From assembly GCA_015272155.1 (NCBI GenBank), contig JACYME010000076.1, positions 1 to 64,000 of the forward strand: a stretch of DNA of 64,000 nucleotides. Reading direction: 5' to 3'. This stretch comes from Leptolyngbyaceae cyanobacterium T60_A2020_046 (lineage in GTDB: Bacteria; Cyanobacteriota; Cyanobacteriia; Phormidesmidales; Phormidesmidaceae). The notes beneath the pieces are model-generated. The model ran no database searches and was not told the origin of the DNA. It saw nothing but the letters and a program-made list of their open reading frames with translations. The position numbers and the translations under genes were made by a program. Shown here one piece after another: positions 1 to 64,000 of this stretch (the first letter of the stretch is position 1; every line of letters starts with the position of its first letter).

Positions 1-505
1 GGTGCTTAGGCCGTACTGATCTTCGGCATCAGTGTCCTTCATCCCTGATTTTTATTCCCAGAGATTCTGCCGTAGAGGTGCAAGACTGCCAATTTTGGAG
101 GATGGCAAAATCCACAGATAAATGTTGGTCGCGAATGCCGCCAAGTCGCAGGGGCAAACTTCGACTGACAAACGCCTATTGCCCGCGCTCCCGTGCCCTC
201 CTGGAGGGTGAAGGCTTTCAGGACTTTGGCTCAACGTTGTGTCTGTCAATCAGAGAGATCGGTGCTGGGATAGAGCGTAGTTTAGCCGCAACCGTACTTT
301 TGGGGGACGGGTTAGGGGCGGGCTTTACGCCATTTGTGAGATGAGACGCCTTGTTACATGCCGTTACAATTTGGGACATGGGCGAGCGATGATCCCGCCG
401 TTTTTGAAATCCGCTGTTTAGTACAGATGTTGGTTTAAGGCAGGGCTCACACGGTCAGCATGTGAAATATCTGAGCCGTGATCGCCCGATGTTGATCTTA
501 CTAAT
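1..505. other. Intergenic, no gene recognised
   Basis: A frame on the plus strand stays open from the window edge to about position 344, and a shorter one is open on the minus strand, but neither translation shows a motif or family I recognise. Their composition (rich in Arg, Ser and Cys) looks like non-coding DNA read through. The last 150 bases should hold the promoter of the M50 protease gene; I see no convincing -35/-10 pair. Confidence 0.5.
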
Positions 506-517
506 GAGGTGCCCCAT

Positions 518-1666
518 ATGAATGGCAATTTACAGGTGGGCAACCTGTTCGGCATTCCGTTTTATGTGAATGTGTCGTGGTTTTTAGTCCTCGCCCTTGT
601 TACCTGGAACTACGGCAGCGGTTTGGCGAATTCCTTCGCGGGGCTGACGGGTGTGACACCTTGGGTGCTTGGGCTGCTGACCGCACTGCTCTTATTTGCG
701 TCAGTGTTGGCCCACGAGCTGGGGCATAGCTTTGTTGCACTACGCCAGGGCATTAACGTTAACTCCATCACCTTATTCCTATTTGGTGGCCTGGCCGCTC
801 TAGAAAAGGAATCGGACACCCCCCGAGGTGCGTTTGGGGTCGCGATCGCTGGACCTGCCGTGAGTCTTGCCCTGTTTGCCACCCTCTTCACCATCGGCAC
901 CGTATTCTCGTTGTCTGGCCCTGTGGGTGCAATTGTTAGCGTGCTGGCCTATGTCAATCTGGCCCTGGGTGTTTTCAACCTGTTGCCGGGTCTGCCCTTG
1001 GATGGTGGCAACGTCGTCAAATCCATTGTGTGGAAGTTGACGGGTAATCCCTACAAGGGATTGGCCTTTGCCAGTCGGGCTGGTCAGGTTATCGGTTGGT
1101 TAGGGGTCGGCTTGGGTGCCGCCTCCATTCTGGGTCTGACAACCTTTGGGAATGTATGGACCCTGCTGGTTGGCTGGTTCTTGCTGCAAAATGCTAATCG
1201 CTCTGCGCAAACTGCTGAGGTGCAGTCTCGCCTAGAGGGATTGACCGCTGCTGATGCGATCGCCCCCAACAGTCCAATTGTTGCTGCAGATCTCTCCTTG
1301 CGTGAGTTTGCGGATCGGGCGGTGCTATCTGTCGACCATCCCTGGAGCCGATACTTGGTTGTGGATGCTGACGATCGCCTCGTTGGAACCCTTTCCGTCG
1401 AGTGTTTGCGCACCATCCCTCGTGATCGCTGGGCCGAAACCTCCGTCGGTGCAGTTATGTCAACCCAAGAGTCGCCAACCCCGGTGGATTCTAATCGACC
1501 TCTCCTTGACGTGGTGCGTTTGCTCGAAGAAAAGCAACTTTCGGTGCTAGCTGTCATTCGCGATAATGGTGCGCTGATGGGCCTGCTAGAAAAGACCCGC
1601 ATCATTCGACTGATTCAGCAATCCCAGGGCAGAAACCCTGCCCCTTATGCCAGCCTAATCTTGTAG
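518..1666 (+). CDS. Site-2 protease family (M50) with C-terminal CBS domains
   Basis: Intramembrane zinc metalloprotease of the site-2 protease family, here about 382 residues. The zinc-binding HELGH motif is at residues 66-70 inside a hydrophobic segment, and the partner LDGG motif (third zinc ligand Asp) is at 161-164. About six membrane segments fill the first 220 residues, followed by a soluble tail of about 150 residues that reads as a CBS pair. CBS tails usually sense adenine nucleotides. The frame opens at a GTG (509), but ATG 518 is preferred because GAGG at 506-509 lies 8 bases before it. Family members cleave membrane-bound anti-sigma factors or regulators; the substrate is not evident here. 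It stands alone, and the next 1.5 kb is degraded DNA. Confidence 0.9.
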   Translation: MNGNLQVGNLFGIPFYVNVSWFLVLALVTWNYGSGLANSFAGLTGVTPWVLGLLTALLLFASVLAHELGHSFVALRQGINVNSITLFLFGGLAALEKESDTPRGAFGVAIAGPAVSLALFATLFTIGTVFSLSGPVGAIVSVLAYVNLALGVFNLLPGLPLDGGNVVKSIVWKLTGNPYKGLAFASRAGQVIGWLGVGLGAASILGLTTFGNVWTLLVGWFLLQNANRSAQTAEVQSRLEGLTAADAIAPNSPIVAADLSLREFADRAVLSVDHPWSRYLVVDADDRLVGTLSVECLRTIPRDRWAETSVGAVMSTQESPTPVDSNRPLLDVVRLLEEKQLSVLAVIRDNGALMGLLEKTRIIRLIQQSQGRNPAPYASLIL

Positions 1667-1830
1667 AGGTTTATAGCCGCCTGAAAACCAACTGAGGCAA
1701 ACGCCAATCGGTCGAGCGCCGTGGCCAGACCCTTCACTCCGGGAAACGGCTGCTGTTGAGCTGGGGCAAAGACCACCATCCGCCCCAGCTTTTCAAACGC
1801 CCTCTAACGAGTCAATGGGCAAAACGGCAC
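1667..1830. other. Intergenic next to transposase debris
   Basis: No gene seen. The minus-strand reading of this stretch would be the continuation of the transposase fragment that follows, but it contains stops and shows no recognisable family sequence. Confidence 0.4.
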
Positions 1831-2019
1831 TCAGGCCTTGATGCCACTTCTGGCTCTCCTTTGGCTCTCTTTTTCCCCAGCGGGCAAGTCTTTGCCACCT
1901 TGGTGCGTCCAGTATTGCTGCGCCAGCAGACCCAGGGGCAGTCCGGCTTCATCGAGCAACAGCCCATTGTGTTGCAATAGGCTCTGCACCTTGCCTTGGC
2001 TCGTCCCTAAGCCGATCAT
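1831..2019 (-). pseudogene. IS4/Tn5-type transposase fragment
   Basis: A 62-codon minus-strand piece contains GLLLDEAGLPLGLLAQQYW, which matches the conserved block that follows the first catalytic Asp in IS4-family (Tn5-like) transposases. That family reads '(H)xxLAVxxxGxPLGLLxQxxW'. The expected 'HSxLA' step is partly missing, and both catalytic Asp/Glu regions before and after the block are absent. The piece ends in unrelated sequence. No terminal inverted repeats or target duplications were found. It is a relic, not an active element, and marks this stretch as a site of past insertion. Confidence 0.5.
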
Positions 2020-2235
2020 CGCGGATGGTCCAGAATATTAGACAAAGCGAGTTGATAGGCTTTCTCTAGACTTTTTTACCGGTGGTCGAACCGGGTTCTC
2101 TAGCATCATGTCTGACATGAGATTGTGTATTCCTGTGGGGACGAGTCCTAGATGGTCTACTCCAAAGACCAAACCCCTACTGGATGAGCTCCGGGGAGGG
2201 GAGGTTCGCGGAATTCGCGCTCGCCTGAGCTGCCA

Positions 2236-2264
2236 TGGCCGCTCTTCGGAGCGGTCATTTTTTT
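2236..2264 (+). terminator. Orphan intrinsic terminator with UUCG loop
   Basis: A 9-bp stem (2236-2244 with 2249-2257, one G-U pair) closes a TTCG tetraloop and is followed by seven T (2258-2264). This is a textbook Rho-independent terminator with the extra-stable cUUCGg loop. No protein-coding gene precedes it on the plus strand within 570 bases, so it may end a small RNA transcribed from somewhere in about 2040-2235, or be left over from a lost gene. Confidence 0.75.
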
Positions 2265-2312
2265 GCTTTGAACATCACGACAGCCCCTCGGTTTCTCCTC
2301 ATATCAAGTTCG

Positions 2313-2624
2313 TTAGTAGAGCCATTTGTCTAAGGCAGGGGGTGGGCTGACTGCCTGACACAAGTGCCTCAAAGCATTGATGTTCAGTTGTTTCACATCT
2401 GGATCTGGAATCTCGAACTCTAGGGCTGAAAGCCTTGGGTTCGAGTCCTTTTGCGTATAGACTCTCAACGAAAAATCAAGGGTTTCCAGAAATGTGTCAG
2501 GCAACCAGGGGGGTGGGAGCTGAATTTGCCCGAACTGTATTTGCCCGAACTGTTGGCGCAACAGATCAAGCTGACCCACGATTTCCCAATTCAGAATGGG
2601 GGAGGTATTACTGACGACGAGCAT
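2313..2624 (-). pseudogene. PIN-domain toxin (DUF3368) relic
   Basis: The first 26 or so residues (VVSNTSPILN..VGQLDLLRQQFGQI) are the standard start of DUF3368 PIN-domain toxins, which are ribonucleases of type II toxin-antitoxin pairs. After that the family sequence is lost: an in-frame 15-bp tandem duplication (2525-2539, 2540-2553) repeats FGQIQ, and the remaining 75 residues do not resemble the PIN core or carry its later acidic residues. Length is 103 residues against about 150-165 usual. The ATG overlaps the end of the upstream antitoxin by 17 bases, the usual arrangement. Probably inactive. Confidence 0.6.
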
Positions 2625-2873
2625 AGGCTAGGTCGTCTTCTAGTTCGTCGGTGCCATAATGCTCAGGATGCTACGTTGGGCGAGGAGTTGGCCAAATTCG
2701 TACTTGTCCATCTGCGCCAGTTCTCTGGCTTTGCCTAGGGACAGAAAATCTTGGGCATAGAGAGCAATGGCAAGCTCGTGCAGCAGTTCTTGGTTGCCAA
2801 TATTCCTAAGCGACCGGCTGTATTTCCTGCTTGAGCTTTCGGAGTTGCTGCTCCAGCAGAGCTTTATCCTCAA
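2608..2873 (-). pseudogene. UPF0175 antitoxin, frameshifted
   Basis: The translation holds ELAIALYAQDFLSLGKAREL and then AQMDKYEFGQLLAQRSI, the helical core of UPF0175 antitoxins. The frame then breaks near 2666: one missing C turns the expected I-P-E-H-Y-G into I-L-S-I-M. In the next frame the proper ending HYGTDELEDDLAYARRQ and its stop (2608-2610) are still present, so this is a one-base deletion in an otherwise recognisable gene. The N-terminal part is also hard to place: no good start is visible in frame. It pairs with the PIN relic immediately downstream on the same strand. Confidence 0.65.
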
Positions 2874-3024
2874 GACGAGCTATGATTTTGGCTTCTTCGG
2901 TACCCGCAATCTGCAACAGATTCAACTGCTCAGCAAGCTGATTCAAGCGATCAGTCGGCGTAGAGTGGAGTGGAGTAAAGGGATTTCTGCCCCGGTTTTC
3001 GCCCAAGTTCACGTTCACACCCAC
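2806..3024 (-). CDS. Small hypothetical coiled-coil protein
   Basis: A 72-codon frame starting at a GTG. Its second half (TDRLNQLAEQLNLLQIAG and onward) is an amphipathic, Leu/Glu/Gln-rich helix likely to form a coiled coil. No family recognised. It runs into the start region of the UPF0175 relic on the same strand and may be the 5' part of that broken gene or an unrelated small protein. Low confidence that it is expressed. Confidence 0.25.
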   Translation of the reverse strand: MGVNVNLGENRGRNPFTPLHSTPTDRLNQLAEQLNLLQIAGTEEAKIIARLEDKALLEQQLRKLKQEIQPVA

Positions 3025-3044
3025 TTAATTTACACCCACTTAAT
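3017..3044. repeat. Two-copy 15-bp tandem repeat
   Basis: The unit ACACCCACTTAAT occurs at 3017-3029 and again at 3032-3044 (period 15). It is a short tandem duplication at the edge of the degraded region; no function is evident. Confidence 0.6.
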
Positions 3045-3129
3045 GGGAGGTAGTGAAGTCGCCGTCCCAGGGATCGCAGCCCTGAGCCCCACCTCTGAAA
3101 ACCTTTACAAAATCCCCTTTACACACCGA

Positions 3130-3157
3130 TTGAGCTTTGGTTAAGCAGAGCTATCTT
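3130..3157 (+). promoter_or_regulatory. Possible promoter of the three-gene operon
   Basis: TTGAGC (3130-3135), a 16-base spacer and TATCTT (3152-3157) resemble a weak sigma-70 promoter placed 33 bases before the likely start of the DUF559 gene. Nothing else supports it. Confidence 0.3.
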
Positions 3158-3189
3158 GGGATGAGCCATGAACCCTGGCTAGCATTGAA

Positions 3190-4476
3190 TTGACCGTGCA
3201 AGGGTGTTTCTACGTTTTGACCTTTGACCCGCAATCCACAGCGATTTCCCCAGGGAACGCTTCGCAAATCGCCCGCCTCGCCCTACACCAGTCCCAGCGG
3301 TGCCAGGCCATTCCAACGCTGTCGGTTCTACAGGGAAAAGCCATTGCGGCCCGTCAGCTGTGGATCCAGTGGTCAAAACAGACTGAGCGATTGACGGGTG
3401 TGGGGGGTTACACGTGTATCACCGCCCTCCTGGAGATTTGGCTTGCCACGATGGCGCAGCACGATAATCTGCGATCGCGGATCCTGCAAAACTTCGCCAC
3501 CCTGGCCCATCGCTCCGAAGCGGAACTGACCGACTGGTTAGTCCATACCAGCGACTACCAGCGTCAGCTGTTTTGGCAGCAGCTAGCGTCCCTCTCGGAG
3601 GACGCGGAGCGACTGCGAGCTATTCTCGACTGGCTCCCTGCCTTCCCCAGCTCAGAGCCACAAACTAAGCGACTAGCGCTGGCAGACTCCTCAACCGTGC
3701 TGGCCAGCTTTGCTGCCGTAGCGCGGCTATTTCCACCGTCTGCGGTGCCGGGGTTGTTGGTGCTGCTGCCCGAAGATGATCGAGCCGCTGTCGCCCTCAC
3801 CGCCCTCGCTCAGTTGGTAGAGGCGGTGCCGCAGATTCCGGTGGCCCTGGCGCTAACCGTAGCCCAGGTTCAGGGCTTGCTAAACGAGCTGCCCGAATCG
3901 AGAGCCAAGGCGATGCTGCGCGGTGGCCTAATCGATGTCCCCTCACCTGAACTGGGCAACATTAGACAGCGGTTGAGCGATCGCAACCTAGACGAAGAGC
4001 AGATCCAGTCTCTGCTGCACCTGGCCGAAACCCACGGCACTACCCCAGAAGCCTTGGATACGGCACTGACTCTCCTTGACCCGGCTCACCAGCCCGAGAC
4101 CGCTGAGGCAACTGAGGTTTACCGCAGCCAGGCGGAGTGGTTTTTGGCTCAGTATCTAGAGGCCAAACCAACCACCACAGGACGGTTCCAAGTGAATGCG
4201 CGGCTAGACATAGACTTTGGCGGTCGCCCGATGGAGGTGGATTTTCTAGACACAGCGGCCAAAATAGTGATCGAACTGGACGGGCACTATCACTTTCAGT
4301 GCCTCGACAACTACCGCCGCGATCGCCGTAAAGATCGGCTGTTGCAGCAGCACGGGTTTCTGGTGCTGCGCTTTCTCTCAGAAGACGTGGTCAGAGACCT
4401 CGAAGATATCCTCGATGCTGTTGACCAGGCCCTCGCGACCCGCTCTTCTTCTGTCACCCAACCTTCGGAGCCATGA
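3190..4476 (+). CDS. DUF559-domain nuclease, first gene of the three-gene system
   Basis: A 428-residue protein. Its first 310 residues are helical and match nothing I know. The last 100 residues are a DUF559/Vsr-like PD-(D/E)XK nuclease domain: V-D-F-L-D at 350-354, I-E-L-D-G-H at 361-366 (the D...ExD acidic set), then YRRDRRKDRLLQQHGF and VLRF. DUF559 proteins are thought to cut DNA in the manner of very-short-patch endonucleases; activity here is inferred. The start is uncertain: TTG 3190 is used, with GTG 3196 as an alternative and no clear ribosome site. The stop overlaps the next gene's ATG (ATGA at 4473-4476), so translation is probably coupled. HIP1 octamers occur inside the gene, which argues against a very recent import. 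Confidence 0.75.
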   Translation: MTVQGCFYVLTFDPQSTAISPGNASQIARLALHQSQRCQAIPTLSVLQGKAIAARQLWIQWSKQTERLTGVGGYTCITALLEIWLATMAQHDNLRSRILQNFATLAHRSEAELTDWLVHTSDYQRQLFWQQLASLSEDAERLRAILDWLPAFPSSEPQTKRLALADSSTVLASFAAVARLFPPSAVPGLLVLLPEDDRAAVALTALAQLVEAVPQIPVALALTVAQVQGLLNELPESRAKAMLRGGLIDVPSPELGNIRQRLSDRNLDEEQIQSLLHLAETHGTTPEALDTALTLLDPAHQPETAEATEVYRSQAEWFLAQYLEAKPTTTGRFQVNARLDIDFGGRPMEVDFLDTAAKIVIELDGHYHFQCLDNYRRDRRKDRLLQQHGFLVLRFLSEDVVRDLEDILDAVDQALATRSSSVTQPSEP

Positions 4477-5534
4477 TGCTTTCACTGCGACCCATTCCCT
4501 TGACAGACCTGCTGTTGAGTCGCCTACTCTTTGCCGATAAGAAGGGTATGACCGTCAGCGAGTTGAAGAAAGCGCTCAAGGCGATCGCCGGTAGCGAGCT
4601 ATCCAATACCGCTTACACCGAGCAAATCGAAACCACCTTGACCGGCCTCAGCGAGCAAGGCTATACCCAGCCTGTCAGCTCGTCTCGCTACCAACTGAGC
4701 AACAGTGGACGACAACACATCCTCGACGTCCTCAACCTCAAGACCCTGCCCCCCCGACTTCAGTGGAAAACCCTGAAGAATACCGACTGGATCGCCCATG
4801 CCCTCAACCTGCCCGCCCTTTCCACCGAAACCCGCAAACGGCTAGGGGAAGCCGACGGACTGCGAGCGGCCATCCTCCAGCAGGGCTTTGATCTCCCCAT
4901 TGCCCCCTTTGGCACCCTCACCCAGGCGCGTAATACCCTGCTGTGGCAAAAACTGTGCAACCCCCAAACCGCTGAAAACCTCCAGACCCAGCTCCCCGAC
5001 CTGCGGCAGCAGGCGTTTAACCAGGGCACCGTCATGGCCGCCCTGCTGAATGATTTGCTTCAAGCTCCCAAACCCCTGCCCTGGGATAAGGCGCTGTTGC
5101 AGCTGGTGGCTAAGGTCGCGCAGGCCAAGCGCACCACCCCCGATGAACTGCGCACCGCAATTTTGCGTCAAGCCCTGACCAGCAGCGTCATACCGCTACC
5201 ACTAAAACCCGATGCCTCTAACAGCACCCCCATAGCAGCCCTATCCGATGAAGCGTTTGCTGAGCTTACCCTCAACGCGGCCAAAGCAACTCAAGACGGC
5301 CGATTAGGAGATTCCAAAGTGTTTATCTCTCGGGTCTGGGCAACCTTACAGCAACAGCACCCAGACCTAGCGCTCACCCTAAAAGACTTCAAACAGCGTT
5401 TGATAACCGCTAATCAGCAGCGAAGACTTGATCTAAGTCGGGCTGACCTGGCCTACGCTCTGGACGCCAACGATGTATCGGCTTCAGAAATTAATCATCT
5501 AAACAGCACGTTTCACTTTATTCGTCTTGACTAA
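4473..5534 (+). CDS. Winged-helix-like protein, second gene of the three-gene system
   Basis: A 353-residue soluble protein. Residues about 10-80 (LTDLLLSRLLFADKKGMTV..LKKAL..LSEQGY..YQLSNSGRQHIL) read as a winged-helix fold with a beta wing. The C-terminal 90 residues (DSKVFISRVW..LTLKDFKQRLI..DLSRADLAYALDANDV..STFHFIRLD) look like a second winged-helix-type domain; I recall similar endings in uncharacterised bacterial proteins beside ATPases. The middle is helical. It has no catalytic motif, so a DNA-binding or adaptor role linking the DUF559 protein to the ATPase is inferred. It overlaps the gene before by 4 bases and lies 5 bases ahead of the next. Not assigned to a named family. Confidence 0.65.
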   Translation: MMLSLRPIPLTDLLLSRLLFADKKGMTVSELKKALKAIAGSELSNTAYTEQIETTLTGLSEQGYTQPVSSSRYQLSNSGRQHILDVLNLKTLPPRLQWKTLKNTDWIAHALNLPALSTETRKRLGEADGLRAAILQQGFDLPIAPFGTLTQARNTLLWQKLCNPQTAENLQTQLPDLRQQAFNQGTVMAALLNDLLQAPKPLPWDKALLQLVAKVAQAKRTTPDELRTAILRQALTSSVIPLPLKPDASNSTPIAALSDEAFAELTLNAAKATQDGRLGDSKVFISRVWATLQQQHPDLALTLKDFKQRLITANQQRRLDLSRADLAYALDANDVSASEINHLNSTFHFIRLD

Positions 5535-5539
5535 AGCTA

Positions 5540-8500
5540 ATGGCTATGACCACTGATCCAAGATTTGACACCTTCTGTTCTCACCAGGGACTGGATGTTT
5601 TTCATGCCGTTACCCACCAACACCAAATCTGGCAGCCCGATTTATACGACGTAGACACCATTCATCTAGAAGCCCGCTCAGCCTATGAGCGACTGCTCAA
5701 TCGAGTCGATAGTTCCGCCGCTAGCGACTCAGGCCGCATTCTGTTGCTATTGGGAGAGTCGGGAGCAGGTAAAACGCATTTGATGCGTTTTTTTCGCAAT
5801 CAAACCCACGAACAGCAGAAGGGCTTCTTTAGCTACATGCAGATGACCTCTGCGGTGTCGAACTATGCTCGGTATGTACTGAGAAATACCATTGATTCCT
5901 TCGATAAACCCTACTACGAACCCTTTGGGCCAAAAACTGGACTGATTGAGTGTTCTAACGCACTTGCCGAGCGTTCAGGCGTCGTTACGCCCAATGAACT
6001 TACTCTGCTAAAAGAAGACGATCTATCCCAGGAAGAGCTGATCGATTTAATCTACCCGATCGCCGATCGCGTGATTGCCTTAAAACAGTTTAATGGTGTC
6101 GATATTGACGTGATTCGGGCGCTGCTATACCTGCAACCCGGCCAGCCTGCGATCAGCGCTAAAGTCCTTAAACTGCTGCGATGCGAACCCTTAACCCCCT
6201 ACGACAGCAAAGTTCTAGGCGGGGTCGTTAGCCGCGATCACGATGATGATCCCCTGCGGATGCTGCGATCGTTTGCCTTGCTAATTCAAGCGCTTACCGG
6301 CGGGGCCTTTGTAGTCTGCCTAGACCAGCTTGAAGATATTCACAGCATGGATGATGCTGGACAGCGTTTCCGACGAGCTGTTCAGACCATCGTTACGTTA
6401 GCTGAGATTCCCAACGTCATCGTCGTGCTCTCCTGCCTAGAGAGCTTTTACGATCTGTTGAAACAGCATCTGCCAAAATCCCATCTTGATCGCCTAGAGC
6501 AAGATCCAACCCCCATTAGTCTTAGTGCCCGGCGTTCAGAAGATGAAGTCAGGCAAATCATCGCTCGGCGACTGCAAAATCTTTACGAATTGGCAGAGAT
6601 ATCAGTCAACAGTGACGAGACGTTATATCCCTTTCCTGACTCTATCGCTGAGAAGCTAGCGGGTCAGACAACTCGCGATGTCTTGGAATGGTGTCGCCGT
6701 CAACGAGAAAAAAGCATCACGACAGGGCAATTACCTGACCTAGATGCCCCATCTTCAGATTCTGATAATGGGTCGGAACCTCCAGAAGACTATGAGCTGA
6801 GCCAGCATTGGAACGACCACCTAGCGGGCAGCTTTGAACCTCCCGACGATGATCGCGATCTGCTACACCTCATTGGCCATAGCATCCAGCGCTGTGGGCA
6901 AGAACTAGGCCATGGTTGCCACTTTGCTACCCAAATCGATGGGGATTACCTGACTGTCAATCTGCACCTAGGGCCGAATGCCACCCAGGGCTCTTTACTA
7001 TTGAGGCTGTGTCAAAAACCCGCCAGGGGTGGTTCCCTGGCCAAACAAATTCGAGAACTTCAGCAAAATGCTGGAACCCACATTCCCGTAGCCCTACGTA
7101 CCACCGAATTTCCCAGCAATCCTCAAACAAAGATTGCCCAGCAGATTGGCAACTTTCTCAGTCAGGGAGGCCGTCGCGCCCAGGTGGCCGATTCTGACTG
7201 GCGCACCATGCTGGCGATTCAAAGCTTCGAGCAGCGGTACGGCGATCGCCCCGACTACCCCGCCTGGCTCCAGGCCGAGAAACCCCTGTCGCAACTGCCC
7301 TCGCTCCAGCGCATCTTGGATTTGGCCAACCTAAAGCTCGCCGCCGGTTCTGCGTCTAGCGGCCAGCCTCAGCAGACCCAACCAACGCCCCAGCCAAACG
7401 CCACAAAGCCTGGGGAGAATCTTCCTGAGGCGACACCACAACCAATTCCCGACCTTGGGGCTGAACCGACTTTACCCGAGCCAGCATCAGCTATTCCCCT
7501 AGGCCAAACTCGCTCCGCAGTGCCGACTCCGGTTGACCTGCCTCGGGAAGCGCTGGTGCGCCACGCCGCGTTTCTGGGGGGTTCGGGCAGCGGCAAAACC
7601 ACCCTGGCCCTGACCTTGATCGAACAACTGCTGCTGCGGGGCGTGCCCGCCGTTTTGCTCGATCGCAAGGGTGATCTGTGCAGCTACGCCAACCCCGAGG
7701 CATGGGACAAACCCACCGACGATCCTCGACTGATGGCCCACCGGCAACTGCTGCGCGATCACATCGATGTCGCGGTCTACACCCCTGGCACCCTGGACAA
7801 TGCTGGGCGACCGCTGAGCATTGCCATCACCCCGCCGGGTCTGGGGCAACTGTCTAGCGCTGAGCGGCAGCAACTGGCTAACTACTGCGCCGCCGCCCTG
7901 GGGGGAATTATGGGATACAAGTCATCGGGGCTAGATAAAATCCGGATTGCAGTTTTGGGGCAGGCGATCGCCGTGCTCAGCACGCTCCAGACCGACAATC
8001 CCCTAAGCATGGATCGGCTGATCACGTTCATTGATGAACAGGATCCACTGCTAGTGAATGCGATCGGCGTGTTAGACCCGAAGCACTGCAAAAAGCTGGC
8101 CGAAGACCTCCAAACCCTCAGCCTCATCGCCGGGCACCTCTTCAATCCCCAGTGCGAACAGCTCTCCACCGAGCAGTTGTTGGCCTCGTCTCATCCCCAG
8201 AAGACCCGTCTATCAATAATTAACTTGGGCAGCTTGGGCGATAACGCCAACATTCTATTTTGGGTATCGCAGTTTTTGCTCAACCTCAACCGCTATGCCC
8301 AGCGGCACCCGTCTGGCCAGCTTCAGGCAGTGGTGTTGTTCGACGAGGCCGATCTGTACCTGCCCGCTCAGGGCAAACCCTCCACCAAAGAGCTGATGGA
8401 AAGTTTGCTGAAACGCGCCCGCTCCGCTGGACTGGGCATTCTGCTCGCCACCCAAAGCCCCGGCGATTTGGACTATAAGTGTCGAGATCAAATCTCCTCC

Positions 8501-8731
8501 TGGTTTGTCGGCAAGGTGAAGGAAGAAACTGCCCTCAAAAAGCTGAAGCCCATGCTCAGCGAAGCTAAGACCGACGTAACCAGTAAGCTGGCCAACCAAC
8601 AGGTTGGTGAGTTCTTCGCGATCCGCGCGGGAGAGGTCACTAGCTTAAGGGCGAATTTGTCCTTGATTCAAGCGGAGCAGGTACCGCTTGAGCTGGTGCA
8701 AGCATTAGCAGCCAGTGTGGTTAACCAATAG
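5540..8731 (+). CDS. Double ATPase: AAA+ module fused to HerA/DUF87-like module
   Basis: A 1063-residue protein with two unrelated ATPase modules. The first (about 1-400) has Walker A GESGAGKT at 72-79, Walker B FVVCLDQLED at 257-266 and an Orc/STAND-like continuation through DVLEWCRRQR. A divergent domain of about 200 residues and a Pro/Gln-rich linker follow. The second (about 660-1063) has Walker A GGSGSGKT at 680-687, DRKGDL, Walker B VVLFDEADL (Asp935, Glu936) and the LLATQSPGD motif typical of HerA/FtsK-like DNA translocases. It ends the operon. By analogy with HerA partners of nucleases, it may load and pump DNA for the DUF559 protein; that is inference. ATG 5546 is an alternative start. 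Confidence 0.8.
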   Translation: MAMTTDPRFDTFCSHQGLDVFHAVTHQHQIWQPDLYDVDTIHLEARSAYERLLNRVDSSAASDSGRILLLLGESGAGKTHLMRFFRNQTHEQQKGFFSYMQMTSAVSNYARYVLRNTIDSFDKPYYEPFGPKTGLIECSNALAERSGVVTPNELTLLKEDDLSQEELIDLIYPIADRVIALKQFNGVDIDVIRALLYLQPGQPAISAKVLKLLRCEPLTPYDSKVLGGVVSRDHDDDPLRMLRSFALLIQALTGGAFVVCLDQLEDIHSMDDAGQRFRRAVQTIVTLAEIPNVIVVLSCLESFYDLLKQHLPKSHLDRLEQDPTPISLSARRSEDEVRQIIARRLQNLYELAEISVNSDETLYPFPDSIAEKLAGQTTRDVLEWCRRQREKSITTGQLPDLDAPSSDSDNGSEPPEDYELSQHWNDHLAGSFEPPDDDRDLLHLIGHSIQRCGQELGHGCHFATQIDGDYLTVNLHLGPNATQGSLLLRLCQKPARGGSLAKQIRELQQNAGTHIPVALRTTEFPSNPQTKIAQQIGNFLSQGGRRAQVADSDWRTMLAIQSFEQRYGDRPDYPAWLQAEKPLSQLPSLQRILDLANLKLAAGSASSGQPQQTQPTPQPNATKPGENLPEATPQPIPDLGAEPTLPEPASAIPLGQTRSAVPTPVDLPREALVRHAAFLGGSGSGKTTLALTLIEQLLLRGVPAVLLDRKGDLCSYANPEAWDKPTDDPRLMAHRQLLRDHIDVAVYTPGTLDNAGRPLSIAITPPGLGQLSSAERQQLANYCAAALGGIMGYKSSGLDKIRIAVLGQAIAVLSTLQTDNPLSMDRLITFIDEQDPLLVNAIGVLDPKHCKKLAEDLQTLSLIAGHLFNPQCEQLSTEQLLASSHPQKTRLSIINLGSLGDNANILFWVSQFLLNLNRYAQRHPSGQLQAVVLFDEADLYLPAQGKPSTKELMESLLKRARSAGLGILLATQSPGDLDYKCRDQISSWFVGKVKEETALKKLKPMLSEAKTDVTSKLANQQVGEFFAIRAGEVTSLRANLSLIQAEQVPLELVQALAASVVNQ

Positions 8732-8906
8732 GGTGAACTAACCCAGGACTTACGCAAGAACTATGACAATAGCGGGAGGCTTAAGTTGTGCAATCAGCCA
8801 TATTCCAGATAAGAATGTGATAAGTCGAGGACTGCATTACCTGAACTGCAAAGGGTTTGCTTGTCTCAAGCATGCTTGGAATGACGATACTTTTGCCTTT
8901 TAAGGA

Positions 8907-9440
8907 TCAGGAACAGAGGGTGGTATCCCAATCTTGCTGGCCGCGACCTTCTCGGCAGGTGAATTGTTGACCGACCCAGGCGAGTTCCCACTGTTCCCCT
9001 TGGGCGACGAATTCCAGGCGATAGCGAATGCCTGCTACGGAGTCGTCGGGGAGGCCAAGACGGGTAAAGATAACGACTGTTTGGTCTGGGGTCACTGAAA
9101 TGGATTCGAGGGTTTCGGCATAGAGGCCTTCTATCGGTTCCTTGGCGCTATAGAGGGCTTGGGCGATCGCTTCGGGGTCAGTGCCCACCCGCTCTCCCTC
9201 GGGCAGATCCGTTGCGACAAAGGCTTCGCGTCCTGGGTCTGGGGTCGATTCACCTTTGGGACCCCCGACTTCTACGGAGAGCGATTCCGTACCCGCAAGA
9301 TCAGTGGATTCCACCGGATCTGAGGTTGGAGGTGTCGCCGAGGGCGTGCAGGCAGAGATGCCTAAGGTGGTGAGCATCAGAATTCCAATCGAGAGCAGGC
9401 CAACGGGCGATCGCGTCATCATCAGTATCAGTGTTGTCAT
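8907..9440 (-). CDS. Hypothetical lipoprotein
   Basis: About 177 residues. A hydrophobic signal ends in the lipobox I-S-A-C (Cys31), followed by a Ser/Thr/Pro/Glu-rich flexible stretch and a small beta-rich C-terminal part with three cysteines (two close to the end), ending YRLEFVAQGEQWELAWVGQQF. That ending resembles cyanobacterial periplasmic proteins of unknown function; no family name can be given. ATG 9440 is chosen over the upstream GTG (9452) because GGAG sits 6 bases before it. Likely anchored to the plasma or outer membrane. Confidence 0.7.
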   Translation of the reverse strand: MTTLILMMTRSPVGLLSIGILMLTTLGISACTPSATPPTSDPVESTDLAGTESLSVEVGGPKGESTPDPGREAFVATDLPEGERVGTDPEAIAQALYSAKEPIEGLYAETLESISVTPDQTVVIFTRLGLPDDSVAGIRYRLEFVAQGEQWELAWVGQQFTCREGRGQQDWDTTLCS

Positions 9441-9508
9441 TTTGTACTCCACAGTTCTGCCTGAATGCCAGGCTGGAACCTACGGCAGATGGGCTCGCGT
9501 GTGCCCCC

Positions 9509-10372
9509 CTAAGCTAGCAGGCGGTCAATCATGCTGTTGGCCTGGGAGCCATAGCCACCGCCGAACAAATTGAAATGATTCACGATGTGGTAGAGGTTAT
9601 ACAGCGTTTTGCGTTGTTCATAGCCAGGGCTCAGGGGATAGGCGGCGGTGTAGCCCTCGTAGAAGGGCTGGGGAAAGCGACCAAACAATTCACTCATGGC
9701 GATATCCACTTCGCGATCGCCGTAATAGATCGCTGGATCTAAAATCACCGGCACCCCATCGCGGGTGACTGCTGCATTGCCCGACCAGAGGTCACCATGC
9801 ACGAGCGAGGGCGTTGGGGCGTGGTCGGCCAGCAGCTCTGGCAGGGTCGCCAGCAATGCCTCTGCCCGCGGAAAATTGCCACCCCGCCGCTGCGCGAGGG
9901 AAAACTGAAACCGCAGCCGATGCTCAGTGTAAAAGGTCAGCCAGTCTGTGGTCCAGGGGTTGGGCTGGGGGGTGTCGCCGATGGTGTTGTTTTGTCGCCA
10001 GCCAAAGCCGCGATCGCTCGTCACCCGATGCATCGCCGCGAGGTCTTGCCCCATGCGATACCAAGCCTCTGGGCTGCGACTGCCCAAGTCAAGCCACTCC
10101 ATCACGATATAGGCCATATCCTCGGCGGTGCCCCAACACACGGGGCGCGGCACCCGAATTGTGCGACTTTCGGCCATTTCCTTAAGCCCCAGTGCCTCGG
10201 CTTCAAACATGGCAGCTTGGGCGGCGCGATTTACTTTTAGAAAAAAGGCGCGATCGCCCGAAGCAATCCGATAGGCCCGGTTAATGCTACCGCCCCCGAC
10301 CGATCGCTGATTTTCAATTGAAAAAGGGGCTCCTGTGGCTTGGGCGATGGCTTGGGCAATGGTGTTCCACAT
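9509..10372 (-). CDS. Fructosamine kinase family protein
   Basis: A 287-residue member of the fructosamine/ketosamine-3-kinase family (APH-like fold). These enzymes phosphorylate sugar adducts on protein lysines so that they fall off, a protein-repair reaction. Visible motifs: GGGSINRAYRI near the N-terminus, the ATP-binding Lys46 in FFLKV, the catalytic loop HGDLWSGN (192-199, Asp194) and the metal-binding LDPA..YGDRE (Asp212 onward). Length is normal. It is on the minus strand downstream of the M16 peptidase with a 70-base gap and may be co-transcribed with it. Confidence 0.92.
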   Translation of the reverse strand: MWNTIAQAIAQATGAPFSIENQRSVGGGSINRAYRIASGDRAFFLKVNRAAQAAMFEAEALGLKEMAESRTIRVPRPVCWGTAEDMAYIVMEWLDLGSRSPEAWYRMGQDLAAMHRVTSDRGFGWRQNNTIGDTPQPNPWTTDWLTFYTEHRLRFQFSLAQRRGGNFPRAEALLATLPELLADHAPTPSLVHGDLWSGNAAVTRDGVPVILDPAIYYGDREVDIAMSELFGRFPQPFYEGYTAAYPLSPGYEQRKTLYNLYHIVNHFNLFGGGYGSQANSMIDRLLA

Positions 10373-10442
10373 CGGCGAGGTGAAAATCGGCAGGAAAACT
10401 CATCTCCCACATCCTACCGTCCAAACATCCATCCACCCGAGA

Positions 10443-11753
10443 TCATGATTCAGGACGCAGGGTCAACACCCCATAGGCGCTTGCGGATAGATAACGGTGC
10501 GCCGCGTGGGCGATATCTTCGGGGGTTAACGCCTGGATTTTCTCCGGATAGTTGAGGGCGTGCTCAACATGCCCCGTCAGGGTTTGGTAGTAGCCATACA
10601 GTCCCGCGCGATCGCGCGGACTTTCACTGCCAAACACATAGCGGTTTGCTACCTGGGTTTGCACCCGCTGTAATTCCGCCCCTGTGATCGGCGTTTGGCG
10701 CACGGTTTCAATGTGCCGTAAAATCGCGGTCTCCACCGTCTCTAGATGCTCCGGCGCAAGCTGCGCTGCCACGTTGAAGATACCCTGTCGCCAGTAGGTC
10801 ATATTGCTGGCCGAGACACTCGTGACAAGGTGCCGCTCTTCGCGCAAATCCTTAATTAGCCGTGCCGTGCGTCCTCGTCCTAAGACAGAGACCAATACGT
10901 CTAGGGCGTAGGTGTCTTCAAGCTCCGCCAAGCCAGGCACTCGCCAACTGAGAATCAACCGTGCCTGCTGTAGGGACGGATCCGTCACTTCCCGCCGCGC
11001 CACGGTGGCAAAGGACGCTTCCGGAGCCGATCGCAGTAGGCTCCCGTGACCGTTGCGGGCTGGGGTAGGGGTTGATCGCGCTGCGATCGCCTGATCAAAC
11101 CCCGCCGCTACGGTCTGAATGAGTTCCTCCACGGGCAAATTTCCGACCGCCACTGCTGTTACTCGCTCGGGCTGATACCAGTAGCTGTGGAAGTCGCGCA
11201 TTTGTTGAGCCGTCAGCGCCTCAATGACCGCTGGCGGGCCGAGCACCGGACGCCGATAGGGCAAGTGCTCAAAGGCTAACTCCATCGAGTGGTAGAAGGT
11301 GCGCCGCCGGGGATTGTCGTGGGCGCGACGAATCTCTTCCAAAATGACGGGGCGCTCGCGCTCAAACTCTGCATCGCTTAACAGCGGGTTCATGACCAGC
11401 TCGATTTGCAGCGGAGCCAAGGTCGCAAAGTCCTGGGGGGCACTGGTGATAAAAAAGTGGGTGTAATCTTGGCTGGTGGCGGCATTGGTGACCCCGCCGC
11501 GAGCCTCGACCCGGCGCTCAAATTCGCCGATGGGCAGTTGCGAGGTGCCTTTGAAGATCATGTGCTCTAGGAAATGAGCCATGCCGTTGATGTCGTCAGA
11601 TTCGACCGCAGAGCCAACCCGAAACCATAGGCTGAGGTTGACTGCCTCAACGGGCATTTGCTCGGCAATAATGGTGAGGCCATTGTCGAATCGGCGAACC
11701 GTGGGAGCCGTTGGCAAGTCGGGTGGAGAAGCAACGAAGATCGCAAAAGACAT
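10443..11753 (-). CDS. M16 family zinc peptidase (processing-protease type)
   Basis: A 436-residue pitrilysin-family peptidase resembling the beta subunit of mitochondrial processing peptidase and bacterial PqqL/YmxG-type proteins. The inverted zinc motif H-F-L-E-H is at 60-64, and the third ligand is Glu140 in LEEIRR, 76 residues after the second His, as in the family. It therefore appears to be the catalytic rather than the scaffold paralogue. There is no signal peptide. ATG 11753 is used: GAGGAG lies 10 bases upstream, although a TTG 6 bases earlier is possible. Substrate unknown; degradation of short peptides is the family norm. Confidence 0.92.
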   Translation of the reverse strand: MSFAIFVASPPDLPTAPTVRRFDNGLTIIAEQMPVEAVNLSLWFRVGSAVESDDINGMAHFLEHMIFKGTSQLPIGEFERRVEARGGVTNAATSQDYTHFFITSAPQDFATLAPLQIELVMNPLLSDAEFERERPVILEEIRRAHDNPRRRTFYHSMELAFEHLPYRRPVLGPPAVIEALTAQQMRDFHSYWYQPERVTAVAVGNLPVEELIQTVAAGFDQAIAARSTPTPARNGHGSLLRSAPEASFATVARREVTDPSLQQARLILSWRVPGLAELEDTYALDVLVSVLGRGRTARLIKDLREERHLVTSVSASNMTYWRQGIFNVAAQLAPEHLETVETAILRHIETVRQTPITGAELQRVQTQVANRYVFGSESPRDRAGLYGYYQTLTGHVEHALNYPEKIQALTPEDIAHAAHRYLSASAYGVLTLRPES

Positions 11754-12106
11754 AGACAAGCTGCTCCTCGATATAAGCCTTTAACTATCTTAATGGGTGC
11801 TCAAGAAAGACTCTTGACTTTGCTTAAGTTTTTTGGCCGTTTCTTGGCTCCTTTTCTCGGCGATGACGGTAGTCCGCACCATCGCGATCAGCTAATGAAC
11901 TCGCTTTCCACACTAGAGCAACCCCTCAGGAAAATTTATGCAGTTTTCTCCCTTGGATGCGCAACTCCAGAGAGGCGTGAACTACACTGAATCAGCCCTT
12001 GACAACAGCTTGGGGCAATAGGGCAGGCCCAAGGCGCAATCGCCCAGTGCAAAGATTTGTAGCAGCCATTACGGCCTGACCTTTAGACACTTCAGGGAGA
12101 AGCGGT
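11754..12106. other. Intergenic between divergent genes
   Basis: This stretch separates the M16 peptidase (minus) from the lysozyme gene (plus), so it must contain two outward promoters. I see no clear hexamer pair and no open frame with a recognisable product. Confidence 0.4.
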
Positions 12107-12841
12107 ATGGGCACCTGGATTAAAGAGACCGATAAAGCCATCTATTTGATGCAAGGCGGCTATTGGATTTCACGCATCTCCAAATATCCGTCCAGAACCA
12201 ATCCTGCCGAAAAGGTTCTCAACATCACAGGACTGCAATCTTGGTTCACCCGGCCCGACGCCCCGCGCGCCATGATGGTTTCCCCCAACGGGCCAGAGCC
12301 GCCGCAAATGCCACCGCCACCGCCCATCCCCACCCCACCGCCACCCCCACCGCCCCCCGCACCGCCCACCTCCCCAACTGGCCAGATCAACGCAGACGGT
12401 CTGCTGCTGATCAAAACCTTTGAAGGTTGTGAGCTACGCGCCTATCAAGATTCTGTAGGGGTGTGGACCATTGGCTACGGCCACACCTCAATGGCGGGGC
12501 CGCCCACCGTCACCCCCGGCATGACCATCACCGAAGCGGAAGCAGAAGCCATTTTGCGCCGCGACCTAGGCAAGTTTGAGGCGGGCGTGCGCGATTTGGT
12601 GAAGGTTCCCCTCAACAGCAACCAGTTTTCAGCGCTGGTGTCCTTTAGCTTTAACGTTGGGCTGGGGGCCCTGGGGGGCTCGACGATGTTGCGCAAGCTC
12701 AACGCGGGCGACTATGCCGGGGCCGCGAATGAGTTTCCGCGCTGGGTTCGGGCGGGTGGACAAACGCTGCCGGGGTTGGTACGACGTCGCAATGCTGAGC
12801 AAGCGCTCTTTCTGAGCCGGAATTTCCGACAATTTCTCTAA
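12107..12841 (+). CDS. GH24 lysozyme (endolysin-like) with proline linker
   Basis: A 244-residue protein. Residues 1-60 form a small module (WIKETDKAIYLMQGGYWIS..LQSWF) that I associate with cyanobacterial peptidoglycan or surface proteins. Residues 63-90 are a Pro-rich linker. Residues 95-244 are a T4-lysozyme-like GH24 muramidase with the catalytic spacing E106-8-D115-5-T121 (FEG..YQDSVGVWTIGYGHT), identical to Glu11/Asp20/Thr26 of T4 lysozyme. No signal peptide is visible. GGGAG 7 bases before the ATG supports the start. No holin, spanin or other phage gene lies nearby, so it may serve cell-wall turnover or antagonism rather than phage lysis (inference). Confidence 0.88.
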   Translation: MGTWIKETDKAIYLMQGGYWISRISKYPSRTNPAEKVLNITGLQSWFTRPDAPRAMMVSPNGPEPPQMPPPPPIPTPPPPPPPPAPPTSPTGQINADGLLLIKTFEGCELRAYQDSVGVWTIGYGHTSMAGPPTVTPGMTITEAEAEAILRRDLGKFEAGVRDLVKVPLNSNQFSALVSFSFNVGLGALGGSTMLRKLNAGDYAGAANEFPRWVRAGGQTLPGLVRRRNAEQALFLSRNFRQFL

Positions 12842-12945
12842 ATTCATTCTCTAATTTGAGAAGTTTGAGAGACTTGAAACCTTCCAGAAGGCCACGGCGG
12901 GGCGATCGCAGTTTCCATGCATCCCTCGGTACAGGACGCTACTGT

Positions 12946-12985
12946 TTTTAAAGACTCCTTGGGGATTTTAAAGACTCCTTGGGGA
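12946..12985. repeat. Perfect 20-bp tandem repeat, two copies
   Basis: The unit TTTTAAAGACTCCTTGGGGA is repeated exactly at 12946-12965 and 12966-12985, 71 bases before the ppx start. It could be a replication-slippage duplication or a doubled regulator site; nothing decides this. Confidence 0.85.
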
Positions 12986-13055
12986 ACTTCGGATATGGAG
13001 AAGGACGCCTGTAGGATTTGAAACAGAACCTCCTACACCCAGCTACACCCAGGCT

Positions 13056-14705
13056 ATGGTTGAGACGATCGCTCCGAATCAAAATCTCCCGCTGATTTAT
13101 CCCACCCGATCTGCCCCGCACGATTTGAACCGCGATCGCATCTTGGCTGCGATCGACGTGGGCACCAACTCCATCCATATGGTGGTCGTCAAGGTTCAAC
13201 CCTCGCTGCCCGCCTTCACCATCATCGATCGCGAAAAAGAAACCGTCCGCCTAGGCAACTTTTCAGAGCAAACGGGAGAGCTGTCAGAGGAAGCGATGGC
13301 GCGAGGGTTGGCGGCGCTAAAACGATGTCGCGCGATCGCTGAAAGCTTCAACGCCGAAGACATCATCGCCGTAGCCACCAGCGCCGTCCGCGAAGCCACC
13401 AACGGCCAAGACTTTCTCAACCGGGTTGAAACCGAAGTTGGGCTCAACGTCAGCCTTATTTCCGGCACTGAAGAAGCCCGCCGAATTTACCTCGGCGTCC
13501 TCTCTGGCATGGAATTTCATGGCCGCCCCCACGCCATCATCGACATCGGCGGCGGCTCCACTGAAGTCATCCTCGGCACCGGCGAACCCCATCGCTTTTT
13601 GAGTAGCACCAAAGTCGGTGCCGTGCGCCTGACGGCTCGATTTGTCCACACCAACCCCATCAGTGACGAAGAATTCACCTACCTCAAAGCCTACGTGCGG
13701 GGGCGCATGGAGCCCCCTATCGATGACCTCAAGCGCCACCTCAGCCCAGATGAGCCGTTTCGGCTGGTGGGCACCTCCGGCACCATCGAGTGCCTCGCCG
13801 CCCTCATCGCCGACAGCCGCCTGGGCATGGTGCCCGACCCGCTTAATGGCTTTCAACTCAGCCTGGAAGAACTGCGGGAATGGGTTGAACGCTTGCGCCA
13901 GATGACCTATGCCGAGCGCTTGGCGTTGCCAGAAATGTCGGCCCGGCGAGCAGAAATTATCGTCGCGGGCGCAGTGATCTTGCAGGAAACGATGGAGCTG
14001 CTTGGCGCTGAAAGCCTGACCATTTGTGAGCGTGCCCTGCGGGAAGGGGTGGTCGTCGATTGGATGCTGGTGCACGGTCTGATTGAAGACCGGATGCAGT
14101 TTCAAAGCTCGGTGCGAGAACGCAGCGTGCTCAGTACTGCGCAAAAGTATTCAGTGCCCTACGATCGCAGCGATCGCATTGCCCACTATGCCCTCCAACT
14201 TTTTGACGCGACCCAAGGCCACCTCCACAACTGGGGCGATCCCGAACGGGAACTGCTGTGGGCTGCCGCTATCTTGCACAACTGTGGGCACTTCATCAGC
14301 CACTCCAGCCACCACAAGCATTCCTATTACCTGATTCGCAATGGGGAACTGCTGGGGTATACCGAGGCCGAAATTGAGGTCATCGCCAACCTGGCCCGTT
14401 ACCACCGCAAGAGCCAACCGAAGAAAAAGCACGATAACTATCGCAACCTGCCCAGCAAGTACCATCGCTATCTGGTCACCCAGCTCAGTCCACTGCTGCG
14501 GCTGGCGGTCGCCCTCGATCGCCGAGGCATTGGCGCGATCGCCCGCCTCACCGTCACCTACGACGCCGATCAGCAAGAACTGCGGCTCGATCTGCACCCT
14601 AGCCATCCCCACGACGATTGCGCCTCAGAACTGTGGAACTTGCAGGACAAGAAAGCCTGGTTTGAGGAAGAGTTTCAGGTGCGCGTCATCGCTGCCCTAG
14701 CCTGA
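13056..14705 (+). CDS. Ppx/GppA phosphatase (exopolyphosphatase)
   Basis: A 549-residue protein that releases phosphate from the ends of polyphosphate and/or removes the 5' phosphate of pppGpp. The ASKHA-fold phosphate loops are present: AAIDVGTNSIH at 31-41 and DIGGGSTE at 163-170. The C-terminal half carries the HD-like domain seen in longer Ppx proteins (ILHNCGHFISHSS). Cyanobacteria usually have one such gene. A GTSGTIE loop around residue 245 is also typical. Convergent with UPF0182; two hairpins fill the 73-base gap. Confidence 0.93.
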   Translation: MVETIAPNQNLPLIYPTRSAPHDLNRDRILAAIDVGTNSIHMVVVKVQPSLPAFTIIDREKETVRLGNFSEQTGELSEEAMARGLAALKRCRAIAESFNAEDIIAVATSAVREATNGQDFLNRVETEVGLNVSLISGTEEARRIYLGVLSGMEFHGRPHAIIDIGGGSTEVILGTGEPHRFLSSTKVGAVRLTARFVHTNPISDEEFTYLKAYVRGRMEPPIDDLKRHLSPDEPFRLVGTSGTIECLAALIADSRLGMVPDPLNGFQLSLEELREWVERLRQMTYAERLALPEMSARRAEIIVAGAVILQETMELLGAESLTICERALREGVVVDWMLVHGLIEDRMQFQSSVRERSVLSTAQKYSVPYDRSDRIAHYALQLFDATQGHLHNWGDPERELLWAAAILHNCGHFISHSSHHKHSYYLIRNGELLGYTEAEIEVIANLARYHRKSQPKKKHDNYRNLPSKYHRYLVTQLSPLLRLAVALDRRGIGAIARLTVTYDADQQELRLDLHPSHPHDDCASELWNLQDKKAWFEEEFQVRVIAALA

Positions 14706-14727
14706 GCAACCTGGGGATCGCTGAAGG

Positions 14728-14743
14728 GGCGCATCGATGCGCC
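14728..14743 (+). terminator. 16-bp perfect palindrome after ppx
   Basis: GGCGCATCGATGCGCC is a perfect palindrome 23 bases after the ppx stop. It has no T run and no real loop (at least four central bases must unpair), so it is a weak terminator on its own, but its position suggests transcript-end function. Confidence 0.4.
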
Positions 14744-14753
14744 GAAAATTCCC

Positions 14754-14777
14754 CCTTTGAGATCAGAATCTCAAAGG
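14754..14777 (-). terminator. Terminator hairpin for the UPF0182 gene
   Basis: A perfect 10-bp stem (14754-14763 with 14768-14777) with a 4-base loop begins one base after the UPF0182 stop codon. On the minus strand it is followed within a few bases by TTTT. It probably acts in that direction and may also block read-through from ppx. Confidence 0.6.
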
Positions 14778-14778
14778 C

Positions 14779-17619
14779 TCAGTTACCCGACAGATCCGTC
14801 TCTTGTTCAAGCTGACGCAATACGGTTTCAAGCTGGCGCTGGGCGCGACCGTAGGCTTCCCAATCGCCTTGTTGGAGAGCTTGTTGCCCCGCCTCATAGG
14901 CATCGAGGGCAGCTTGCACCCGCGTAACGAGCCCTGGCGGAGGTGTGGTTGTCACTGAATCGCTCTCATCCGATGATGCAGGTTCTGGTGTCGTCGCCGG
15001 GCGATCGCCAAAAATACGATTCAGCGCCGCATCCAGGGTGGGCTCCATCGCCACCTGATTGTCATAAACTGCAATGACGCGCCGCAGTTCAGGCAGGGCT
15101 CCCTGTTCTGCCCGTAAATACACAGGCTCCACATAAAGCAGCGATCGCTCAATGGGGATCACCATCATGTCGCCCCGAATCACCCGCGATCCCTCCTGAC
15201 TCCAGAGGGTGAGTTGTTCAGAAATTTCCGGCGTTTGGTTAATGCGCGCCTCAATCTGGCTGGGGCCAAAGACCAACTGTTGCTTCGGAAATTCGTACAG
15301 CAAAAGCCGACCATAGCGATCGCCATCCGATCGGCCCGCCATCCACGCCACCATATTGTCGCGGTTCAGCGGCGTAAACGGCAGGATTTGAATGAACTCC
15401 TCCTGCTCCGCCTCTGGCAAACGCATGATGACGTAATAGGGCTCCATCAACACCGGGCTACCTTCATAAATCTGCATCGGAAAGCGCCACACATCCTCAC
15501 GGTTGTAAAACACCTCCGGGTTCTCCATGTGATAAACCCGGTACATCTGCGCCTGCACCTTAAACAAATCATAGGGATAACGAAAATGGGCCGCCAAATC
15601 CTCAGGTGCAGCATTCCGGGAGAGAAACAACGCCGGGAAAATCTTGCGGTAGGTCGCCAAAATCGGATCCGTCTCGTCTACCCCATAAAACTGCACGGTG
15701 CCATCGTAGGCATCGATCACAACCTTGGCCGCGTCGCGCAAATAATTCGCCCCACTGCGGGCCAGCCCTGCAATCACCGGGCTGTTCAGAATTGCCTGCA
15801 CATCGCCGCTGCGACCCAGTGGTTCGGAATAGGGGTAGCGGTTTGTCGTTGTGTATGCATCAAGGATCCATTTCAGCCGACCATTCACAATCGCGATATA
15901 GGGATCATCGTCATAGGTCAAAAACGGCGCAATGTGACGCGCCCGCTCCACAACTTGGCGATAGTAGTGGATGCGCGAGTCGCGTGAAAAATAATTGGAG
16001 ATCAGGATCTTGAAACTGCCGAGATCATAGGCATAGGCCAATCGCTGCCAGAATGATCCCATTGGTACACCCCCAGCCCCGCTGTAGCGATTGGCGGCAT
16101 TATTATCCCCGTCAGGATAGTCAAACTCATCGGTTTCTGTGCCTGTAAATACATAGGATCGGGTCGCTTCGCCATAGTAAAGACGGGGCTCCTCAATGTC
16201 TAAATCCACACTGGAAACTGGTGGCACATTTTGGATTAATAGCCGTGGCAAGCCATCGGGGGTCACCTCATTGACCGGACTCATGACCACGCCATAGCCG
16301 TGGGTAAATTTCAGTCGCTGGTTTACCCACGTTTGGGCTTCGGGTGAAGCTTGGGTGTAATCCATTTCGCGAGCTGCGATCACCACCTGTCGGTAGTCGC
16401 CGTTGAGGACGTAGCGATCGATATCCACATCTCCAAAGCTGTAATACAGGCGGATTTCCTGAAGCTGCTGGTAGGTGCTCAATATAGGCCGATAGTCCCA
16501 CAGGCGAATGTTGTCGATGGTGGGTGCATTGCGGGTGAGGGCGGCGCGATCGAGATTGCTCTCAGCAGGGAAATCCGAGCTTTCGACATCTGCTAAGTCG
16601 TAGGCTGCGCGGGTAAAGGCAAGATTAGATTCAATGAAGGGCCGTTCTTTGGTCAACTCATTGGGCTCAACCACCAGTTTTTGCTGTAACCAGGGATAAA
16701 TCCCATTCACCCCAATCAGCACCACGATGTAGAAGCCGATGCCCACGATAGGCAGCAAAAAACCACTACGCCAGAGGGAGAGGATAAAGAGTGCTGCTAC
16801 CGCTAGCGTCACGAAGGCCATCGTCCAATAGGCGTGGAGGTTGGCATGAACGTCGGTATAGCCTGCGCCAAAGACGACTCCTGTGGGCGAAAAGAGCAGC
16901 TCGTATCGCTCTAGGTAAAACCCGGCAGAAATGACGAGGGCAAGTCCTGCTAAGAGCAGGCACAGATGGGTTTTGACTTCTCCAGTGAGGAAGTATTTCC
17001 AGCCGCGCTCGGGCCGAATTTCGCCTTTCAGGGCATAGACGCCAATGGAGAGCACGATCGCCCAAATCAACAATTCCGCACAATTGCCCTGCAAGCCCCG
17101 ATAAAGGGGCAGGCGAAACAGATAAAAGCTGATGTCTTCTTGAAAGATGGGGTCTGGAGTATCAAAAGCCGTGGGATTGAGGAATTTGAGCACTGTATCC
17201 CAAGCGGCTGCGCCATTCACGGCAGCATTGAGGGACAGCAGCATAGTGAAGGCGATCGCGAGATACTGTGGCAGGGTATTGGCCACGCCAGCAAGGTTAC
17301 TGCCCTCAAGTACGCGCCAAGGTGCATCGCGGGTCAATCTCAGAGCGAGGCGATAGTTGCCATAGAGAAATGCACTGTAGAACAGGCCAGTCACCACCCA
17401 AATGCCGCTCTGCCAGCGGATGCGTGTCCAAAACACGCTGGGATAGCCCACTGCGCGAAACCACCACGACTCGGTGAGCAGGTGGACGATCGCCCCAGAG
17501 AGGGCCAAAATCAGCAACGCTGCGATCGCGAGCCACAGGATCATCGGGGGACGACGCCCCATCCACAACACAGCACGTTTCACCACGGAAGACACAGACG
17601 GGCAACACAACACATTCAC
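14779..17619 (-). CDS. UPF0182 family membrane protein
   Basis: A large membrane protein, 946 residues, of the COG1615/UPF0182 family found in cyanobacteria and actinobacteria; function unknown. About seven hydrophobic segments occupy the first 310 residues (first at about 27-45). A long soluble, probably extracytoplasmic region follows with family blocks such as TRAAYDLADVE, VMSPVNEVT, PRLYYGE and VNGRLKWILDAYTTT, ending in a Gln/Glu-rich helix. Possible starts are ATG 17619, used here, or the Met at residue 20 or 26, which lies just before the first membrane segment. The N-terminal 19 residues look non-native, so the shorter form is plausible. Confidence 0.9.
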   Translation of the reverse strand: MNVLCCPSVSSVVKRAVLWMGRRPPMILWLAIAALLILALSGAIVHLLTESWWFRAVGYPSVFWTRIRWQSGIWVVTGLFYSAFLYGNYRLALRLTRDAPWRVLEGSNLAGVANTLPQYLAIAFTMLLSLNAAVNGAAAWDTVLKFLNPTAFDTPDPIFQEDISFYLFRLPLYRGLQGNCAELLIWAIVLSIGVYALKGEIRPERGWKYFLTGEVKTHLCLLLAGLALVISAGFYLERYELLFSPTGVVFGAGYTDVHANLHAYWTMAFVTLAVAALFILSLWRSGFLLPIVGIGFYIVVLIGVNGIYPWLQQKLVVEPNELTKERPFIESNLAFTRAAYDLADVESSDFPAESNLDRAALTRNAPTIDNIRLWDYRPILSTYQQLQEIRLYYSFGDVDIDRYVLNGDYRQVVIAAREMDYTQASPEAQTWVNQRLKFTHGYGVVMSPVNEVTPDGLPRLLIQNVPPVSSVDLDIEEPRLYYGEATRSYVFTGTETDEFDYPDGDNNAANRYSGAGGVPMGSFWQRLAYAYDLGSFKILISNYFSRDSRIHYYRQVVERARHIAPFLTYDDDPYIAIVNGRLKWILDAYTTTNRYPYSEPLGRSGDVQAILNSPVIAGLARSGANYLRDAAKVVIDAYDGTVQFYGVDETDPILATYRKIFPALFLSRNAAPEDLAAHFRYPYDLFKVQAQMYRVYHMENPEVFYNREDVWRFPMQIYEGSPVLMEPYYVIMRLPEAEQEEFIQILPFTPLNRDNMVAWMAGRSDGDRYGRLLLYEFPKQQLVFGPSQIEARINQTPEISEQLTLWSQEGSRVIRGDMMVIPIERSLLYVEPVYLRAEQGALPELRRVIAVYDNQVAMEPTLDAALNRIFGDRPATTPEPASSDESDSVTTTPPPGLVTRVQAALDAYEAGQQALQQGDWEAYGRAQRQLETVLRQLEQETDLSGN

Positions 17620-17939
17620 CCTAGCGGGTATTTGAAGGCTTGGCGCGTGAACTTCAAAGACCTCAATTAGCGCTAGAGATCTGGGATGGTGGTGGTTCCA
17701 GTCGTCAGGATTGCCCCATCTTCGACCGCAGAAACGTTCGTTTTGTCACCGATGGGGTTGAACCGATGACGAAATCCCTCTGATGGGGATAGGAAGATAA
17801 AACCGTTCATCGGGTGTTAATCGGTTCTGAGAATGGGACAACAGCGACACAAGGGGCGCTCCAGTTTGCGAGTGAGGGAGTGGGTACGACTGCGTGACCT
17901 TTGCCCGCTTTCGCCGCTCATTCGAGGAGGACAAAAATA
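17620..17939. other. Intergenic upstream of the mod relic
   Basis: No gene seen. It separates the divergent UPF0182 gene and the modA relic. GAGGAGG at about 17924-17930 is the old ribosome site of modA, so the start signal survived although the gene decayed. Confidence 0.5.
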
Positions 17940-17971
17940 ATGAAAAAAAGATGGGATGAAAAAAAGATGGG
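17940..17971. repeat. 16-bp tandem duplication at the old modA start
   Basis: ATGAAAAAAAGATGGG occurs at 17940-17955 and 17956-17971. It duplicates the start codon of the modA relic. With both copies the frame leads into the signal peptide, while from the second ATG it stops quickly. Confidence 0.8.
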
Positions 17972-18846
17972 TTCATTTCTGGGGATGTGTTTCGGGGTGA
18001 TGGCGATCGCGATCGCCTGTGCCCATTGGACCGTTGCACCCAATGATTCAGCAGAACGATCAACGTCGGTCAATGATCGGTGAATGATCTGCTGGTGGCC
18101 GCCGCTGCCAGTTTGCGAACTGTAAAATGAATGCAGTTACTGCGCTACCGGATGTACCCGACGCCATAGGTGCCCCCGTGACCTACAGCTTTAGGACTTC
18201 CGGCGCATTGCAGCGACAAATTGAGCAAGGGGCGCCTGTGGATGTGTTCATTTCCGCCGCTGTGGAACAAATGGACGCACTGGAGCTGAATCAGCACCTT
18301 TTACCGGGCACCCGCCGCAATCTGTTGGAAAATCCTTTGACGCCCCTGGTGTTGCCGCCCACTGTTGTTGGGTTTGGGCTGCTGCTGGCGATCGGGCGTA
18401 ATGGGCCAGTGGGGCAACTGTTGCAGTATGGTGGCTTGCGGCTGGTTTTTACCTGGTATGCAGCGGTGTTCACGGCGGCGGTGGTGGCTTTTCCGTTGTT
18501 CTATCGAGCTGCGATCGGAGCCTTTAAGCAAATTGATCCGGCGTTGCTCGATGCGGCTCGGGTGGAGGGCACGTCAGAGTGGGCAGTTTTTGGACACATT
18601 GCCCTTCCGCTGGCGTTTCTTGGCATCCTGGCGGGAACGTTGCTGACCCTTGCCCGTGCTCTGGGCGAGTTTGGGGCGACACTCATGGTGGCGGGCAATG
18701 TGCCTGGGCAAACCCAAACAATTCCCATCGCGATTTACTTTGCTGTTGAGGCTGGAGCCCTAAAAGAAAGCTGATTTTGGACGGGTATGATTGTGGTGAT
18801 TTCTCTAACGGGAGCCTTTGTCATGAATCAGTTGAATCGACGCTGA
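17940..18846 (+). pseudogene. Molybdate transporter relic: modA and modB fused by deletion
   Basis: Remains of an ABC molybdate/tungstate importer. From ATG 17940 (with GAGGAGG upstream) comes a lipoprotein-like signal (FLGMCFGVMAIAIACAHW), then ModA sequence in changing frames: LLVAAAASLRTV, then TYSFRTSGALQRQIEQGAPV. ModA breaks off after GTRRNLLEN (about 18330-18340) and runs straight in frame into the permease ModB (PLVLPPTVVGFGLLLAIGR... EFGATLMVAGNVPGQTQTIPIAIYF). Lesions: a 16-bp tandem duplication at 17940-17971, an 11-base duplication near 18073-18094, two extra A near 18121, and a TGA (18772-18774) where Trp is expected, after which ModB sequence continues to the natural stop at 18844-18846. 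No modC follows. Confidence 0.85.
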
Positions 18847-18899
18847 GGGGAGTACTAATGGGGTCATGGCGATATGCTGCGATGGAATGTCATGCGCGG

Positions 18900-19550
18900 T
18901 TAAGGCAGTTTATCAAATAGCCCCAGTTGATTAGGCCGAAACGATCGCCGATGCTGGGGCGATGGACCAAGCTGGGCGATCGCGTGGCGATGGCGAGCGC
19001 TACCGTAACCTTTGTTCGCAGCCAGATCATAGCCGGGATAGCGCCGATCGAGCCGAGTGATGAGGCGATCGCGCCACACCTTGGCCAAAATACTGGCCGC
19101 TGCGATCGCCACCTCATGCTGATCCCCCTGAATCACGGGAGTTTGCGGAATGCTCAGGTGAGGAATGCGCTGATTGCCGTCCACAAGGCAGTGGGTGGGG
19201 GTGGGGGAAAGGCGTGCGATCGCCCGACGCATGGCAAGCAGCGACGCCTGCAAAATATTGATGCGATCGATTTCGCGCACAGAGGCCCAGCCAATGGCAT
19301 AGCTCACCGCCCGTTCCTGAATGAAGGGCACTAACGCTTCTCGCTTGCGTACGGTCAGCCGCTTGCTGTCCTGCACGCCCTGGGCAAGCAGTTCGGCCTC
19401 CATCCCTGCACTCACAATCACTGCCGCTGCCACCACCGGGCCAAATAGCGCCCCCCGCCCCACTTCATCAACGCCAGCAATGAGCAAAGATGGAGGGGCG
19501 AGGGGCGCATCCAGACGAGATGGATGTGTGCGATCGCCCCTAGCTCGCAC
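18900..19550 (-). CDS. rnhB: Ribonuclease HII
   Basis: Removes ribonucleotides from DNA and RNA primers (RNA-DNA hybrids). About 216 residues. Seen: AGVDEVGRGALFGPVVAAAV (catalytic Asp-Glu pair in DEVGRG), the DSKRLT motif, VDGN (third Asp) and ASILAKVWRD (fourth Asp), then GYGSARHR. The frame stays open far upstream into rne, but GTG 19550 is chosen: it overlaps the rne stop (19540-19542), GGAG lies 12 bases before it, and length then matches the family. Overlap with rne implies co-transcription and coupled translation. Confidence 0.93.
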   Translation of the reverse strand: MRARGDRTHPSRLDAPLAPPSLLIAGVDEVGRGALFGPVVAAAVIVSAGMEAELLAQGVQDSKRLTVRKREALVPFIQERAVSYAIGWASVREIDRINILQASLLAMRRAIARLSPTPTHCLVDGNQRIPHLSIPQTPVIQGDQHEVAIAAASILAKVWRDRLITRLDRRYPGYDLAANKGYGSARHRHAIAQLGPSPQHRRSFRPNQLGLFDKLP

Positions 19551-21636
19551 TAGAGATGTTATCTCCTTCGGAACTGGCGGAAGATCGGCGACGGCGACGG
19601 CGACGGGGTGCATTACCCTCGGTGGTATCTTCCTCAGCTGTGTCAGCGGATTCACTGATCCCTGGCTCAAGGGCTTCGGCAACGGCGATTGCCTCAGACG
19701 CAGCTTCGGCCTCGGGTAAGGACGAAGGACTCTCGCGGTCGGCACGTACGGGCATCGGAATCCGAGTGCGGGGAGCCTCTGCGGGGGGCTCATCGTCGCG
19801 ATCGCCACCATTCTCCGATGCATCAGTTAGATGCTCTGCCTCAACAGGCGCGATCGCCTCAGGCGTGGGCGGCGCTTCCCCAGGCAACACCACCATCACC
19901 ACAGTATTTTTGGTATCTTCCACCGGCTCTGGACTCAGCACCAGCGGCGAAATCCCCATCATGGCGTAAATTCGCTGCTCATCCGGCGTCATTTCAACCG
20001 CCACCACCTTGGGCGGCGTCGCAGGCTTTCTGTCCCCGCGTCCACCCCGGCTACGCACCGAGCGCGTAGGCACCGTTGGCGTCACCGTCGACGCAGGGGT
20101 TGCATCAGGCACTGGCGCTGCCTTCGCCTCAACAGCAGCACTGCTGCCATTTGCCCGAACTCCCTCGGGCCGCCCCGCACCGCGCACCGGAGCCGTCGTT
20201 TCCCGGCGGCGGCGGCGGCGGTTTCCACCCTTGCTCCCTCGCTCTTGATAGCTGGGATGATTCAATAAATCAAGTTCTTGCAAGTCCGCATGGGGCTCTA
20301 AGTCTTCACCTCGCCCTTCTCGAAGGGAGGGATGACTCATGCGCCCACCCCCCGCAACGACCTCGCGCCCTACATCCGGAGTCGAAAATTCGCCTGGATG
20401 TTCACCCGGTAAATGAACAACGTGTCCCAGACCACCACAGGTGGAACAGGGCCGCCCAAATAGTTCGTAGAGATTCTGGCCCTGGCGCTTGCGGGTCAGT
20501 TCCACCAATCCCAGCTCAGATAATTGTGAAATTTGTGGACGGGCTTTGTCAGCACGCAGGGCTTTATTAAAGTTTTCGAGCACCTGGATCTGATCGCGCC
20601 GCAAATCCATATCAATGAAGTCAACGATGATGACGCCCGCTACGTTGCGCAGACGAAGCTGCCGGGCAATTTCAGTGGCGGCTTCGCAGTTCGTCCACAA
20701 CACCGTTTCTCGAGCCGTGGCCGATCGCGTGAAAGACCCTGAGTTCACGTCAATCACCGTCAGTGCTTCCGTCGGCTCAATGATGATGTAGCCGCCCGAG
20801 GGCAAATCGACGCGGGGCTGCAACGCTTCGCGAATCGCTGCATTCACGCGGAAAAAGTCCAGCAGGGGCACGCGATCGCGGTGGTGATCCACCAAAACCC
20901 CTTGGGGCATCCGCCCCCCATTCCAGGTTGTGAGGTGCTGCTTCACCCGCTTCAACCCCGTATGGGAATCCGTCACAATGCGGTTCACATCAGCGCTATA
21001 AACATCGCGCAAAACCCGCTGAATGAAGTCATCATCACGATTCAGCAAGGCCGGAGGACGAGTAGACAGCGCTTCTTGCTGCACATTTTCCCACTGCCGT
21101 TGGAGGGCTTCTAGGTCTTCGATAATGGCTTCTTCGGCCACGCCTTCCGCCTCGGTGCGCACCAGCAGCCCCATCCCCGCTGGCTTCACCAAAATCGCCA
21201 ACGCCCGCAGCCGGTTGCGCTCTTGCTCGTTGCGAATGCGTCGCGATAGGTTAACGCCCCGACCATAGGGCATAAGCACCAAATAGCGCCCGGGCAACGT
21301 CACATTTCCCGTGAGCCGGGGGCCTTTATTGCCCGTCGGCTCTTTCATAATTTGCACCAACACCTTTTGTTGGGGGGCTACCAGTTCCGTAATCGAGCCA
21401 GCAGTGCGCTTTAGGCGCAAAGGCCCTAAGTCGGAAACGTGCATAAACCCGTTGCGATCGCTGTCGCCTAGATTGATGAAGGCGGCATCAATTCCAGGCA
21501 ACACATTCTCAACCGTACCGAGATAAATATCGCCAACCTGGTGATTGCCAGTGGCAACGATTAACTCTTGAATTTGATCTTCTGCAAAAACAGCGGCAAT
21601 TCGATGCTGCTCAGCAATAACAATCTGCTTCGGCAT
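19540..21636 (-). CDS. rne: Ribonuclease E/G
   Basis: Main endoribonuclease of cyanobacterial mRNA decay and processing, 698 residues. S1 domain at about 35-115. Catalytic DNase-I-like site with Asp296 (VIDVNSG) and Asp339 (VDFIDM), and the Zn-link cysteines C397/C400 (CSTC) that join subunits. The remaining 290 residues are low-complexity, rich in Pro, Glu, Ala and Arg. Residues 678-684 are seven Arg followed by SSA, which contains RRRRRRSSA, the nonapeptide reported to recruit PNPase in cyanobacterial RNase E. An unusually long 774-base gap lies upstream, consistent with a long regulated leader. Downstream it overlaps rnhB. Confidence 0.96.
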   Translation of the reverse strand: MPKQIVIAEQHRIAAVFAEDQIQELIVATGNHQVGDIYLGTVENVLPGIDAAFINLGDSDRNGFMHVSDLGPLRLKRTAGSITELVAPQQKVLVQIMKEPTGNKGPRLTGNVTLPGRYLVLMPYGRGVNLSRRIRNEQERNRLRALAILVKPAGMGLLVRTEAEGVAEEAIIEDLEALQRQWENVQQEALSTRPPALLNRDDDFIQRVLRDVYSADVNRIVTDSHTGLKRVKQHLTTWNGGRMPQGVLVDHHRDRVPLLDFFRVNAAIREALQPRVDLPSGGYIIIEPTEALTVIDVNSGSFTRSATARETVLWTNCEAATEIARQLRLRNVAGVIIVDFIDMDLRRDQIQVLENFNKALRADKARPQISQLSELGLVELTRKRQGQNLYELFGRPCSTCGGLGHVVHLPGEHPGEFSTPDVGREVVAGGGRMSHPSLREGRGEDLEPHADLQELDLLNHPSYQERGSKGGNRRRRRRETTAPVRGAGRPEGVRANGSSAAVEAKAAPVPDATPASTVTPTVPTRSVRSRGGRGDRKPATPPKVVAVEMTPDEQRIYAMMGISPLVLSPEPVEDTKNTVVMVVLPGEAPPTPEAIAPVEAEHLTDASENGGDRDDEPPAEAPRTRIPMPVRADRESPSSLPEAEAASEAIAVAEALEPGISESADTAEEDTTEGNAPRRRRRRRSSASSEGDNISSAS

Positions 21637-21867
21637 TCAATATCCTCAAAACTCGTAGAGCCCAGGGCCACCCGTCCATCATGGAAGGCGACAGCGTCCT
21701 GGGGAAGCAATGCTGTAGAGAAACCCAACCAGTGGCCCTAGGCGGTGAAATCACCTCGTCCCTGCGGCTCAGAGTCAGGCTTGAAGGCCCTACGCTGCTG
21801 ATGTTCACTCCTGCTAACCCTGCACACGGCACAGATGCCGTTGCACTTGCCAAGTCTTTGTCGAATT

Positions 21868-21884
21868 TGTCAGAAATTCTGACA
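21868..21884. promoter_or_regulatory. 17-bp palindrome upstream of rne
   Basis: TGTCAGAA, a central A, then TTCTGACA: a perfect 8-base inverted repeat 232 bases before the rne start. It could be a protein operator or a leader stem. No known cyanobacterial regulator consensus is matched that I can name. Confidence 0.4.
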
Positions 21885-22301
21885 GAAGCGCTTGGTTCCC
21901 TATCGTGGCAGCCGACTGAATCGCGTAGCGCTGCTCAAACCTTGCAGCCGATTGGCTTCTGTTGCCAGCATTATAGCGTCAGGTGGGCAGACATACCACA
22001 GGGATGGCTCTTTTTGTAGCACACTGCGCCAACTGCGGGGATCAAGCCTTGTTACATTTTGTGACTCACCCGCCCAAGGGGGACGTCCAGCGACCAAATC
22101 ACTCAATTTTCAGGCTCTTTCTTGCGGGCTAGCGTGATAGACCAGGGGTGTGGCGCGGGCAACTGAGTCGATCGCCAGTGCTGGATTCTAGTGTCACGGG
22201 TGGTGCCGCATAACTTGTGGGATAGCTTGATGGGGCGTGGCGGCGAAATTTCCCCTGGCTTGAGCATGCATTGGATGATGGCAGCTATCCCACAGGATGC
22301 A

Positions 22302-22333
22302 AAATCCCTTCCCCAGACCTGGGGAAGGGATTT
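22302..22333 (-). terminator. Terminator hairpin after rnj
   Basis: A perfect 14-bp stem (22302-22315 with 22320-22333) and a 4-base loop, with AAA/TTT at its foot, lies 78 bases after the rnj stop. On the minus strand the stem ends in ATTTTG, a short U tail. The strongest hairpin in the window. Confidence 0.75.
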
Positions 22334-22410
22334 GTGGATACGGACAAGTGTCTACGGTTTGAGAAACTCAGCCGTTAATTCAGGGGTGACAGATTTGTCC
22401 AGTCGGTGCT

Positions 22411-24150
22411 TTATGACACAGAGGACAACACGGGCATTGGGCGGGCCGCAGGGGCGGACTCGGGAGCGGCCCCCTCAACTTTTTGCAGCAGCAATACCAC
22501 CATTGGATAGCGCTTGGGCAATTCGCGACGCACCACTTTGCGAAGTTCTGTCTCTAGTGCGGGCCGCACCTCTTCTGGGTTCCAGGATTCGTTGAAGGAA
22601 CGCTCTTGCACAAAGCGGTCGATCGCGCTAGCGAGTTTGCGTTGTAGGCGTTCTTCTTCGATTGCTTGGGCAATGCCTCGTACATGGAGGGCCGGGGCGG
22701 TCATCCGTTTGCCGACTTGGTTGAGCACGACCGCCACGGTCAACATGCCATCTTCTGCCAGTTGTTGTCGATCGCGGAGGATATTGCGATCAACCCCTTG
22801 GCGAGAAGAATCCACCAGCTCGATGCCAGAGGGCACTTGTCCCGCGATTGCGATGCGGTCGGGGGTCAGTTCCACGATGTCACCATTTTTGATGATCACT
22901 ATGTTCTCTGCCGGAATGCCCATCGCCTGGGCCGTCTGGGAGTGGCGCACCAGCATCCGGTGCTCGCCGTGGACGGGCAGGAAGAACTTCGGGCGCGTCA
23001 GCCCCAGCATTAGCTTCTGATCCTCTTGGGAACCATGCCCTGAGACGTGAATGCCTTTGTCGCGGCCATAGACGACCTTCGCACCTTGCACCATTAGTTT
23101 GTCAATGGTGTTGACCACTGCAATTGTGTTGCCAGGAATTGGGTTGGCTGAAAACACAACGGTATCGCCCTCGCGCACCTTAATTTGACGGTGGCAGCCA
23201 TTGGCGATGCGGGTGAGTGCGGCCATCGGTTCGCCTTGCGACCCGGTGGTGAGGATCAACACATCGCGATCGCTGTATTGGTTAAGGTTACGCAGGGGTT
23301 GAAAGCGATCGTCTTCGCATTTCATGTAGCCCAAACTGCGGGCGTGGGCAATCACATTCAGCATTGATCGACCCACCACAAACACCATGCGATTGTGTTT
23401 TTGGGCCAGATCCAAAATCATGCTGACCCGATGTACCGACGATGCAAAGGTTGTGACAATCAATCGGCCATCTGCCTCGGCAAAGGTGCGATCTAAGTTC
23501 GGAAAAACCGCGCGTTCGGATGGCGTATACCCCGACACCTCTGAGTTCGTGGAGTCGCTAATCAGGCATAAAACGCCGCGCTCACCGTACTCTGCAAACT
23601 TTTGAAAGTCAAAGTACTCGCCATCGACGGGGGTGTGATCTATCTTAAAGTCCCCGGTGTGAATCACGATCCCGGCCGGAGTATGGATGGCAACGCTACA
23701 GCTATCTGCAATGGAGTGGGTGTTACGGATATACTCCACCAAAAAAGATTTGCCAATTCGTACCGTTTCTCGGGGACGAACCGAACGCAGTTCAGTGCGA
23801 TCGCGCACCCCGGCTTCCTCTAATTTGCCTTCCAACAAAGCCATTGCCAGCCGTGGGCCGTAAATGACGGGAATGTCGAATTGCTTGAGGTGAAAGGGAA
23901 TGCCACCAATATGATCTTCGTGACCATGGGTCACCACCATGCCTTTGATCTTGTGGCGGTTTTCTCGCAAGTAGGTCACATCCGGCAGCACGATGTTGAC
24001 GCCGTGCATCCCATCCGTCGGGAAGGCAAGCCCCGCATCGAGCAACATGATTTCATCATTGATTTCAAACACACAGGTGTTTTTACCAATCTCATGCAGC
24101 CCCCCGAGAGGAATGACTTTGAGGGCCGAGTCAGCAGATTGTTTGCGCAT
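22411..24150 (-). CDS. rnj: Ribonuclease J
   Basis: Metallo-beta-lactamase/beta-CASP nuclease with 5'-to-3' exo- and endonuclease activity on RNA, 579 residues. The zinc motif H75-G-H-E-D-H80 lies in VVTHGHEDHIGG. Further ligands are in IRNTHSIADS and HTGDFKID, with beta-CASP motifs in LITTGSQGEPMAALTR and HVSGHGSQED. A C-terminal domain of about 110 residues is present. It acts alongside RNase E, whose gene is next downstream on the same strand. The 490 bases before it contain no gene. In many cyanobacteria asd, dapA and rnj lie in this order, as here. Confidence 0.95.
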   Translation of the reverse strand: MRKQSADSALKVIPLGGLHEIGKNTCVFEINDEIMLLDAGLAFPTDGMHGVNIVLPDVTYLRENRHKIKGMVVTHGHEDHIGGIPFHLKQFDIPVIYGPRLAMALLEGKLEEAGVRDRTELRSVRPRETVRIGKSFLVEYIRNTHSIADSCSVAIHTPAGIVIHTGDFKIDHTPVDGEYFDFQKFAEYGERGVLCLISDSTNSEVSGYTPSERAVFPNLDRTFAEADGRLIVTTFASSVHRVSMILDLAQKHNRMVFVVGRSMLNVIAHARSLGYMKCEDDRFQPLRNLNQYSDRDVLILTTGSQGEPMAALTRIANGCHRQIKVREGDTVVFSANPIPGNTIAVVNTIDKLMVQGAKVVYGRDKGIHVSGHGSQEDQKLMLGLTRPKFFLPVHGEHRMLVRHSQTAQAMGIPAENIVIIKNGDIVELTPDRIAIAGQVPSGIELVDSSRQGVDRNILRDRQQLAEDGMLTVAVVLNQVGKRMTAPALHVRGIAQAIEEERLQRKLASAIDRFVQERSFNESWNPEEVRPALETELRKVVRRELPKRYPMVVLLLQKVEGAAPESAPAARPMPVLSSVS

Positions 24151-24640
24151 AAAGTCTCAGAACAGTAACAACAGATCCAACAAAAACAAACGATTTAAAA
24201 CAACGAAAGATAAGGCGAAAACGGATGCTATCGGTTCGCATCAGAGCCGCATGTCGAGAACCAAAAATCACAGGGGATGCAGGGTTCTATCATGATGATT
24301 GAGATGGCGATCGCTCCGATTTTGTCAAGGTTTACCCCACGCCTCAATGGCAGCAAGACACTACGATTTAGCCAGTAAAATATCCCCGTGAAATGGGCTC
24401 AGAATCCTTGCTAGCCATGCCCAGTGAGGCGATGAGGCTAGCAACTTCCAGATTGCCCGGTGAGAATAAAGCAAACAGAACTGATGCAAATTTGAATACT
24501 CCTTAAGTTATGCAGAAAGGAAAAAGAATCGGTGGAAACGATGTAATGTCAGCAACTATTCAATTGTTGAAAGTTAAAACAATTCAGCGATGAGCAAGCG
24601 GGATTGTAGTCCACAAAACGCCAAGAGAGCCTGCGATCGC
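24151..24640. other. Intergenic between dapA and rnj
   Basis: An AT-rich gap between two minus-strand genes. It may carry a separate rnj promoter and leader. No open frame, strong hairpin or recognised riboswitch was seen. Confidence 0.4.
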
Positions 24641-25525
24641 TTAAGACCCCGCTAAGTCCTTCAAAACTTCTGCTAGTTGGGACTTCACAGCCTCAGTAAC
24701 AGGGCAGAGCGGAGGGCGCACCGTACCAACAGCCCAGCCTTGCAACTCTAACGCTGCCTTGACCGGAATGGGATTCGTCATCGCAAACAATCCCTTAAAC
24801 AACGGCAGGAGATCAAGATGAATCTGGGTGGCTGTACTCACTTGACCTAACTCAAAGGCCCGAATCATCGCCTGGAGGCGATCGCCTACGAGATGGCTAG
24901 CGACACTGACAACACCTCGGCCACCAATGGCAAGCAAGGGCAGTGTTAGCGAATCGTCTCCAGAATACAACGCAAAGTCAGGAGGGGTCATTGCCCGAAT
25001 ATGACTCGCTTGATCTAAGCTACCACTTGCTTCCTTAATTGCAACGATATTGGGTAATTCCGCTAAGCGAATGACGGTTTCAGCAGCTAAGTTGCAGCCC
25101 GTCCGGCCCGGAATGTTGTATAGCATGATGGGCAACTCAGGGCAGGCCACCGCGATCGCCCGAAAATGCTCATACAGCCCCTCCTGAGGGGGCTTGTTGT
25201 AATAAGGCACCACCTGCAGGGCCCCATCTAACCCCAGGGCGGCAGCTTTTTGGGTCGCTTCAATCGCTTCTTGAGTCGAGTTCGAGCCCGTACCAGCAAT
25301 CACCTTGGCCTTGCCCGACACTGCACCATGCACCACCTGAAAGAGCCGAAACTCCTCTTCCCAGGTCAGCGTTGGCGACTCGCCCGTCGTGCCACAGACG
25401 ACCAATGCATCACTGCCGTGTTCAACAAGATGAACCGCCAGCTTTTCCGCCATCTCATAGCTGACGCTGCCATCGGACGCAAATGGCGTCACCATTGCTG
25501 TCAAGACTCGTCCAAAATCTGTCAC
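24641..25525 (-). CDS. dapA: 4-hydroxy-tetrahydrodipicolinate synthase
   Basis: Condenses pyruvate with aspartate semialdehyde, the first committed step to lysine and diaminopimelate. 294 residues, TIM barrel. Seen: CGTTGES (Thr pair at 46-47), LYNIPGRTG with Tyr136, and the Schiff-base Lys164 in [11 protein letters not shown] 25525 is taken as start since the family begins just before [13 protein letters not shown]; the frame extends 18 codons further without homology, and AAGGG lies upstream. It sits 119 bases after asd, which makes its substrate. Confidence 0.95.
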
Positions 25526-25644
25526 GCACTCAAACCCTTTTTTCAGAGTGTAACAAGCCACAAACCCATCTCTGAACACCCTCGCTTGCCCGCATTAAGT
25601 CTAGTTCGGGCCACGCCAGTTCCCCACTGATCCGTCACCGAATT

Positions 25645-26682
25645 TTATGGAGCGATCGCCGTTGCCGACACCCATTGACGTGCCACCAGCACCTCAGCAA
25701 TTTGCACCGCGTTGAGTGCTGCCCCCTTCCGAATTTGATCCCCACTTAGCCAAAGCTCTAAACCATTGGGGTGGGAAATATCCTGGCGAATACGCCCGAC
25801 TAATACATTATCCTTGCCGCTGGCCTCCACAGGCATGGGGAAATAATTGGCTTGCCAATCCTCCACCAACGTCACCCCCGGAGCTTCCGCCAGAATTTGC
25901 CGGGCCTTTTCCGGAGAAAAGGGCACCGCAAACTCCAGGTTAATGGCCTCAGAGTGTGCCCGCAAAACCGGAACTCGAATACAGGTCGCCGTCAGTCGTA
26001 AATCTGGTGCTGAGAAGATTTTGCGGGTTTCATTCACCATCTTCATCTCTTCTTGGCAGTAGCCATTTTCCCCAAGCGGTGAGTTGTGGGGAAACAGGTT
26101 GAACGCCAAAGGATAGGGGAATGCCTCTGTGGGAGGAGCCTGATCTGCCAAAATGGCCCGGGCCTGCTGCTTGACCTCTTCCATCGCGCGTGCCCCAGCG
26201 CCACTGGCCGATTGATAGGTCGAAACGACGATCCGCTGAACAGGTTGAACCTGGTGCAATGGCCAAACCGCCATCGCCATCAGGATGGTGGTGCAGTTAG
26301 GGTTAGCAATGATACCGCGATGGTGGGCCGCAGCCTCAGGGTTGACCTCTGGCACCACGAGGGGAACATCAGGCACCATACGGAAAGCGCTGGAATTATC
26401 AATCACCACTGCCCCCGCCGCCACGGCCTTGGGAGCCCATTCTTTGGAGACAGAACCGCCCGCTGAGGCCAGCACGATGTCGATATTGTCGAAGGCGCGA
26501 TCGCTGAGGGCTTCAATTTCTAGGGTTTCGCCGTTGAAGGGGACTGTTTTTCCCGCCGACCGAGGCGACGCCAATAGCCTTAAGCTCGCGATCGGAAACC
26601 GGCGCTCTGCTAGCAATTCCAGTAACTCCGTGCCCACCGCACCTGTTGCACCTAGGATGGCGACTCGATACCCGTTCGACAA
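25645..26682 (-). CDS. asd: Aspartate-semialdehyde dehydrogenase
   Basis: NADPH-dependent reduction of aspartyl phosphate to aspartate semialdehyde, the branch to lysine, threonine and methionine. 345 residues. Seen: nucleotide-binding GATGAVG (11-17), SAGGSVS, the catalytic Cys130 in NPNCTT, and RVPVLRAHSE with the active-site His. The start is a TTG (26682): a perfect AGGAGG sits 8 bases before it, whereas the in-frame ATG (26715) lies upstream of that site and would translate through it. Followed by dapA on the same strand. Confidence 0.95.
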   Translation of the reverse strand: MSNGYRVAILGATGAVGTELLELLAERRFPIASLRLLASPRSAGKTVPFNGETLEIEALSDRAFDNIDIVLASAGGSVSKEWAPKAVAAGAVVIDNSSAFRMVPDVPLVVPEVNPEAAAHHRGIIANPNCTTILMAMAVWPLHQVQPVQRIVVSTYQSASGAGARAMEEVKQQARAILADQAPPTEAFPYPLAFNLFPHNSPLGENGYCQEEMKMVNETRKIFSAPDLRLTATCIRVPVLRAHSEAINLEFAVPFSPEKARQILAEAPGVTLVEDWQANYFPMPVEASGKDNVLVGRIRQDISHPNGLELWLSGDQIRKGAALNAVQIAEVLVARQWVSATAIAP

Positions 26683-27264
26683 AATCGTTTCCTCCTGCGT
26701 GTTGCTGAATCCCAAACGCCTAAATAACGCCTTATTCTTGTTTGCTGCATCCTAAAAACGCATCAAACCAGACGTCACAGCGAGATCACGTCTCCTGAAA
26801 TGCCGATATCAACCGCAAGTTTGGGATGCAGCGCGGCCTTTGTGCGGGATTCACGTTTAGGCAACCTTACCAAAGCGAACAGGTGCTGAGTCTAGCAGCC
26901 CGACACATCAATCATGAGGTCACAGGATGCGTGTGGCAATGCTGCGATCGCTCCAGTCACCTTCCCTCATCCTACTGCATTGCGATGTTTTCACCGCCCG
27001 ACCTAATATTCCGGCAAAACATGCCCTCACAGGGTGAGTTCGTCCCACGTTCAACCTAAGCGATCGCCGATTCAAGTGCCCTCATCCTCCAGCGAATTCA
27101 TGGAAAGAGGCAACGTGTGCCTCGAAGAATGCAGTATGATAGCTAACTGCGTGAATTTTAGCCGTCAGCGATCGCCCCGAATCCTGCCATCGGAAGCAGA
27201 AGGGTGTTGAACGTTGAAGTCCAAGCGTATCGTTCATCTATAGCTACACCGTTAGGAATTCTTC
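26683..27264. other. Divergent promoter region asd / tig
   Basis: Holds the ribosome site of asd (AGGAGG, 26691-26696 on the minus strand) and outward promoters for asd and tig. A TATGAT at 27135-27140 could be the -10 of tig, but no matching -35 is present at the right distance. Short open frames here have no recognisable product. Confidence 0.4.
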
Positions 27265-28713
27265 ATGAAAGTCACTCAGGAAAAGCTGCCCGACAGTCAG
27301 GTGGGCTTGCAGATTGAAATCCCTGCTGAGATGTCCAAGCAAACCTACGAGCAGGTCCTGCAGCAACTCATGCGGACAGCCAATATTCCTGGGTTCCGCA
27401 AGGGTAAGGTTCCTCGGCAAATCTTTTTGCAGCGAGTCGGGTCTGCACAGGTCAAGGCTGCGGCCCTTGAAGAATTGGTGCAAAAAGCGGTAGATGCAGC
27501 CATTGAGCAGGAGTCGATCGAGGCGATCGGAAACTACCAACTCAAGACTGCCTTTGAAAATCTAATTCAGGACTTCATACCTGGCGAACCGCTGACCATC
27601 GAGGCTTCGGTGGATGTGCCGCCTCGGGTCACCCTAAAGGCGTATACCGGGCTAACCACCCAGGCCGAAGATGTTGAGTATGACACCGCGATCGTCGATG
27701 AAACCCTCGAACGATATCAGCTCAACCTTGCAACCCTAGTGCCGGTTGAAGATCGACCTGTGCAGATGGATGACGTTGCCGTCATCGACTTTGTCGGCAA
27801 AACGCAGGATGAAGACGGCAACCTAGAAGCCTTTGAGGGCGGCTCGGCTGAAGACTTTCAACTCGACATCAAGCCCGGTGGTTTTATTGAAGGCTTTGTC
27901 GAGGGCATCGTTGGTATGACCCTGGGTGAAACCAAGGAAGTTTCAGTCACCTTCCCTGACACCTATGCCCAGGAATCTTTGGCGGGTAAGCCTGCCATCT
28001 TCACAATTACGGTGAAAGAGATCAAGGAAAAAGAGTTGCCAGATTTAGATGACGACTTTGCCCAAGAGGTCAGTGAATTTGAGACCCTAGAAGCGCTGCG
28101 GGCATCCCTGGAAGAGCGCTTTCGGAAAGAAGCAGAAAGCCAGAAGAAGGATAACCAACGGGAAGCGATTCTTTCAGTGCTAGTCGAGCAACTGGATGCT
28201 GAAATTCCAGAAACGCTGGTGCGACGTGAGATGAACTATCTGGTTTCTCAAACGGCTATCCAACTCAGCCAGCAAGGGCTAGATGTGAATAAGCTTCTGA
28301 CGCCGGACATCATTGAGAATATGAGGGAGCGGGCTCGTCCTGAAGCGATCGCTCGTCTTCAACGCACGCTAGCACTGGGTGAAGTGGCGAAACAGGAGTC
28401 CATTACCGTTGCGGATGAAGATATCCAAGCTCGTATGGACGAAATGCTTTCAGAGGTTTCTGACCCTAACGCGATTGACCTCGATCGCCTGCGCGAAGTT
28501 GTACAAGAGGATCTTTTGCAAGATAAGGTTTTAACTTGGCTGGCAGAACACAACACCATTGAGTGGGTGCCAGAGGGTAGCTTGTCTGACGATGAGGACG
28601 AGGGCGACGAGGATGACGTCTCTGCTGGGGACGCGATCGTTGATGTTGAGGCTGCGGTGAACGAAGTATCGGACGAAGTATCGAATGATGAATCCGAAGC
28701 GACTGAAGCCTGA
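27265..28713 (+). CDS. tig: Trigger factor
   Basis: Ribosome-associated chaperone that receives nascent chains at the exit tunnel. 482 residues. The N-terminal ribosome-binding domain carries GFRKGKVPR at about residues 44-52, the signature that contacts L23. The FKBP-type prolyl isomerase domain follows (VAVIDFVGKT...GGFIEGFVEGIVG), then the helical C-terminal chaperone arms. The tail of about 50 residues is highly acidic (DDEDEGDEDD), a feature of cyanobacterial members. First of a tig-clpP-clpX cluster, a common bacterial order. Confidence 0.96.
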   Translation: MKVTQEKLPDSQVGLQIEIPAEMSKQTYEQVLQQLMRTANIPGFRKGKVPRQIFLQRVGSAQVKAAALEELVQKAVDAAIEQESIEAIGNYQLKTAFENLIQDFIPGEPLTIEASVDVPPRVTLKAYTGLTTQAEDVEYDTAIVDETLERYQLNLATLVPVEDRPVQMDDVAVIDFVGKTQDEDGNLEAFEGGSAEDFQLDIKPGGFIEGFVEGIVGMTLGETKEVSVTFPDTYAQESLAGKPAIFTITVKEIKEKELPDLDDDFAQEVSEFETLEALRASLEERFRKEAESQKKDNQREAILSVLVEQLDAEIPETLVRREMNYLVSQTAIQLSQQGLDVNKLLTPDIIENMRERARPEAIARLQRTLALGEVAKQESITVADEDIQARMDEMLSEVSDPNAIDLDRLREVVQEDLLQDKVLTWLAEHNTIEWVPEGSLSDDEDEGDEDDVSAGDAIVDVEAAVNEVSDEVSNDESEATEA

Positions 28714-29114
28714 GCGACCCCGCGATCGCACCTGATACGCTTGGCCTAATACCCCATCCCTAACCTGGCGTCAGATCCCAAGCTCAGATTAAGGGTGCTG
28801 GCGGGATTTGGGTGCGATCGCGAATGCTGCCCACCCTGCAACCTCACAAAGAAAGCGAAGATTTTTATCCTTCAGGGCATCCGATGCTTGGGCGCAAGCC
28901 CGTGGGGCATAATAGGGAGGCAAGATGCCCTGTGCAGAGCGATCGCCCTGCGTTAGTATGAGCAGGAGTTTGCCGCTTCAGCTCGGAAACTTCTCCCCAA
29001 TCCTTGCTCGCGAGCAGCACTGCCAGTGCTACCGTTGTAGCAACGCTAAAAACCCTGAATATCAAGAACTGCATGGTCTTTCTATCGTCAAATCGTCCCC
29101 ATCCCATAGCCGCC
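28714..29114. other. Intergenic between tig and clpP
   Basis: No gene recognised. It contains several short GC-rich inverted repeats and a CATAAT that is badly spaced for a promoter. The clpP frame is open upstream of ATG 29115, but that extension has no homology. Confidence 0.4.
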
Positions 29115-29756
29115 ATGAACGCCTCATCAAACTCACTACAAAATGTAGTGCCTATGGTCGTCGAACAATCGGGACGAGGAGAGCGCGCCTTCGATATTTA
29201 TTCGCGACTCCTACGGGAGCGAATTGTTTTTCTGGGCACCCCGGTTGATGCCACAGTTGCTGATTCCATTGTTGCTCAATTGTTGTTTTTGGATGCTGAG
29301 GATCCTGAAAAGGATGTTCAGCTTTACATCAATTCCCCCGGGGGATCTGTGACAGCAGGCATGGCCATTTACGACACCATGCAGCAGATTCGGCCCGATG
29401 TGGTAACCATTTGTTTCGGGCTGGCTGCCAGCATGGGAGCCTTTTTGCTGTGCGGGGGCGCACCGGGCAAGCGTCTGTCATTGCCCAGTTCTCGTATCAT
29501 GATTCACCAACCTTTGGGCGGTGCCCAGGGTCAGGCGGTGGATATTGAGATCCAAGCGCGCGAAATTCTCTATCATAAGCAGCGGTTGAATGAGCTCATT
29601 GCTCACCATACCCATCAGCCGTTGGATCGCATTGAAGCCGACACCGAGCGCGACTTCTACATGTCTGCCGAAGAGGCAAAAGCCTACGGATTAATTGACC
29701 AAGTGATTGAGCGACACACCCTGTCGAGCAATGGTTCGGTTGCTGCCCTGAAATAA
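29115..29756 (+). CDS. clpP: ATP-dependent Clp protease proteolytic subunit
   Basis: Serine protease of the Clp complex, 213 residues. Catalytic triad Ser106 (GLAASMGAF), His131 (IMIHQPLGG) and Asp180 (ERDFYMS), at the same spacing as E. coli ClpP (97/122/171). ATG 29115 gives a normal length with a short propeptide; Met14 (MVVEQ) is an alternative. Directly followed by clpX with 9 bases between stop and ATG, so the two are co-expressed. Cyanobacteria carry several clpP paralogues; the one paired with clpX is usually called clpP2, a detail I cannot confirm here. Confidence 0.96.
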
Positions 29757-29765
29757 GTGGATGCT

Positions 29766-31103
29766 ATGTCTAAGTACGACTCCCATCTCAAATGCTCCTT
29801 CTGTGGCAAATCACAGGAACAGGTTCGCAAGCTCATTGCGGGGCCGGGGGTCTATATCTGCGATGAGTGTGTGGATCTCTGCAACGAAATTCTAGATGAG
29901 GAGTTGTTTGACTCTAGCACTGCGGTTTCTCAGCCCGTTCCCCGTCGCGAACAGCCGCCTGAGCGTCGCCGCACCCCAGCCCCGATTTCCTTGAGCCAGA
30001 TTCCTAAGCCCCGAGAGATTAAAAAGTATTTGGATGAGCACGTCATTGGTCAGGATGAGGCCAAGAAGGTGCTGTCAGTCGCGGTGTATAACCACTACAA
30101 GCGTCTGAGCTATCTGCAAAGCAAGGCCAATAATCCCCTAGAGGATGCCATTGAACTTCAGAAAGCCAACATTCTTCTCATTGGGCCGACGGGTTGCGGC
30201 AAAACGCTCCTAGCCCAGACCCTAGCTCGTATCCTAAATGTCCCCTTTGCAGTAGCAGACGCCACAACGCTGACCGAAGCAGGGTATGTGGGTGAAGACG
30301 TTGAGAATATTTTGCTGAGACTTTTGCAGGTTGCAGATTTGGATGTGGAAGAGGCCCAGCGTGGCATCATCTACATTGATGAAATTGACAAGATTGCTCG
30401 CAAAAGTGAGAATCCCTCGATTACCCGAGATGTCTCTGGGGAAGGCGTTCAGCAGGCATTGCTTAAAATGTTGGAGGGCACTGTCGCCAATGTGCCGCCC
30501 CAAGGGGGACGTAAGCATCCCTATCAGGACTGCATTCAGATCGATACCAGCAACATCCTGTTTATCTGTGGTGGTGCGTTTGTTGGGCTAGAGAAAATTG
30601 TTGAGCAGCGCACGGGCAAAAAATCCATTGGTTTTGTGCAGCCGGGTGATAATCAGGCGTCTCGGGATCAGCGAACGGCAGATATTTTGCAACAGCTTGA
30701 GCCTCAGGATTTGGTGAAGTACGGCATGATTCCTGAGTTTATCGGGCGCATCCCTGCCATTTCTGTGGTGGATCCGCTGGATGAGGAAGCACTTGTGGCA
30801 ATTCTGACGGAGCCTAAGAATGCTTTGATCAAGCAGTTCCAAAAGCTGATGCGTATGGATAATGTGCAGCTTGAGTTTAAGCAGGAAGCCATTCGCGCGA
30901 TCGCCCGGGAAGCCTATCGTCGCAAGACCGGTGCACGGGCGCTGCGAGGCATTGTGGAAGAGCTCATGCTGGATGTGATGTATGAGTTGCCCTCTCGCAA
31001 GGACGTGAAGCGATGCATGGTTACCCGAGAAATGGTTGAGCAGCGTTCGACAGCAGAGCTGCTCGTGCATCCGTCCTCGCTGCCGAAACCTGAGTCGGCT
31101 TAG
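29766..31103 (+). CDS. clpX: ATP-dependent Clp protease ATPase subunit ClpX
   Basis: Hexameric AAA+ unfoldase that feeds substrates to ClpP. 445 residues. N-terminal zinc-binding domain with C10, C13, C32, C35; Walker A GPTGCGKT (140-147); pore loop GYVG (173-176); Walker B IIYIDEID (201-208); sensor and arginine residues in the C-terminal part; IGF-like loop present near residues 275-285 (KKSIGF). ATG 29766 is preferred to the GTG directly after the clpP stop. Confidence 0.96.
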
Positions 31104-31106
31104 GGT

Positions 31107-31970
31107 ATGCCTCAGGTTCGAGCCGGAAGCGTTGATCATTACTACGAGTGGATCATCGACGGCCACGATAACCCTGGTGTGGAAAAGCCGGTACTCGTCT
31201 TTGTGCATGGCTGGGCTGGGTCGTCCCGTTATTGGCGGAGTACTGCCCAAGCCCTCAAGGAACGATTTGACTGTTTGCTCTATGACATGCGGGGCTTTGG
31301 CCGATCGCAACTGACCGTCCGCGATCGCGCGATGATCCTGTCTCGGGGCTATCAGTTATCGACCTTTGCCGACGACCTTGCGGAGCTTTTAGACGCATTG
31401 GGGTTATCCCAGCGCGTTTATCTGAATGCTCACTCAATGGGGGCTTCAGTTGCGGTCTTTTTCCTAAACCGTTATCGCGATCGCGTTGAGCGAGCCATTC
31501 TCACCTGCAACGGCATTTTTGAGTACGACCAAGCGGCATTCGAGGCATTCTACCGCTTTGGACGATATGTGGTCATGTTTCGTCCACAATGGCTGGTTCA
31601 GATTCCCCTTGCGCCGCGCGTATTTATGTCTCGCTTTCTGCATCAGCCCATCCCGGCAGCAGAACGTCGCTCCTTTTTACAGGATTTTCTAGACGCAGAC
31701 TTTGACATTGCGCTAGGAACCATTTTCACCTCGGTCAGTAAAGAAGCGACGGAAGTCATGCCGATGGAGTTTCAGCAGCTTGCTATGCCGACACTGCTCG
31801 TTTCCGGTGAATTTGACAAAATTACGCCTGCAAACTTGGGCGAGAAAGCCGCAGCCCTAAATCCCCTCATTCAGTACTGTGTCATTGCTAGAACAGGACA
31901 CTTCCCGATGCTGGAGGATTCTGAAACGTACTTACAGGCTGTCACCTCTTTTCTGTCCCAGTCACCTTAG
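31107..31970 (+). CDS. Alpha/beta hydrolase
   Basis: A 287-residue alpha/beta-hydrolase-fold protein. Oxyanion motif VHGWAGSS at 33-40, nucleophile Ser110 in NAHSMGAS, acid Asp237 (GEFDKIT) and His265 (TGHFPML): a complete catalytic triad. Substrate cannot be read from sequence. It starts 3 bases after the clpX stop and so is very likely in the clpPX transcript, an unusual neighbour for it. Confidence 0.85.
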   Translation: MPQVRAGSVDHYYEWIIDGHDNPGVEKPVLVFVHGWAGSSRYWRSTAQALKERFDCLLYDMRGFGRSQLTVRDRAMILSRGYQLSTFADDLAELLDALGLSQRVYLNAHSMGASVAVFFLNRYRDRVERAILTCNGIFEYDQAAFEAFYRFGRYVVMFRPQWLVQIPLAPRVFMSRFLHQPIPAAERRSFLQDFLDADFDIALGTIFTSVSKEATEVMPMEFQQLAMPTLLVSGEFDKITPANLGEKAAALNPLIQYCVIARTGHFPMLEDSETYLQAVTSFLSQSP

Positions 31971-32028
31971 GGATTGTGACGGTGGATCTGAAGAATGGAG
32001 CGCGATTGGACGCTCCATAGTCGGTGGG

Positions 32029-33018
32029 TCAACTTTCAAGCCCGAGTTCTCGCTTGAGCAGGCTGATAGATTTGTCACCAATATAGTTGTCGCAGACGAC
32101 GATCTGCGGTGGACGGATGAGGTCATCCCGCGCTGCTGCGATCGCCTGCTTGACAGAGGGCATACTGGCTTGATCAAACACCACGATGGTGTGCGCGCTA
32201 TGAACAAGGGCATTGAGCTTGTAAGCATCCTCGGTCTGGGCAGTCATCACCAGCACTTCGTCCCCTCGGAGGCTGTAGGCAATCACCTCAGCCGCTCGCA
32301 AAATCCCCGAACTGAGGCTGACCATTCCCAAACATGTTTCGCGGGGAAGCTGCTTTAGCAACTCCAATTCACGACCATAGTCGTAGATGTCGATGGGGAT
32401 CACCCGCACCGACTTGGGGGCCGCCACCGCTTCTGCCTCTGTGAGGAAGTAGCGACTAGTGACGACCGTCCCCGATCGCGTTTGGGAGAGTACGCCGTCT
32501 AGTTCTTCTAAGGGAATTAATTGAACCGGAATGTGCAGCGCGGACTCTAGTTCGCGCACCATGAGTTCTCCGGCCCCGAGATCCTGCTTGGGGACTGTGA
32601 CCAAAACCTGGGCACTGCATCGCAGCCGCCAGTCAATTTCTGCTAAGAAGAGCTCTCGGGCTTGGTTGAGAGAGCATCCCTGGCGCAGCAGTTCATCTAA
32701 GCTATCTTCGACCACATCGCGCGCCTTGGGGAATTGATCCCACAGCCCTAGGCGGGGTCGGGCACTTTCGACAGTGGACTGAGCCCGTACGTAGATGCCC
32801 GAACCGGGGTGGGCTTCAACAACCCCAGCATCCTCAAGCTGGCGATAAACCTTGCTGATGGTGTTGCGATGGAGCCCAGTCTGCATGGCAAGTTGCCGGG
32901 TGCTCGGCAGACGATATCCGGGTGGAAACTGCCGCGAGGCGATCGCAAACCAAAGCTGGTCATATAGCTGGGTAGAGGCAGGAATTTCGCTGTCAGGCTG
33001 AATGTGAAACTTGATCAC
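32029..33018 (-). CDS. GntR family transcriptional regulator
   Basis: A 329-residue regulator. Residues 10-75 form the GntR winged helix (LPSTRQLAMQTGLHRNTISKVYRQLE, then GSGIYV). The remaining 250 residues are not an aminotransferase (MocR) domain and not a plain FCD or UTRA domain that I recognise. They are conserved-looking and include a periplasmic-binding-like pattern (VIVVFDQAS, VCDNYIGD). GTG 33018 is chosen because GGAGAG sits just upstream and the family N-terminus (KFHIQPDSEIP) begins there. Convergent with the alpha/beta hydrolase gene. Target genes unknown. Confidence 0.82.
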   Translation of the reverse strand: MIKFHIQPDSEIPASTQLYDQLWFAIASRQFPPGYRLPSTRQLAMQTGLHRNTISKVYRQLEDAGVVEAHPGSGIYVRAQSTVESARPRLGLWDQFPKARDVVEDSLDELLRQGCSLNQARELFLAEIDWRLRCSAQVLVTVPKQDLGAGELMVRELESALHIPVQLIPLEELDGVLSQTRSGTVVTSRYFLTEAEAVAAPKSVRVIPIDIYDYGRELELLKQLPRETCLGMVSLSSGILRAAEVIAYSLRGDEVLVMTAQTEDAYKLNALVHSAHTIVVFDQASMPSVKQAIAAARDDLIRPPQIVVCDNYIGDKSISLLKRELGLES

Positions 33019-33368
33019 AACCGACTCTCCAATACAACGCTGCCAGGCCAAGCCTGACCTCATCTTGCCTGGCTGCCATGCTCCCCAGGGTACCGCTGAT
33101 GGTTGAAACGGTGTAGGTCAGCAGCAAACCTTTGAAGTTTAGCAATCCTGACGATGGGCGAGTCTAAAATTTCCCGAGCCTGCGGCAATATTGCGAAACC
33201 TTTACGGCTTGCGGGGGAGTAGCGGTTTCGCGCACCCTGGCCTATCCCTCAACTGCGCGACTTTTTGCGAGCATCTGCGTTGGGCTGTGCCACGGAGGAC
33301 GTCATGCCCAACGGCTGTTCTAGCGCCGTTATCCCGACGGCGAATTCTGGCATCAAGTGGCTCGTTTC
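33019..33368. other. Intergenic
   Basis: Lies between two minus-strand genes and should hold the GntR gene's promoter. No open frame of note and no clear operator pair seen. Confidence 0.4.
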
Positions 33369-33752
33369 TTAATCGTCTAACCACTCCACTTCAGTGGGGG
33401 TGTCCAGCGATCGCAAGGGCAAAATCACGTCCAGGGAATCTTGAGGACAGGGCACAATATGGTACCCCAATAGCCGCGATCGCAACGCAGGACTGAGACT
33501 AACGACAGCGCCTTCGACCGCAGCCTTTACAGCCCCCGTTGCCCCGCGAATGACAATAGTCACGCGCCCCCCGGCAATTGTTTCCATGCGCACGATCTGC
33601 ACATCAGCCGATTTTCCCATTGCGTCAGCCACTGCCAACGCCCCAGGCATTCCCAATGTTTCGATAACCCCGAGTGCGATCGCCATTCCCTTGCAGCCAA
33701 CTCTCAAAGCAGCGATGATGGCTGCGGTTGGGCAAGCATTCATGCCACGCAT
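33369..33752 (-). CDS. BMC-domain shell protein (CcmK-like)
   Basis: About 127 residues with one bacterial-microcompartment domain: LGVIETLGMPGALAVADAM, then GGRVTIVIRG and AVKAAVEGAV, ending HIVPCPQDSLDVILP like the CcmK C-terminus. Such proteins form hexamers that tile the carboxysome shell. It differs from CcmK1/2 in having an N-terminal stretch of about 20 residues and NADPH-like divergent pore-side residues. No ccm or rubisco gene is near, as for satellite ccmK3-ccmK6 genes. Start uncertain (ATG 33752, ATG 33743, or ATG 33687 at MAIALGVIE). Confidence 0.78.
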   Translation of the reverse strand: MRGMNACPTAAIIAALRVGCKGMAIALGVIETLGMPGALAVADAMGKSADVQIVRMETIAGGRVTIVIRGATGAVKAAVEGAVVSLSPALRSRLLGYHIVPCPQDSLDVILPLRSLDTPTEVEWLDD

Positions 33753-33806
33753 AGCCAACTAATCCTATGCTAACGAGCGTTTGCCTCGTCTAGAACCCTA
33801 TCCTTG

Positions 33807-34577
33807 ATGCCCATGACTCCAGATCTGCAAACTGCCACCGTCGAACTGCAAAGCGGCAGCGAGACCATCCTGGCTTACTTGGCCCGCCCCGCTGTAGACG
33901 AGCCGCGCCCCATTGTTGTTGTGCTGCAAGAGGTATTTGGGGTCAACGCTCACATCCGTGAAGTCAGCGATCGAATTGCTCAAGCCGGGTACTGGGCAAT
34001 TGCCCCACACCTCTACCACCGCCAGGTGCAGAACTTTGAGGTGGGCTACACCGAAAATGACCTCGCCCTTGGACGCCAATATAAACAGGGCACCACAGCA
34101 ACAGAACTGCTCTGCGATATCCAGGGCGCGATCGCCTACGCACGCCACTGTGGAGCCTCCGCCCAGCCCGCAGGCTGCATTGGCTTTTGCTTTGGTGGTC
34201 ATGTGGCATATCTCGCAGCCACCTTGCCTGATATTCAGGCCACAGCCTCATTCTATGGGGCCGGCATTGTCACAACGACCCCCGGCGGCGGTGAACCCAC
34301 GATTACCCAAACACCCCACATTCACGGCACCCTCTACGGCTTTTTTGGCACTGCGGATCCGTTAATTCCCTCATCAGACGTGAATGCCATCGAGACTGCG
34401 CTGACACAGCACCATATCTCGCACCAGATTTTTCGATATGAGGGGGCGACCCACGGCTTTTTCTGCGATCGCCGCAACAGCTACGACGCCAACGCCGCTG
34501 ATCACGCTTGGCATCAGGTGATCCAACTCTTTGCAACCCATCTGCCCGTTTCCCCGCTCCCCAATGCCGACCTTTGA
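33807..34577 (+). CDS. Dienelactone hydrolase family protein
   Basis: A 256-residue alpha/beta hydrolase of the dienelactone hydrolase family. Cys128 in GFCFGG is the nucleophile, with Asp184 (GTADPLIP) and His216 (ATHGFFC), and Glu42 in LQEVFG as in the family. Members open cyclic lactones; in cyanobacteria the true substrate is unknown. ATG 33807 or 33813 can be the start. Divergent from the BMC gene with a 54-base gap. Confidence 0.9.
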   Translation: MPMTPDLQTATVELQSGSETILAYLARPAVDEPRPIVVVLQEVFGVNAHIREVSDRIAQAGYWAIAPHLYHRQVQNFEVGYTENDLALGRQYKQGTTATELLCDIQGAIAYARHCGASAQPAGCIGFCFGGHVAYLAATLPDIQATASFYGAGIVTTTPGGGEPTITQTPHIHGTLYGFFGTADPLIPSSDVNAIETALTQHHISHQIFRYEGATHGFFCDRRNSYDANAADHAWHQVIQLFATHLPVSPLPNADL

Positions 34578-35112
34578 GGATTCTCAGACCGCCAAAATCC
34601 TCCGGGTAGGATACAGGTAAACACCGGCAAAAGCCTCCTGATGCTTGATCTGATCACAACTTTGAGCCCTAGACCCTGAACCGCGAACCCAAGCTTCAAG
34701 CCCAAGCAAGCATCGATTTTACTGCCCTTCCCCACAGGCATGACCAGCCCTAACCCCGTACAGTATCATTCTTTAATAATCTTAATGAATTAAAGAAGAG
34801 TTCTACGAAGATCCACAGAACCCCTGGAATTGAGAAGAAACCCGCTAAGATGAACGCCTGGAGCGAGTCTTTGTCCCTTAAAAGGATTAGAGGATGCATC
34901 AACACCCCGCCAATCAGAACAGGGCGCTACGGAATCCGTAGAAATGTCATTGTTGTTCTTGAAGTGACAATTTAGGTTAAGGGCGTGGGTGCGCGTAGAG
35001 TCTAGCAAGTTATCGATGATTGACAGAACTTAGGTAGACAAAACCTAGGCCTGCATCGCTGGTTCATCAGAGCTGCGGAGCAGTTGCTTAATCTTTGGGG
35101 ACTTGCTCACGG
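34578..35112. other. Intergenic before sigF
   Basis: Contains an inverted repeat at 34769-34797 and likely the sigF promoter. GAGGATT/AATCCTC just after the hydrolase stop could form a weak hairpin without a T run. No gene recognised. Confidence 0.4.
34769..34797. promoter_or_regulatory. 9-bp inverted repeat upstream of sigF
   Basis: TTCTTTAAT (34769-34777) and its exact reverse complement (34789-34797) are separated by 11 bases, about 315 bases before sigF. It could be an operator or a hairpin; no T run follows. Confidence 0.35.
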
Positions 35113-35949
35113 ATGGCTCAATTGATTGACGTCTACAGGCAGATTCGTCACTATCAGGATGATTGCAGTATGCCCCTCCAAACCCATCATGCCCTCAAAG
35201 GCGAAACGGCTGAGCTGCTCCAGCAGTATCAGCAAACCAACGATGCTGAACTGCGCAACACCCTCGTGCAGATCAATATCGGGCTCGTGCGACGCGAAGC
35301 TTATCGCTGGGTACGGCAGTCTAGCGAATCCTTTGACGATTTGATGCAGGTGGGGAGCTTAGGGCTAATTCGCGCAATTGAGCGGTTTGACCTGTCGAAG
35401 GGCTATGCCTTTAGTTCCTTTGCGATTCCCTACATCCGGGGCGAAATCCAGCATTACTTGCGCGATCGCGGTTCCACCATGCGTATTCCTCGACGCTGGC
35501 AAACCCTCGCAAATCAAGCCCGAAAAACCATTCGTGCCCTACAAACTGAGCTAGATCGCCATCCCACCGATCAGGAAATTGCCCAGGCCTTAGAGATCGA
35601 TTTGGCGGAATGGCAGGAGGTTAAGCTGGCGAATCACAATCGCTCACTGCTTAGCTTGGATGCGCCCATTGTGGATGAAGAAGACAGCGCTGCGTCCTTA
35701 TCTGACCTGCTCCCTGATCCTAAATATCGCAGCTTCCAACTTGCAGAGGAAGATCGGCTCCGGCTCCAGCAGGCGCTTTTGCAACTCGAACAAAGAACAC
35801 GCGATATTTTAGAGTTTGTTTTTCTTCACGACCTGACTCAAAAGGAAACCGCAGAGCGTCTTGGTATTAGTTCTGTCACGGTGTCTCGGCGTGTCAAACA
35901 AGGTTTGAAGCGGCTCAAGCTTCTGATGAATTCTGCGGATGAAGCCTAG
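35113..35949 (+). CDS. sigF: Group 3 sigma factor, SigF type
   Basis: RNA polymerase sigma factor of 278 residues. Region 2 is in FDDLMQVGSLGLIRAIERFD and YAFSSFAIPYIRGEI, region 3 in PTDQEIAQALEI, region 4 in LTQKETAERLGISSVTVSRRV. The HYLRDRGSTMRIPRRWQ stretch and overall layout match cyanobacterial SigF, which in Synechocystis controls type IV pili and motility. Assignment to SigF rather than another group 3 factor is by resemblance. ATG 35113 is used; a TTG 18 bases upstream is open too. Confidence 0.87.
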   Translation: MAQLIDVYRQIRHYQDDCSMPLQTHHALKGETAELLQQYQQTNDAELRNTLVQINIGLVRREAYRWVRQSSESFDDLMQVGSLGLIRAIERFDLSKGYAFSSFAIPYIRGEIQHYLRDRGSTMRIPRRWQTLANQARKTIRALQTELDRHPTDQEIAQALEIDLAEWQEVKLANHNRSLLSLDAPIVDEEDSAASLSDLLPDPKYRSFQLAEEDRLRLQQALLQLEQRTRDILEFVFLHDLTQKETAERLGISSVTVSRRVKQGLKRLKLLMNSADEA

Positions 35950-36143
35950 GGCACGTTATCTCCGGAGGGAAGAAAAGGGGCTGATTCAGGATTGCCGCGA
36001 TCGCGCCCACAAGATCCTGATCAAGATCTTCTAAGATGCGCTATGTTTGAAGCGATATTAAAGGAACCTGTCATTTCGCTGCATTTCGCTTTTGTATCCT
36101 GAAGGTTTTTCGCGCTTCTCTTTCATTCCGGGAGACTTGAACT

Positions 36144-36938
36144 ATGCGTCGCTTAACAGCCCTAGGCCTCGTGAGCTGCCTTGGCCTTTCGGTCACAAGC
36201 TGCGGCTTTATCAACGGTCTCCTCAATCGGGGAGAAGATTCGGGTGAAGTTGCCACTGAGGAAGTCCCTCTTGAAGGCGAAGTTACTGAAGGGGAGGGTG
36301 AGATTGTCGAAGGAGACGGTGCTGAAGCGGAAACCGCCTTTGAGGAGCCTTTCTTGCCAGGGCTGCCCACTGCAGCAGCGATCGCCAGTGCAGAACTCAT
36401 TCAATCCACAGATCCCGCTGAGCGCCTGCGTGAGATTCAAGCCGCTCGACCTGATCCCTACGCCCTAGTTCCTGTGCCGCCTGCACCGCGCCCTGTTGCA
36501 CCGCCCGCCCCAGAAGATACCCCAGGGCAGGCGGCTGGTGACGGTGGTGGCGGCACCACTACACCAAGACCGAGTGATGATGATTTCCCTGCTTTTGATC
36601 CCCTGCCTTTGCTACCAGAAGCAACTGTAGCTGCGACCGTTGCGGTTTCGGGCGTGGTGCAGGTGAGCGGAGAAACCTATGCCATTATCAATGCCCCTGG
36701 TGAACCGACGAGCCGCTATGTGAGAGTTGGCGATCGCCTGTCGAACGGCACAATTTTGGTGAAGCGCATCGAAATGCGCCCGGGTAGCAATCCGGTCGTG
36801 GTGTTTGAGGAAAACGGCGTTGAAGTTGCCCTCCCCGTAGGCGCTGGAACTGGCCCTGAAGAAGCGACTGCCGAAGCGCCAGGTGTTAGCGCTGTTGTTG
36901 CCAGTAGCGCGATCGCCCCCTTGCCCGTACTGCGCTAG
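36144..36938 (+). CDS. Lipoprotein with PilP/GspC-like C-terminal domain
   Basis: A 264-residue secreted lipoprotein. Signal peptide with lipobox V-T-S-C (Cys20); an acidic stretch; a long Pro-rich linker (about 105-155); and a C-terminal beta domain (about 170-245) reading VSGVVQVSGETYAIINAPG, then SRYVRVGDRLSNGTI. That pattern resembles the periplasmic homology region of PilP/GspC in type IV pilus and type II secretion machines. GGGAG 9 bases before the ATG supports the start. If the likeness holds, its place 195 bases after sigF would fit a pilus role. Not certain. Confidence 0.6.
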   Translation: MRRLTALGLVSCLGLSVTSCGFINGLLNRGEDSGEVATEEVPLEGEVTEGEGEIVEGDGAEAETAFEEPFLPGLPTAAAIASAELIQSTDPAERLREIQAARPDPYALVPVPPAPRPVAPPAPEDTPGQAAGDGGGGTTTPRPSDDDFPAFDPLPLLPEATVAATVAVSGVVQVSGETYAIINAPGEPTSRYVRVGDRLSNGTILVKRIEMRPGSNPVVVFEENGVEVALPVGAGTGPEEATAEAPGVSAVVASSAIAPLPVLR

Positions 36939-37335
36939 TTTTTCCTGTTGTTAGGTAATCCTTTCAAATCCCTCTCATCACCCGAGCCGGGCAGCGCCAA
37001 GAGCGTGCTGACCGGCTTTGCTAGTGCTACCTAGCCTAATACCCTTGAGACCGCCCCAGCCCTTTGCACTAAGCTGCTCAGCTCAGGGACTCAAGTCGCT
37101 GCCTCTACCCCCTTCAATCAAGGTGCGCAAACTCTCGAGCCACACCCCAAGGTGTGTCATTCGATCCGTCGGAAACCTGCGATCGCGATATTTCAAATTG
37201 TTGCTTTTCCAGCCTGAAACGCAGCTCTGGCAACAAAACTTAAATCTCTCCACGTCAGTAACACCAAGCATCCGTAGTACGCTGATGAACGAGTCATTAA
37301 ATCCTTAGTACTCATCTTTCAAGAGGGCATTATTC
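36939..37335. other. Intergenic before psaE
   Basis: Holds a weak terminator-like hairpin for the lipoprotein gene at 36985-37017 (AGCCGG pairs with CCGGCT, then TTT), and the psaE promoter and leader. No repeated RpaB-type (HLR1) motif could be identified with confidence. Confidence 0.4.
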
Positions 37336-37548
37336 ATGGTTCAACGCGGTTCTAAAGTCCGGATCCTCCGTAAGGAATCCTATTGGTTCCAAGAGGTTGG
37401 CACCGTTGCCACTGTTGACCAAAGCGGGATCCGTTACCCGGTGGTTGTGCGCTTTGACAAAGTGAATTACTCCGGCATTAACACCAACAACTTTGCTGTC
37501 GAAGAGTTACTTGAAGTTGAAGCTCCCAAAAAGGCGGCAAAGGCATAA
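37336..37548 (+). CDS. psaE: Photosystem I reaction centre subunit IV
   Basis: A 70-residue SH3-like subunit on the stromal (cytoplasmic) face of photosystem I that helps ferredoxin docking and cyclic electron flow. [18 protein letters not shown] is the invariant start; [15 protein letters not shown] and the Lys/Ala tail are also typical. AAGAGGGC upstream serves as the ribosome site. Single-gene transcript: a terminator overlaps its stop codon. Confidence 0.98.
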
Positions 37549-37571
37549 CACACGATTTACCGTGTGTTTTT
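37547..37571 (+). terminator. psaE intrinsic terminator
   Basis: An 8-bp perfect stem (37547-37554 with 37561-37568), a 6-base loop and a run of T (37567-37571). The stem begins within the psaE stop codon (TAA 37546-37548). Confidence 0.85.
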
Positions 37572-37616
37572 CGTGAAAAAATATTGCTTGTCATGGGCTT
37601 GGATTAAGTTGACTGC

Positions 37617-38465
37617 GTGCCAGAGCTACCAGAAGTAGAAACTGTCCGTCGGGGCTTGAACCAAGTAACCCTAAATTATTCAATTCGGGGTGGAGAAGTA
37701 CTGCTATCACGCAGTATTGCCCACCCCGATTCCGTTGATGGTTTCCTGAACGGTCTGTACGATACTCACATTACCCAGTGGCATCGACGGGGCAAGTATC
37801 TGCTGGCTGAACTACATGCCCAGGATCAACAGCCTGCGGGCTGGCTGGGGGTTCATCTACGGATGACAGGGCAGTTGCTCTGGGTTCAGCCCAATGCGCC
37901 ACTCTCGGCGCACTGTCGGGTGCGGCTATGGCTTGGGGATCACCATGAGCTGAGGTTTGTCGATCAGCGCACTTTTGGTCGGCTATGGTGGATTCCGCGC
38001 GATCGCACGCCCGAGAGCATCATGACAGGCATGGCCGCTCTCGGCCCCGAACCCTTCAGCGACGACTTTTCGCCCCAGTATCTCTATACTGCTACCCGCC
38101 GCAGCTTGCGGCCCATCAAAAATGCGCTGCTGGATCAACGCCTTGTGGCAGGTATCGGCAATATCTATGCCGATGAAGCGTTGTTTCTAAGTGGCATTCA
38201 CCCCCAGACCCCCAGCCGTCGTCTGGGGCTGTCGCGGTTGACGAAACTCCATCAGGCGATTTGTGAGGTGCTCACCACGAGCATTGCTGCGGGGGGGACA
38301 ACCTTCAGCGACTTTCGGAATGTGGAAGGGATCAACGGTAACTATGGTGGGGTTGCCTGGGTGTACGATCGCGAAGATCAACCCTGCCGAGTCTGTCAGA
38401 CCCCGGTACAGCGTCTCAAAATGGCCGGGCGATCGGCCCACTACTGTCCTCAATGCCAGCGGTGA
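37617..38465 (+). CDS. mutM: Formamidopyrimidine-DNA glycosylase
   Basis: Bifunctional glycosylase/AP lyase that removes 8-oxoguanine and related oxidised bases. 282 residues beginning PELPEVETV, where the processed N-terminal Pro and Glu are the catalytic pair. Lys60 in HRRGKYLL; C-terminal zinc finger C257, C260, C277, C280. GTG 37617 is the start, as the Pro must be residue 2. Conserved neighbour of psaE in cyanobacteria, a sensible place for oxidative repair. Confidence 0.96.
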
Positions 38466-38521
38466 CGATGTCCCTAGCCAGCAGTCTAAAATACGGGATG
38501 AAGTTGTCTGGAGATGTGGTA

Positions 38522-38743
38522 ATGGCAGCCAAGCTTAAGCGTGGAGATTTGGTGAAAGCGATGCGCGAAGCCCTAGAAAATAGCGTAGAAGCCACTGCAA
38601 GCGACACCCGATTTCCGCCCTATTTGTTTGAAACCCAGGGAGAAATTTTAGAAACTCGCGAAGAGTACGCCTTAGTCAAGTTTGGGCAAGTGCCTACGCC
38701 CAACATCTGGCTCCGTTTGGATCAGCTTGAGAAGTTTGAGTAG
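38522..38743 (+). CDS. ndhO: NAD(P)H-quinone oxidoreductase subunit O
   Basis: A 73-residue cyanobacterial/plastid-specific subunit of the NDH-1 complex. [37 protein letters not shown] and WLRLDQLE are the family blocks. It sits on the cytoplasmic arm and is reported to modulate complex activity. ATG 38522 gives the standard N-terminus; the frame opens upstream in the mutM tail but that part is not conserved. GGAG lies before the start. Confidence 0.96.
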
Positions 38744-38916
38744 GGACGTTTCCCGCGCTTGAGGCTCGCGTAAAGCTAAAAATTTCTGTCATGAAATTCC
38801 CCATGCCCCGCTTTCCCAGACAGGATAAAGGCACTGGTGTGCAGCTAGGCCTTCTTGTCAGAGAGTGGGGCATTGTTTTGCGCCATGCCCACCCTTCACC
38901 GCAGAATGACACCATT

Positions 38917-39324
38917 ATGTTGACCGTCGCAGACATTATGACCCAGATGGTGCAGACCATCGATCGCACCGCAACCGTCACCGATGCGATTGTGCAGATG
39001 CGGATTCATGGGTTGCGATCGCTGATTGTGAACCGCATTTCCCTGGATATGCCCTACGGCATCGTGACCGAACGCGACATCGTGTACAAAGTCTTTGCAC
39101 GACAGATGAACCCCAACCGAGTGCGCGTCCAGGATGTCATGCGTCAGCCGTGCATTGCCGTGGAGCCAACCTTGAGCTTGCACTCCGTCGCTCAAATGTT
39201 TTCAGAAACCGGCATTCAACGGGCTCCCGTCATCCACGATGGCGAGTTGTTGGGGGTAATTTCCGTGACTGATCTGGTGATGCGGGCAGAGTTGGATGCA
39301 CCACTCAGCCCTTCCTTTGCCTAG
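38917..39324 (+). CDS. CBS-domain pair protein
   Basis: A 135-residue protein made only of two CBS domains: VADIMTQMVQTID.. GIVTERDIVYKV and VQDVMRQPCIAVEP.. LGVISVTDLV. CBS pairs bind adenosine nucleotides and regulate partners; the partner is unknown. The frame starts at 38791, but the conserved part begins at MLTVADIM (38917). Possibly co-transcribed with ndhO, 173 bases upstream. Confidence 0.85.
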   Translation: MLTVADIMTQMVQTIDRTATVTDAIVQMRIHGLRSLIVNRISLDMPYGIVTERDIVYKVFARQMNPNRVRVQDVMRQPCIAVEPTLSLHSVAQMFSETGIQRAPVIHDGELLGVISVTDLVMRAELDAPLSPSFA

Positions 39325-39541
39325 TGGTGTCATCAATTCCTCCTAGCTCCCTTGTGGGATCAGCATTTACGCCTGTCCCAATTTCATTGCCTGAGGCGAT
39401 AACCCTTGAGCCCTGGGCACTAGGCGGCGCAGTGAGACCCGATTCTAGTGTGCATCATTCTTCCGAAACGGGTTGAGCCTGCTGCAATGGTTAACTCAGT
39501 GAGTCGAAAACGCTCCCTTTCGCCTTTACTCTAGCACCGCC

Positions 39542-42304
39542 ATGTCTTTGAAGCCTACCCTAGACCCGGCCTACGACATCCTCAGGGCCGAGCCGCAGCC
39601 GTTGAGTGCGATTTTCTCGCCGAAAACCGTTGCTGTTGTTGGCGCAACCGATCGCCCTGGCAGCGTCGGTCGTACCCTGCTTTGGAACTTGATTAGTAAC
39701 CCCTTTGGGGGCACAGTGTTTCCGGTGAACCCCAAGCGACGCAGCGTCCTCGGCATTCGAGCCTATGCCAGCATCCGCGAAACGCCGGAAGTGCCCGACC
39801 TCGCCATCATTGCCACGCCAGCGCCCAGTGTTCCCGGCATTATTCAGGACTGTGTTGACCTAGGGGTGAAGGGCGCGATTGTGCTCTCCGCTGGGTTTAA
39901 GGAAATTGGCGCAGCGGGGATCGCCCTTGAAAGCCAATTGCGATCGCTACTCAAGCACAGCCCCCTACGGCTCATCGGCCCCAACTGCCTTGGCGTCATG
40001 AATCCCCTCATTGGCCTCAACGCCACCTTTGCCAGCACCATGGCCCGCCCTGGCAACGTGGGATTCATTAGTCAAAGTGGAGCCCTCTGCACTGCGGTTT
40101 TGGATTGGAGCCTACAAGAAAACGTGGGCTTCAGCGCCTTTGTTTCCATTGGCTCGATGCTGGACGTTGATTGGGGTGACCTGATCTATTACTTGGGCGA
40201 CGATCCCCGCACCAAGAGCATCGTAATTTATATGGAGTCCGTTGGCGATGCACGCTCATTCCTCTCTGCCGCCCGTGAAGTGGCGCTGACAAAGCCGATC
40301 ATTGTGATCAAGTCTGGGCGCACCGCAGAAGCCGCCCAAGCCGCTGCGTCCCACACCGGATCCTTAGCTGGCAGCGATGCCGTCCTAGACGCGGCCTTTC
40401 GTCGCTGCGGCGTACTGCGGGTGAATCGCATTTCTGAACTCTTTGATCTAGCAGAAGTATTGGCCAAGCAAAAACAACGGCCCAAAGGCCCGAGGCTGAG
40501 CATCATCACCAATGCGGGCGGCCCTGGCGTGCTGGCGACCGATGCCCTCATTGCCACTGGGGGAGAATTAGCCCCCTTGGCGGAGGAGACGATCGCCGCC
40601 CTAGATGACGTGTTGCCCGCCCACTGGAGCCGTCAAAACCCGATCGATATCTTGGGGGATGCTGATCCTGATCGCTACACCGAGGCTTTGAACCGAGCGG
40701 TACAGGATCCCAACAGTGATGGTCTGTTGGTGATTCTGACGCCCCAGGCAATGACCGACCCTACCGAAACTGCCGAAAAACTCAAGCATTGCGCGCGCAA
40801 CAGCGCGAAGCCCATTTTGGCAAGCTGGATGGGCGGCGCAGAGGTCACTGGTGGTGAAACGATTCTCAATCGGGCCAGCATTGCAACCTATCGCTACCCG
40901 GACGCGGCGGCGGTGTTGTTCAACTTTATGTGGAAGTACCACTACAACTTGCAGGGCATTTATGAGACGCCCTCGCTACTGCCCGAGTCAGAACTGGGCA
41001 CCACGGAACGGATCCAAGTGGCGGATATTCTTCAGACTGCTCGCGCGGAAGGGCGCACCCTGTTAACGGAGCTAGAGTCGAAACGAATTTTGTCCGCCTA
41101 TGGCATTCCGACGGTGGAGTCGCGCTTTGCGGCGTCGGCTGAGGCCGCGATTGCCTGTGCTGGGGCTGTCGGATACCCCGTGGTGGTGAAGCTGGTGTCT
41201 AACACCATTACCCATAAGACCGATGTAGGAGGGGTTCGGCTCAACGTACAAAGTGCTAAGGCGGTAGAACAGGCATATACCGAAATTGCTGCCGCGATCG
41301 CCGAAAAAGCTGGGCCAGAGCATTTTCAAGGTGTGACCGTGCAGCCCATGATCGATCGCGACCACAGCTATGAGCTGATTGTCGGCAGCAGTATCGATCC
41401 CCAGTTTGGCCCGGTGATTGTTTTTGGCACCGGGGGGCAACTGGTTGAGGTGTTTCAAGACAGCGCGATCGCCCTGCCCCCCCTCAACACCACTCTGGCC
41501 CGCCGTCTGATGGAACAAACCAAAATTTACAAGGCACTGCAAGGCGTCCGAGGCCGCCAATCCGCTGCCCTTGGTGAACTGGAGCACCTCCTTGTCCGCT
41601 TTAGCCAGCTCGTGATGGAACAACGGGAAATTCAGGAGATCGACATCAACCCCCTACTGGTGTCAGAAGCAAGCAGCCGCCATCCGTTGCTCGCCCTAGA
41701 TGCCCGCATCGCTCTCCATCCTCCCCATCTCGATTTAGAGGAGATCCCCAAGCCAGCGATTCGGCCTTATCCAGCCCAGTATGTGTTGCCCTGGCAGTTG
41801 CGAGACGGCAGCGCAGTCACGCTTCGCCCTATCCGGCCTGAGGACGAGCCCCTGCTCGTGGATTTTCATCAAACGCTTTCGGAAGAAAGCGTTTACTTCC
41901 GCTATTTTCACCTCATGAAGCTGAGCCATCGGGTGGCCCACGAACGCCTCACGCGCATTTGTTTTATTGATTACGATCGCGAGATGGCCCTCGTGGCCGA
42001 CAAAAAGGATCCCAAAACGGGCAAACACATCATTCTTGGGGTGGGGCGACTCAGTAAACTACACGGACGCAAAGAAGCGGAGTTTGCCATGCTGGTCAAC
42101 GACGCTTATCAAAAGCAAGGGCTTGGCACAAAGCTCTTAGAACAACTGGTGGCGATCGCTCGCCAAGAGGGCATGACCCGCATCACTGCCGAAATTTTGC
42201 ATGAAAACCGAGCGATGCAGCGCGTTTGCGAAAAAGTCGGCTTTCAGCTTAAACGCGCGCCCGATTTTGTCAAAGCAGAGTTTTTCGTCCAGCAAATTTC
42301 TTGA
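39542..42304 (+). CDS. NDP-forming acyl-CoA synthetase / GNAT acetyltransferase
   Basis: A 920-residue multidomain protein. CoA-binding Rossmann domain ([12 protein letters not shown] at about residues 31-42), succinyl-CoA ligase-like domain ([10 protein letters not shown], then [11 protein letters not shown]), ATP-grasp domain (about 500-720: [10 protein letters not shown], then GVRLNV and EIDINPLL) and a C-terminal GNAT fold (about 760-915: LRPIRPEDE, then [10 protein letters not shown]). The layout matches the Pat/PatZ protein lysine acetyltransferases, in which the synthetase half is often a sensor. Whether the synthetase is active here is not settled by eye. Stands alone. Confidence 0.9.
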
Positions 42305-42460
42305 GCCTGTATCAGTCCGACTATTGAGTTCTGTAGGTTCAAATCAGCTTCCTTGCTGTACCTGTCCGCGCGCCAAACCTAGGCCAATCATGATCATCCT
42401 GAGCAAGATCCCTTATCTTAAAGAAGTGTAAAGAATGGTGTCCTGTGCTTGAGGCAAGTT

Positions 42461-43213
42461 ATGGTGGCGATCACCCCCCTTCCGTTTCTACCCATCACGC
42501 CCAGCCCGCTACAGCTTTCCCGAGGAGTGATGCAGGTGGTCGGCACTCGCCTGCGTGTTACCGGACGCGAACATATTCCCGACAACATGCCCACTGTGGT
42601 TGTGAGTAACCATCGCAGCGTGCTCGATGCTCCGGTGCTGATGACTGGGTTAAACCGATCCATTGCCTTTGTCTGTCATCACTACATGGCAAACGTGCCG
42701 GGGTTGCGCGATTTGGTCACCCAGTTTGGGGCTTTTCCCTTAGATTCGCCCGGAAGTCGGCAACGATCGTTTTTTCGCAATGCGTTCCAGCGGCTGCGCG
42801 ATCGCGACATCATTGGGCTGTTTCCTGAAGGGGCAGAGCCGATGGTGAAACTGCGCCCCCCTGCCGCGATTTCGCCGTTTCAACGAGGGGTCGCCCATCT
42901 CGCGCTGCGGGCTCCGGTTGATCGCCTCGCGATTCTCCCGGTTGCCCTTGCCTCTGCGGATGAAGGCTTTGAGTCGCTGATTCCCCTGCGGCTGCTGAGC
43001 TGGTTTGATCCCCACGAACCGTTATTCCAGCAAACGGGTGGCCATCCGCTGTTGGTGTATCGACGTGTGGAAGTGCGCATCGGTGAACCCATTTGGGTAT
43101 CAGCGTCGGAGCGGGCGGCTTATCGGGGGCGACAGGGTAGCGCGATCGCCCACGACTTGACCCAACAGTGTCAGCGGCGGGTACAGCATCTGCTGGCCGC
43201 TCCGTCTCGGTAG
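42461..43213 (+). CDS. PlsC-type acyltransferase (1-acylglycerol-3-phosphate)
   Basis: A 250-residue acyltransferase for phospholipid or galactolipid precursors. The HX4D motif is H51-RSVL-D56 (NHRSVLDAP), and the glycerol-phosphate motif FPEGAEP is at 121-127. No strong membrane segment at the N-terminus, so probably a peripheral enzyme. ATG 42461 with GAGG 6 bases upstream is the start rather than TTG 42449. Followed after 9 bases by an alpha/beta hydrolase whose ribosome site overlaps this gene's stop. Confidence 0.9.
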   Translation: MVAITPLPFLPITPSPLQLSRGVMQVVGTRLRVTGREHIPDNMPTVVVSNHRSVLDAPVLMTGLNRSIAFVCHHYMANVPGLRDLVTQFGAFPLDSPGSRQRSFFRNAFQRLRDRDIIGLFPEGAEPMVKLRPPAAISPFQRGVAHLALRAPVDRLAILPVALASADEGFESLIPLRLLSWFDPHEPLFQQTGGHPLLVYRRVEVRIGEPIWVSASERAAYRGRQGSAIAHDLTQQCQRRVQHLLAAPSR

Positions 43214-43222
43214 GGGTCTGGT

Positions 43223-44026
43223 ATGCAACTGGATGTACCAGAGCCTAGATTATTTGCGCCGACCCCACCCCAGCCGCACCTCAGACCCCTTGTTCTTGTG
43301 CCTGGCCTAGATGGCACGGGCAAGCTTTTTTGTACGCAGGTGGCGCGACTGGCTCAGCACTTTGATGTGCGCTGCGTCCACATTCCTACCGAGAATCGCC
43401 AAGATTGGGAAACTCTGGCCAGGGCAACCCTAGCCGCCGTGGAGGCGGAATACCCGCACCAGCAGGTATATCTGTGTGGGGAATCCTTTGGGGCCTGTCT
43501 AGCCCTCAAAATGGCAAGCCTGGCCCCCCGCAAAATGACTCGATTAGTGGTGATCAACTCTGCTTCGGCGATGCGATCGCAGCCTCTCCTCCGCTGGGTT
43601 ACCCAGATTGCGCCAAAGGTGCCTGATTGGCTCTTTCGCAGTGCCAGTCCCGTTGCCTGTTCTCTATTAGCCGCCTTTGATCGCATGCTTCCCCAGCAAC
43701 AACAGCACTTTATTGAAACCGTGCGGCATATCCCCAAAGCCTGTGTAACTTGGCGGTTGTCGATGTTGCACCAGTTTGCCCTCACCCCAGCCGAGCATCG
43801 TACGCTGACGATGCCCACCCTCGCAATCGCCAGTGCCCGCGATCGCCTCTTACCATCCTTGCAAGAAGCGGAATGGTTGAGAATTCACTTGCCCCAGTGC
43901 ACAACCTACATCCTGCCCAACAGCGGTCACGTGTGCCTACTAGAGTCGGCCATTGATTTAACTCAATGCTTGGCCCAAGCCGATTTCTTGCCCACTCCTT
44001 CAAAGACTTGGCTCATAAGGCGTTAA
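43223..44026 (+). CDS. Alpha/beta hydrolase related to plant phytyl ester synthases
   Basis: A 267-residue hydrolase-fold protein. LVPGLDGTG (25-33) is the oxyanion region; Ser88 lies in CGESFG; ASARDRLLP and NSGHVCLL supply the acid and His. The FDVRCVHIPTENR and VYLCGESFGACLALK wording strongly recalls the hydrolase half of plastid PES1/PES2-like esterase/acyltransferases, which attach fatty acids to phytol or glycerolipids. Here that half is a separate gene just behind a PlsC gene. Substrate inferred only. Confidence 0.8.
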   Translation: MQLDVPEPRLFAPTPPQPHLRPLVLVPGLDGTGKLFCTQVARLAQHFDVRCVHIPTENRQDWETLARATLAAVEAEYPHQQVYLCGESFGACLALKMASLAPRKMTRLVVINSASAMRSQPLLRWVTQIAPKVPDWLFRSASPVACSLLAAFDRMLPQQQQHFIETVRHIPKACVTWRLSMLHQFALTPAEHRTLTMPTLAIASARDRLLPSLQEAEWLRIHLPQCTTYILPNSGHVCLLESAIDLTQCLAQADFLPTPSKTWLIRR

Positions 44027-44106
44027 GCCATTTCACGGCAAAGATGCTTTGTCGTGACCCTTCACATTTTGTTACAACTAGAGAGGCTCAAACCTAGAGT
44101 GCACGT

Positions 44107-44901
44107 ATGTTGAGTGGCCTATCTGGCTTTTCTGGCTCAAAACAGGGAGAGATGGGCGAGCGCATGTTGAATGCGGTTGCGACCCAGTCCATTCGCCATC
44201 TCTTTACCCAGTGCGGCGGGTTGGATATTGCAATCCGCTGCTCGCCACCTAGCAAGTTCTTGCAGGGCAGCATCGACAGTTTCAAGATGTATGGGCGCGA
44301 TTTGGTGATTCGGCGTCAGTTCCACACCGCTGAAATGTCCTTTGAAACCGATACCGTAGCCCTTGATTTGGGCGCAGTGTTGGGCGGTAAGATTCGTCTG
44401 AAGCAACCCACCCAAGCGATCGCCCATGTCGTACTCACTCAAGATGCAATTAATCAGGCTTTTGAGGCTGACTTGGTCAAGCCTCGCCTACAAAATCTGA
44501 TGAATCCTGAACTCACCCAACTGTCTGGGGGGGAGCCCGTCTCTTTTCGGGATGTGAACATTACCCTAGAGCCTGAGGGGCAGGTCAAGATTGCGGCAAC
44601 GACCGACCTTCCCAACCGCGCCAACGTGCCCCTACGGCTCATTGCCAAGCTCGAAATCCAAAAGCGGCGGCGGCTATGCTTTGCCGATCATCGCGTTGAC
44701 TTATCTGATGTGCCCGAAGATGTGCAGACCCTTTCGGGGTTGTTAAGCGAGGCACTGGTCGAAGTATTGAATGGCATGGTGGATCTAGATCGTTTTAATC
44801 TCGACGGCATTACGCTGCGCCTTAATCGTCTTGAAACCCAGGGCGAGCGGTTGATCTTTAGCGGCTATGCTCAAATTGATCACTTCCCGAATATGGTTTA
44901 G
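44107..44901 (+). CDS. DUF2993 (LmeA-like) protein
   Basis: A 264-residue protein of the DUF2993 family, which in actinobacteria includes the mannosyltransferase helper LmeA and is thought to bind phospholipids. Seen: ILNAVATQ-like start at residues 20-27, LDIAIRCSPPSKFLQGSIDSF, and the repetitive beta strands LTQDAINQAF.. VNITLEPEG. No signal peptide is obvious. It may continue the lipid theme of the two genes before it; the gap is 80 bases. ATG 44107 used, Met at residue 20 possible. Confidence 0.8.
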   Translation: MLSGLSGFSGSKQGEMGERMLNAVATQSIRHLFTQCGGLDIAIRCSPPSKFLQGSIDSFKMYGRDLVIRRQFHTAEMSFETDTVALDLGAVLGGKIRLKQPTQAIAHVVLTQDAINQAFEADLVKPRLQNLMNPELTQLSGGEPVSFRDVNITLEPEGQVKIAATTDLPNRANVPLRLIAKLEIQKRRRLCFADHRVDLSDVPEDVQTLSGLLSEALVEVLNGMVDLDRFNLDGITLRLNRLETQGERLIFSGYAQIDHFPNMV

Positions 44902-45004
44902 CAAGGATGACGAGGGCTTGCTTGGGCAGCAGGCAAAATCGTTGCGTTGGTCACAACTGCTCCTATGATGAACGGCGTAGTTGCAATCGCGGGGAGCAGT
45001 CACC

Positions 45005-45652
45005 ATGACAGGTCTTGGGGCAGGGGGCATTGTGATGGTGCCATTGTTAGTGCTGTCCCTAATTACCACGACGTTGATTTTTGAACGATTGTGGTTTTGG
45101 GGCCGGGTGTTGCGTCGTCAAACGGTGATCGTCAAAGCGGCCCTAGACTGCTATGAGCAAAATCCTCAAGCGGCCCTCGCCAAGCTTCAAACCGAGGCCG
45201 ATCTACCCGTCGCGCGGATCTTCCTTGCTGCCCTCACCTTACCGGAGGCGACGCCGGATGAATTTCGCCTTGCCCTCGAAAGCGCTGCCCAGTCGGAACT
45301 GCCGGGTCTCAAGCGGTTTTCGACGGTGTTTGATACGGTGGTGGGCATTGCGCCCCTGTTGGGCTTACTCGGCACGATTTTGGGCTTGATTCGGGCGCTA
45401 TCTTCTCTGCAACTGGGGGATGCGCTGGGCGATCGCGCGGTAGGCGTCACCGCAGGCATTGGAGAGGCCCTGATTTCAACAGCAGCCGGGCTTGTGCTGG
45501 CGATCGCAACCGTTTTCTTTGCCAATCTCTTTCAAGGACTCTATCGACGGCAGCGTGCTTTTTTGCAGGCCGCTGGTAGCCAACTGGAACTCCGCTATCG
45601 CCGACACTATCGTCAATTTATTCAGGCTCGGCGCGATCGTCTCCGTCCTTGA
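45005..45652 (+). CDS. MotA/TolQ/ExbB proton channel family protein
   Basis: A 215-residue protein with three membrane segments (about 8-28, 113-135, 155-175) and the ExbB/TolQ signature VGIAPLLGLLGTILGLI. In pairs with ExbD/TolR such proteins use proton flow to energise TonB or Tol. No exbD, tonB or tolR lies beside it. ATG 45005 has GGGGAG 8 bases upstream. Convergent with ugd; a shared hairpin lies between. Confidence 0.9.
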   Translation: MTGLGAGGIVMVPLLVLSLITTTLIFERLWFWGRVLRRQTVIVKAALDCYEQNPQAALAKLQTEADLPVARIFLAALTLPEATPDEFRLALESAAQSELPGLKRFSTVFDTVVGIAPLLGLLGTILGLIRALSSLQLGDALGDRAVGVTAGIGEALISTAAGLVLAIATVFFANLFQGLYRRQRAFLQAAGSQLELRYRRHYRQFIQARRDRLRP

Positions 45653-45661
45653 CACAGCTAA

Positions 45662-45719
45662 AACAACAATGGCGACGGTCACGTTCATCAACGCACACTG
45701 TCGCCATTCTTGTTGTTTT
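45662..45719. terminator. Shared hairpin between exbB-like gene and ugd
   Basis: Arms AACAAC+AATGGCGAC (45662-45676) and GTCGCCATT+GTTGTT (45700-45717), with a 3-base bulge and a 23-base loop, followed by TTTT on the plus strand and by TTTTAG on the minus strand. Well placed as a two-way terminator of convergent genes. Confidence 0.55.
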
Positions 45720-45800
45720 CCTAGAGATATGGCGATCGCCCACTGCCCACAAACCTCAACAGAGATTTCCAACCGTGGTCAATTGCCAGCACCGCAATCC

Positions 45801-47186
45801 CTAGCGGCCAATCCCTAAGTACCGGAAGCCCAGTGCCTCCATTTCCGCCTCATCCAAGAAGTTGCGCCCGTCAATCAAAACAGGCGTATGCATGGTTTTC
45901 GCCATCTTGGCGTAGTCCAGAGACTTGAACTGTTTCCAATCCGTCACCAGCACCAGCGCATCACACCCGTCTGCCAGAAGCTCGGGATCTGTTTCAACAA
46001 TGACGCCAGTCAACCCATCCCGCAAACCACTTTGGGAAACGATGGGATCATAGGCTTTCACCTTTGCCCCCAAGCGGTTGAGCTGCTCAATAAGCGTCAG
46101 CGCTGGTGCGTCGCGCATGTCATCCGTATCCGGCTTAAAGGTCAACCCCAGCAGACCAATGGTTTTCCCTTTCAAAATCTTCAGTTCTTGCTGGAGCTTT
46201 TCAAGGGCAATCAGGCGCTGTCGCTGGTTGACACTCACGGTTGCCTTCAGCAACTCGGCTTCGTAGCCATAGTCGTCTGCGGTGTGAATCAACGCCAGCA
46301 CATCTTTCGGGAAACAAGATCCGCCCCAACCAATGCCAGCTTGCAGAAACTTTTTCCCAATGCGGGAATCAAGGCCGATACCCTGGGCAACTTGGGTCAC
46401 ATCTGCCCCGACGCGATCGCAAATATTCGCGACTTCGTTGATAAAGCTAATCTTGGTCGCCAAAAATGCGTTCGAGGCATATTTCACCATTTCCGCAGAG
46501 CTGAGGTCAGTCACCAAAACAGGCACCTCAGGCAAGCTGGCATCTTCAGCAAACTTCCGCTGCACAATGGGCGCGTAGAGTTCTTCCATCATCGCGATCG
46601 CCTTGGGGCTATTGCTGCCCAATACAATGCGATCGGGATTAAAGGTGTCATACACTGCAGACCCCTCGCGCAAAAACTCAGGGTTGCTCACCACATCAAA
46701 CTGCGCTTCAATCTCGTCAGACTCAACGGGAGGGCCGCCCGCCCCCACCAAAGATTTCTTACGCTCGGCAATGCCATCCATCACAATCATGCGAACCCAA
46801 TCCCCAGACCCAATGGGCACCGTTGATTTATTCACAATGACCTTATAGCCCCCGTTGAGGTGGGCCCCAATTCCCCGAGCTACCGCCTCGACATAGCGCG
46901 TATCACTTTCCCCAGTGGGCAGTGGCGGCGTGCCCACTGCAATGAACAAAATCTCACCGTGACCCACCCCCATTGCGAGATCGGTGGTGAAATTGAGTCG
47001 GCCTGCTTCCATCGACGATTTCATCAGTTCAGAAAGGCCTGGCTCGTAAATCGGAGACTGACCCGCTGTCATCAGCTTGACTTTCTCTGCATTGTTATCA
47101 ACACAGATGACATCGTGGCCTGCATGGGAGAGGCAGACCCCCGTCACCAAGCCAACGTATCCCGTTCCAATCACACAAACACGCAT
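45801..47186 (-). CDS. ugd: UDP-glucose 6-dehydrogenase
   Basis: Two-step NAD-dependent oxidation of UDP-glucose to UDP-glucuronate. 461 residues. NAD site VIGTGYVG (5-12), catalytic Cys291 in GWGGSCFPKD, and the C-terminal UDP-binding domain (LGLTFKPDTDDMRDAPAL). Supplies the substrate for the decarboxylase encoded next upstream (uxs). Feeds exopolysaccharide or cell-wall sugars. Confidence 0.95.
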   Translation of the reverse strand: MRVCVIGTGYVGLVTGVCLSHAGHDVICVDNNAEKVKLMTAGQSPIYEPGLSELMKSSMEAGRLNFTTDLAMGVGHGEILFIAVGTPPLPTGESDTRYVEAVARGIGAHLNGGYKVIVNKSTVPIGSGDWVRMIVMDGIAERKKSLVGAGGPPVESDEIEAQFDVVSNPEFLREGSAVYDTFNPDRIVLGSNSPKAIAMMEELYAPIVQRKFAEDASLPEVPVLVTDLSSAEMVKYASNAFLATKISFINEVANICDRVGADVTQVAQGIGLDSRIGKKFLQAGIGWGGSCFPKDVLALIHTADDYGYEAELLKATVSVNQRQRLIALEKLQQELKILKGKTIGLLGLTFKPDTDDMRDAPALTLIEQLNRLGAKVKAYDPIVSQSGLRDGLTGVIVETDPELLADGCDALVLVTDWKQFKSLDYAKMAKTMHTPVLIDGRNFLDEAEMEALGFRYLGIGR

Positions 47187-47368
47187 AGGGTTTAAGTCCT
47201 CATCGCACTAAGGTGAGCTAATCAAAGCAAGCCCCTATCTCAGGATTCTTCCTAGACAGGGCTTAGAATTCCCAGGGGCACCGGGCGGCACGATGCCCAA
47301 CTGGAAGACCGCAAGGGGAAGGGGCTGCCGCAACTCCCGCCTCCGTTCCCCAGAGAGAGACGGTTCAC

Positions 47369-48322
47369 CTAGGCCTTTGCCAACTCAGGCACGCTGCCTT
47401 CGACTCGTGCCCGGAAGTCCTCAATGGTTTTTTGCAAACCGAGTTCTAGGGGCACAGTCGGCTCCCAACCCAAAGCGGTTTGGGCTCGGGTGATGTTGGG
47501 CTTGCGGCGTTTGGGATCATCCTGGGGCAGGGGCTCAAACTGAACCTCGGTATCTGGGTTCACCATGGATTGAACGGTTTGCGCTAGCTGGAGAATGGTG
47601 TACTCGTCAGGATTGCCTAGGTTAATGGGGCCAACTGTATCCCCATTCATGAGGCGAATCAATCCCTCCACAAGGTCTGACACGTAACAAAAACTTCGAG
47701 TCTGTGAGCCATCCCCATAGACTGTGAGCGGGGTTCCCTTGAGGGCTTGCACCACAAAGTTACTCACGACTCGGCCATCGTTTTCTAACATGCGAGGGCC
47801 GTAGGTGTTAAAGATGCGTGCCACGCGAATATCGACGCCGTTTTGCCGGTGATAGTCAAAGGCGAGAGTTTCTGCCACCCGTTTGCCTTCGTCGTAGCAA
47901 CTGCGAATCCCGATGGGGTTCACGTTGCCTCGATAATCTTCGGACTGGGGATGTACTTCGGGATCGCCATAGACTTCGGAGGTAGACGCTAGCAGAAAGC
48001 GTGCTTTAACCCGTTTTGCCAAGCCCAACATATGGAGCGTACCCATCACGTTGGTTTTGATGGTTTTTACGGGGTTGTATTGATAGTGAACGGGGGAAGC
48101 CGGACAGGCGAGGTGGTAGATCTGGTCAACTTCTAGGCGAATGGGTTCGGTAATGTCATGGCGAATCAACTCGAAGTTAGGGTTGCCAAACCAGTGTTGA
48201 ATATTGCGCTTGTGACCCGTGAAGAAGTTATCGAGACAAAGCACGTCATGACCGCTTTCCATCAAACGGTCGATGAGGTGTGAGCCAATAAAACCGGCAC
48301 CGCCAGTGACTAGAATTCGCAT
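47369..48322 (-). CDS. UDP-glucuronate decarboxylase (UDP-xylose synthase)
   Basis: A 317-residue extended SDR enzyme. NAD site TGGAGFIG (6-13), Ser/Thr of STSEVYGDP (113-121) and the Y143-x3-K147 pair in SCYDEGKR. The stretch [12 protein letters not shown] and RHDITEP are marks of UXS rather than of epimerases. It makes UDP-xylose from UDP-glucuronate. Same strand as ugd and 182 bases upstream of it. Confidence 0.93.
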
Positions 48323-48898
48323 ACGGCTGACAATCTAAAGGGCATTAAAGGGCATTAAATTGAGGGTTCCCAAGTCCGCAAGAAACCTTCACTTTGGAGG
48401 CTTAGGGTGGGCGATCGCGCTGCGCAACAGGCCAATTTCAGGGGAATTTGGGGATAACCTCAGTTCAGGACAGCGGTTTTCACCATGAATGACGTTTTCC
48501 TAGCCAAATCCTCCACTGGAATGGGGGGATTGTCAGGACAAAACATCACCGGGTGTTCGCGGTCACCGCGATGTGCTTTGGCTTGGGTTGACTCTACCAA
48601 CCGAGCTTGAGCCGCTTCAGGCAGCGACAGCACAGTTCACTAAAACTTCAACCTTACCTAAAGGAATACCCAATTTATGCGGTTGCGTATCAAGCGGCGA
48701 GGCGTTTGGGCACTCTGGGCAGTCTCGGAGAAAGGACTGTTGTGTCGTGGGTGAGTTGTGGTGGGAGCGTGACGGCGCGATCGCGCTCAATCTGGCCGTA
48801 GAAAATTTAGTTCGCTAGACAAAAACCTAATGAACGAGATCCACAATACCTACAGGCGGCTGGACGAAGGTATCCCCAACCACCTGGTAGCCAGTACG
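48323..48898. other. Intergenic between uxs and lepA
   Basis: Contains a 10-bp tandem repeat (TAAAGGGCAT, 48336-48359) just before uxs. Plus-strand frames here have no recognisable product; one short piece (YPIYAVAYQAARRLGTLG) looks vaguely helical but matches nothing known to me. Confidence 0.4.
48336..48359. repeat. 10-bp tandem repeat before uxs
   Basis: TAAAGGGCAT twice (48336-48345, 48346-48355) plus a partial TAAA, 14 bases upstream of the uxs start. On the minus strand it lies in the leader. Confidence 0.6.
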
Positions 48899-50704
48899 TC
48901 ATGTCAGCTTCAAAACGGCCATAAACGCTTCCTGAGGCACATCCACCGTCCCGATCGCCTTCAAGCGCTTCTTCCCCTTCGCCTGCTTTTGCAACAGCTT
49001 TTTTTTGCGGGAAATGTCGCCGCCGTAGCACTTAGAGAGCACATCCTTGCGTAGGGCGGGAATGCTTTCGCTGGCGACGATGCGAGACCCGATCGCCGCC
49101 TGGAGGGGAATTTTGAACTGGTGGCGGGGTATCAGTTCTTTCAACTTTTCGACCAGTGCCTTGCCGACATAGTATGCCTTGTCGCGATGGACGATGGTCG
49201 CAAGGGGATCGGCGGGATCGCCGTTAATCAAGATATCTAGACGCACCAGGGGGTTTTCGCGATAGCCGATGAGGTGATATTCCATGCTGGCATAGCCCCG
49301 CGATCGCGATTTGAGCTGATCAAAAAAGTCAGTCACGACTTCCGCCAGCGGCAGTTCGTACACCAGAGACGTACGCCCCTGAGCCAGGTACTTCATGTCC
49401 TTGAAGTCGCCTCGGCGGCTCTGACACAGTTCCATCAGCGCACCGACGAACTCCTCGGGCGTAATCATCTCGACCCGCACGTAGGGCTCTTCAATCTTTA
49501 TCCGCTCTTGGGGGTCGGGCAGGGTGCTGGGGTTGTCGATATCGACGGTTGAGCCATCGAGCAGCGTCACTCTGTAGATTACCGACGGAGCTGTGGTGAT
49601 CAAATCGAGGTTGTATTCGCGCTCTAGCCGCTCTTGCACAATTTCCATATGCAGGAGGCCGAGGAACCCACACCGGAAGCCAAAGCCCATTGCGCTGGAG
49701 GTTTCTGGCTCGTACTGGAGGGCTGCATCGCTGAGCCGAAGCTTTTCCAGGGCTTCGCGCAGATCCTCAAACTGGTCAGAATCGGTTGGAAAGAGGCCGC
49801 AAAATACCATGGGCTTGGCTTCGACGTAGCCAGGGAGCGGTTGTGTTGCGGCCTGTTTGACCAGGGTAATGGTGTCTCCAACTCGGGCGTCTTCAACGGC
49901 TTTGATGGCGGCAGCAAAGTAGCCGACTTCGCCCGCATGGAGTTCATCAACCTGTACCTGGGTCGGCGATAGCACGCCCAGTTCATCGATGTCGTATTCC
50001 TTTTTGGAGGCCATGAGGCGGACGCGATCGCCCTTCTTCAAGGTGCCATCCATCACGCGGAAATAGACAATCACCCCCCGATAGGGATCGTAATAGCTAT
50101 CGAAGATGAGGGCGCGGAGGGGCTCTTCGACCGTATCTTGAGGCGGTGGCACGAGGTAAACGATCGATTCGAGAATTTCGTCGATGCCTTTGCCTTCTTT
50201 CGCGGAGGCAAGGATTGCACCACTGCAATCGAGGCCGATGATGTCTTCGATTTCTTGTTTAATGCGATCGGGATCAGCACCGGGCAGGTCGATTTTGTTG
50301 AGCACAGGAATGACCTCTAGGTCATGCTCTAGGGCGAGATAGACGTTGGCAAGGGTCTGCGCCTCAACGCCTTGGGAGGCATCAACAACCAGCAACGCCC
50401 CTTCGCATGCGGCCAGCGATCGCGATACTTCGTAGGCAAAGTCAACGTGCCCCGGTGTGTCAATGAGGTTGAGGACGTAGCCTTTCCCGTCTTGGGCGGT
50501 GTAGTTCATGCGGGCGGCTTGCAGCTTGATGGTGATGCCCCGTTCCCGTTCCAGATCCATGGTGTCTAGGAACTGATCTTTCATTTCGCGATCGCTGACG
50601 GTGCCCGTCTTTTGCAACAAGCGATCGGCCAGGGTAGATTTACCGTGGTCAATGTGAGCAATGATGCAAAAGTTGCGAATCCTGGAAACAGGGACATCGG
50701 TCAT
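48899..50704 (-). CDS. lepA: Elongation factor 4
   Basis: Ribosomal back-translocase GTPase, 601 residues. G1 AHIDHGKST (16-24), G2/G3 with DTPGHVDF, G4 NKIDLPGAD, and a C-terminal domain unique to LepA ending [20 protein letters not shown]. Highly conserved and single-copy. Stands alone on the minus strand, diverging from the histidine kinase. Confidence 0.97.
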
Positions 50705-51311
50705 AGCGCAAGCAAAACCCGTAATAAAGTCTGTTACCTAATTTTAATGGGTTTTAATCCGAAGTCTTGGCAATTGCAGTTTGCCTGGGGAGAGATCGGC
50801 TGAGTCGAATTTCAAGCGTTCGATTTCTGGCGCTAAGACCCTGCCATGCGAGCGGTTCACCGATGCTGAACCGTATCCTCACAGGCTGCTCGGTGATCTG
50901 GGAGTTGGCGTACCCACGCTGGAAGTTCTTGGGAGGATAAGGAGATAGAACTGCTTCGCTGCGGGCATAAAGTCAAGGGTGGAATGCGATACCGTTTTAT
51001 CGAACGACTGCGCCAACCGGGTGTCCAGAGGCCGACTCCTTGGATGGCTCAACCGCCGCTAAACTTTGGGGTAAATCGCTAGAAACCGTGATTCTGAAAA
51101 TGAGCGGGGTATTCTGGGCTTGACTTAGATCCTTCGGATTAGGATAAAAGCACTGTCGTGGGGCGAGAAGCGCCTGGCCTAATCTGGCTCAATCCTGAAC
51201 TTCGGAAAATGCCAAGTCGGGCAACATCCGTGCCACAAAATGGGCCTGGGCGTTGAGGGGGTTGACTATTTCTGGGCACTTTCCATACATTGCGCCACAG
51301 CAGGTTTAGTA
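50705..51311. other. Divergent intergenic region lepA / histidine kinase
   Basis: About 600 bases with no recognisable gene. Short minus- and plus-strand frames are read-through. It holds the two outward promoters, which I cannot locate securely. Confidence 0.4.
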
Positions 51312-53087
51312 ATGACTTCCTCTGCTTCTTTGCCATTGTCTTCGCGATCGCCGTTGCTTCCTATGCTCAGACAAGACCTCAGCACAACCGAAAGATCCAG
51401 CGCTTCTCCGCTGAGTCAATCCCCAGTGCTGTTTCAGCTGGATGCCGACGGTCAGATCTTGAGTTTGGGCTGGCCGGGGGCCTCGCACTATGGCCTCAGC
51501 CTCAATGAGTGGGTGGGGCAGGCTTTCGCTGGGTTGATTCCTGAGGAGCATCCAGCTCGGGCGGCGATCGCGGCACTTCAGGAAACCCACTACAGTACCC
51601 CTACAGAAGTATCCCGATGTGAACTTGAGATCGCACCATGTCGGCTGCGGGGGCGGTTGCAGATACAGCCCACTGTCAGCCCATTAGGAGCGGGGTTTTT
51701 CGGGACATTTTGGGTAGATGACGTGACGGATTGCCTTGGGCAGCGGGGTAGACAACCTGCTCAGGTGCGCAGCCGTCAGCTCACGCAAATCACCTGGAAC
51801 ATTCGCCGTACCCTCAACCTCGATACTATCTGGCAGCAAACTGTGGATGGCTTGGGCAGTCTGTTTGTGAGCGATCGCGGCCTCATCTGTCCATATACGC
51901 CAGGGGACACCACCATTCAGGTCGTGGCGGAATATTGCCCCCCGGATTGTGAAAGTCTACTCGGGCATGAATTTGTCCTCACAGAACACGGCTGCCTTCG
52001 GGAAGCCCTGGCCTTACCCCAAGCCGTGGTGACATTGTGTGCACCTGGAGACCAAGCTAGCGATCGCATTGCAATGCTTGCAGTGGCAACGCGCTACAAA
52101 GACACCCCCAACGGCATGATTATCATGCAGTCGCCCACGGATGCGCCGTGGGATGATCTAGACCTGGATCTCGTGCGGGAACTGGCTGATCAGGTTGGAA
52201 CCGCGATCGCCCACGCCACCCTTTTCAACGAAGGGCAAGCCCTGGCAAACGAGTTACAGGCCGCCAACCAGCGTCTGCGCGACAAACACCAAGAACTCGA
52301 AGAAGCTCGCCAGCAGGCCGAAGAAGCCTCCCGCCTCAAGAGCGAATTCCTGGCCAATACCTCCCACGAGTTGCGCACCCCTCTCAATGGCATGATCGGG
52401 TTCCTCAAGCTCATCCTGGATGGCATGGCCGACGATCCTGAGGAGCAGCAAGAGTTTTTGCATGAGGCGCACAAATCTGCCATTCATCTGCTGAACCTAA
52501 TCAATGATGTGCTCGACATCGCCAAAATTGAAGCGGGCAAAATGCAAATCGACATGGGGCCGGTCAAGCTCCATGAGTTGTTTCAGGATGTGGAAAATTT
52601 CACCCGCCCTCAGGCAGAGCAAAAGGGCCTGGAATTCTTTATGGAACTGCCGCCGACGCGAGACGACATCATTGTCAATGGCAACTACCAGCGACTGTTG
52701 CAAGTCATCCTCAACCTGACGGGCAATGCCATTAAGTTCACCCATGAGGGGAGTGTGACGATTCGCGCAGAAATCAAATCTCAGAAGACCCGCTTTCAGG
52801 ATCAAGACTGGCCGGGGGTTGTCAAAGTCAGCGTCATCGATACGGGGATCGGCGTTTCTCTGGAAAAGCAGGATCGCCTCTTTCAAACCTTTAGCCAGGT
52901 GGATGGCGAGCGCACCCGGCAATATGGCGGCACGGGGCTGGGGCTGGCGATTTCCCAACGCTTGGTTGAAGCGATGGGCGGAGTTGTGCAGTTTATCAGT
53001 CTCGGCGAAGGGCTGGGGTCTACTGTGACCTTTACCGTCATGCTGTATCAAGAACCGGTGATGACGACGAAGGAAGTCCTCGTATAA
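51312..53087 (+). CDS. Sensor histidine kinase (PAS-GAF-HisKA-HATPase)
   Basis: About 591 residues, soluble, no membrane segment. A PAS-like domain (about 40-100, FQLDADGQILSLGWPG), a GAF domain (about 155-320), a coiled coil, then HisKA with phospho-acceptor His352 (NTSHELRTPLNG) and HATPase_c with N-box LNLTGNAIKF, DTGIGV and GGTGLGLAIS. No receiver domain and no response regulator beside it, so its partner is elsewhere. The GAF domain lacks the Cys-His pair expected of a bilin-binding phytochrome. ATG 51312 or 51363 as start. Confidence 0.9.
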   Translation: MTSSASLPLSSRSPLLPMLRQDLSTTERSSASPLSQSPVLFQLDADGQILSLGWPGASHYGLSLNEWVGQAFAGLIPEEHPARAAIAALQETHYSTPTEVSRCELEIAPCRLRGRLQIQPTVSPLGAGFFGTFWVDDVTDCLGQRGRQPAQVRSRQLTQITWNIRRTLNLDTIWQQTVDGLGSLFVSDRGLICPYTPGDTTIQVVAEYCPPDCESLLGHEFVLTEHGCLREALALPQAVVTLCAPGDQASDRIAMLAVATRYKDTPNGMIIMQSPTDAPWDDLDLDLVRELADQVGTAIAHATLFNEGQALANELQAANQRLRDKHQELEEARQQAEEASRLKSEFLANTSHELRTPLNGMIGFLKLILDGMADDPEEQQEFLHEAHKSAIHLLNLINDVLDIAKIEAGKMQIDMGPVKLHELFQDVENFTRPQAEQKGLEFFMELPPTRDDIIVNGNYQRLLQVILNLTGNAIKFTHEGSVTIRAEIKSQKTRFQDQDWPGVVKVSVIDTGIGVSLEKQDRLFQTFSQVDGERTRQYGGTGLGLAISQRLVEAMGGVVQFISLGEGLGSTVTFTVMLYQEPVMTTKEVLV

Positions 53088-53114
53088 GGGGGCCTTCCTG
53101 CCCAGAACATCAGG

Positions 53115-53951
53115 TTAGAGAAAGCTAGGCCGCGCGGCTTGGTTTTCGGCGAGGGTGTGTTCGATCGCAGCCCAATCTTTTTCTTGTAACTGATGGATGA
53201 GGTGATCCAGTTCTTCGCGATAGGTTTGTAGCGATCGCAGCACCTCGGCCTGGTTATAGCGGGCCATCATCATCCCCAGCTCGGGGTTGCCGCCCCCCAC
53301 TCGGCTCGTATCGCGAAAGCCAGAGCTCGCGAACTGTTGCGCGAGATAACGAACTTGCTCATCTGGTTCGTGCAGACAGGCTTGAATGAGGCTGCTGCTG
53401 ACCATCACCGGTAGGTGAGAAATCCACGCTACGGCGCGATCGTGAACGGTGGGATCGCAGGTAAACACCCGTGCGCCAAGGTCAGTTGCTAGGGTCTGCA
53501 CCGTTTCCACCGCATCCGCAGGGGTTTGGGGCAAAGGCGTGATGACATAGGCGCGATCGCGGAACAAATGTGCTTCCGCAGCGGCAAGCCCCACCTCAGT
53601 CTTGCCGGCCATCGGGTGGCCCCCCACAAACCTCGGCCAATGCTGACTCGCCGCCGCCGCGATCGCCCCCTTCACCGACCCCACATCGGTGATCACTGCG
53701 TCTGCGGCTAAGTGTGGAGCGATTTCCTTCACGGTGGGTTCAATCATCGCGATCGGGGTACAAACCATGACCACCTCGACTGTATTTAGGCTTGCCAGAG
53801 TAGTGGTGGCTTGGTCAACTGCCCCCGCCGCGATCGCCTGGGTACAGGTTTCTAACCGACGGGCTACCCCAAAAACCTGATGCCCCAATCGTCGAAAGTC
53901 GAGCCCCAACGATCCGCCAATCAAGCCCAACCCGACAATACCAATCTTCAT
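53115..53951 (-). CDS. tyrA: Prephenate/arogenate dehydrogenase
   Basis: Oxidative decarboxylation in tyrosine synthesis; in cyanobacteria usually arogenate-specific with NADP. 278 residues. N-terminal Rossmann GLGLIGGSL (7-15), VGGHPMAG, and the helical dimer domain with ISHLPVMVSS. Convergent with the histidine kinase, 27-base gap. No fused chorismate mutase or ACT domain. Confidence 0.93.
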   Translation of the reverse strand: MKIGIVGLGLIGGSLGLDFRRLGHQVFGVARRLETCTQAIAAGAVDQATTTLASLNTVEVVMVCTPIAMIEPTVKEIAPHLAADAVITDVGSVKGAIAAAASQHWPRFVGGHPMAGKTEVGLAAAEAHLFRDRAYVITPLPQTPADAVETVQTLATDLGARVFTCDPTVHDRAVAWISHLPVMVSSSLIQACLHEPDEQVRYLAQQFASSGFRDTSRVGGGNPELGMMMARYNQAEVLRSLQTYREELDHLIHQLQEKDWAAIEHTLAENQAARPSFL

Positions 53952-54199
53952 AAAATATCTCGTTTAAAAATTAATGAGGAAAAGCGTTGTACTACCGCGT
54001 TCAACACATTGATCAATGGGTTTGGATGCCCGAGCTGCGATATTTAAGGATACGATGCAGACGCCCAGGCAACGTCAGTTACGACATTTTATGAATCGGG
54101 CAGTTTAAGCATGGGGTGAGCAGTGTTTCGGAGATCGTTGCACCAACGCCCCATCTGTGAATACCCCGATTGATCCCACGTGCATCCCACCTAGGTTTC

Positions 54200-55744
54200 A
54201 TGACTAGTGCGTCTCCCTCTCCGACCCCCGAAGCCATCTTGGAGCAATACGCCCAAGGCAAACGCGACTTTTCCGATCTAGTGTTAAATGAATGTACGTT
54301 GGCCGGGGCACAAATTCCGAACATCATCCTGCGGCGCGCCAGTTTGAGCATCGTCAATCTCAGCACTGCTAATCTCAGTCGCAGCCAATTGCAACACGCT
54401 ACATTGAATGTCAGCCGCCTGAGCGGTGCAAACCTGAGCCAAGCCCAGTTTCAGCATGCCCAACTCAACGTCGCAAACCTGATTCGTGCGATTTTGGTCG
54501 GGGCCAATCTTTCCGACGCATCTCTCATTCGCGCTGAACTGCTGCGGGCAGATTTGAGTAACGCTAATCTCACCAAAGCCAACCTTCAGGAGGCTGACCT
54601 CCGTGAAGCCCGGTTGCGGTGGACACGGCTCAAAGGGGCAAACCTCAGCCAGTGTGATTTGCGCAATAGCAGCCTGCTAGGCGCAAACCTAGATGGGGCA
54701 CAACTGTATGCAGCCAATCTCGAAGCGGCCACCCTGCGTGGGGCAGTATTGCAACGGGCAGAACTGCGCCATGCCAATCTCACTGGAGCTGATTTGAGTG
54801 GGGCTAATCTACGCGGCGCAAACCTACGCTGGGCTGATCTGAGCAAGGCCAACCTCCAGGAAGCCGACCTCACGGATGCGAAGCTCAGCGGCGCAAATTT
54901 GCAGCAGGCTCGCCTAACCGGGGCCACGCTCGATAATGCGACCCTGGTTCATGCGGATCTTAACCAAGCGCAACTCCAGCAAGTCCACTGTGTTGGGACG
55001 GATATTTCTGGCGCAAATCTGACGGGGGCGTTGCTCCATGGCGCGATTTGCTACGACGTGCGCACGGCGGAAACCAGTTGTGATTGGGTTGATCTCAGTC
55101 CCAGTGGGGATGGTTCCCAATCCCGAATTTTCAGCGCGGCGGCAGAGATTGAGGCGTTTTTCAACCATCGACCGCCCCAGGTGCAGGTGGTGGCAGATGT
55201 GGCGTTGACGCCAGGGGCCAATGCGGCCTTAGCCGATGCCTATGCAGCGATCGCGGAAGCTCTATCTTGGTTTGTGCGCCCCCCCAACGTAGAAATTACC
55301 CACCGCCGCACAACCCTGACGTTTATTAGCCAAACAGAGACCGCCTTGATGGCGATCGCCTACCTCGCAACTTGGCCCTTCAAGGATGGCAAAGCCGTGC
55401 GGGGAATTTTGACCGATCTCCTCAGTCATAATTCTGACTCGAATCATTTGCATTCTCACCACCGTGAGACGCTGACTCTGCTAGAGGAAAGCCTGACGCT
55501 CTCAGACGATGCCTTGCTTAAGGCGCTGCGCGTGCAATTTGATACCCAAGCCTTCTTTGCCGCACCTGTTCAGGTCAAACTCATCAACACTACTGGCCAA
55601 GGTTTAGAGCTATATCACAATCCCCGGTTTGGCATTCGGAACATTCCCCCGGCGGAGGGCATTTTTCCGGTACAGCCCCGCCACGATCCCCCGCCCAAAT
55701 TGGCGGAATGTCTGGCGTTTATTCGCGATCCTCAAGACGCATAA
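54200..55744 (+). CDS. Pentapeptide-repeat protein with unknown C-terminal domain
   Basis: A 514-residue protein. Residues about 25-280 are runs of A(D/N)LxX pentapeptides (GANLSQAQF, RADLSNANL and the like) that fold as a right-handed quadrilateral helix. The C-terminal 220 residues form a separate domain: VEITHRRTTLTFISQTETAL, then LLEESLTLSDDALLKALRVQFDTQ, and an ending that resembles nothing I can name. Function unknown; not a gyrase-protecting Qnr by this layout. ATG 54200 rather than an upstream start, since the family-like MTSASPSPTPEAIL begins there. Confidence 0.85.
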   Translation: MTSASPSPTPEAILEQYAQGKRDFSDLVLNECTLAGAQIPNIILRRASLSIVNLSTANLSRSQLQHATLNVSRLSGANLSQAQFQHAQLNVANLIRAILVGANLSDASLIRAELLRADLSNANLTKANLQEADLREARLRWTRLKGANLSQCDLRNSSLLGANLDGAQLYAANLEAATLRGAVLQRAELRHANLTGADLSGANLRGANLRWADLSKANLQEADLTDAKLSGANLQQARLTGATLDNATLVHADLNQAQLQQVHCVGTDISGANLTGALLHGAICYDVRTAETSCDWVDLSPSGDGSQSRIFSAAAEIEAFFNHRPPQVQVVADVALTPGANAALADAYAAIAEALSWFVRPPNVEITHRRTTLTFISQTETALMAIAYLATWPFKDGKAVRGILTDLLSHNSDSNHLHSHHRETLTLLEESLTLSDDALLKALRVQFDTQAFFAAPVQVKLINTTGQGLELYHNPRFGIRNIPPAEGIFPVQPRHDPPPKLAECLAFIRDPQDA

Positions 55745-55927
55745 GGGCTGTGCGGCGTCACCGTCATTGGGGAATGCGCCGCCTACGATGGGATAGGGCA
55801 GGGGTAGGGGCTCTGGCGGACGCGGTGGGGCGATCGCACCCCTCGCGTCATACTTCGTTCAACCCTCACAGAGCCGTCTATCGACCTGTGTCACAATGTA
55901 GGGCATCGTGCCCAATGGAGTGACACT

Positions 55928-57481
55928 GTGCTTGAGGCTAGGGTTCATGAGCAGCTACGCGCATTCCTGCGTCAGCAGGGCGCTGCGTCGTGGCCCCATC
56001 ACCTCACGATGGCTCGGTTAGTGGCGCGGGCTTTGCGGCTGGGGCGCAGTTCCCTCATGCAGGTGGGCAGTGGGGCCGCCTTTCGCGGTCAATATCGGCT
56101 GAGTTATTTGATTTCGCTGCTGTTGTGGCCCGACCCGGTGATTGTGGTCTTGCCAACGGCGATCTTGCAGCGGGTGCAGCGGGTTGATATCCCTTCGTTA
56201 CAGCGGTGGTTGCCCAGCACGAAGCCGATTTTACAGGGCGATCGCTGGCCTGATCCCCAGTTTCGGGGCATTTTGCTGACTACTCCCGAGGCTTGGTTGC
56301 GCGATCGCCTCACCACGCAAGATCGCTTCCCTCGCAATATTCCAGTCATTCTTGACGGTGCTGACGATCTCGAAGCGCAGATCCGTAGCACCCTTACGGC
56401 CACCCTCACCGCCGCCGATTGGGATGCCTTGATGCAAGCCTATCCTGCCCATCAAGCCCTGATTCGCGATATGCGAGTCAAGCTCACCCATGCCATCTTT
56501 CAGCATCCGGCCAATCCCTACCAGTGCCATCTGCTCGATCCCGATGAACAGGCCCCCCTTAGCCAGTTAATCGCAGCCTTGACAGAGGATGATCCCACCG
56601 CCTGTGCCATGCCACTGGCTTGGCGATCGCTGTGGCATCCGCCCACTGCAAGCGAACAGCAGGTTTGGGTAACCCTCAATCGCAGCCAAGGACAGTGGGC
56701 CCTGCATCGCGCGCCCATTCACGTCGGGGCAACTGCTTCCCAAATCTGGGATCAGCAACCCTTAGTGGTAATTGGAGGCTCTCTCGATACGGAATCAGAC
56801 GCGATCGCCTACCGCCAGCGCCTTGGCCTGAGCGACATGACGTGTGTCAAATTTGAGCCCGATCGCCAAACCGAAGGCATCAACCTCTACGTCCCGGATG
56901 CGTTGCCGTTGCCGAACACCGCTGAGTTTCAGCCCGCCCTGCTCCAAGAACTCGCGCGATTGCTCGTGCAACCCATCGCACAAAGCGGCCTGACGGTCAT
57001 TGTTGTCGGCGATGTCCCCCTCAAGGCTCAGGTAGGTGCGGTGCTGGCATCCCAGTTTGGCTCCCGGGTTCAAGTAGAAGCTGCCGTTCGCGATCGCGGC
57101 ATTCTCATTTGTGGGTGGGACTATTGGCGCGCCCATCAGGCCCATCTACCCACACCTCCGCTGCTCATCATTCCGACTCTGCCTATCCCATCCCTAGAAG
57201 ATCCGCTAGTGGCCGGGCATGTTAGCTACCACAAACGACGGCGGCAAGACTGGTTTCGCCTTTACCTCTTACCCGCTGCGCTCAACGAATTGCAGCGCGC
57301 GATCGCCCCTATTCGTGACCAACAGGGCACCGTCGCCATTCTCGATACCCGTGTCAACCACCGGAGCTATGGCCGACAGTTCCTCGATGCTCTCAATCCC
57401 TCAGCTCGACTCCGCCGCCTAGATGCAGCGTGGCTAGACAACTCCAACCCATCCCTCACCTTTCCGCAAGAACACTACTAG
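55928..57481 (+). CDS. DinG/XPD-like helicase homologue without Walker motifs
   Basis: A 517-residue protein laid out like cyanobacterial DinG-family helicases but with degenerate ATP sites. Where Walker A is expected it reads MQVGSGAAFRGQYRLSYL (no GKT), and where DEAH is expected it reads LDGADDLE. The C-terminal helicase-like part is recognisable: LLPAALNELQRAIAPIRD and VAILDTRVNHRSYGRQFLDAL. It probably does not hydrolyse ATP and may act as a DNA-binding or structural subunit. GTG 55928, with GGAG 7 bases before, is the start. Family normal length is similar, so this is divergence, not truncation. Confidence 0.75.
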   Translation: MLEARVHEQLRAFLRQQGAASWPHHLTMARLVARALRLGRSSLMQVGSGAAFRGQYRLSYLISLLLWPDPVIVVLPTAILQRVQRVDIPSLQRWLPSTKPILQGDRWPDPQFRGILLTTPEAWLRDRLTTQDRFPRNIPVILDGADDLEAQIRSTLTATLTAADWDALMQAYPAHQALIRDMRVKLTHAIFQHPANPYQCHLLDPDEQAPLSQLIAALTEDDPTACAMPLAWRSLWHPPTASEQQVWVTLNRSQGQWALHRAPIHVGATASQIWDQQPLVVIGGSLDTESDAIAYRQRLGLSDMTCVKFEPDRQTEGINLYVPDALPLPNTAEFQPALLQELARLLVQPIAQSGLTVIVVGDVPLKAQVGAVLASQFGSRVQVEAAVRDRGILICGWDYWRAHQAHLPTPPLLIIPTLPIPSLEDPLVAGHVSYHKRRRQDWFRLYLLPAALNELQRAIAPIRDQQGTVAILDTRVNHRSYGRQFLDALNPSARLRRLDAAWLDNSNPSLTFPQEHY

Positions 57482-57595
57482 GCCGCGATATGATGGGGAT
57501 GGTGGGCTTTGCAACCCTAATCGCTGAAGCGGATTGATCATGGGCTGCGGCCAATTAAGCCACATCAGACTCCACGCCAGCACAGGTCAATCTCT

Positions 57596-57826
57596 ATGGG
57601 AGAATCCAAGCGCCGTCAGGCAAAACTGGGTGACAACTACGGCAAATCAGAGTACGGCAAATCAGAGAAGATTTTGCCCGGTATTCCTATCACCAAACAG
57701 CAATCGGAACAGTTTGTCCAATGGACAACCCGAGGAGCATGGATCGGTATTGGCCTGATGATTGCTGCGTGGTTGACGGTTCGCTTTATTGGCCCTGGGC
57801 TAGGCTGGTGGGATGTCGTTCAGTAA
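57596..57826 (+). CDS. DUF2839 small membrane protein
   Basis: A 76-residue cyanobacterial protein: MGESKRRQAKLGDNYG, an ILPGIPITK segment, then one membrane segment (about 46-68, WIGIGLMIAAWLTVRFIGP). Function unknown. A short GKSEYGKSE duplication lies in the polar part. Confidence 0.85.
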   Translation: MGESKRRQAKLGDNYGKSEYGKSEKILPGIPITKQQSEQFVQWTTRGAWIGIGLMIAAWLTVRFIGPGLGWWDVVQ

Positions 57827-58178
57827 ACACAATCAGCGTTTTGTAACGTCTCATCTGCCGACTCGACCCCCCTTGATGCACTGCGCTACAAGAGGAGAAC
57901 CTCATTTCTCAGAAGCAGCACAGTTCTTGCAAGGATTTGTTTGAATGTTGCTCCCGATACAGAGGTCGCGATCGCTCAGCGTTAGAGTTGTGGCGTTTTG
58001 CAGCATCAACGCTTTTCCCACAGCTTGATTCAATCCCCTCCGCAGAGCAACGACCGCCGAAGTCCGATCACAGATTTCGACCCGATTGTTTAATTTTTCC
58101 TATGGGTCACGATCGCAATTCTTAAGACAATGTGAAAAAAGACGAATAGAATGAGACCTGGTAGTTAGGAGAATGGCC
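57827..58178. other. Intergenic before the DUF1815 gene
   Basis: Probably holds the promoter of the DUF1815 gene: TAGAAT at 58147-58152 could be a -10, with no clear -35. No gene seen. Confidence 0.35.
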
Positions 58179-58523
58179 ATGTTCGTGAGACTGGCAGAAC
58201 AACATCGAAAATTCGTGCAGGACTTGGTCATGAACCTCCAAGCCCTAGCCACTGTTTTGGAAAATCGCGGATACCTAGCCTCGTGCTATACCTGCGGTGG
58301 TCAAATGAACAGCGCCTCCTTCATGGTGAGCCTGGGTGACAACCATTTGATCCGCTTTTTGGTGTCAGACTATGGCATCACCTGGACTGAGATGCGAGAC
58401 GACCGTGAGCTTATGAAGCTGGAAGGCGCTGAAGCCATCAGCCAACTCCAGGAACTGGCTAACCTCGTCAAAAATCAAGTGAAGCCGTCAGGCTACGCTT
58501 CAGAAATTGTCCAAACAGCTTAG
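58179..58523 (+). CDS. DUF1815 protein
   Basis: A 114-residue cyanobacteria-specific soluble protein: MFVRLAEQHRKFVQDLVMNL, ASCYTCGGQMNSASFMVSLG, and ITWTEMRDDRELMKLEGAEA. Conserved across the phylum, function unknown. ATG 58179 is preferred to ATG 58173 because AGGAG sits 7 bases before it and homologues start MF(L/V)RLAEQHR. Confidence 0.92.
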   Translation: MFVRLAEQHRKFVQDLVMNLQALATVLENRGYLASCYTCGGQMNSASFMVSLGDNHLIRFLVSDYGITWTEMRDDRELMKLEGAEAISQLQELANLVKNQVKPSGYASEIVQTA

Positions 58524-58862
58524 GCGTCTAGGGTTTCATCTCTTTGCCCAGGCCGGTCAACAGGTCCTCTGTCGGCCTTTGGGATAAGCCCTTTGGGATG
58601 CGGCAGGCTCCGCGTAGACGCTGTGAGCGAGTGCGTCATGAGCTGATGAGTGACTCTGCCCATTCTCTTCATGGGGCATGATGTCGTCAGAATTACGGCA
58701 GCTCTTTCTACGTATTCCAGGCTACACTTCATATCAGGCGACCGCAGCTTGATGCTCTAGGGTACTCATTTCACACAGCCCTACCAAGCAGCAAAAGGAT
58801 GCGATCGCACGGGGTGCAGGTATTGTGCAATGCTGCTCCGACAGGTTTAGGGGCGTGTATTT
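58524..58862. other. Intergenic
   Basis: No gene recognised. A piece near 58595-58640 (GCAGGCTCCGCGTAGACGC) resembles interspersed GC-rich repeats of other cyanobacteria. The ribosome site AGGGG of the next gene is at 58849-58853. Confidence 0.4.
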
Positions 58863-59807
58863 GTGTCGGTTACTGCCCCGTTGTGCAAGTTCCCTGCTTG
58901 CATTTCCCTTCCATCCTTGAACACCGCAGTGCAAAATTCATCGTCAGCCACCGCAGTGTGGCAGCATCGTTTCATTCAGGTCAACCACGTTAATCTGCAT
59001 TACGTTACCCAAGGGGAAGGCGAGCTCGTTATCCTACTCCACGGTTTCTTTGAATTTTGGTACTCTTGGCGGCACCAACTGCCCGCTCTTGCCAAACACT
59101 TCAAAGTCGTCGTGCCCGACCTACGCGGCTACAACGATTCTGATAAACCCCTCACTGGCCATGATCTTGAAACCCTTAGCCAAGATGTCGTGGGCTTAAT
59201 TCATGGGTTAGGGTACCGTGCAGCTCACATCGTAGGGCATGGATGGGGAGGCACCTTGGCCTGGCATTTGGCCCAACGTTGCCCCGAGATGCTCAAGCGC
59301 TTAGTCGTCCTCAGTGGTGTCCATCCCCAACAGTGGCACCAGTCCCTCTTGAGCAACTTGGAGGTGATGCGCCGCAGTTGGCCGATCTGGGTTTCACAAC
59401 TTCCTACCTTGCCTGAATGGATGTTGCAACCCGTACTCCCAAGGCTTGTTACCACCCTGTTTCAGTCAGAAGCTATCCGCAAAAACGCCTTTTCTGCGCA
59501 GGATCGCCTGCTCTACGAAGCCGCACTGCGTAAGCCGGGAGTGTTGTCGGCGGCGCTCAAGCAATATCGCCAGATTCTTGCCCCCCAGGCTTGGCTTGGG
59601 AACTTACTGACGCCTCTGCCGCCCATCCAAGTGCCCACGCTCGTTCTGTGGGGAGAAGACGATAGTTTACTGCATCGAACATTTAGCGATAGCCTGGAAC
59701 GCTACGTGGCAGCCCCGTTAGACATTAAACAAATTCCTCAGTGTGGGCACTGGGTTCAGCAAGAGGTACCTCAAACGGTAAATCGAGCACTTTTGAGCTT
59801 TTTGTAG
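58863..59807 (+). CDS. Epoxide-hydrolase-like protein lacking the nucleophile
   Basis: A 314-residue alpha/beta-hydrolase close to epoxide hydrolases and haloalkane dehalogenases: HGFFEFWYSWRHQ, DLRGYNDSDKP, GEDD and QCGHWVQQE. But the nucleophile motif GHDWGG reads GHGWGG (Gly127), so the Asp that attacks the substrate is gone, and HGFP has become HGFF. The rest is intact and full length, so it may be a binding or scaffold protein, or use another chemistry. The N-terminal 35 residues (GTG 58863, AGGGG 9 bases upstream) are not conserved; later GTG codons are possible starts. Confidence 0.85.
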   Translation: MSVTAPLCKFPACISLPSLNTAVQNSSSATAVWQHRFIQVNHVNLHYVTQGEGELVILLHGFFEFWYSWRHQLPALAKHFKVVVPDLRGYNDSDKPLTGHDLETLSQDVVGLIHGLGYRAAHIVGHGWGGTLAWHLAQRCPEMLKRLVVLSGVHPQQWHQSLLSNLEVMRRSWPIWVSQLPTLPEWMLQPVLPRLVTTLFQSEAIRKNAFSAQDRLLYEAALRKPGVLSAALKQYRQILAPQAWLGNLLTPLPPIQVPTLVLWGEDDSLLHRTFSDSLERYVAAPLDIKQIPQCGHWVQQEVPQTVNRALLSFL

Positions 59808-60091
59808 CCTCCTCTATGGGAATGGGTAAACTGTAAGCACGGTCTCCTTCCTGATAGATTCAGATCCTTTCGATAGCTGTGTGCAGTGGATAGGGGAAAA
59901 CCTCATTGGTGTTTTGAGTGGAGTCGCTTGCGGGCTAGGGTGGCACAGACGCGGCGTTGAGGCTAAAGACTTTGCGGGCTCTGTGTTGTACCCATTTGGT
60001 ATTAACGGAACGCGCAGATTCAAGTGGCTGCCTGTGTTGACTCCGTCAAGGTCTATCGTCGTGTTTCCCATGCAAGGTGAAGGTAAGGGCA

Positions 60092-60838
60092 ATGTTTGAT
60101 CCCAAAGAACTGAGTGAGTATGCCCTGTCTCACCCAGAGTGCTCCCACGAAGATGTTGAGCATAGCTTGAAATTGTTTCAAACTTTCAAGCGGCTCTATG
60201 ATCAAAACCCCGCTCTCCTGGATGAGATTTTGAGTCTCGCGATGATGGATGGCCAGCTTCCGGTTCGGATGGGGAATTTTGGATACATCTTGGGGCTTGT
60301 GACCGATAAGCAAGCCCTCTTGCTGAGTAACTTGACGGAAGGGCGATCGCAAATTTTTGTACAGCCGAGTCAGGCTTCCCAAATTTGGACGATTGGCCGC
60401 GATCCCCAGCAGGCGTCTCTTGCTGTTCGCGATCGCAGACTATCGCGCTGTCATGCTGCTATTCGCTACCAGACGGGCTATGGCTTTATGCTGTATGACC
60501 TCAACAGTACCAATGGATCCTATGTGAATGGCGTCCGCATTCGCGCCAGTCAGTCGCTTCAAGATGGCGATCATATTCGCCTCGGCAGCTTGAATTTTGG
60601 GTTCTTTATGGGGTCGGAGTTTCGGCGCACTGTCAGACCCTCTCCAGACATTGTGCAGTGGATTGATAATGCGTCCATTCCTCCAACAGCGCCCTTGGAT
60701 GCCACTCCACAACAGGGCACGATTACTCAGAGTAATGACATAGCGACCTTTGAGAGCGAAGTGCCCGCAGCGCAACTCGAAAAAACCCTCCACTTTTTAC
60801 GCCACAGTGGGGGTAAAGATCCCAGCAGCTCGACCTAG
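60092..60838 (+). CDS. FHA-domain protein
   Basis: A 248-residue protein. Residues about 85-180 are a forkhead-associated domain that binds phosphothreonine: IGRDPQQ, then LSRCHA, then LNSTNGSYVNG. The N-terminal 80 residues are helical (SLKLFQTFKRLYDQNPALLDE). Points to Ser/Thr-kinase signalling; no kinase is in the window. ATG 60092 with AAGGG close upstream; the frame also opens at GTG 60077. Confidence 0.9.
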   Translation: MFDPKELSEYALSHPECSHEDVEHSLKLFQTFKRLYDQNPALLDEILSLAMMDGQLPVRMGNFGYILGLVTDKQALLLSNLTEGRSQIFVQPSQASQIWTIGRDPQQASLAVRDRRLSRCHAAIRYQTGYGFMLYDLNSTNGSYVNGVRIRASQSLQDGDHIRLGSLNFGFFMGSEFRRTVRPSPDIVQWIDNASIPPTAPLDATPQQGTITQSNDIATFESEVPAAQLEKTLHFLRHSGGKDPSSST

Positions 60839-60976
60839 CGCATCCCTTTGAGGCTCACGCCGAGCCTGAAGACCGCGATCGCTCAGGCTGGCGGAATCCG
60901 TAACCTTTTCATCCCCCATCGGCAAACCTGAACGACTTCGCAGCGATCGTGTTATCGAAATCCTCAACGGGTCAAT

Positions 60977-61004
60977 AGCCCGGTCACAAAAGCCCGGTCA
61001 CAAA
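60977..61004. repeat. 14-bp tandem repeat
   Basis: AGCCCGGTCACAAA occurs twice in a row (60977-60990, 60991-61004) just after the convergent FHA/Usp gap. Probably slippage. Confidence 0.7.
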
Positions 61005-61011
61005 ACAGGCT

Positions 61012-61893
61012 TTACGACTTTGGCTTCGGGAAATAGAGAACCGGGTGCCAACTCTGGCGCAGGATATCACGGGTTAGGCTCGGTACCGACCAGCCCAAAA
61101 GCCGGTTGATGTTGCCGGAGCATGCCGCGATCGCGCTAATGTCGTACAACTCCGCCACACTGAGAATTTCGTTCAACGGCTCTCCAGTCCTCACCAGGGT
61201 TTCAACTTTTACGCCCAGCGGGTTCAGAACTTCGCCCACCGCTGATAGCTGCGCCTCAGCGGTCTTGATTGGCGTATCTCCGCGTAGTTCTTCGCGCATG
61301 CCTTCATCAATCACCTTGAGTAGCAGACAAGACTCCAGTACAGACTCAGAGGATTCATTGACTTGATGCTGCAAGCTTTCAATTAAGTGTTGTGCCCCAC
61401 GGCTGCCATCGTAAGGAATCAGTAAATTACGAAAGAGGTTGCGACAGCGAAGGGTCAATTCCTCAGTGGTGTAGGTCGAGACGAGCTGCGGACGCAAAAT
61501 CATGAGCGGTACTGGTGTACGCTCTGCCAATTCCATCGTTGTGCTCCCAAAGAGCTTTTCTGCCAACAGGTTGCGAGTTGGCATTCCTAAAAAGATGATG
61601 TCGATGGCATGGGCTTTGACCAGCTTCAGAATGTTGTCGGTTGGTCGCCCGGATGCAACTTCAACAACAACTTGAACTTCGGCGGGCACGCTAGCAATGA
61701 GTGACTCCAACTGTTGCCGAGATGCTGCGATCGCCTCTTCATCGATACACGGAACGCTGCGCTCCGTCTTGATCGGCACGCTATGGAAAAAAACAATTCG
61801 ACGAAGCCCCCCCGCAGCCAACCCTGGGATCACTCGGGCAAGCCGAGACATGCTATCGGTAAGGTCGGTGCAAATGAGAGCATGTTGAAACAT
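61012..61893 (-). CDS. Double universal stress protein
   Basis: A 293-residue protein of two UspA-type domains in tandem (about 1-150 and 151-293). First domain: MFQHALICTDLTDS, then AHAIDIIFLGMPTRN; second: LLIPYDGSRGAQ, then DISAIAACSGNINRLLG. The G-x2-G-x9-G(S/T) ATP motif is only partly kept, so nucleotide binding is uncertain. Cyanobacterial members take part in stress adaptation. Convergent with the FHA gene. Confidence 0.9.
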   Translation of the reverse strand: MFQHALICTDLTDSMSRLARVIPGLAAGGLRRIVFFHSVPIKTERSVPCIDEEAIAASRQQLESLIASVPAEVQVVVEVASGRPTDNILKLVKAHAIDIIFLGMPTRNLLAEKLFGSTTMELAERTPVPLMILRPQLVSTYTTEELTLRCRNLFRNLLIPYDGSRGAQHLIESLQHQVNESSESVLESCLLLKVIDEGMREELRGDTPIKTAEAQLSAVGEVLNPLGVKVETLVRTGEPLNEILSVAELYDISAIAACSGNINRLLGWSVPSLTRDILRQSWHPVLYFPKPKS

Positions 61894-62297
61894 GATGGCT
61901 TAGTTGTCGTGTAGGCTTAGCACCCATCATGATGATGCATTTTGACGCTCTCCGCCAAGGCTAAGCTTCAAATCTCATCGGGTGAGCGTTGGCTCTACCG
62001 GCGGGCATCCCCAAAGAATATCTGCCTCCCCTGCGTTTCCAGGGAGAGAGTTCGGGACACAAGGCTTGCTTCGATTTCTAAATTAGGAAACCTGCCCGCA
62101 TCGTATTGCACTGAAAACACTGAAATAGACTGATGACTTGCATCGAACGAGTTGACCGGTCTGCAAATCAATCGTATTGAGAACTCAGGGTCGTGACTCG
62201 AGTTGACGCCCCGGCATCCCCAGCTCAATTCAGCAGGAACTCAGCAAGAGAAGGAGGTCGCCGACTTTCGTCAGACAATTACGAACGGTCGCACGAC
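61894..62297. other. Intergenic between usp and nblA
   Basis: About 400 bases between two minus-strand genes; no gene or strong hairpin seen. Confidence 0.4.
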
Positions 62298-62492
62298 CTA
62301 GATGGAATGGGGAGAATCAATTCCCCACTCATGCTTTAGGAAGTGCTTGTACATGGTTTCTCGCATCATCATTTGCTCGTAGAGCTTGACCAAGAAGTCT
62401 TGGGCTTGCTCACGGCTCATCTTTTGCACCTGGGTTTCAAAGGACCGCAGGCTGAACTTCTGTTCTAGCGAGAGCTGCATGGGGTCGTTCAT
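62298..62492 (-). CDS. nblA: Phycobilisome degradation protein NblA
   Basis: A 64-residue helical adaptor that binds phycobilisome rods and brings them to Clp protease during nutrient starvation. Seen: LSLEQKFSLRSFETQV, then MSREQAQDFLVKLYEQMMMRE and YKHFLKHEWG. ATG 62492 is used; an upstream GTG (62498) would add two residues. A promoter-like site with a palindrome lies about 100 bases upstream. Confidence 0.96.
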   Translation of the reverse strand: MNDPMQLSLEQKFSLRSFETQVQKMSREQAQDFLVKLYEQMMMRETMYKHFLKHEWGIDSPHSI

Positions 62493-63223
62493 ATGCACTC
62501 ACTCCACCTTAGGAGACAACATCTGCATGGACAGCGATCGCTGCCGTACAGCGGGGTTGGTCAAAGCTAACTTAACCCTCTCTAACATCTTACAAAATGT
62601 AAAAATAGTTTGACAAAATAGCTGCCGTTTTATTCTTCCTGCAAAATTATGAGTTTCGGCCTGCATGCGCAACGCCCTTGGGAAAATGTCGAGTCTGGCG
62701 GCTTGGGCGGGTGTGGGGTCATGCTTTGAGCGGCGGTTGACCTAACGCGTTGGGTTTTAGGATTCGGCATCTTCGGCCCTGCCAGGATGAGCAGACAGGG
62801 TAGATGGACGATGCGGTTCGGGTCATTCACGGCTTGACTCAGTCAGATACCCCCTGATGGCGAGGAATCTCAGGGATGGTTTTAGAGTACGCCAACTCAT
62901 TCAGCATCCAAACTAGGCCTTCATCCCCCAATCCCTGAGGGAGAGGGGCAGGGGAGAGGGCAAAGGATCATGACCAATGGAGAGTTCTTTCTATGGAACA
63001 CTCTTATCGAATTGAGTTAAGTAAAAATGCTTATTAATAACACTTTGACTGATCTCGTAAAGCGTAGCAAGCGGTTGATAGATGAATACCGCCACTGTTG
63101 TGACCAATAGGGTGGGTATGGTTTCTAGGTTTTTTGCGGCTTTGGATGCTGTGAAAACCCTGCCGAAACCTGGTGTAATTGAAAGACGCAATACAGCCGG
63201 ATGGAAGGCTGAGGATTCTGGAT
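62493..63223. other. Divergent region nblA / nadB
   Basis: Holds the nblA promoter and the nadB promoter. A run of GGGGAGAGGG-like purines lies at about 62930-62960. The nadB ribosome site GAGG is at 63211-63214. No gene seen. Confidence 0.4.
62587..62616 (-). promoter_or_regulatory. Candidate nblA promoter with palindrome
   Basis: On the minus strand: TTGTCA (62616-62611), an 18-base spacer and TAAGAT (62592-62587), about 95 bases before nblA. A perfect 13-bp palindrome (TTACA-3-TGTAA, 62590-62602) overlaps the -10 and spacer, a placement expected for a repressor site. One half (TTTACATT) resembles an RpaB/HLR1 half, but the other half does not. Confidence 0.4.
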
Positions 63224-64000
63224 TTGATTGCACACCCCTTTGACGTTTTGGTAGTCGGCAGCGGAGCCGCAGGACTCTATGCCGCGTTGTGTCTTCCTAA
63301 GCAGTATCGTGTGGGTCTGATCACCAAGGATGTGCTGACTCAGTCAGCGAGTGACTGGGCGCAGGGCGGTATTGCTGCCGCGATCGCCCCCGATGATTCT
63401 CCAGATCTTCACCTGGCAGATACGTTGGAGGCAGGGGCAGGGCTGTGCGATCGCGTTGCTGTTGAGCAACTGGTTCGCGAGGCAAAACCCTGCATCGAGG
63501 CCCTGATTCGTCTGGGGGTGCCCTTTGACCAACATGACGGTGATCTTGCCCTTACCCTAGAAGCGGCCCACTCGCGTCGCCGTGTGCTCCATGCTGCCGA
63601 TACGACGGGTCGCGCGGTGGTGGCGACGTTGGCCGATGCTGTCCGCCAGCGATCGCACATCACAGTACTCGAACAGACCCTAGTGCTGGACTTGGGAATG
63701 CAGGCGGGGCGGTGTGTGGGGGTGGTTGCAGTGAGGGGCGATCGCCTAGCCTGGATTTCAGCCGGGGCAGTGGTTCTCGCAACGGGGGGCGGTGGCCAGG
63801 TCTTTTCTCAGACCACTAATCCGCCCGCTAGCACTGGGGATGGGGTAGCGATCGCGTGGCGGGCAGGGGCACTCCTTCGTGATCTGGAGTTTTTCCAATT
63901 TCATCCCACGGCGCTCAAGCTTGCAGGTGCGCCTCGGTTTTTAATTAGCGAAGCGGTGCGGGGCGAGGGGGCGCACTTAATCGATGCCCATAACCATCGC
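63224..64000 (+). CDS. nadB: L-aspartate oxidase, 5' part
   Basis: FAD enzyme that makes iminoaspartate for NAD synthesis. 259 codons to the window edge; normal length about 530-550. FAD motif VVGSGAAGL (residues 10-18), SDWAQGGIAAA, VLHAADTTGRA, and HPTAL with EAVRGEGAHL. The start is a TTG (63224) with GAGG 9 bases upstream; no ATG or GTG fits the conserved N-terminus. Cut off by the window edge; the rest lies outside. Confidence 0.93.
   Translation, partial: MIAHPFDVLVVGSGAAGLYAALCLPKQYRVGLITKDVLTQSASDWAQGGIAAAIAPDDSPDLHLADTLEAGAGLCDRVAVEQLVREAKPCIEALIRLGVPFDQHDGDLALTLEAAHSRRRVLHAADTTGRAVVATLADAVRQRSHITVLEQTLVLDLGMQAGRCVGVVAVRGDRLAWISAGAVVLATGGGGQVFSQTTNPPASTGDGVAIAWRAGALLRDLEFFQFHPTALKLAGAPRFLISEAVRGEGAHLIDAHNHR

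Follow-up and report, generated by a model that had tools for sequence, protein, structure and literature searches.

Mobile 'HerA/FtsK capture' neighbourhoods, which combine Orc/CDC6 and HerA/FtsK ATPases with a restriction endonuclease (REase) and a winged helix-turn-helix (wHTH) domain, have been predicted computationally (Rakesh, Aravind and Krishnan 2024, PMC10853773). According to that prediction, an inactive REase (iREase) is inserted between the AAA+ core and a C-terminal wHTH, the active REase belongs to one of two families (one of them AbiJ-type), and the domains may be fused. Here we compare with these neighbourhoods a three-gene operon, A-B-C, from Leptolyngbyaceae cyanobacterium T60_A2020_046 (contig JACYME010000076.1); 'the window' is the whole stretch of 64,000 nt that was analysed. 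The trio resembles HerA/FtsK capture in having an Orc/CDC6 AAA+ module, a HerA/FtsK pump, a predicted wHTH protein and a mobile neighbourhood. Its active-looking nuclease is of the DUF559/EDxHD type, absent from the main text of PMC10853773; in protein C, residues 418-602 have an REase-like order by prediction and no C-terminal wHTH is recognised. A literature search for DUF559 in defence systems found no such system described, as judged by titles and abstracts. Because the Orc/CDC6, HerA and wHTH parts and the mobility fit, and the DUF559 version was found nowhere described, the trio is consistent with a new DUF559 variant of this computationally predicted kind, with a function that we infer. 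A first-pass annotation of this DNA had pointed to no named system with these components; PADLOC 2.0 indeed has no model for full-length A, for B or for C outside its ATPase modules, but the class itself had already been predicted.

Other known systems are less close. DndFGH shares the three-gene logic of nuclease, wHTH and HerA/FtsK without a modification gene, but the trio lacks the DndF kinase, a match to the triple-wHTH DndG and the eight-domain DndH, and only short P-loop and HerA stretches of C match the DndF and DndH models (PADLOC DndH 5e-5). The best match to the HerA module of C is the PADLOC mad8 model of MADS (1.4e-22); however, the trio has no methylase or other mad gene, none of the mad models matches A or B, and mad8, the only one to match C well, leaves its AAA+ and middle domain uncovered. 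In HerA-SIR2, HerA-DUF4297 and HerA-NurA, too, a ring motor of the HerA type has an enzyme as its partner, and the reasoning of the first-pass annotation from HerA plus nuclease was right in this respect; here, however, the partner is DUF559, the motor is fused to an Orc/Cdc6 AAA+ module, and a wHTH protein forms a third subunit. BREX-Related Capture (BRC; Rakesh and Krishnan 2026, PMC12839542) also combines AAA+, HerA, a winged-helix protein and a nuclease, whereas PglZ, BrxC/DUF6079, DUF4007, GNAT and TGT, found in BREX or BRC, are missing from the trio.

An open reading frame (ORF) scan of the window places the three genes on the forward strand at 3190-4476, 4473-5534 and 5540-8731, where the first-pass annotation had put them, and their order recurs across phyla. 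No modification gene lies within the unit. The tight packing described earlier stands for the 4-base overlap of A and B (if B starts at 4473), but the 5-base gap between B and C is obtained only from the first ATG; with C starting at 5546, a start placed by conservation among orthologues, the gap is 11 bases. The upstream DNA had been described as littered with a transposase relic and a broken toxin-antitoxin pair. A UPF0175 antitoxin fragment is indeed present on the reverse strand (2640-2873, Pfam E 1.2e-13), but neither of the other two presumed pieces, PIN toxin (2313-2624) and transposase (1756-1980), gave a Pfam match. A 52-nt element on the forward strand (3116..3167) is 86-88% conserved between the window and the Nodosilinea loci and is likely promoter or regulatory DNA; a search for a sigma-70 consensus at the element found none.

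Gene A (3217..4476, forward strand) lies in an ORF that opens at 3190. Its orthologues begin to align only at the TTG of position 3217, so the ORF probably opens ahead of the true start, which would lie near 3217 and give a protein of 419 residues. The proposed nuclease domain is confirmed as a DUF559/EDxHD domain at the C-terminus, at about residues 340-415 of the long form (Pfam DUF559 E 5.4e-12), with its active-site columns intact. The catalytic pattern E, D, ExD, H, D is present, and S304, E307, D342, E353, D355, G356, H359, D369 and D373 (counted from the start at 3217) are invariant in 24 orthologues from both clades, which implies selection on the active site. In the PDB, the structures nearest to the A profile are 3r3p, an EDxHD homing endonuclease (7.8e-4), and, with a better score, 3hrl (3.7e-10). 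No family could be assigned to the N-terminal ~300 residues, which are the fastest-evolving stretch of the trio apart from the linker of C: they are 18-24% identical to their counterparts in Nitrosomonas and Pyxidicoccus, versus 49% for the nuclease domain. Homology between A and C was considered and ruled out (hhalign probability 0.1).

Gene B (4473..5534, forward strand) encodes a protein of 352-353 residues with no Pfam family. Its AlphaFold2 model (10-row alignment, pLDDT 80.6) has a winged helix at residues 1-90 and a winged-helix-like domain at the C-terminus, with a helical middle between them. Foldseek returned only short wHTH matches to this model, none with a significant E-value; a PDB sequence search with a small B profile gave no match, and an enlarged profile weakly matched DtxR winged helices (E 0.04). 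With a non-significant Foldseek result and a weak DtxR match, the role of a wHTH DNA-binding adaptor is likely rather than proven. The shorter clade 2 B proteins have the C-terminal domain in common with those of the main clade (hhalign E 1.6e-5, probability 79).

Gene C (5546..8731, forward strand, in an ORF opening at 5540) encodes 1061 residues comprising an AAA+ module, a middle domain, a variable linker and a HerA/TrwB-type ATPase. The two different ATPases announced by the first-pass annotation are both there, as AAA_16/AAA_22 and DUF87/HerA (Pfam E 1e-8 to 1e-12). The AAA+ module (5660..6724, forward strand, residues about 41-395) has the Walker A motif GESGAGKTH and the Walker B region CLDQLED. 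The predicted structure of C has a pLDDT of 67.6, and Foldseek matches its AAA+ module to Cdc6/Orc1 (2qby, E 2.9e-4; 1fnn, 5.9e-4), with TnsC and RdrA also among the matches of C. The HerA/TrwB-type module (7535..8689, forward strand, residues about 666-1050) carries Walker A GGSGSGKTT, Walker B LFDEAD, the sensor ATQSP and the segment RARSAG; it scores with DUF87 (3.9e-10) and HerA_C (1.4e-8) in Pfam and matches HerA, TrwB and the antiphage SIR2-HerA in Foldseek. In the main-clade proteins that were compared, both ATPases retain the Walker A and Walker B motifs as well as the sensor glutamine and the arginine segment; clade 2 likewise retains the Walker motifs. Between the two, the middle domain (6791..7345, forward strand, residues 418-602) has a predicted a-bbb-a-b-a-b-a order, with the strands arranged as in a restriction-endonuclease core and no recognisable active site. 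Pfam and PDB profiles gave no usable sequence match to these residues, so that the domain, judged by predicted strand order, is at most compatible with the iREase that Rakesh et al. predicted; no wHTH is recognised after it within C.

Gene order, co-inheritance, intact nuclease and ATPase motifs and mobility of the operon in cyanobacteria are all directly supported, and we think it rather likely that the trio acts against invaders as a DNA machine of the kind predicted as HerA/FtsK capture. The three proteins would form a complex with foreign DNA as its target. C would assemble as a ring in which the Orc1/Cdc6-like AAA+ module would load on or sense DNA and the HerA-type module would pump it; the winged helices of B would contact DNA, link C to A, or do both, and A would cut the captured DNA via its DUF559 domain. 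The fast-evolving N-terminus of A and the N-terminal winged helix of B are candidate recognition parts.

Whether the three genes travel together, the question raised by the first-pass annotation, can be answered in the affirmative, for the trio recurs in the same order in distant genomes. With C as bait, A-B-C is found in cyanobacteria (Nodosilinea among them), in Pyxidicoccus (L042) and in a metagenome-assembled genome of Nitrosomonas (L040). A second clade has the same order at 20-30% identity, in the actinobacterium Tsukamurella (L080), the alphaproteobacterium Methylobacterium (L081) and a cyanobacterium (G215, locus L102). The gap between A and B is at most 16 bases, and the two genes frequently overlap. 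The proteins diverge in step, with Mantel correlations of the A, B and C distances of 0.98, 0.97 and 0.97 (25 loci; 0 of 999 permutations). In the tree of C the cyanobacterial set is one clade, with Nitrosomonas as its sister; of the 399 genomes sampled from the Nitrosomonas phylum, 3, including the source of the query, matched C along most of its length. Several lineages have B-C without an adjoining A (L097/L106/L107, L098, L099, L113 and L114), so the nuclease is not a constant part of the unit; its presence or absence has changed at least twice on the tree.

The pattern of inheritance differs between groups. In the family of the host, B occurs in 8 of 65 genomes and 4 of 14 genera, and the cyanobacterial loci compared lie at non-homologous sites with no flanking genes in common. 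The C protein of the window is 90% identical to that of Nodosilinea, versus 70% for the flanking fructosamine kinase and 72-74% for Ppx in the same genomes. Two Nodosilinea genomes have a single block of 6.3 kb in common (94.0% identity; 7109-13416 in L033 and 7111-13431 in L034), with unrelated flanks on either side. Given the closeness of C relative to its flanks, the non-homologous sites and this block, the operon has evidently been transferred horizontally in cyanobacteria. At its right edge the block ends in a tRNA-Pro(CGG)-like sequence, represented by the 3' half; the anticodon reading is our own, and ARAGORN finds no whole tRNA there. The same edge is present in L032, and the remnant L043 breaks off within it. 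Only the trio (86% identical DNA) and the 52-nt upstream element are retained between the block and the window. L041 and L043 are decayed copies, and such remnants point to loss of the operon. Beside the fructosamine-kinase gene of the window no clean empty site was found, the left side being different in every relative. A phage-borne origin was rejected (C has no match in 50,697 phage records, and B no confirmed relative on viral contigs), as was a plasmid-borne origin of B, no homologue of which was found on plasmids.

In Myxococcota, 64 of 195 genomes match B as bait, and at 20 sampled loci C lies beside B in every case and A in 17. Throughout two myxobacterial runs (G464-G489 and G504-G529), B is present in each of the 52 genomes. 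Ten myxobacterial loci, nearly all from the second run, have flanking genes in common (L042, L082-L088, L090 and L100), and the locus is thus vertically inherited there. Such inheritance is compatible with the domestication of a defence system as well as with a cellular role; presence in 52 of 52 genomes, with synteny among the loci sampled from the second run, is atypical of a defence system. This brings in the alternative of a cellular DNA-repair or genome-maintenance machine, fixed in myxobacteria and only occasionally transferred, in which C would feed broken or stalled DNA to A. Besides the 52 genomes and the synteny of the sampled second-run loci, this alternative can draw on the housekeeping genes that adjoin the trio at most loci, and on the pairing of HerA with NurA in archaeal end resection (PMC12977600). 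We nevertheless consider it unlikely, since the operon is rare, patchy, mobile and partly degraded in cyanobacteria, A is of the DUF559 family rather than NurA, no conserved repair genes adjoin the trio, and the HerA module of C is preceded by a variable linker, with no recognised HerA barrel domain.

Somewhat less probable again is abortive infection, in which C and B would sense invasion through a STAND-like AAA+ module and release A, whose DUF559 domain would destroy the cell's own DNA. Both AAA_16 and novel-STAND models do score on the AAA+ module of C, the Foldseek matches include RdrA as mentioned above, and the N-terminal region of A is separate and evolves fast; however, suicide needs no pumping HerA motor, B-C pairs occur without A, and no conserved immunity or antitoxin gene is present. 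That the trio is transfer or maintenance machinery of a mobile element (a TrwB-like coupling protein plus nuclease) and not host defence is very improbable: the HerA module is TrwB-like and the Nodosilinea block moves as a unit ending at a tRNA-Pro 3' end, but the block has no integrase, relaxase or mating-pair gene, plasmids, phages and viral contigs gave the negative results described above, and the chromosomal location is fixed in one myxobacterial group.

Taking the anti-invader machine as the preferred reading, HerA/FtsK capture, so far on paper, gains a compact example in which three genes include an evident nuclease, and precise boundaries in Nodosilinea together with myxobacterial orthologues make it directly testable. 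A broader proposal, which we put forward tentatively, is that the trio is an immune machine in its own right, widespread and as yet unnamed: a DNA pump that works independently of modification, has an EDxHD nuclease, is mobile in cyanobacteria and core in a large group of myxobacteria, and has a B-C core that may serve other effectors too. If restriction without a modification gene is true, how such pumps discriminate self from foreign DNA becomes a question; and in myxobacteria, where the operon is fixed, a defence-like unit would have entered the core genome, which is unusual.

The first-pass annotation had also called the setting of the trio typical of defence islands, an argument that now looks weak: the neighbours in the window are ordinary genes, and PADLOC matches among 106 pooled flank proteins show no clear excess over those among 85 control proteins. 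Individual loci do have defence genes nearby. L037 adjoins Type-2 BREX genes (PglW, BrxL), L035 adjoins PDC-S46, and at L097/L103 three CBASS-type cyclases and an E1-like gene lie alongside. At L033 the trio has as neighbours a CRISPR array, a MerR-type regulator and Cas12k, which is a single flank protein assigned by position to 14969-16822; the contig has no recognisable tns genes and TniQ is encoded on a different one, so the trio is at most a putative CAST cargo. In a sublineage formed by L138 and L038, an N6/N4 DNA methylase (PF01555, 3.6e-44) and a 199-residue protein X are encoded upstream of A.

In two myxobacterial runs (G464-G489 and G504-G529), gene B, which encodes the putative winged-helix adaptor of the trio, is present in 52 of 52 genomes, and the loci sampled from the second run (G504-G529) occupy a syntenic site. 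The behavior of gene B in both runs is core-like. The DUF559 nuclease gene (gene A) is absent beside the B-C pairs of loci L097, L098, L099, L106, L107, L113 and L114, where the ATPase genes are intact. Nodosilinea LEGE 07088 contains one copy divided between contigs and one remnant of gene C with an internal deletion (L035/L135, L043).

Downstream of gene C, the DNA shared by three loci stops where a half tRNA resembling tRNA-Pro(CGG) has its 3' end (position 4449 in L032, 13390 in L033 and 13405 in L034). This edge can be described as an att-like border; a left partner for it was not found. In L033, a CRISPR array of five repeats lies approximately 0.5 kb downstream of the trio, together with a Cas12k-like gene and a divergent regulator of the MerR type (L033 13736-17528, equivalent to 37886-41675 of contig C293 in genome G297). 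No tns genes were recognized on this contig, and the TniQ of the same genome is on a separate contig from the trio and the Cas12k-like gene. In a Tsukamurella record labeled as a plasmid (L080 1830-17125), the ribosomal-protein cluster is interrupted between rplN and rpsQ by a trio of the distant clade 2 together with a VapBC pair.

In one cyanobacterial sublineage, the trio is preceded by genes for an N6/N4 DNA methylase and protein X, of 199-205 residues (L138 9994-11660; L038 4277-7530). Homologs of X (34-38%) in other cyanobacteria (L139-L145) are encoded immediately 5' of one or two Orc/Cdc6-like AAA proteins of ~690 residues each, in some loci with an additional third gene, DEDD exonuclease-like; these genes may form a separate, uncharacterized operon.

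In the window, the gene at 12107-12838 encodes a phage-type lysozyme domain (PF00959, 1.3e-52) after a proline-rich linker, and in some relatives a similar gene adjoins the M16 peptidase gene.
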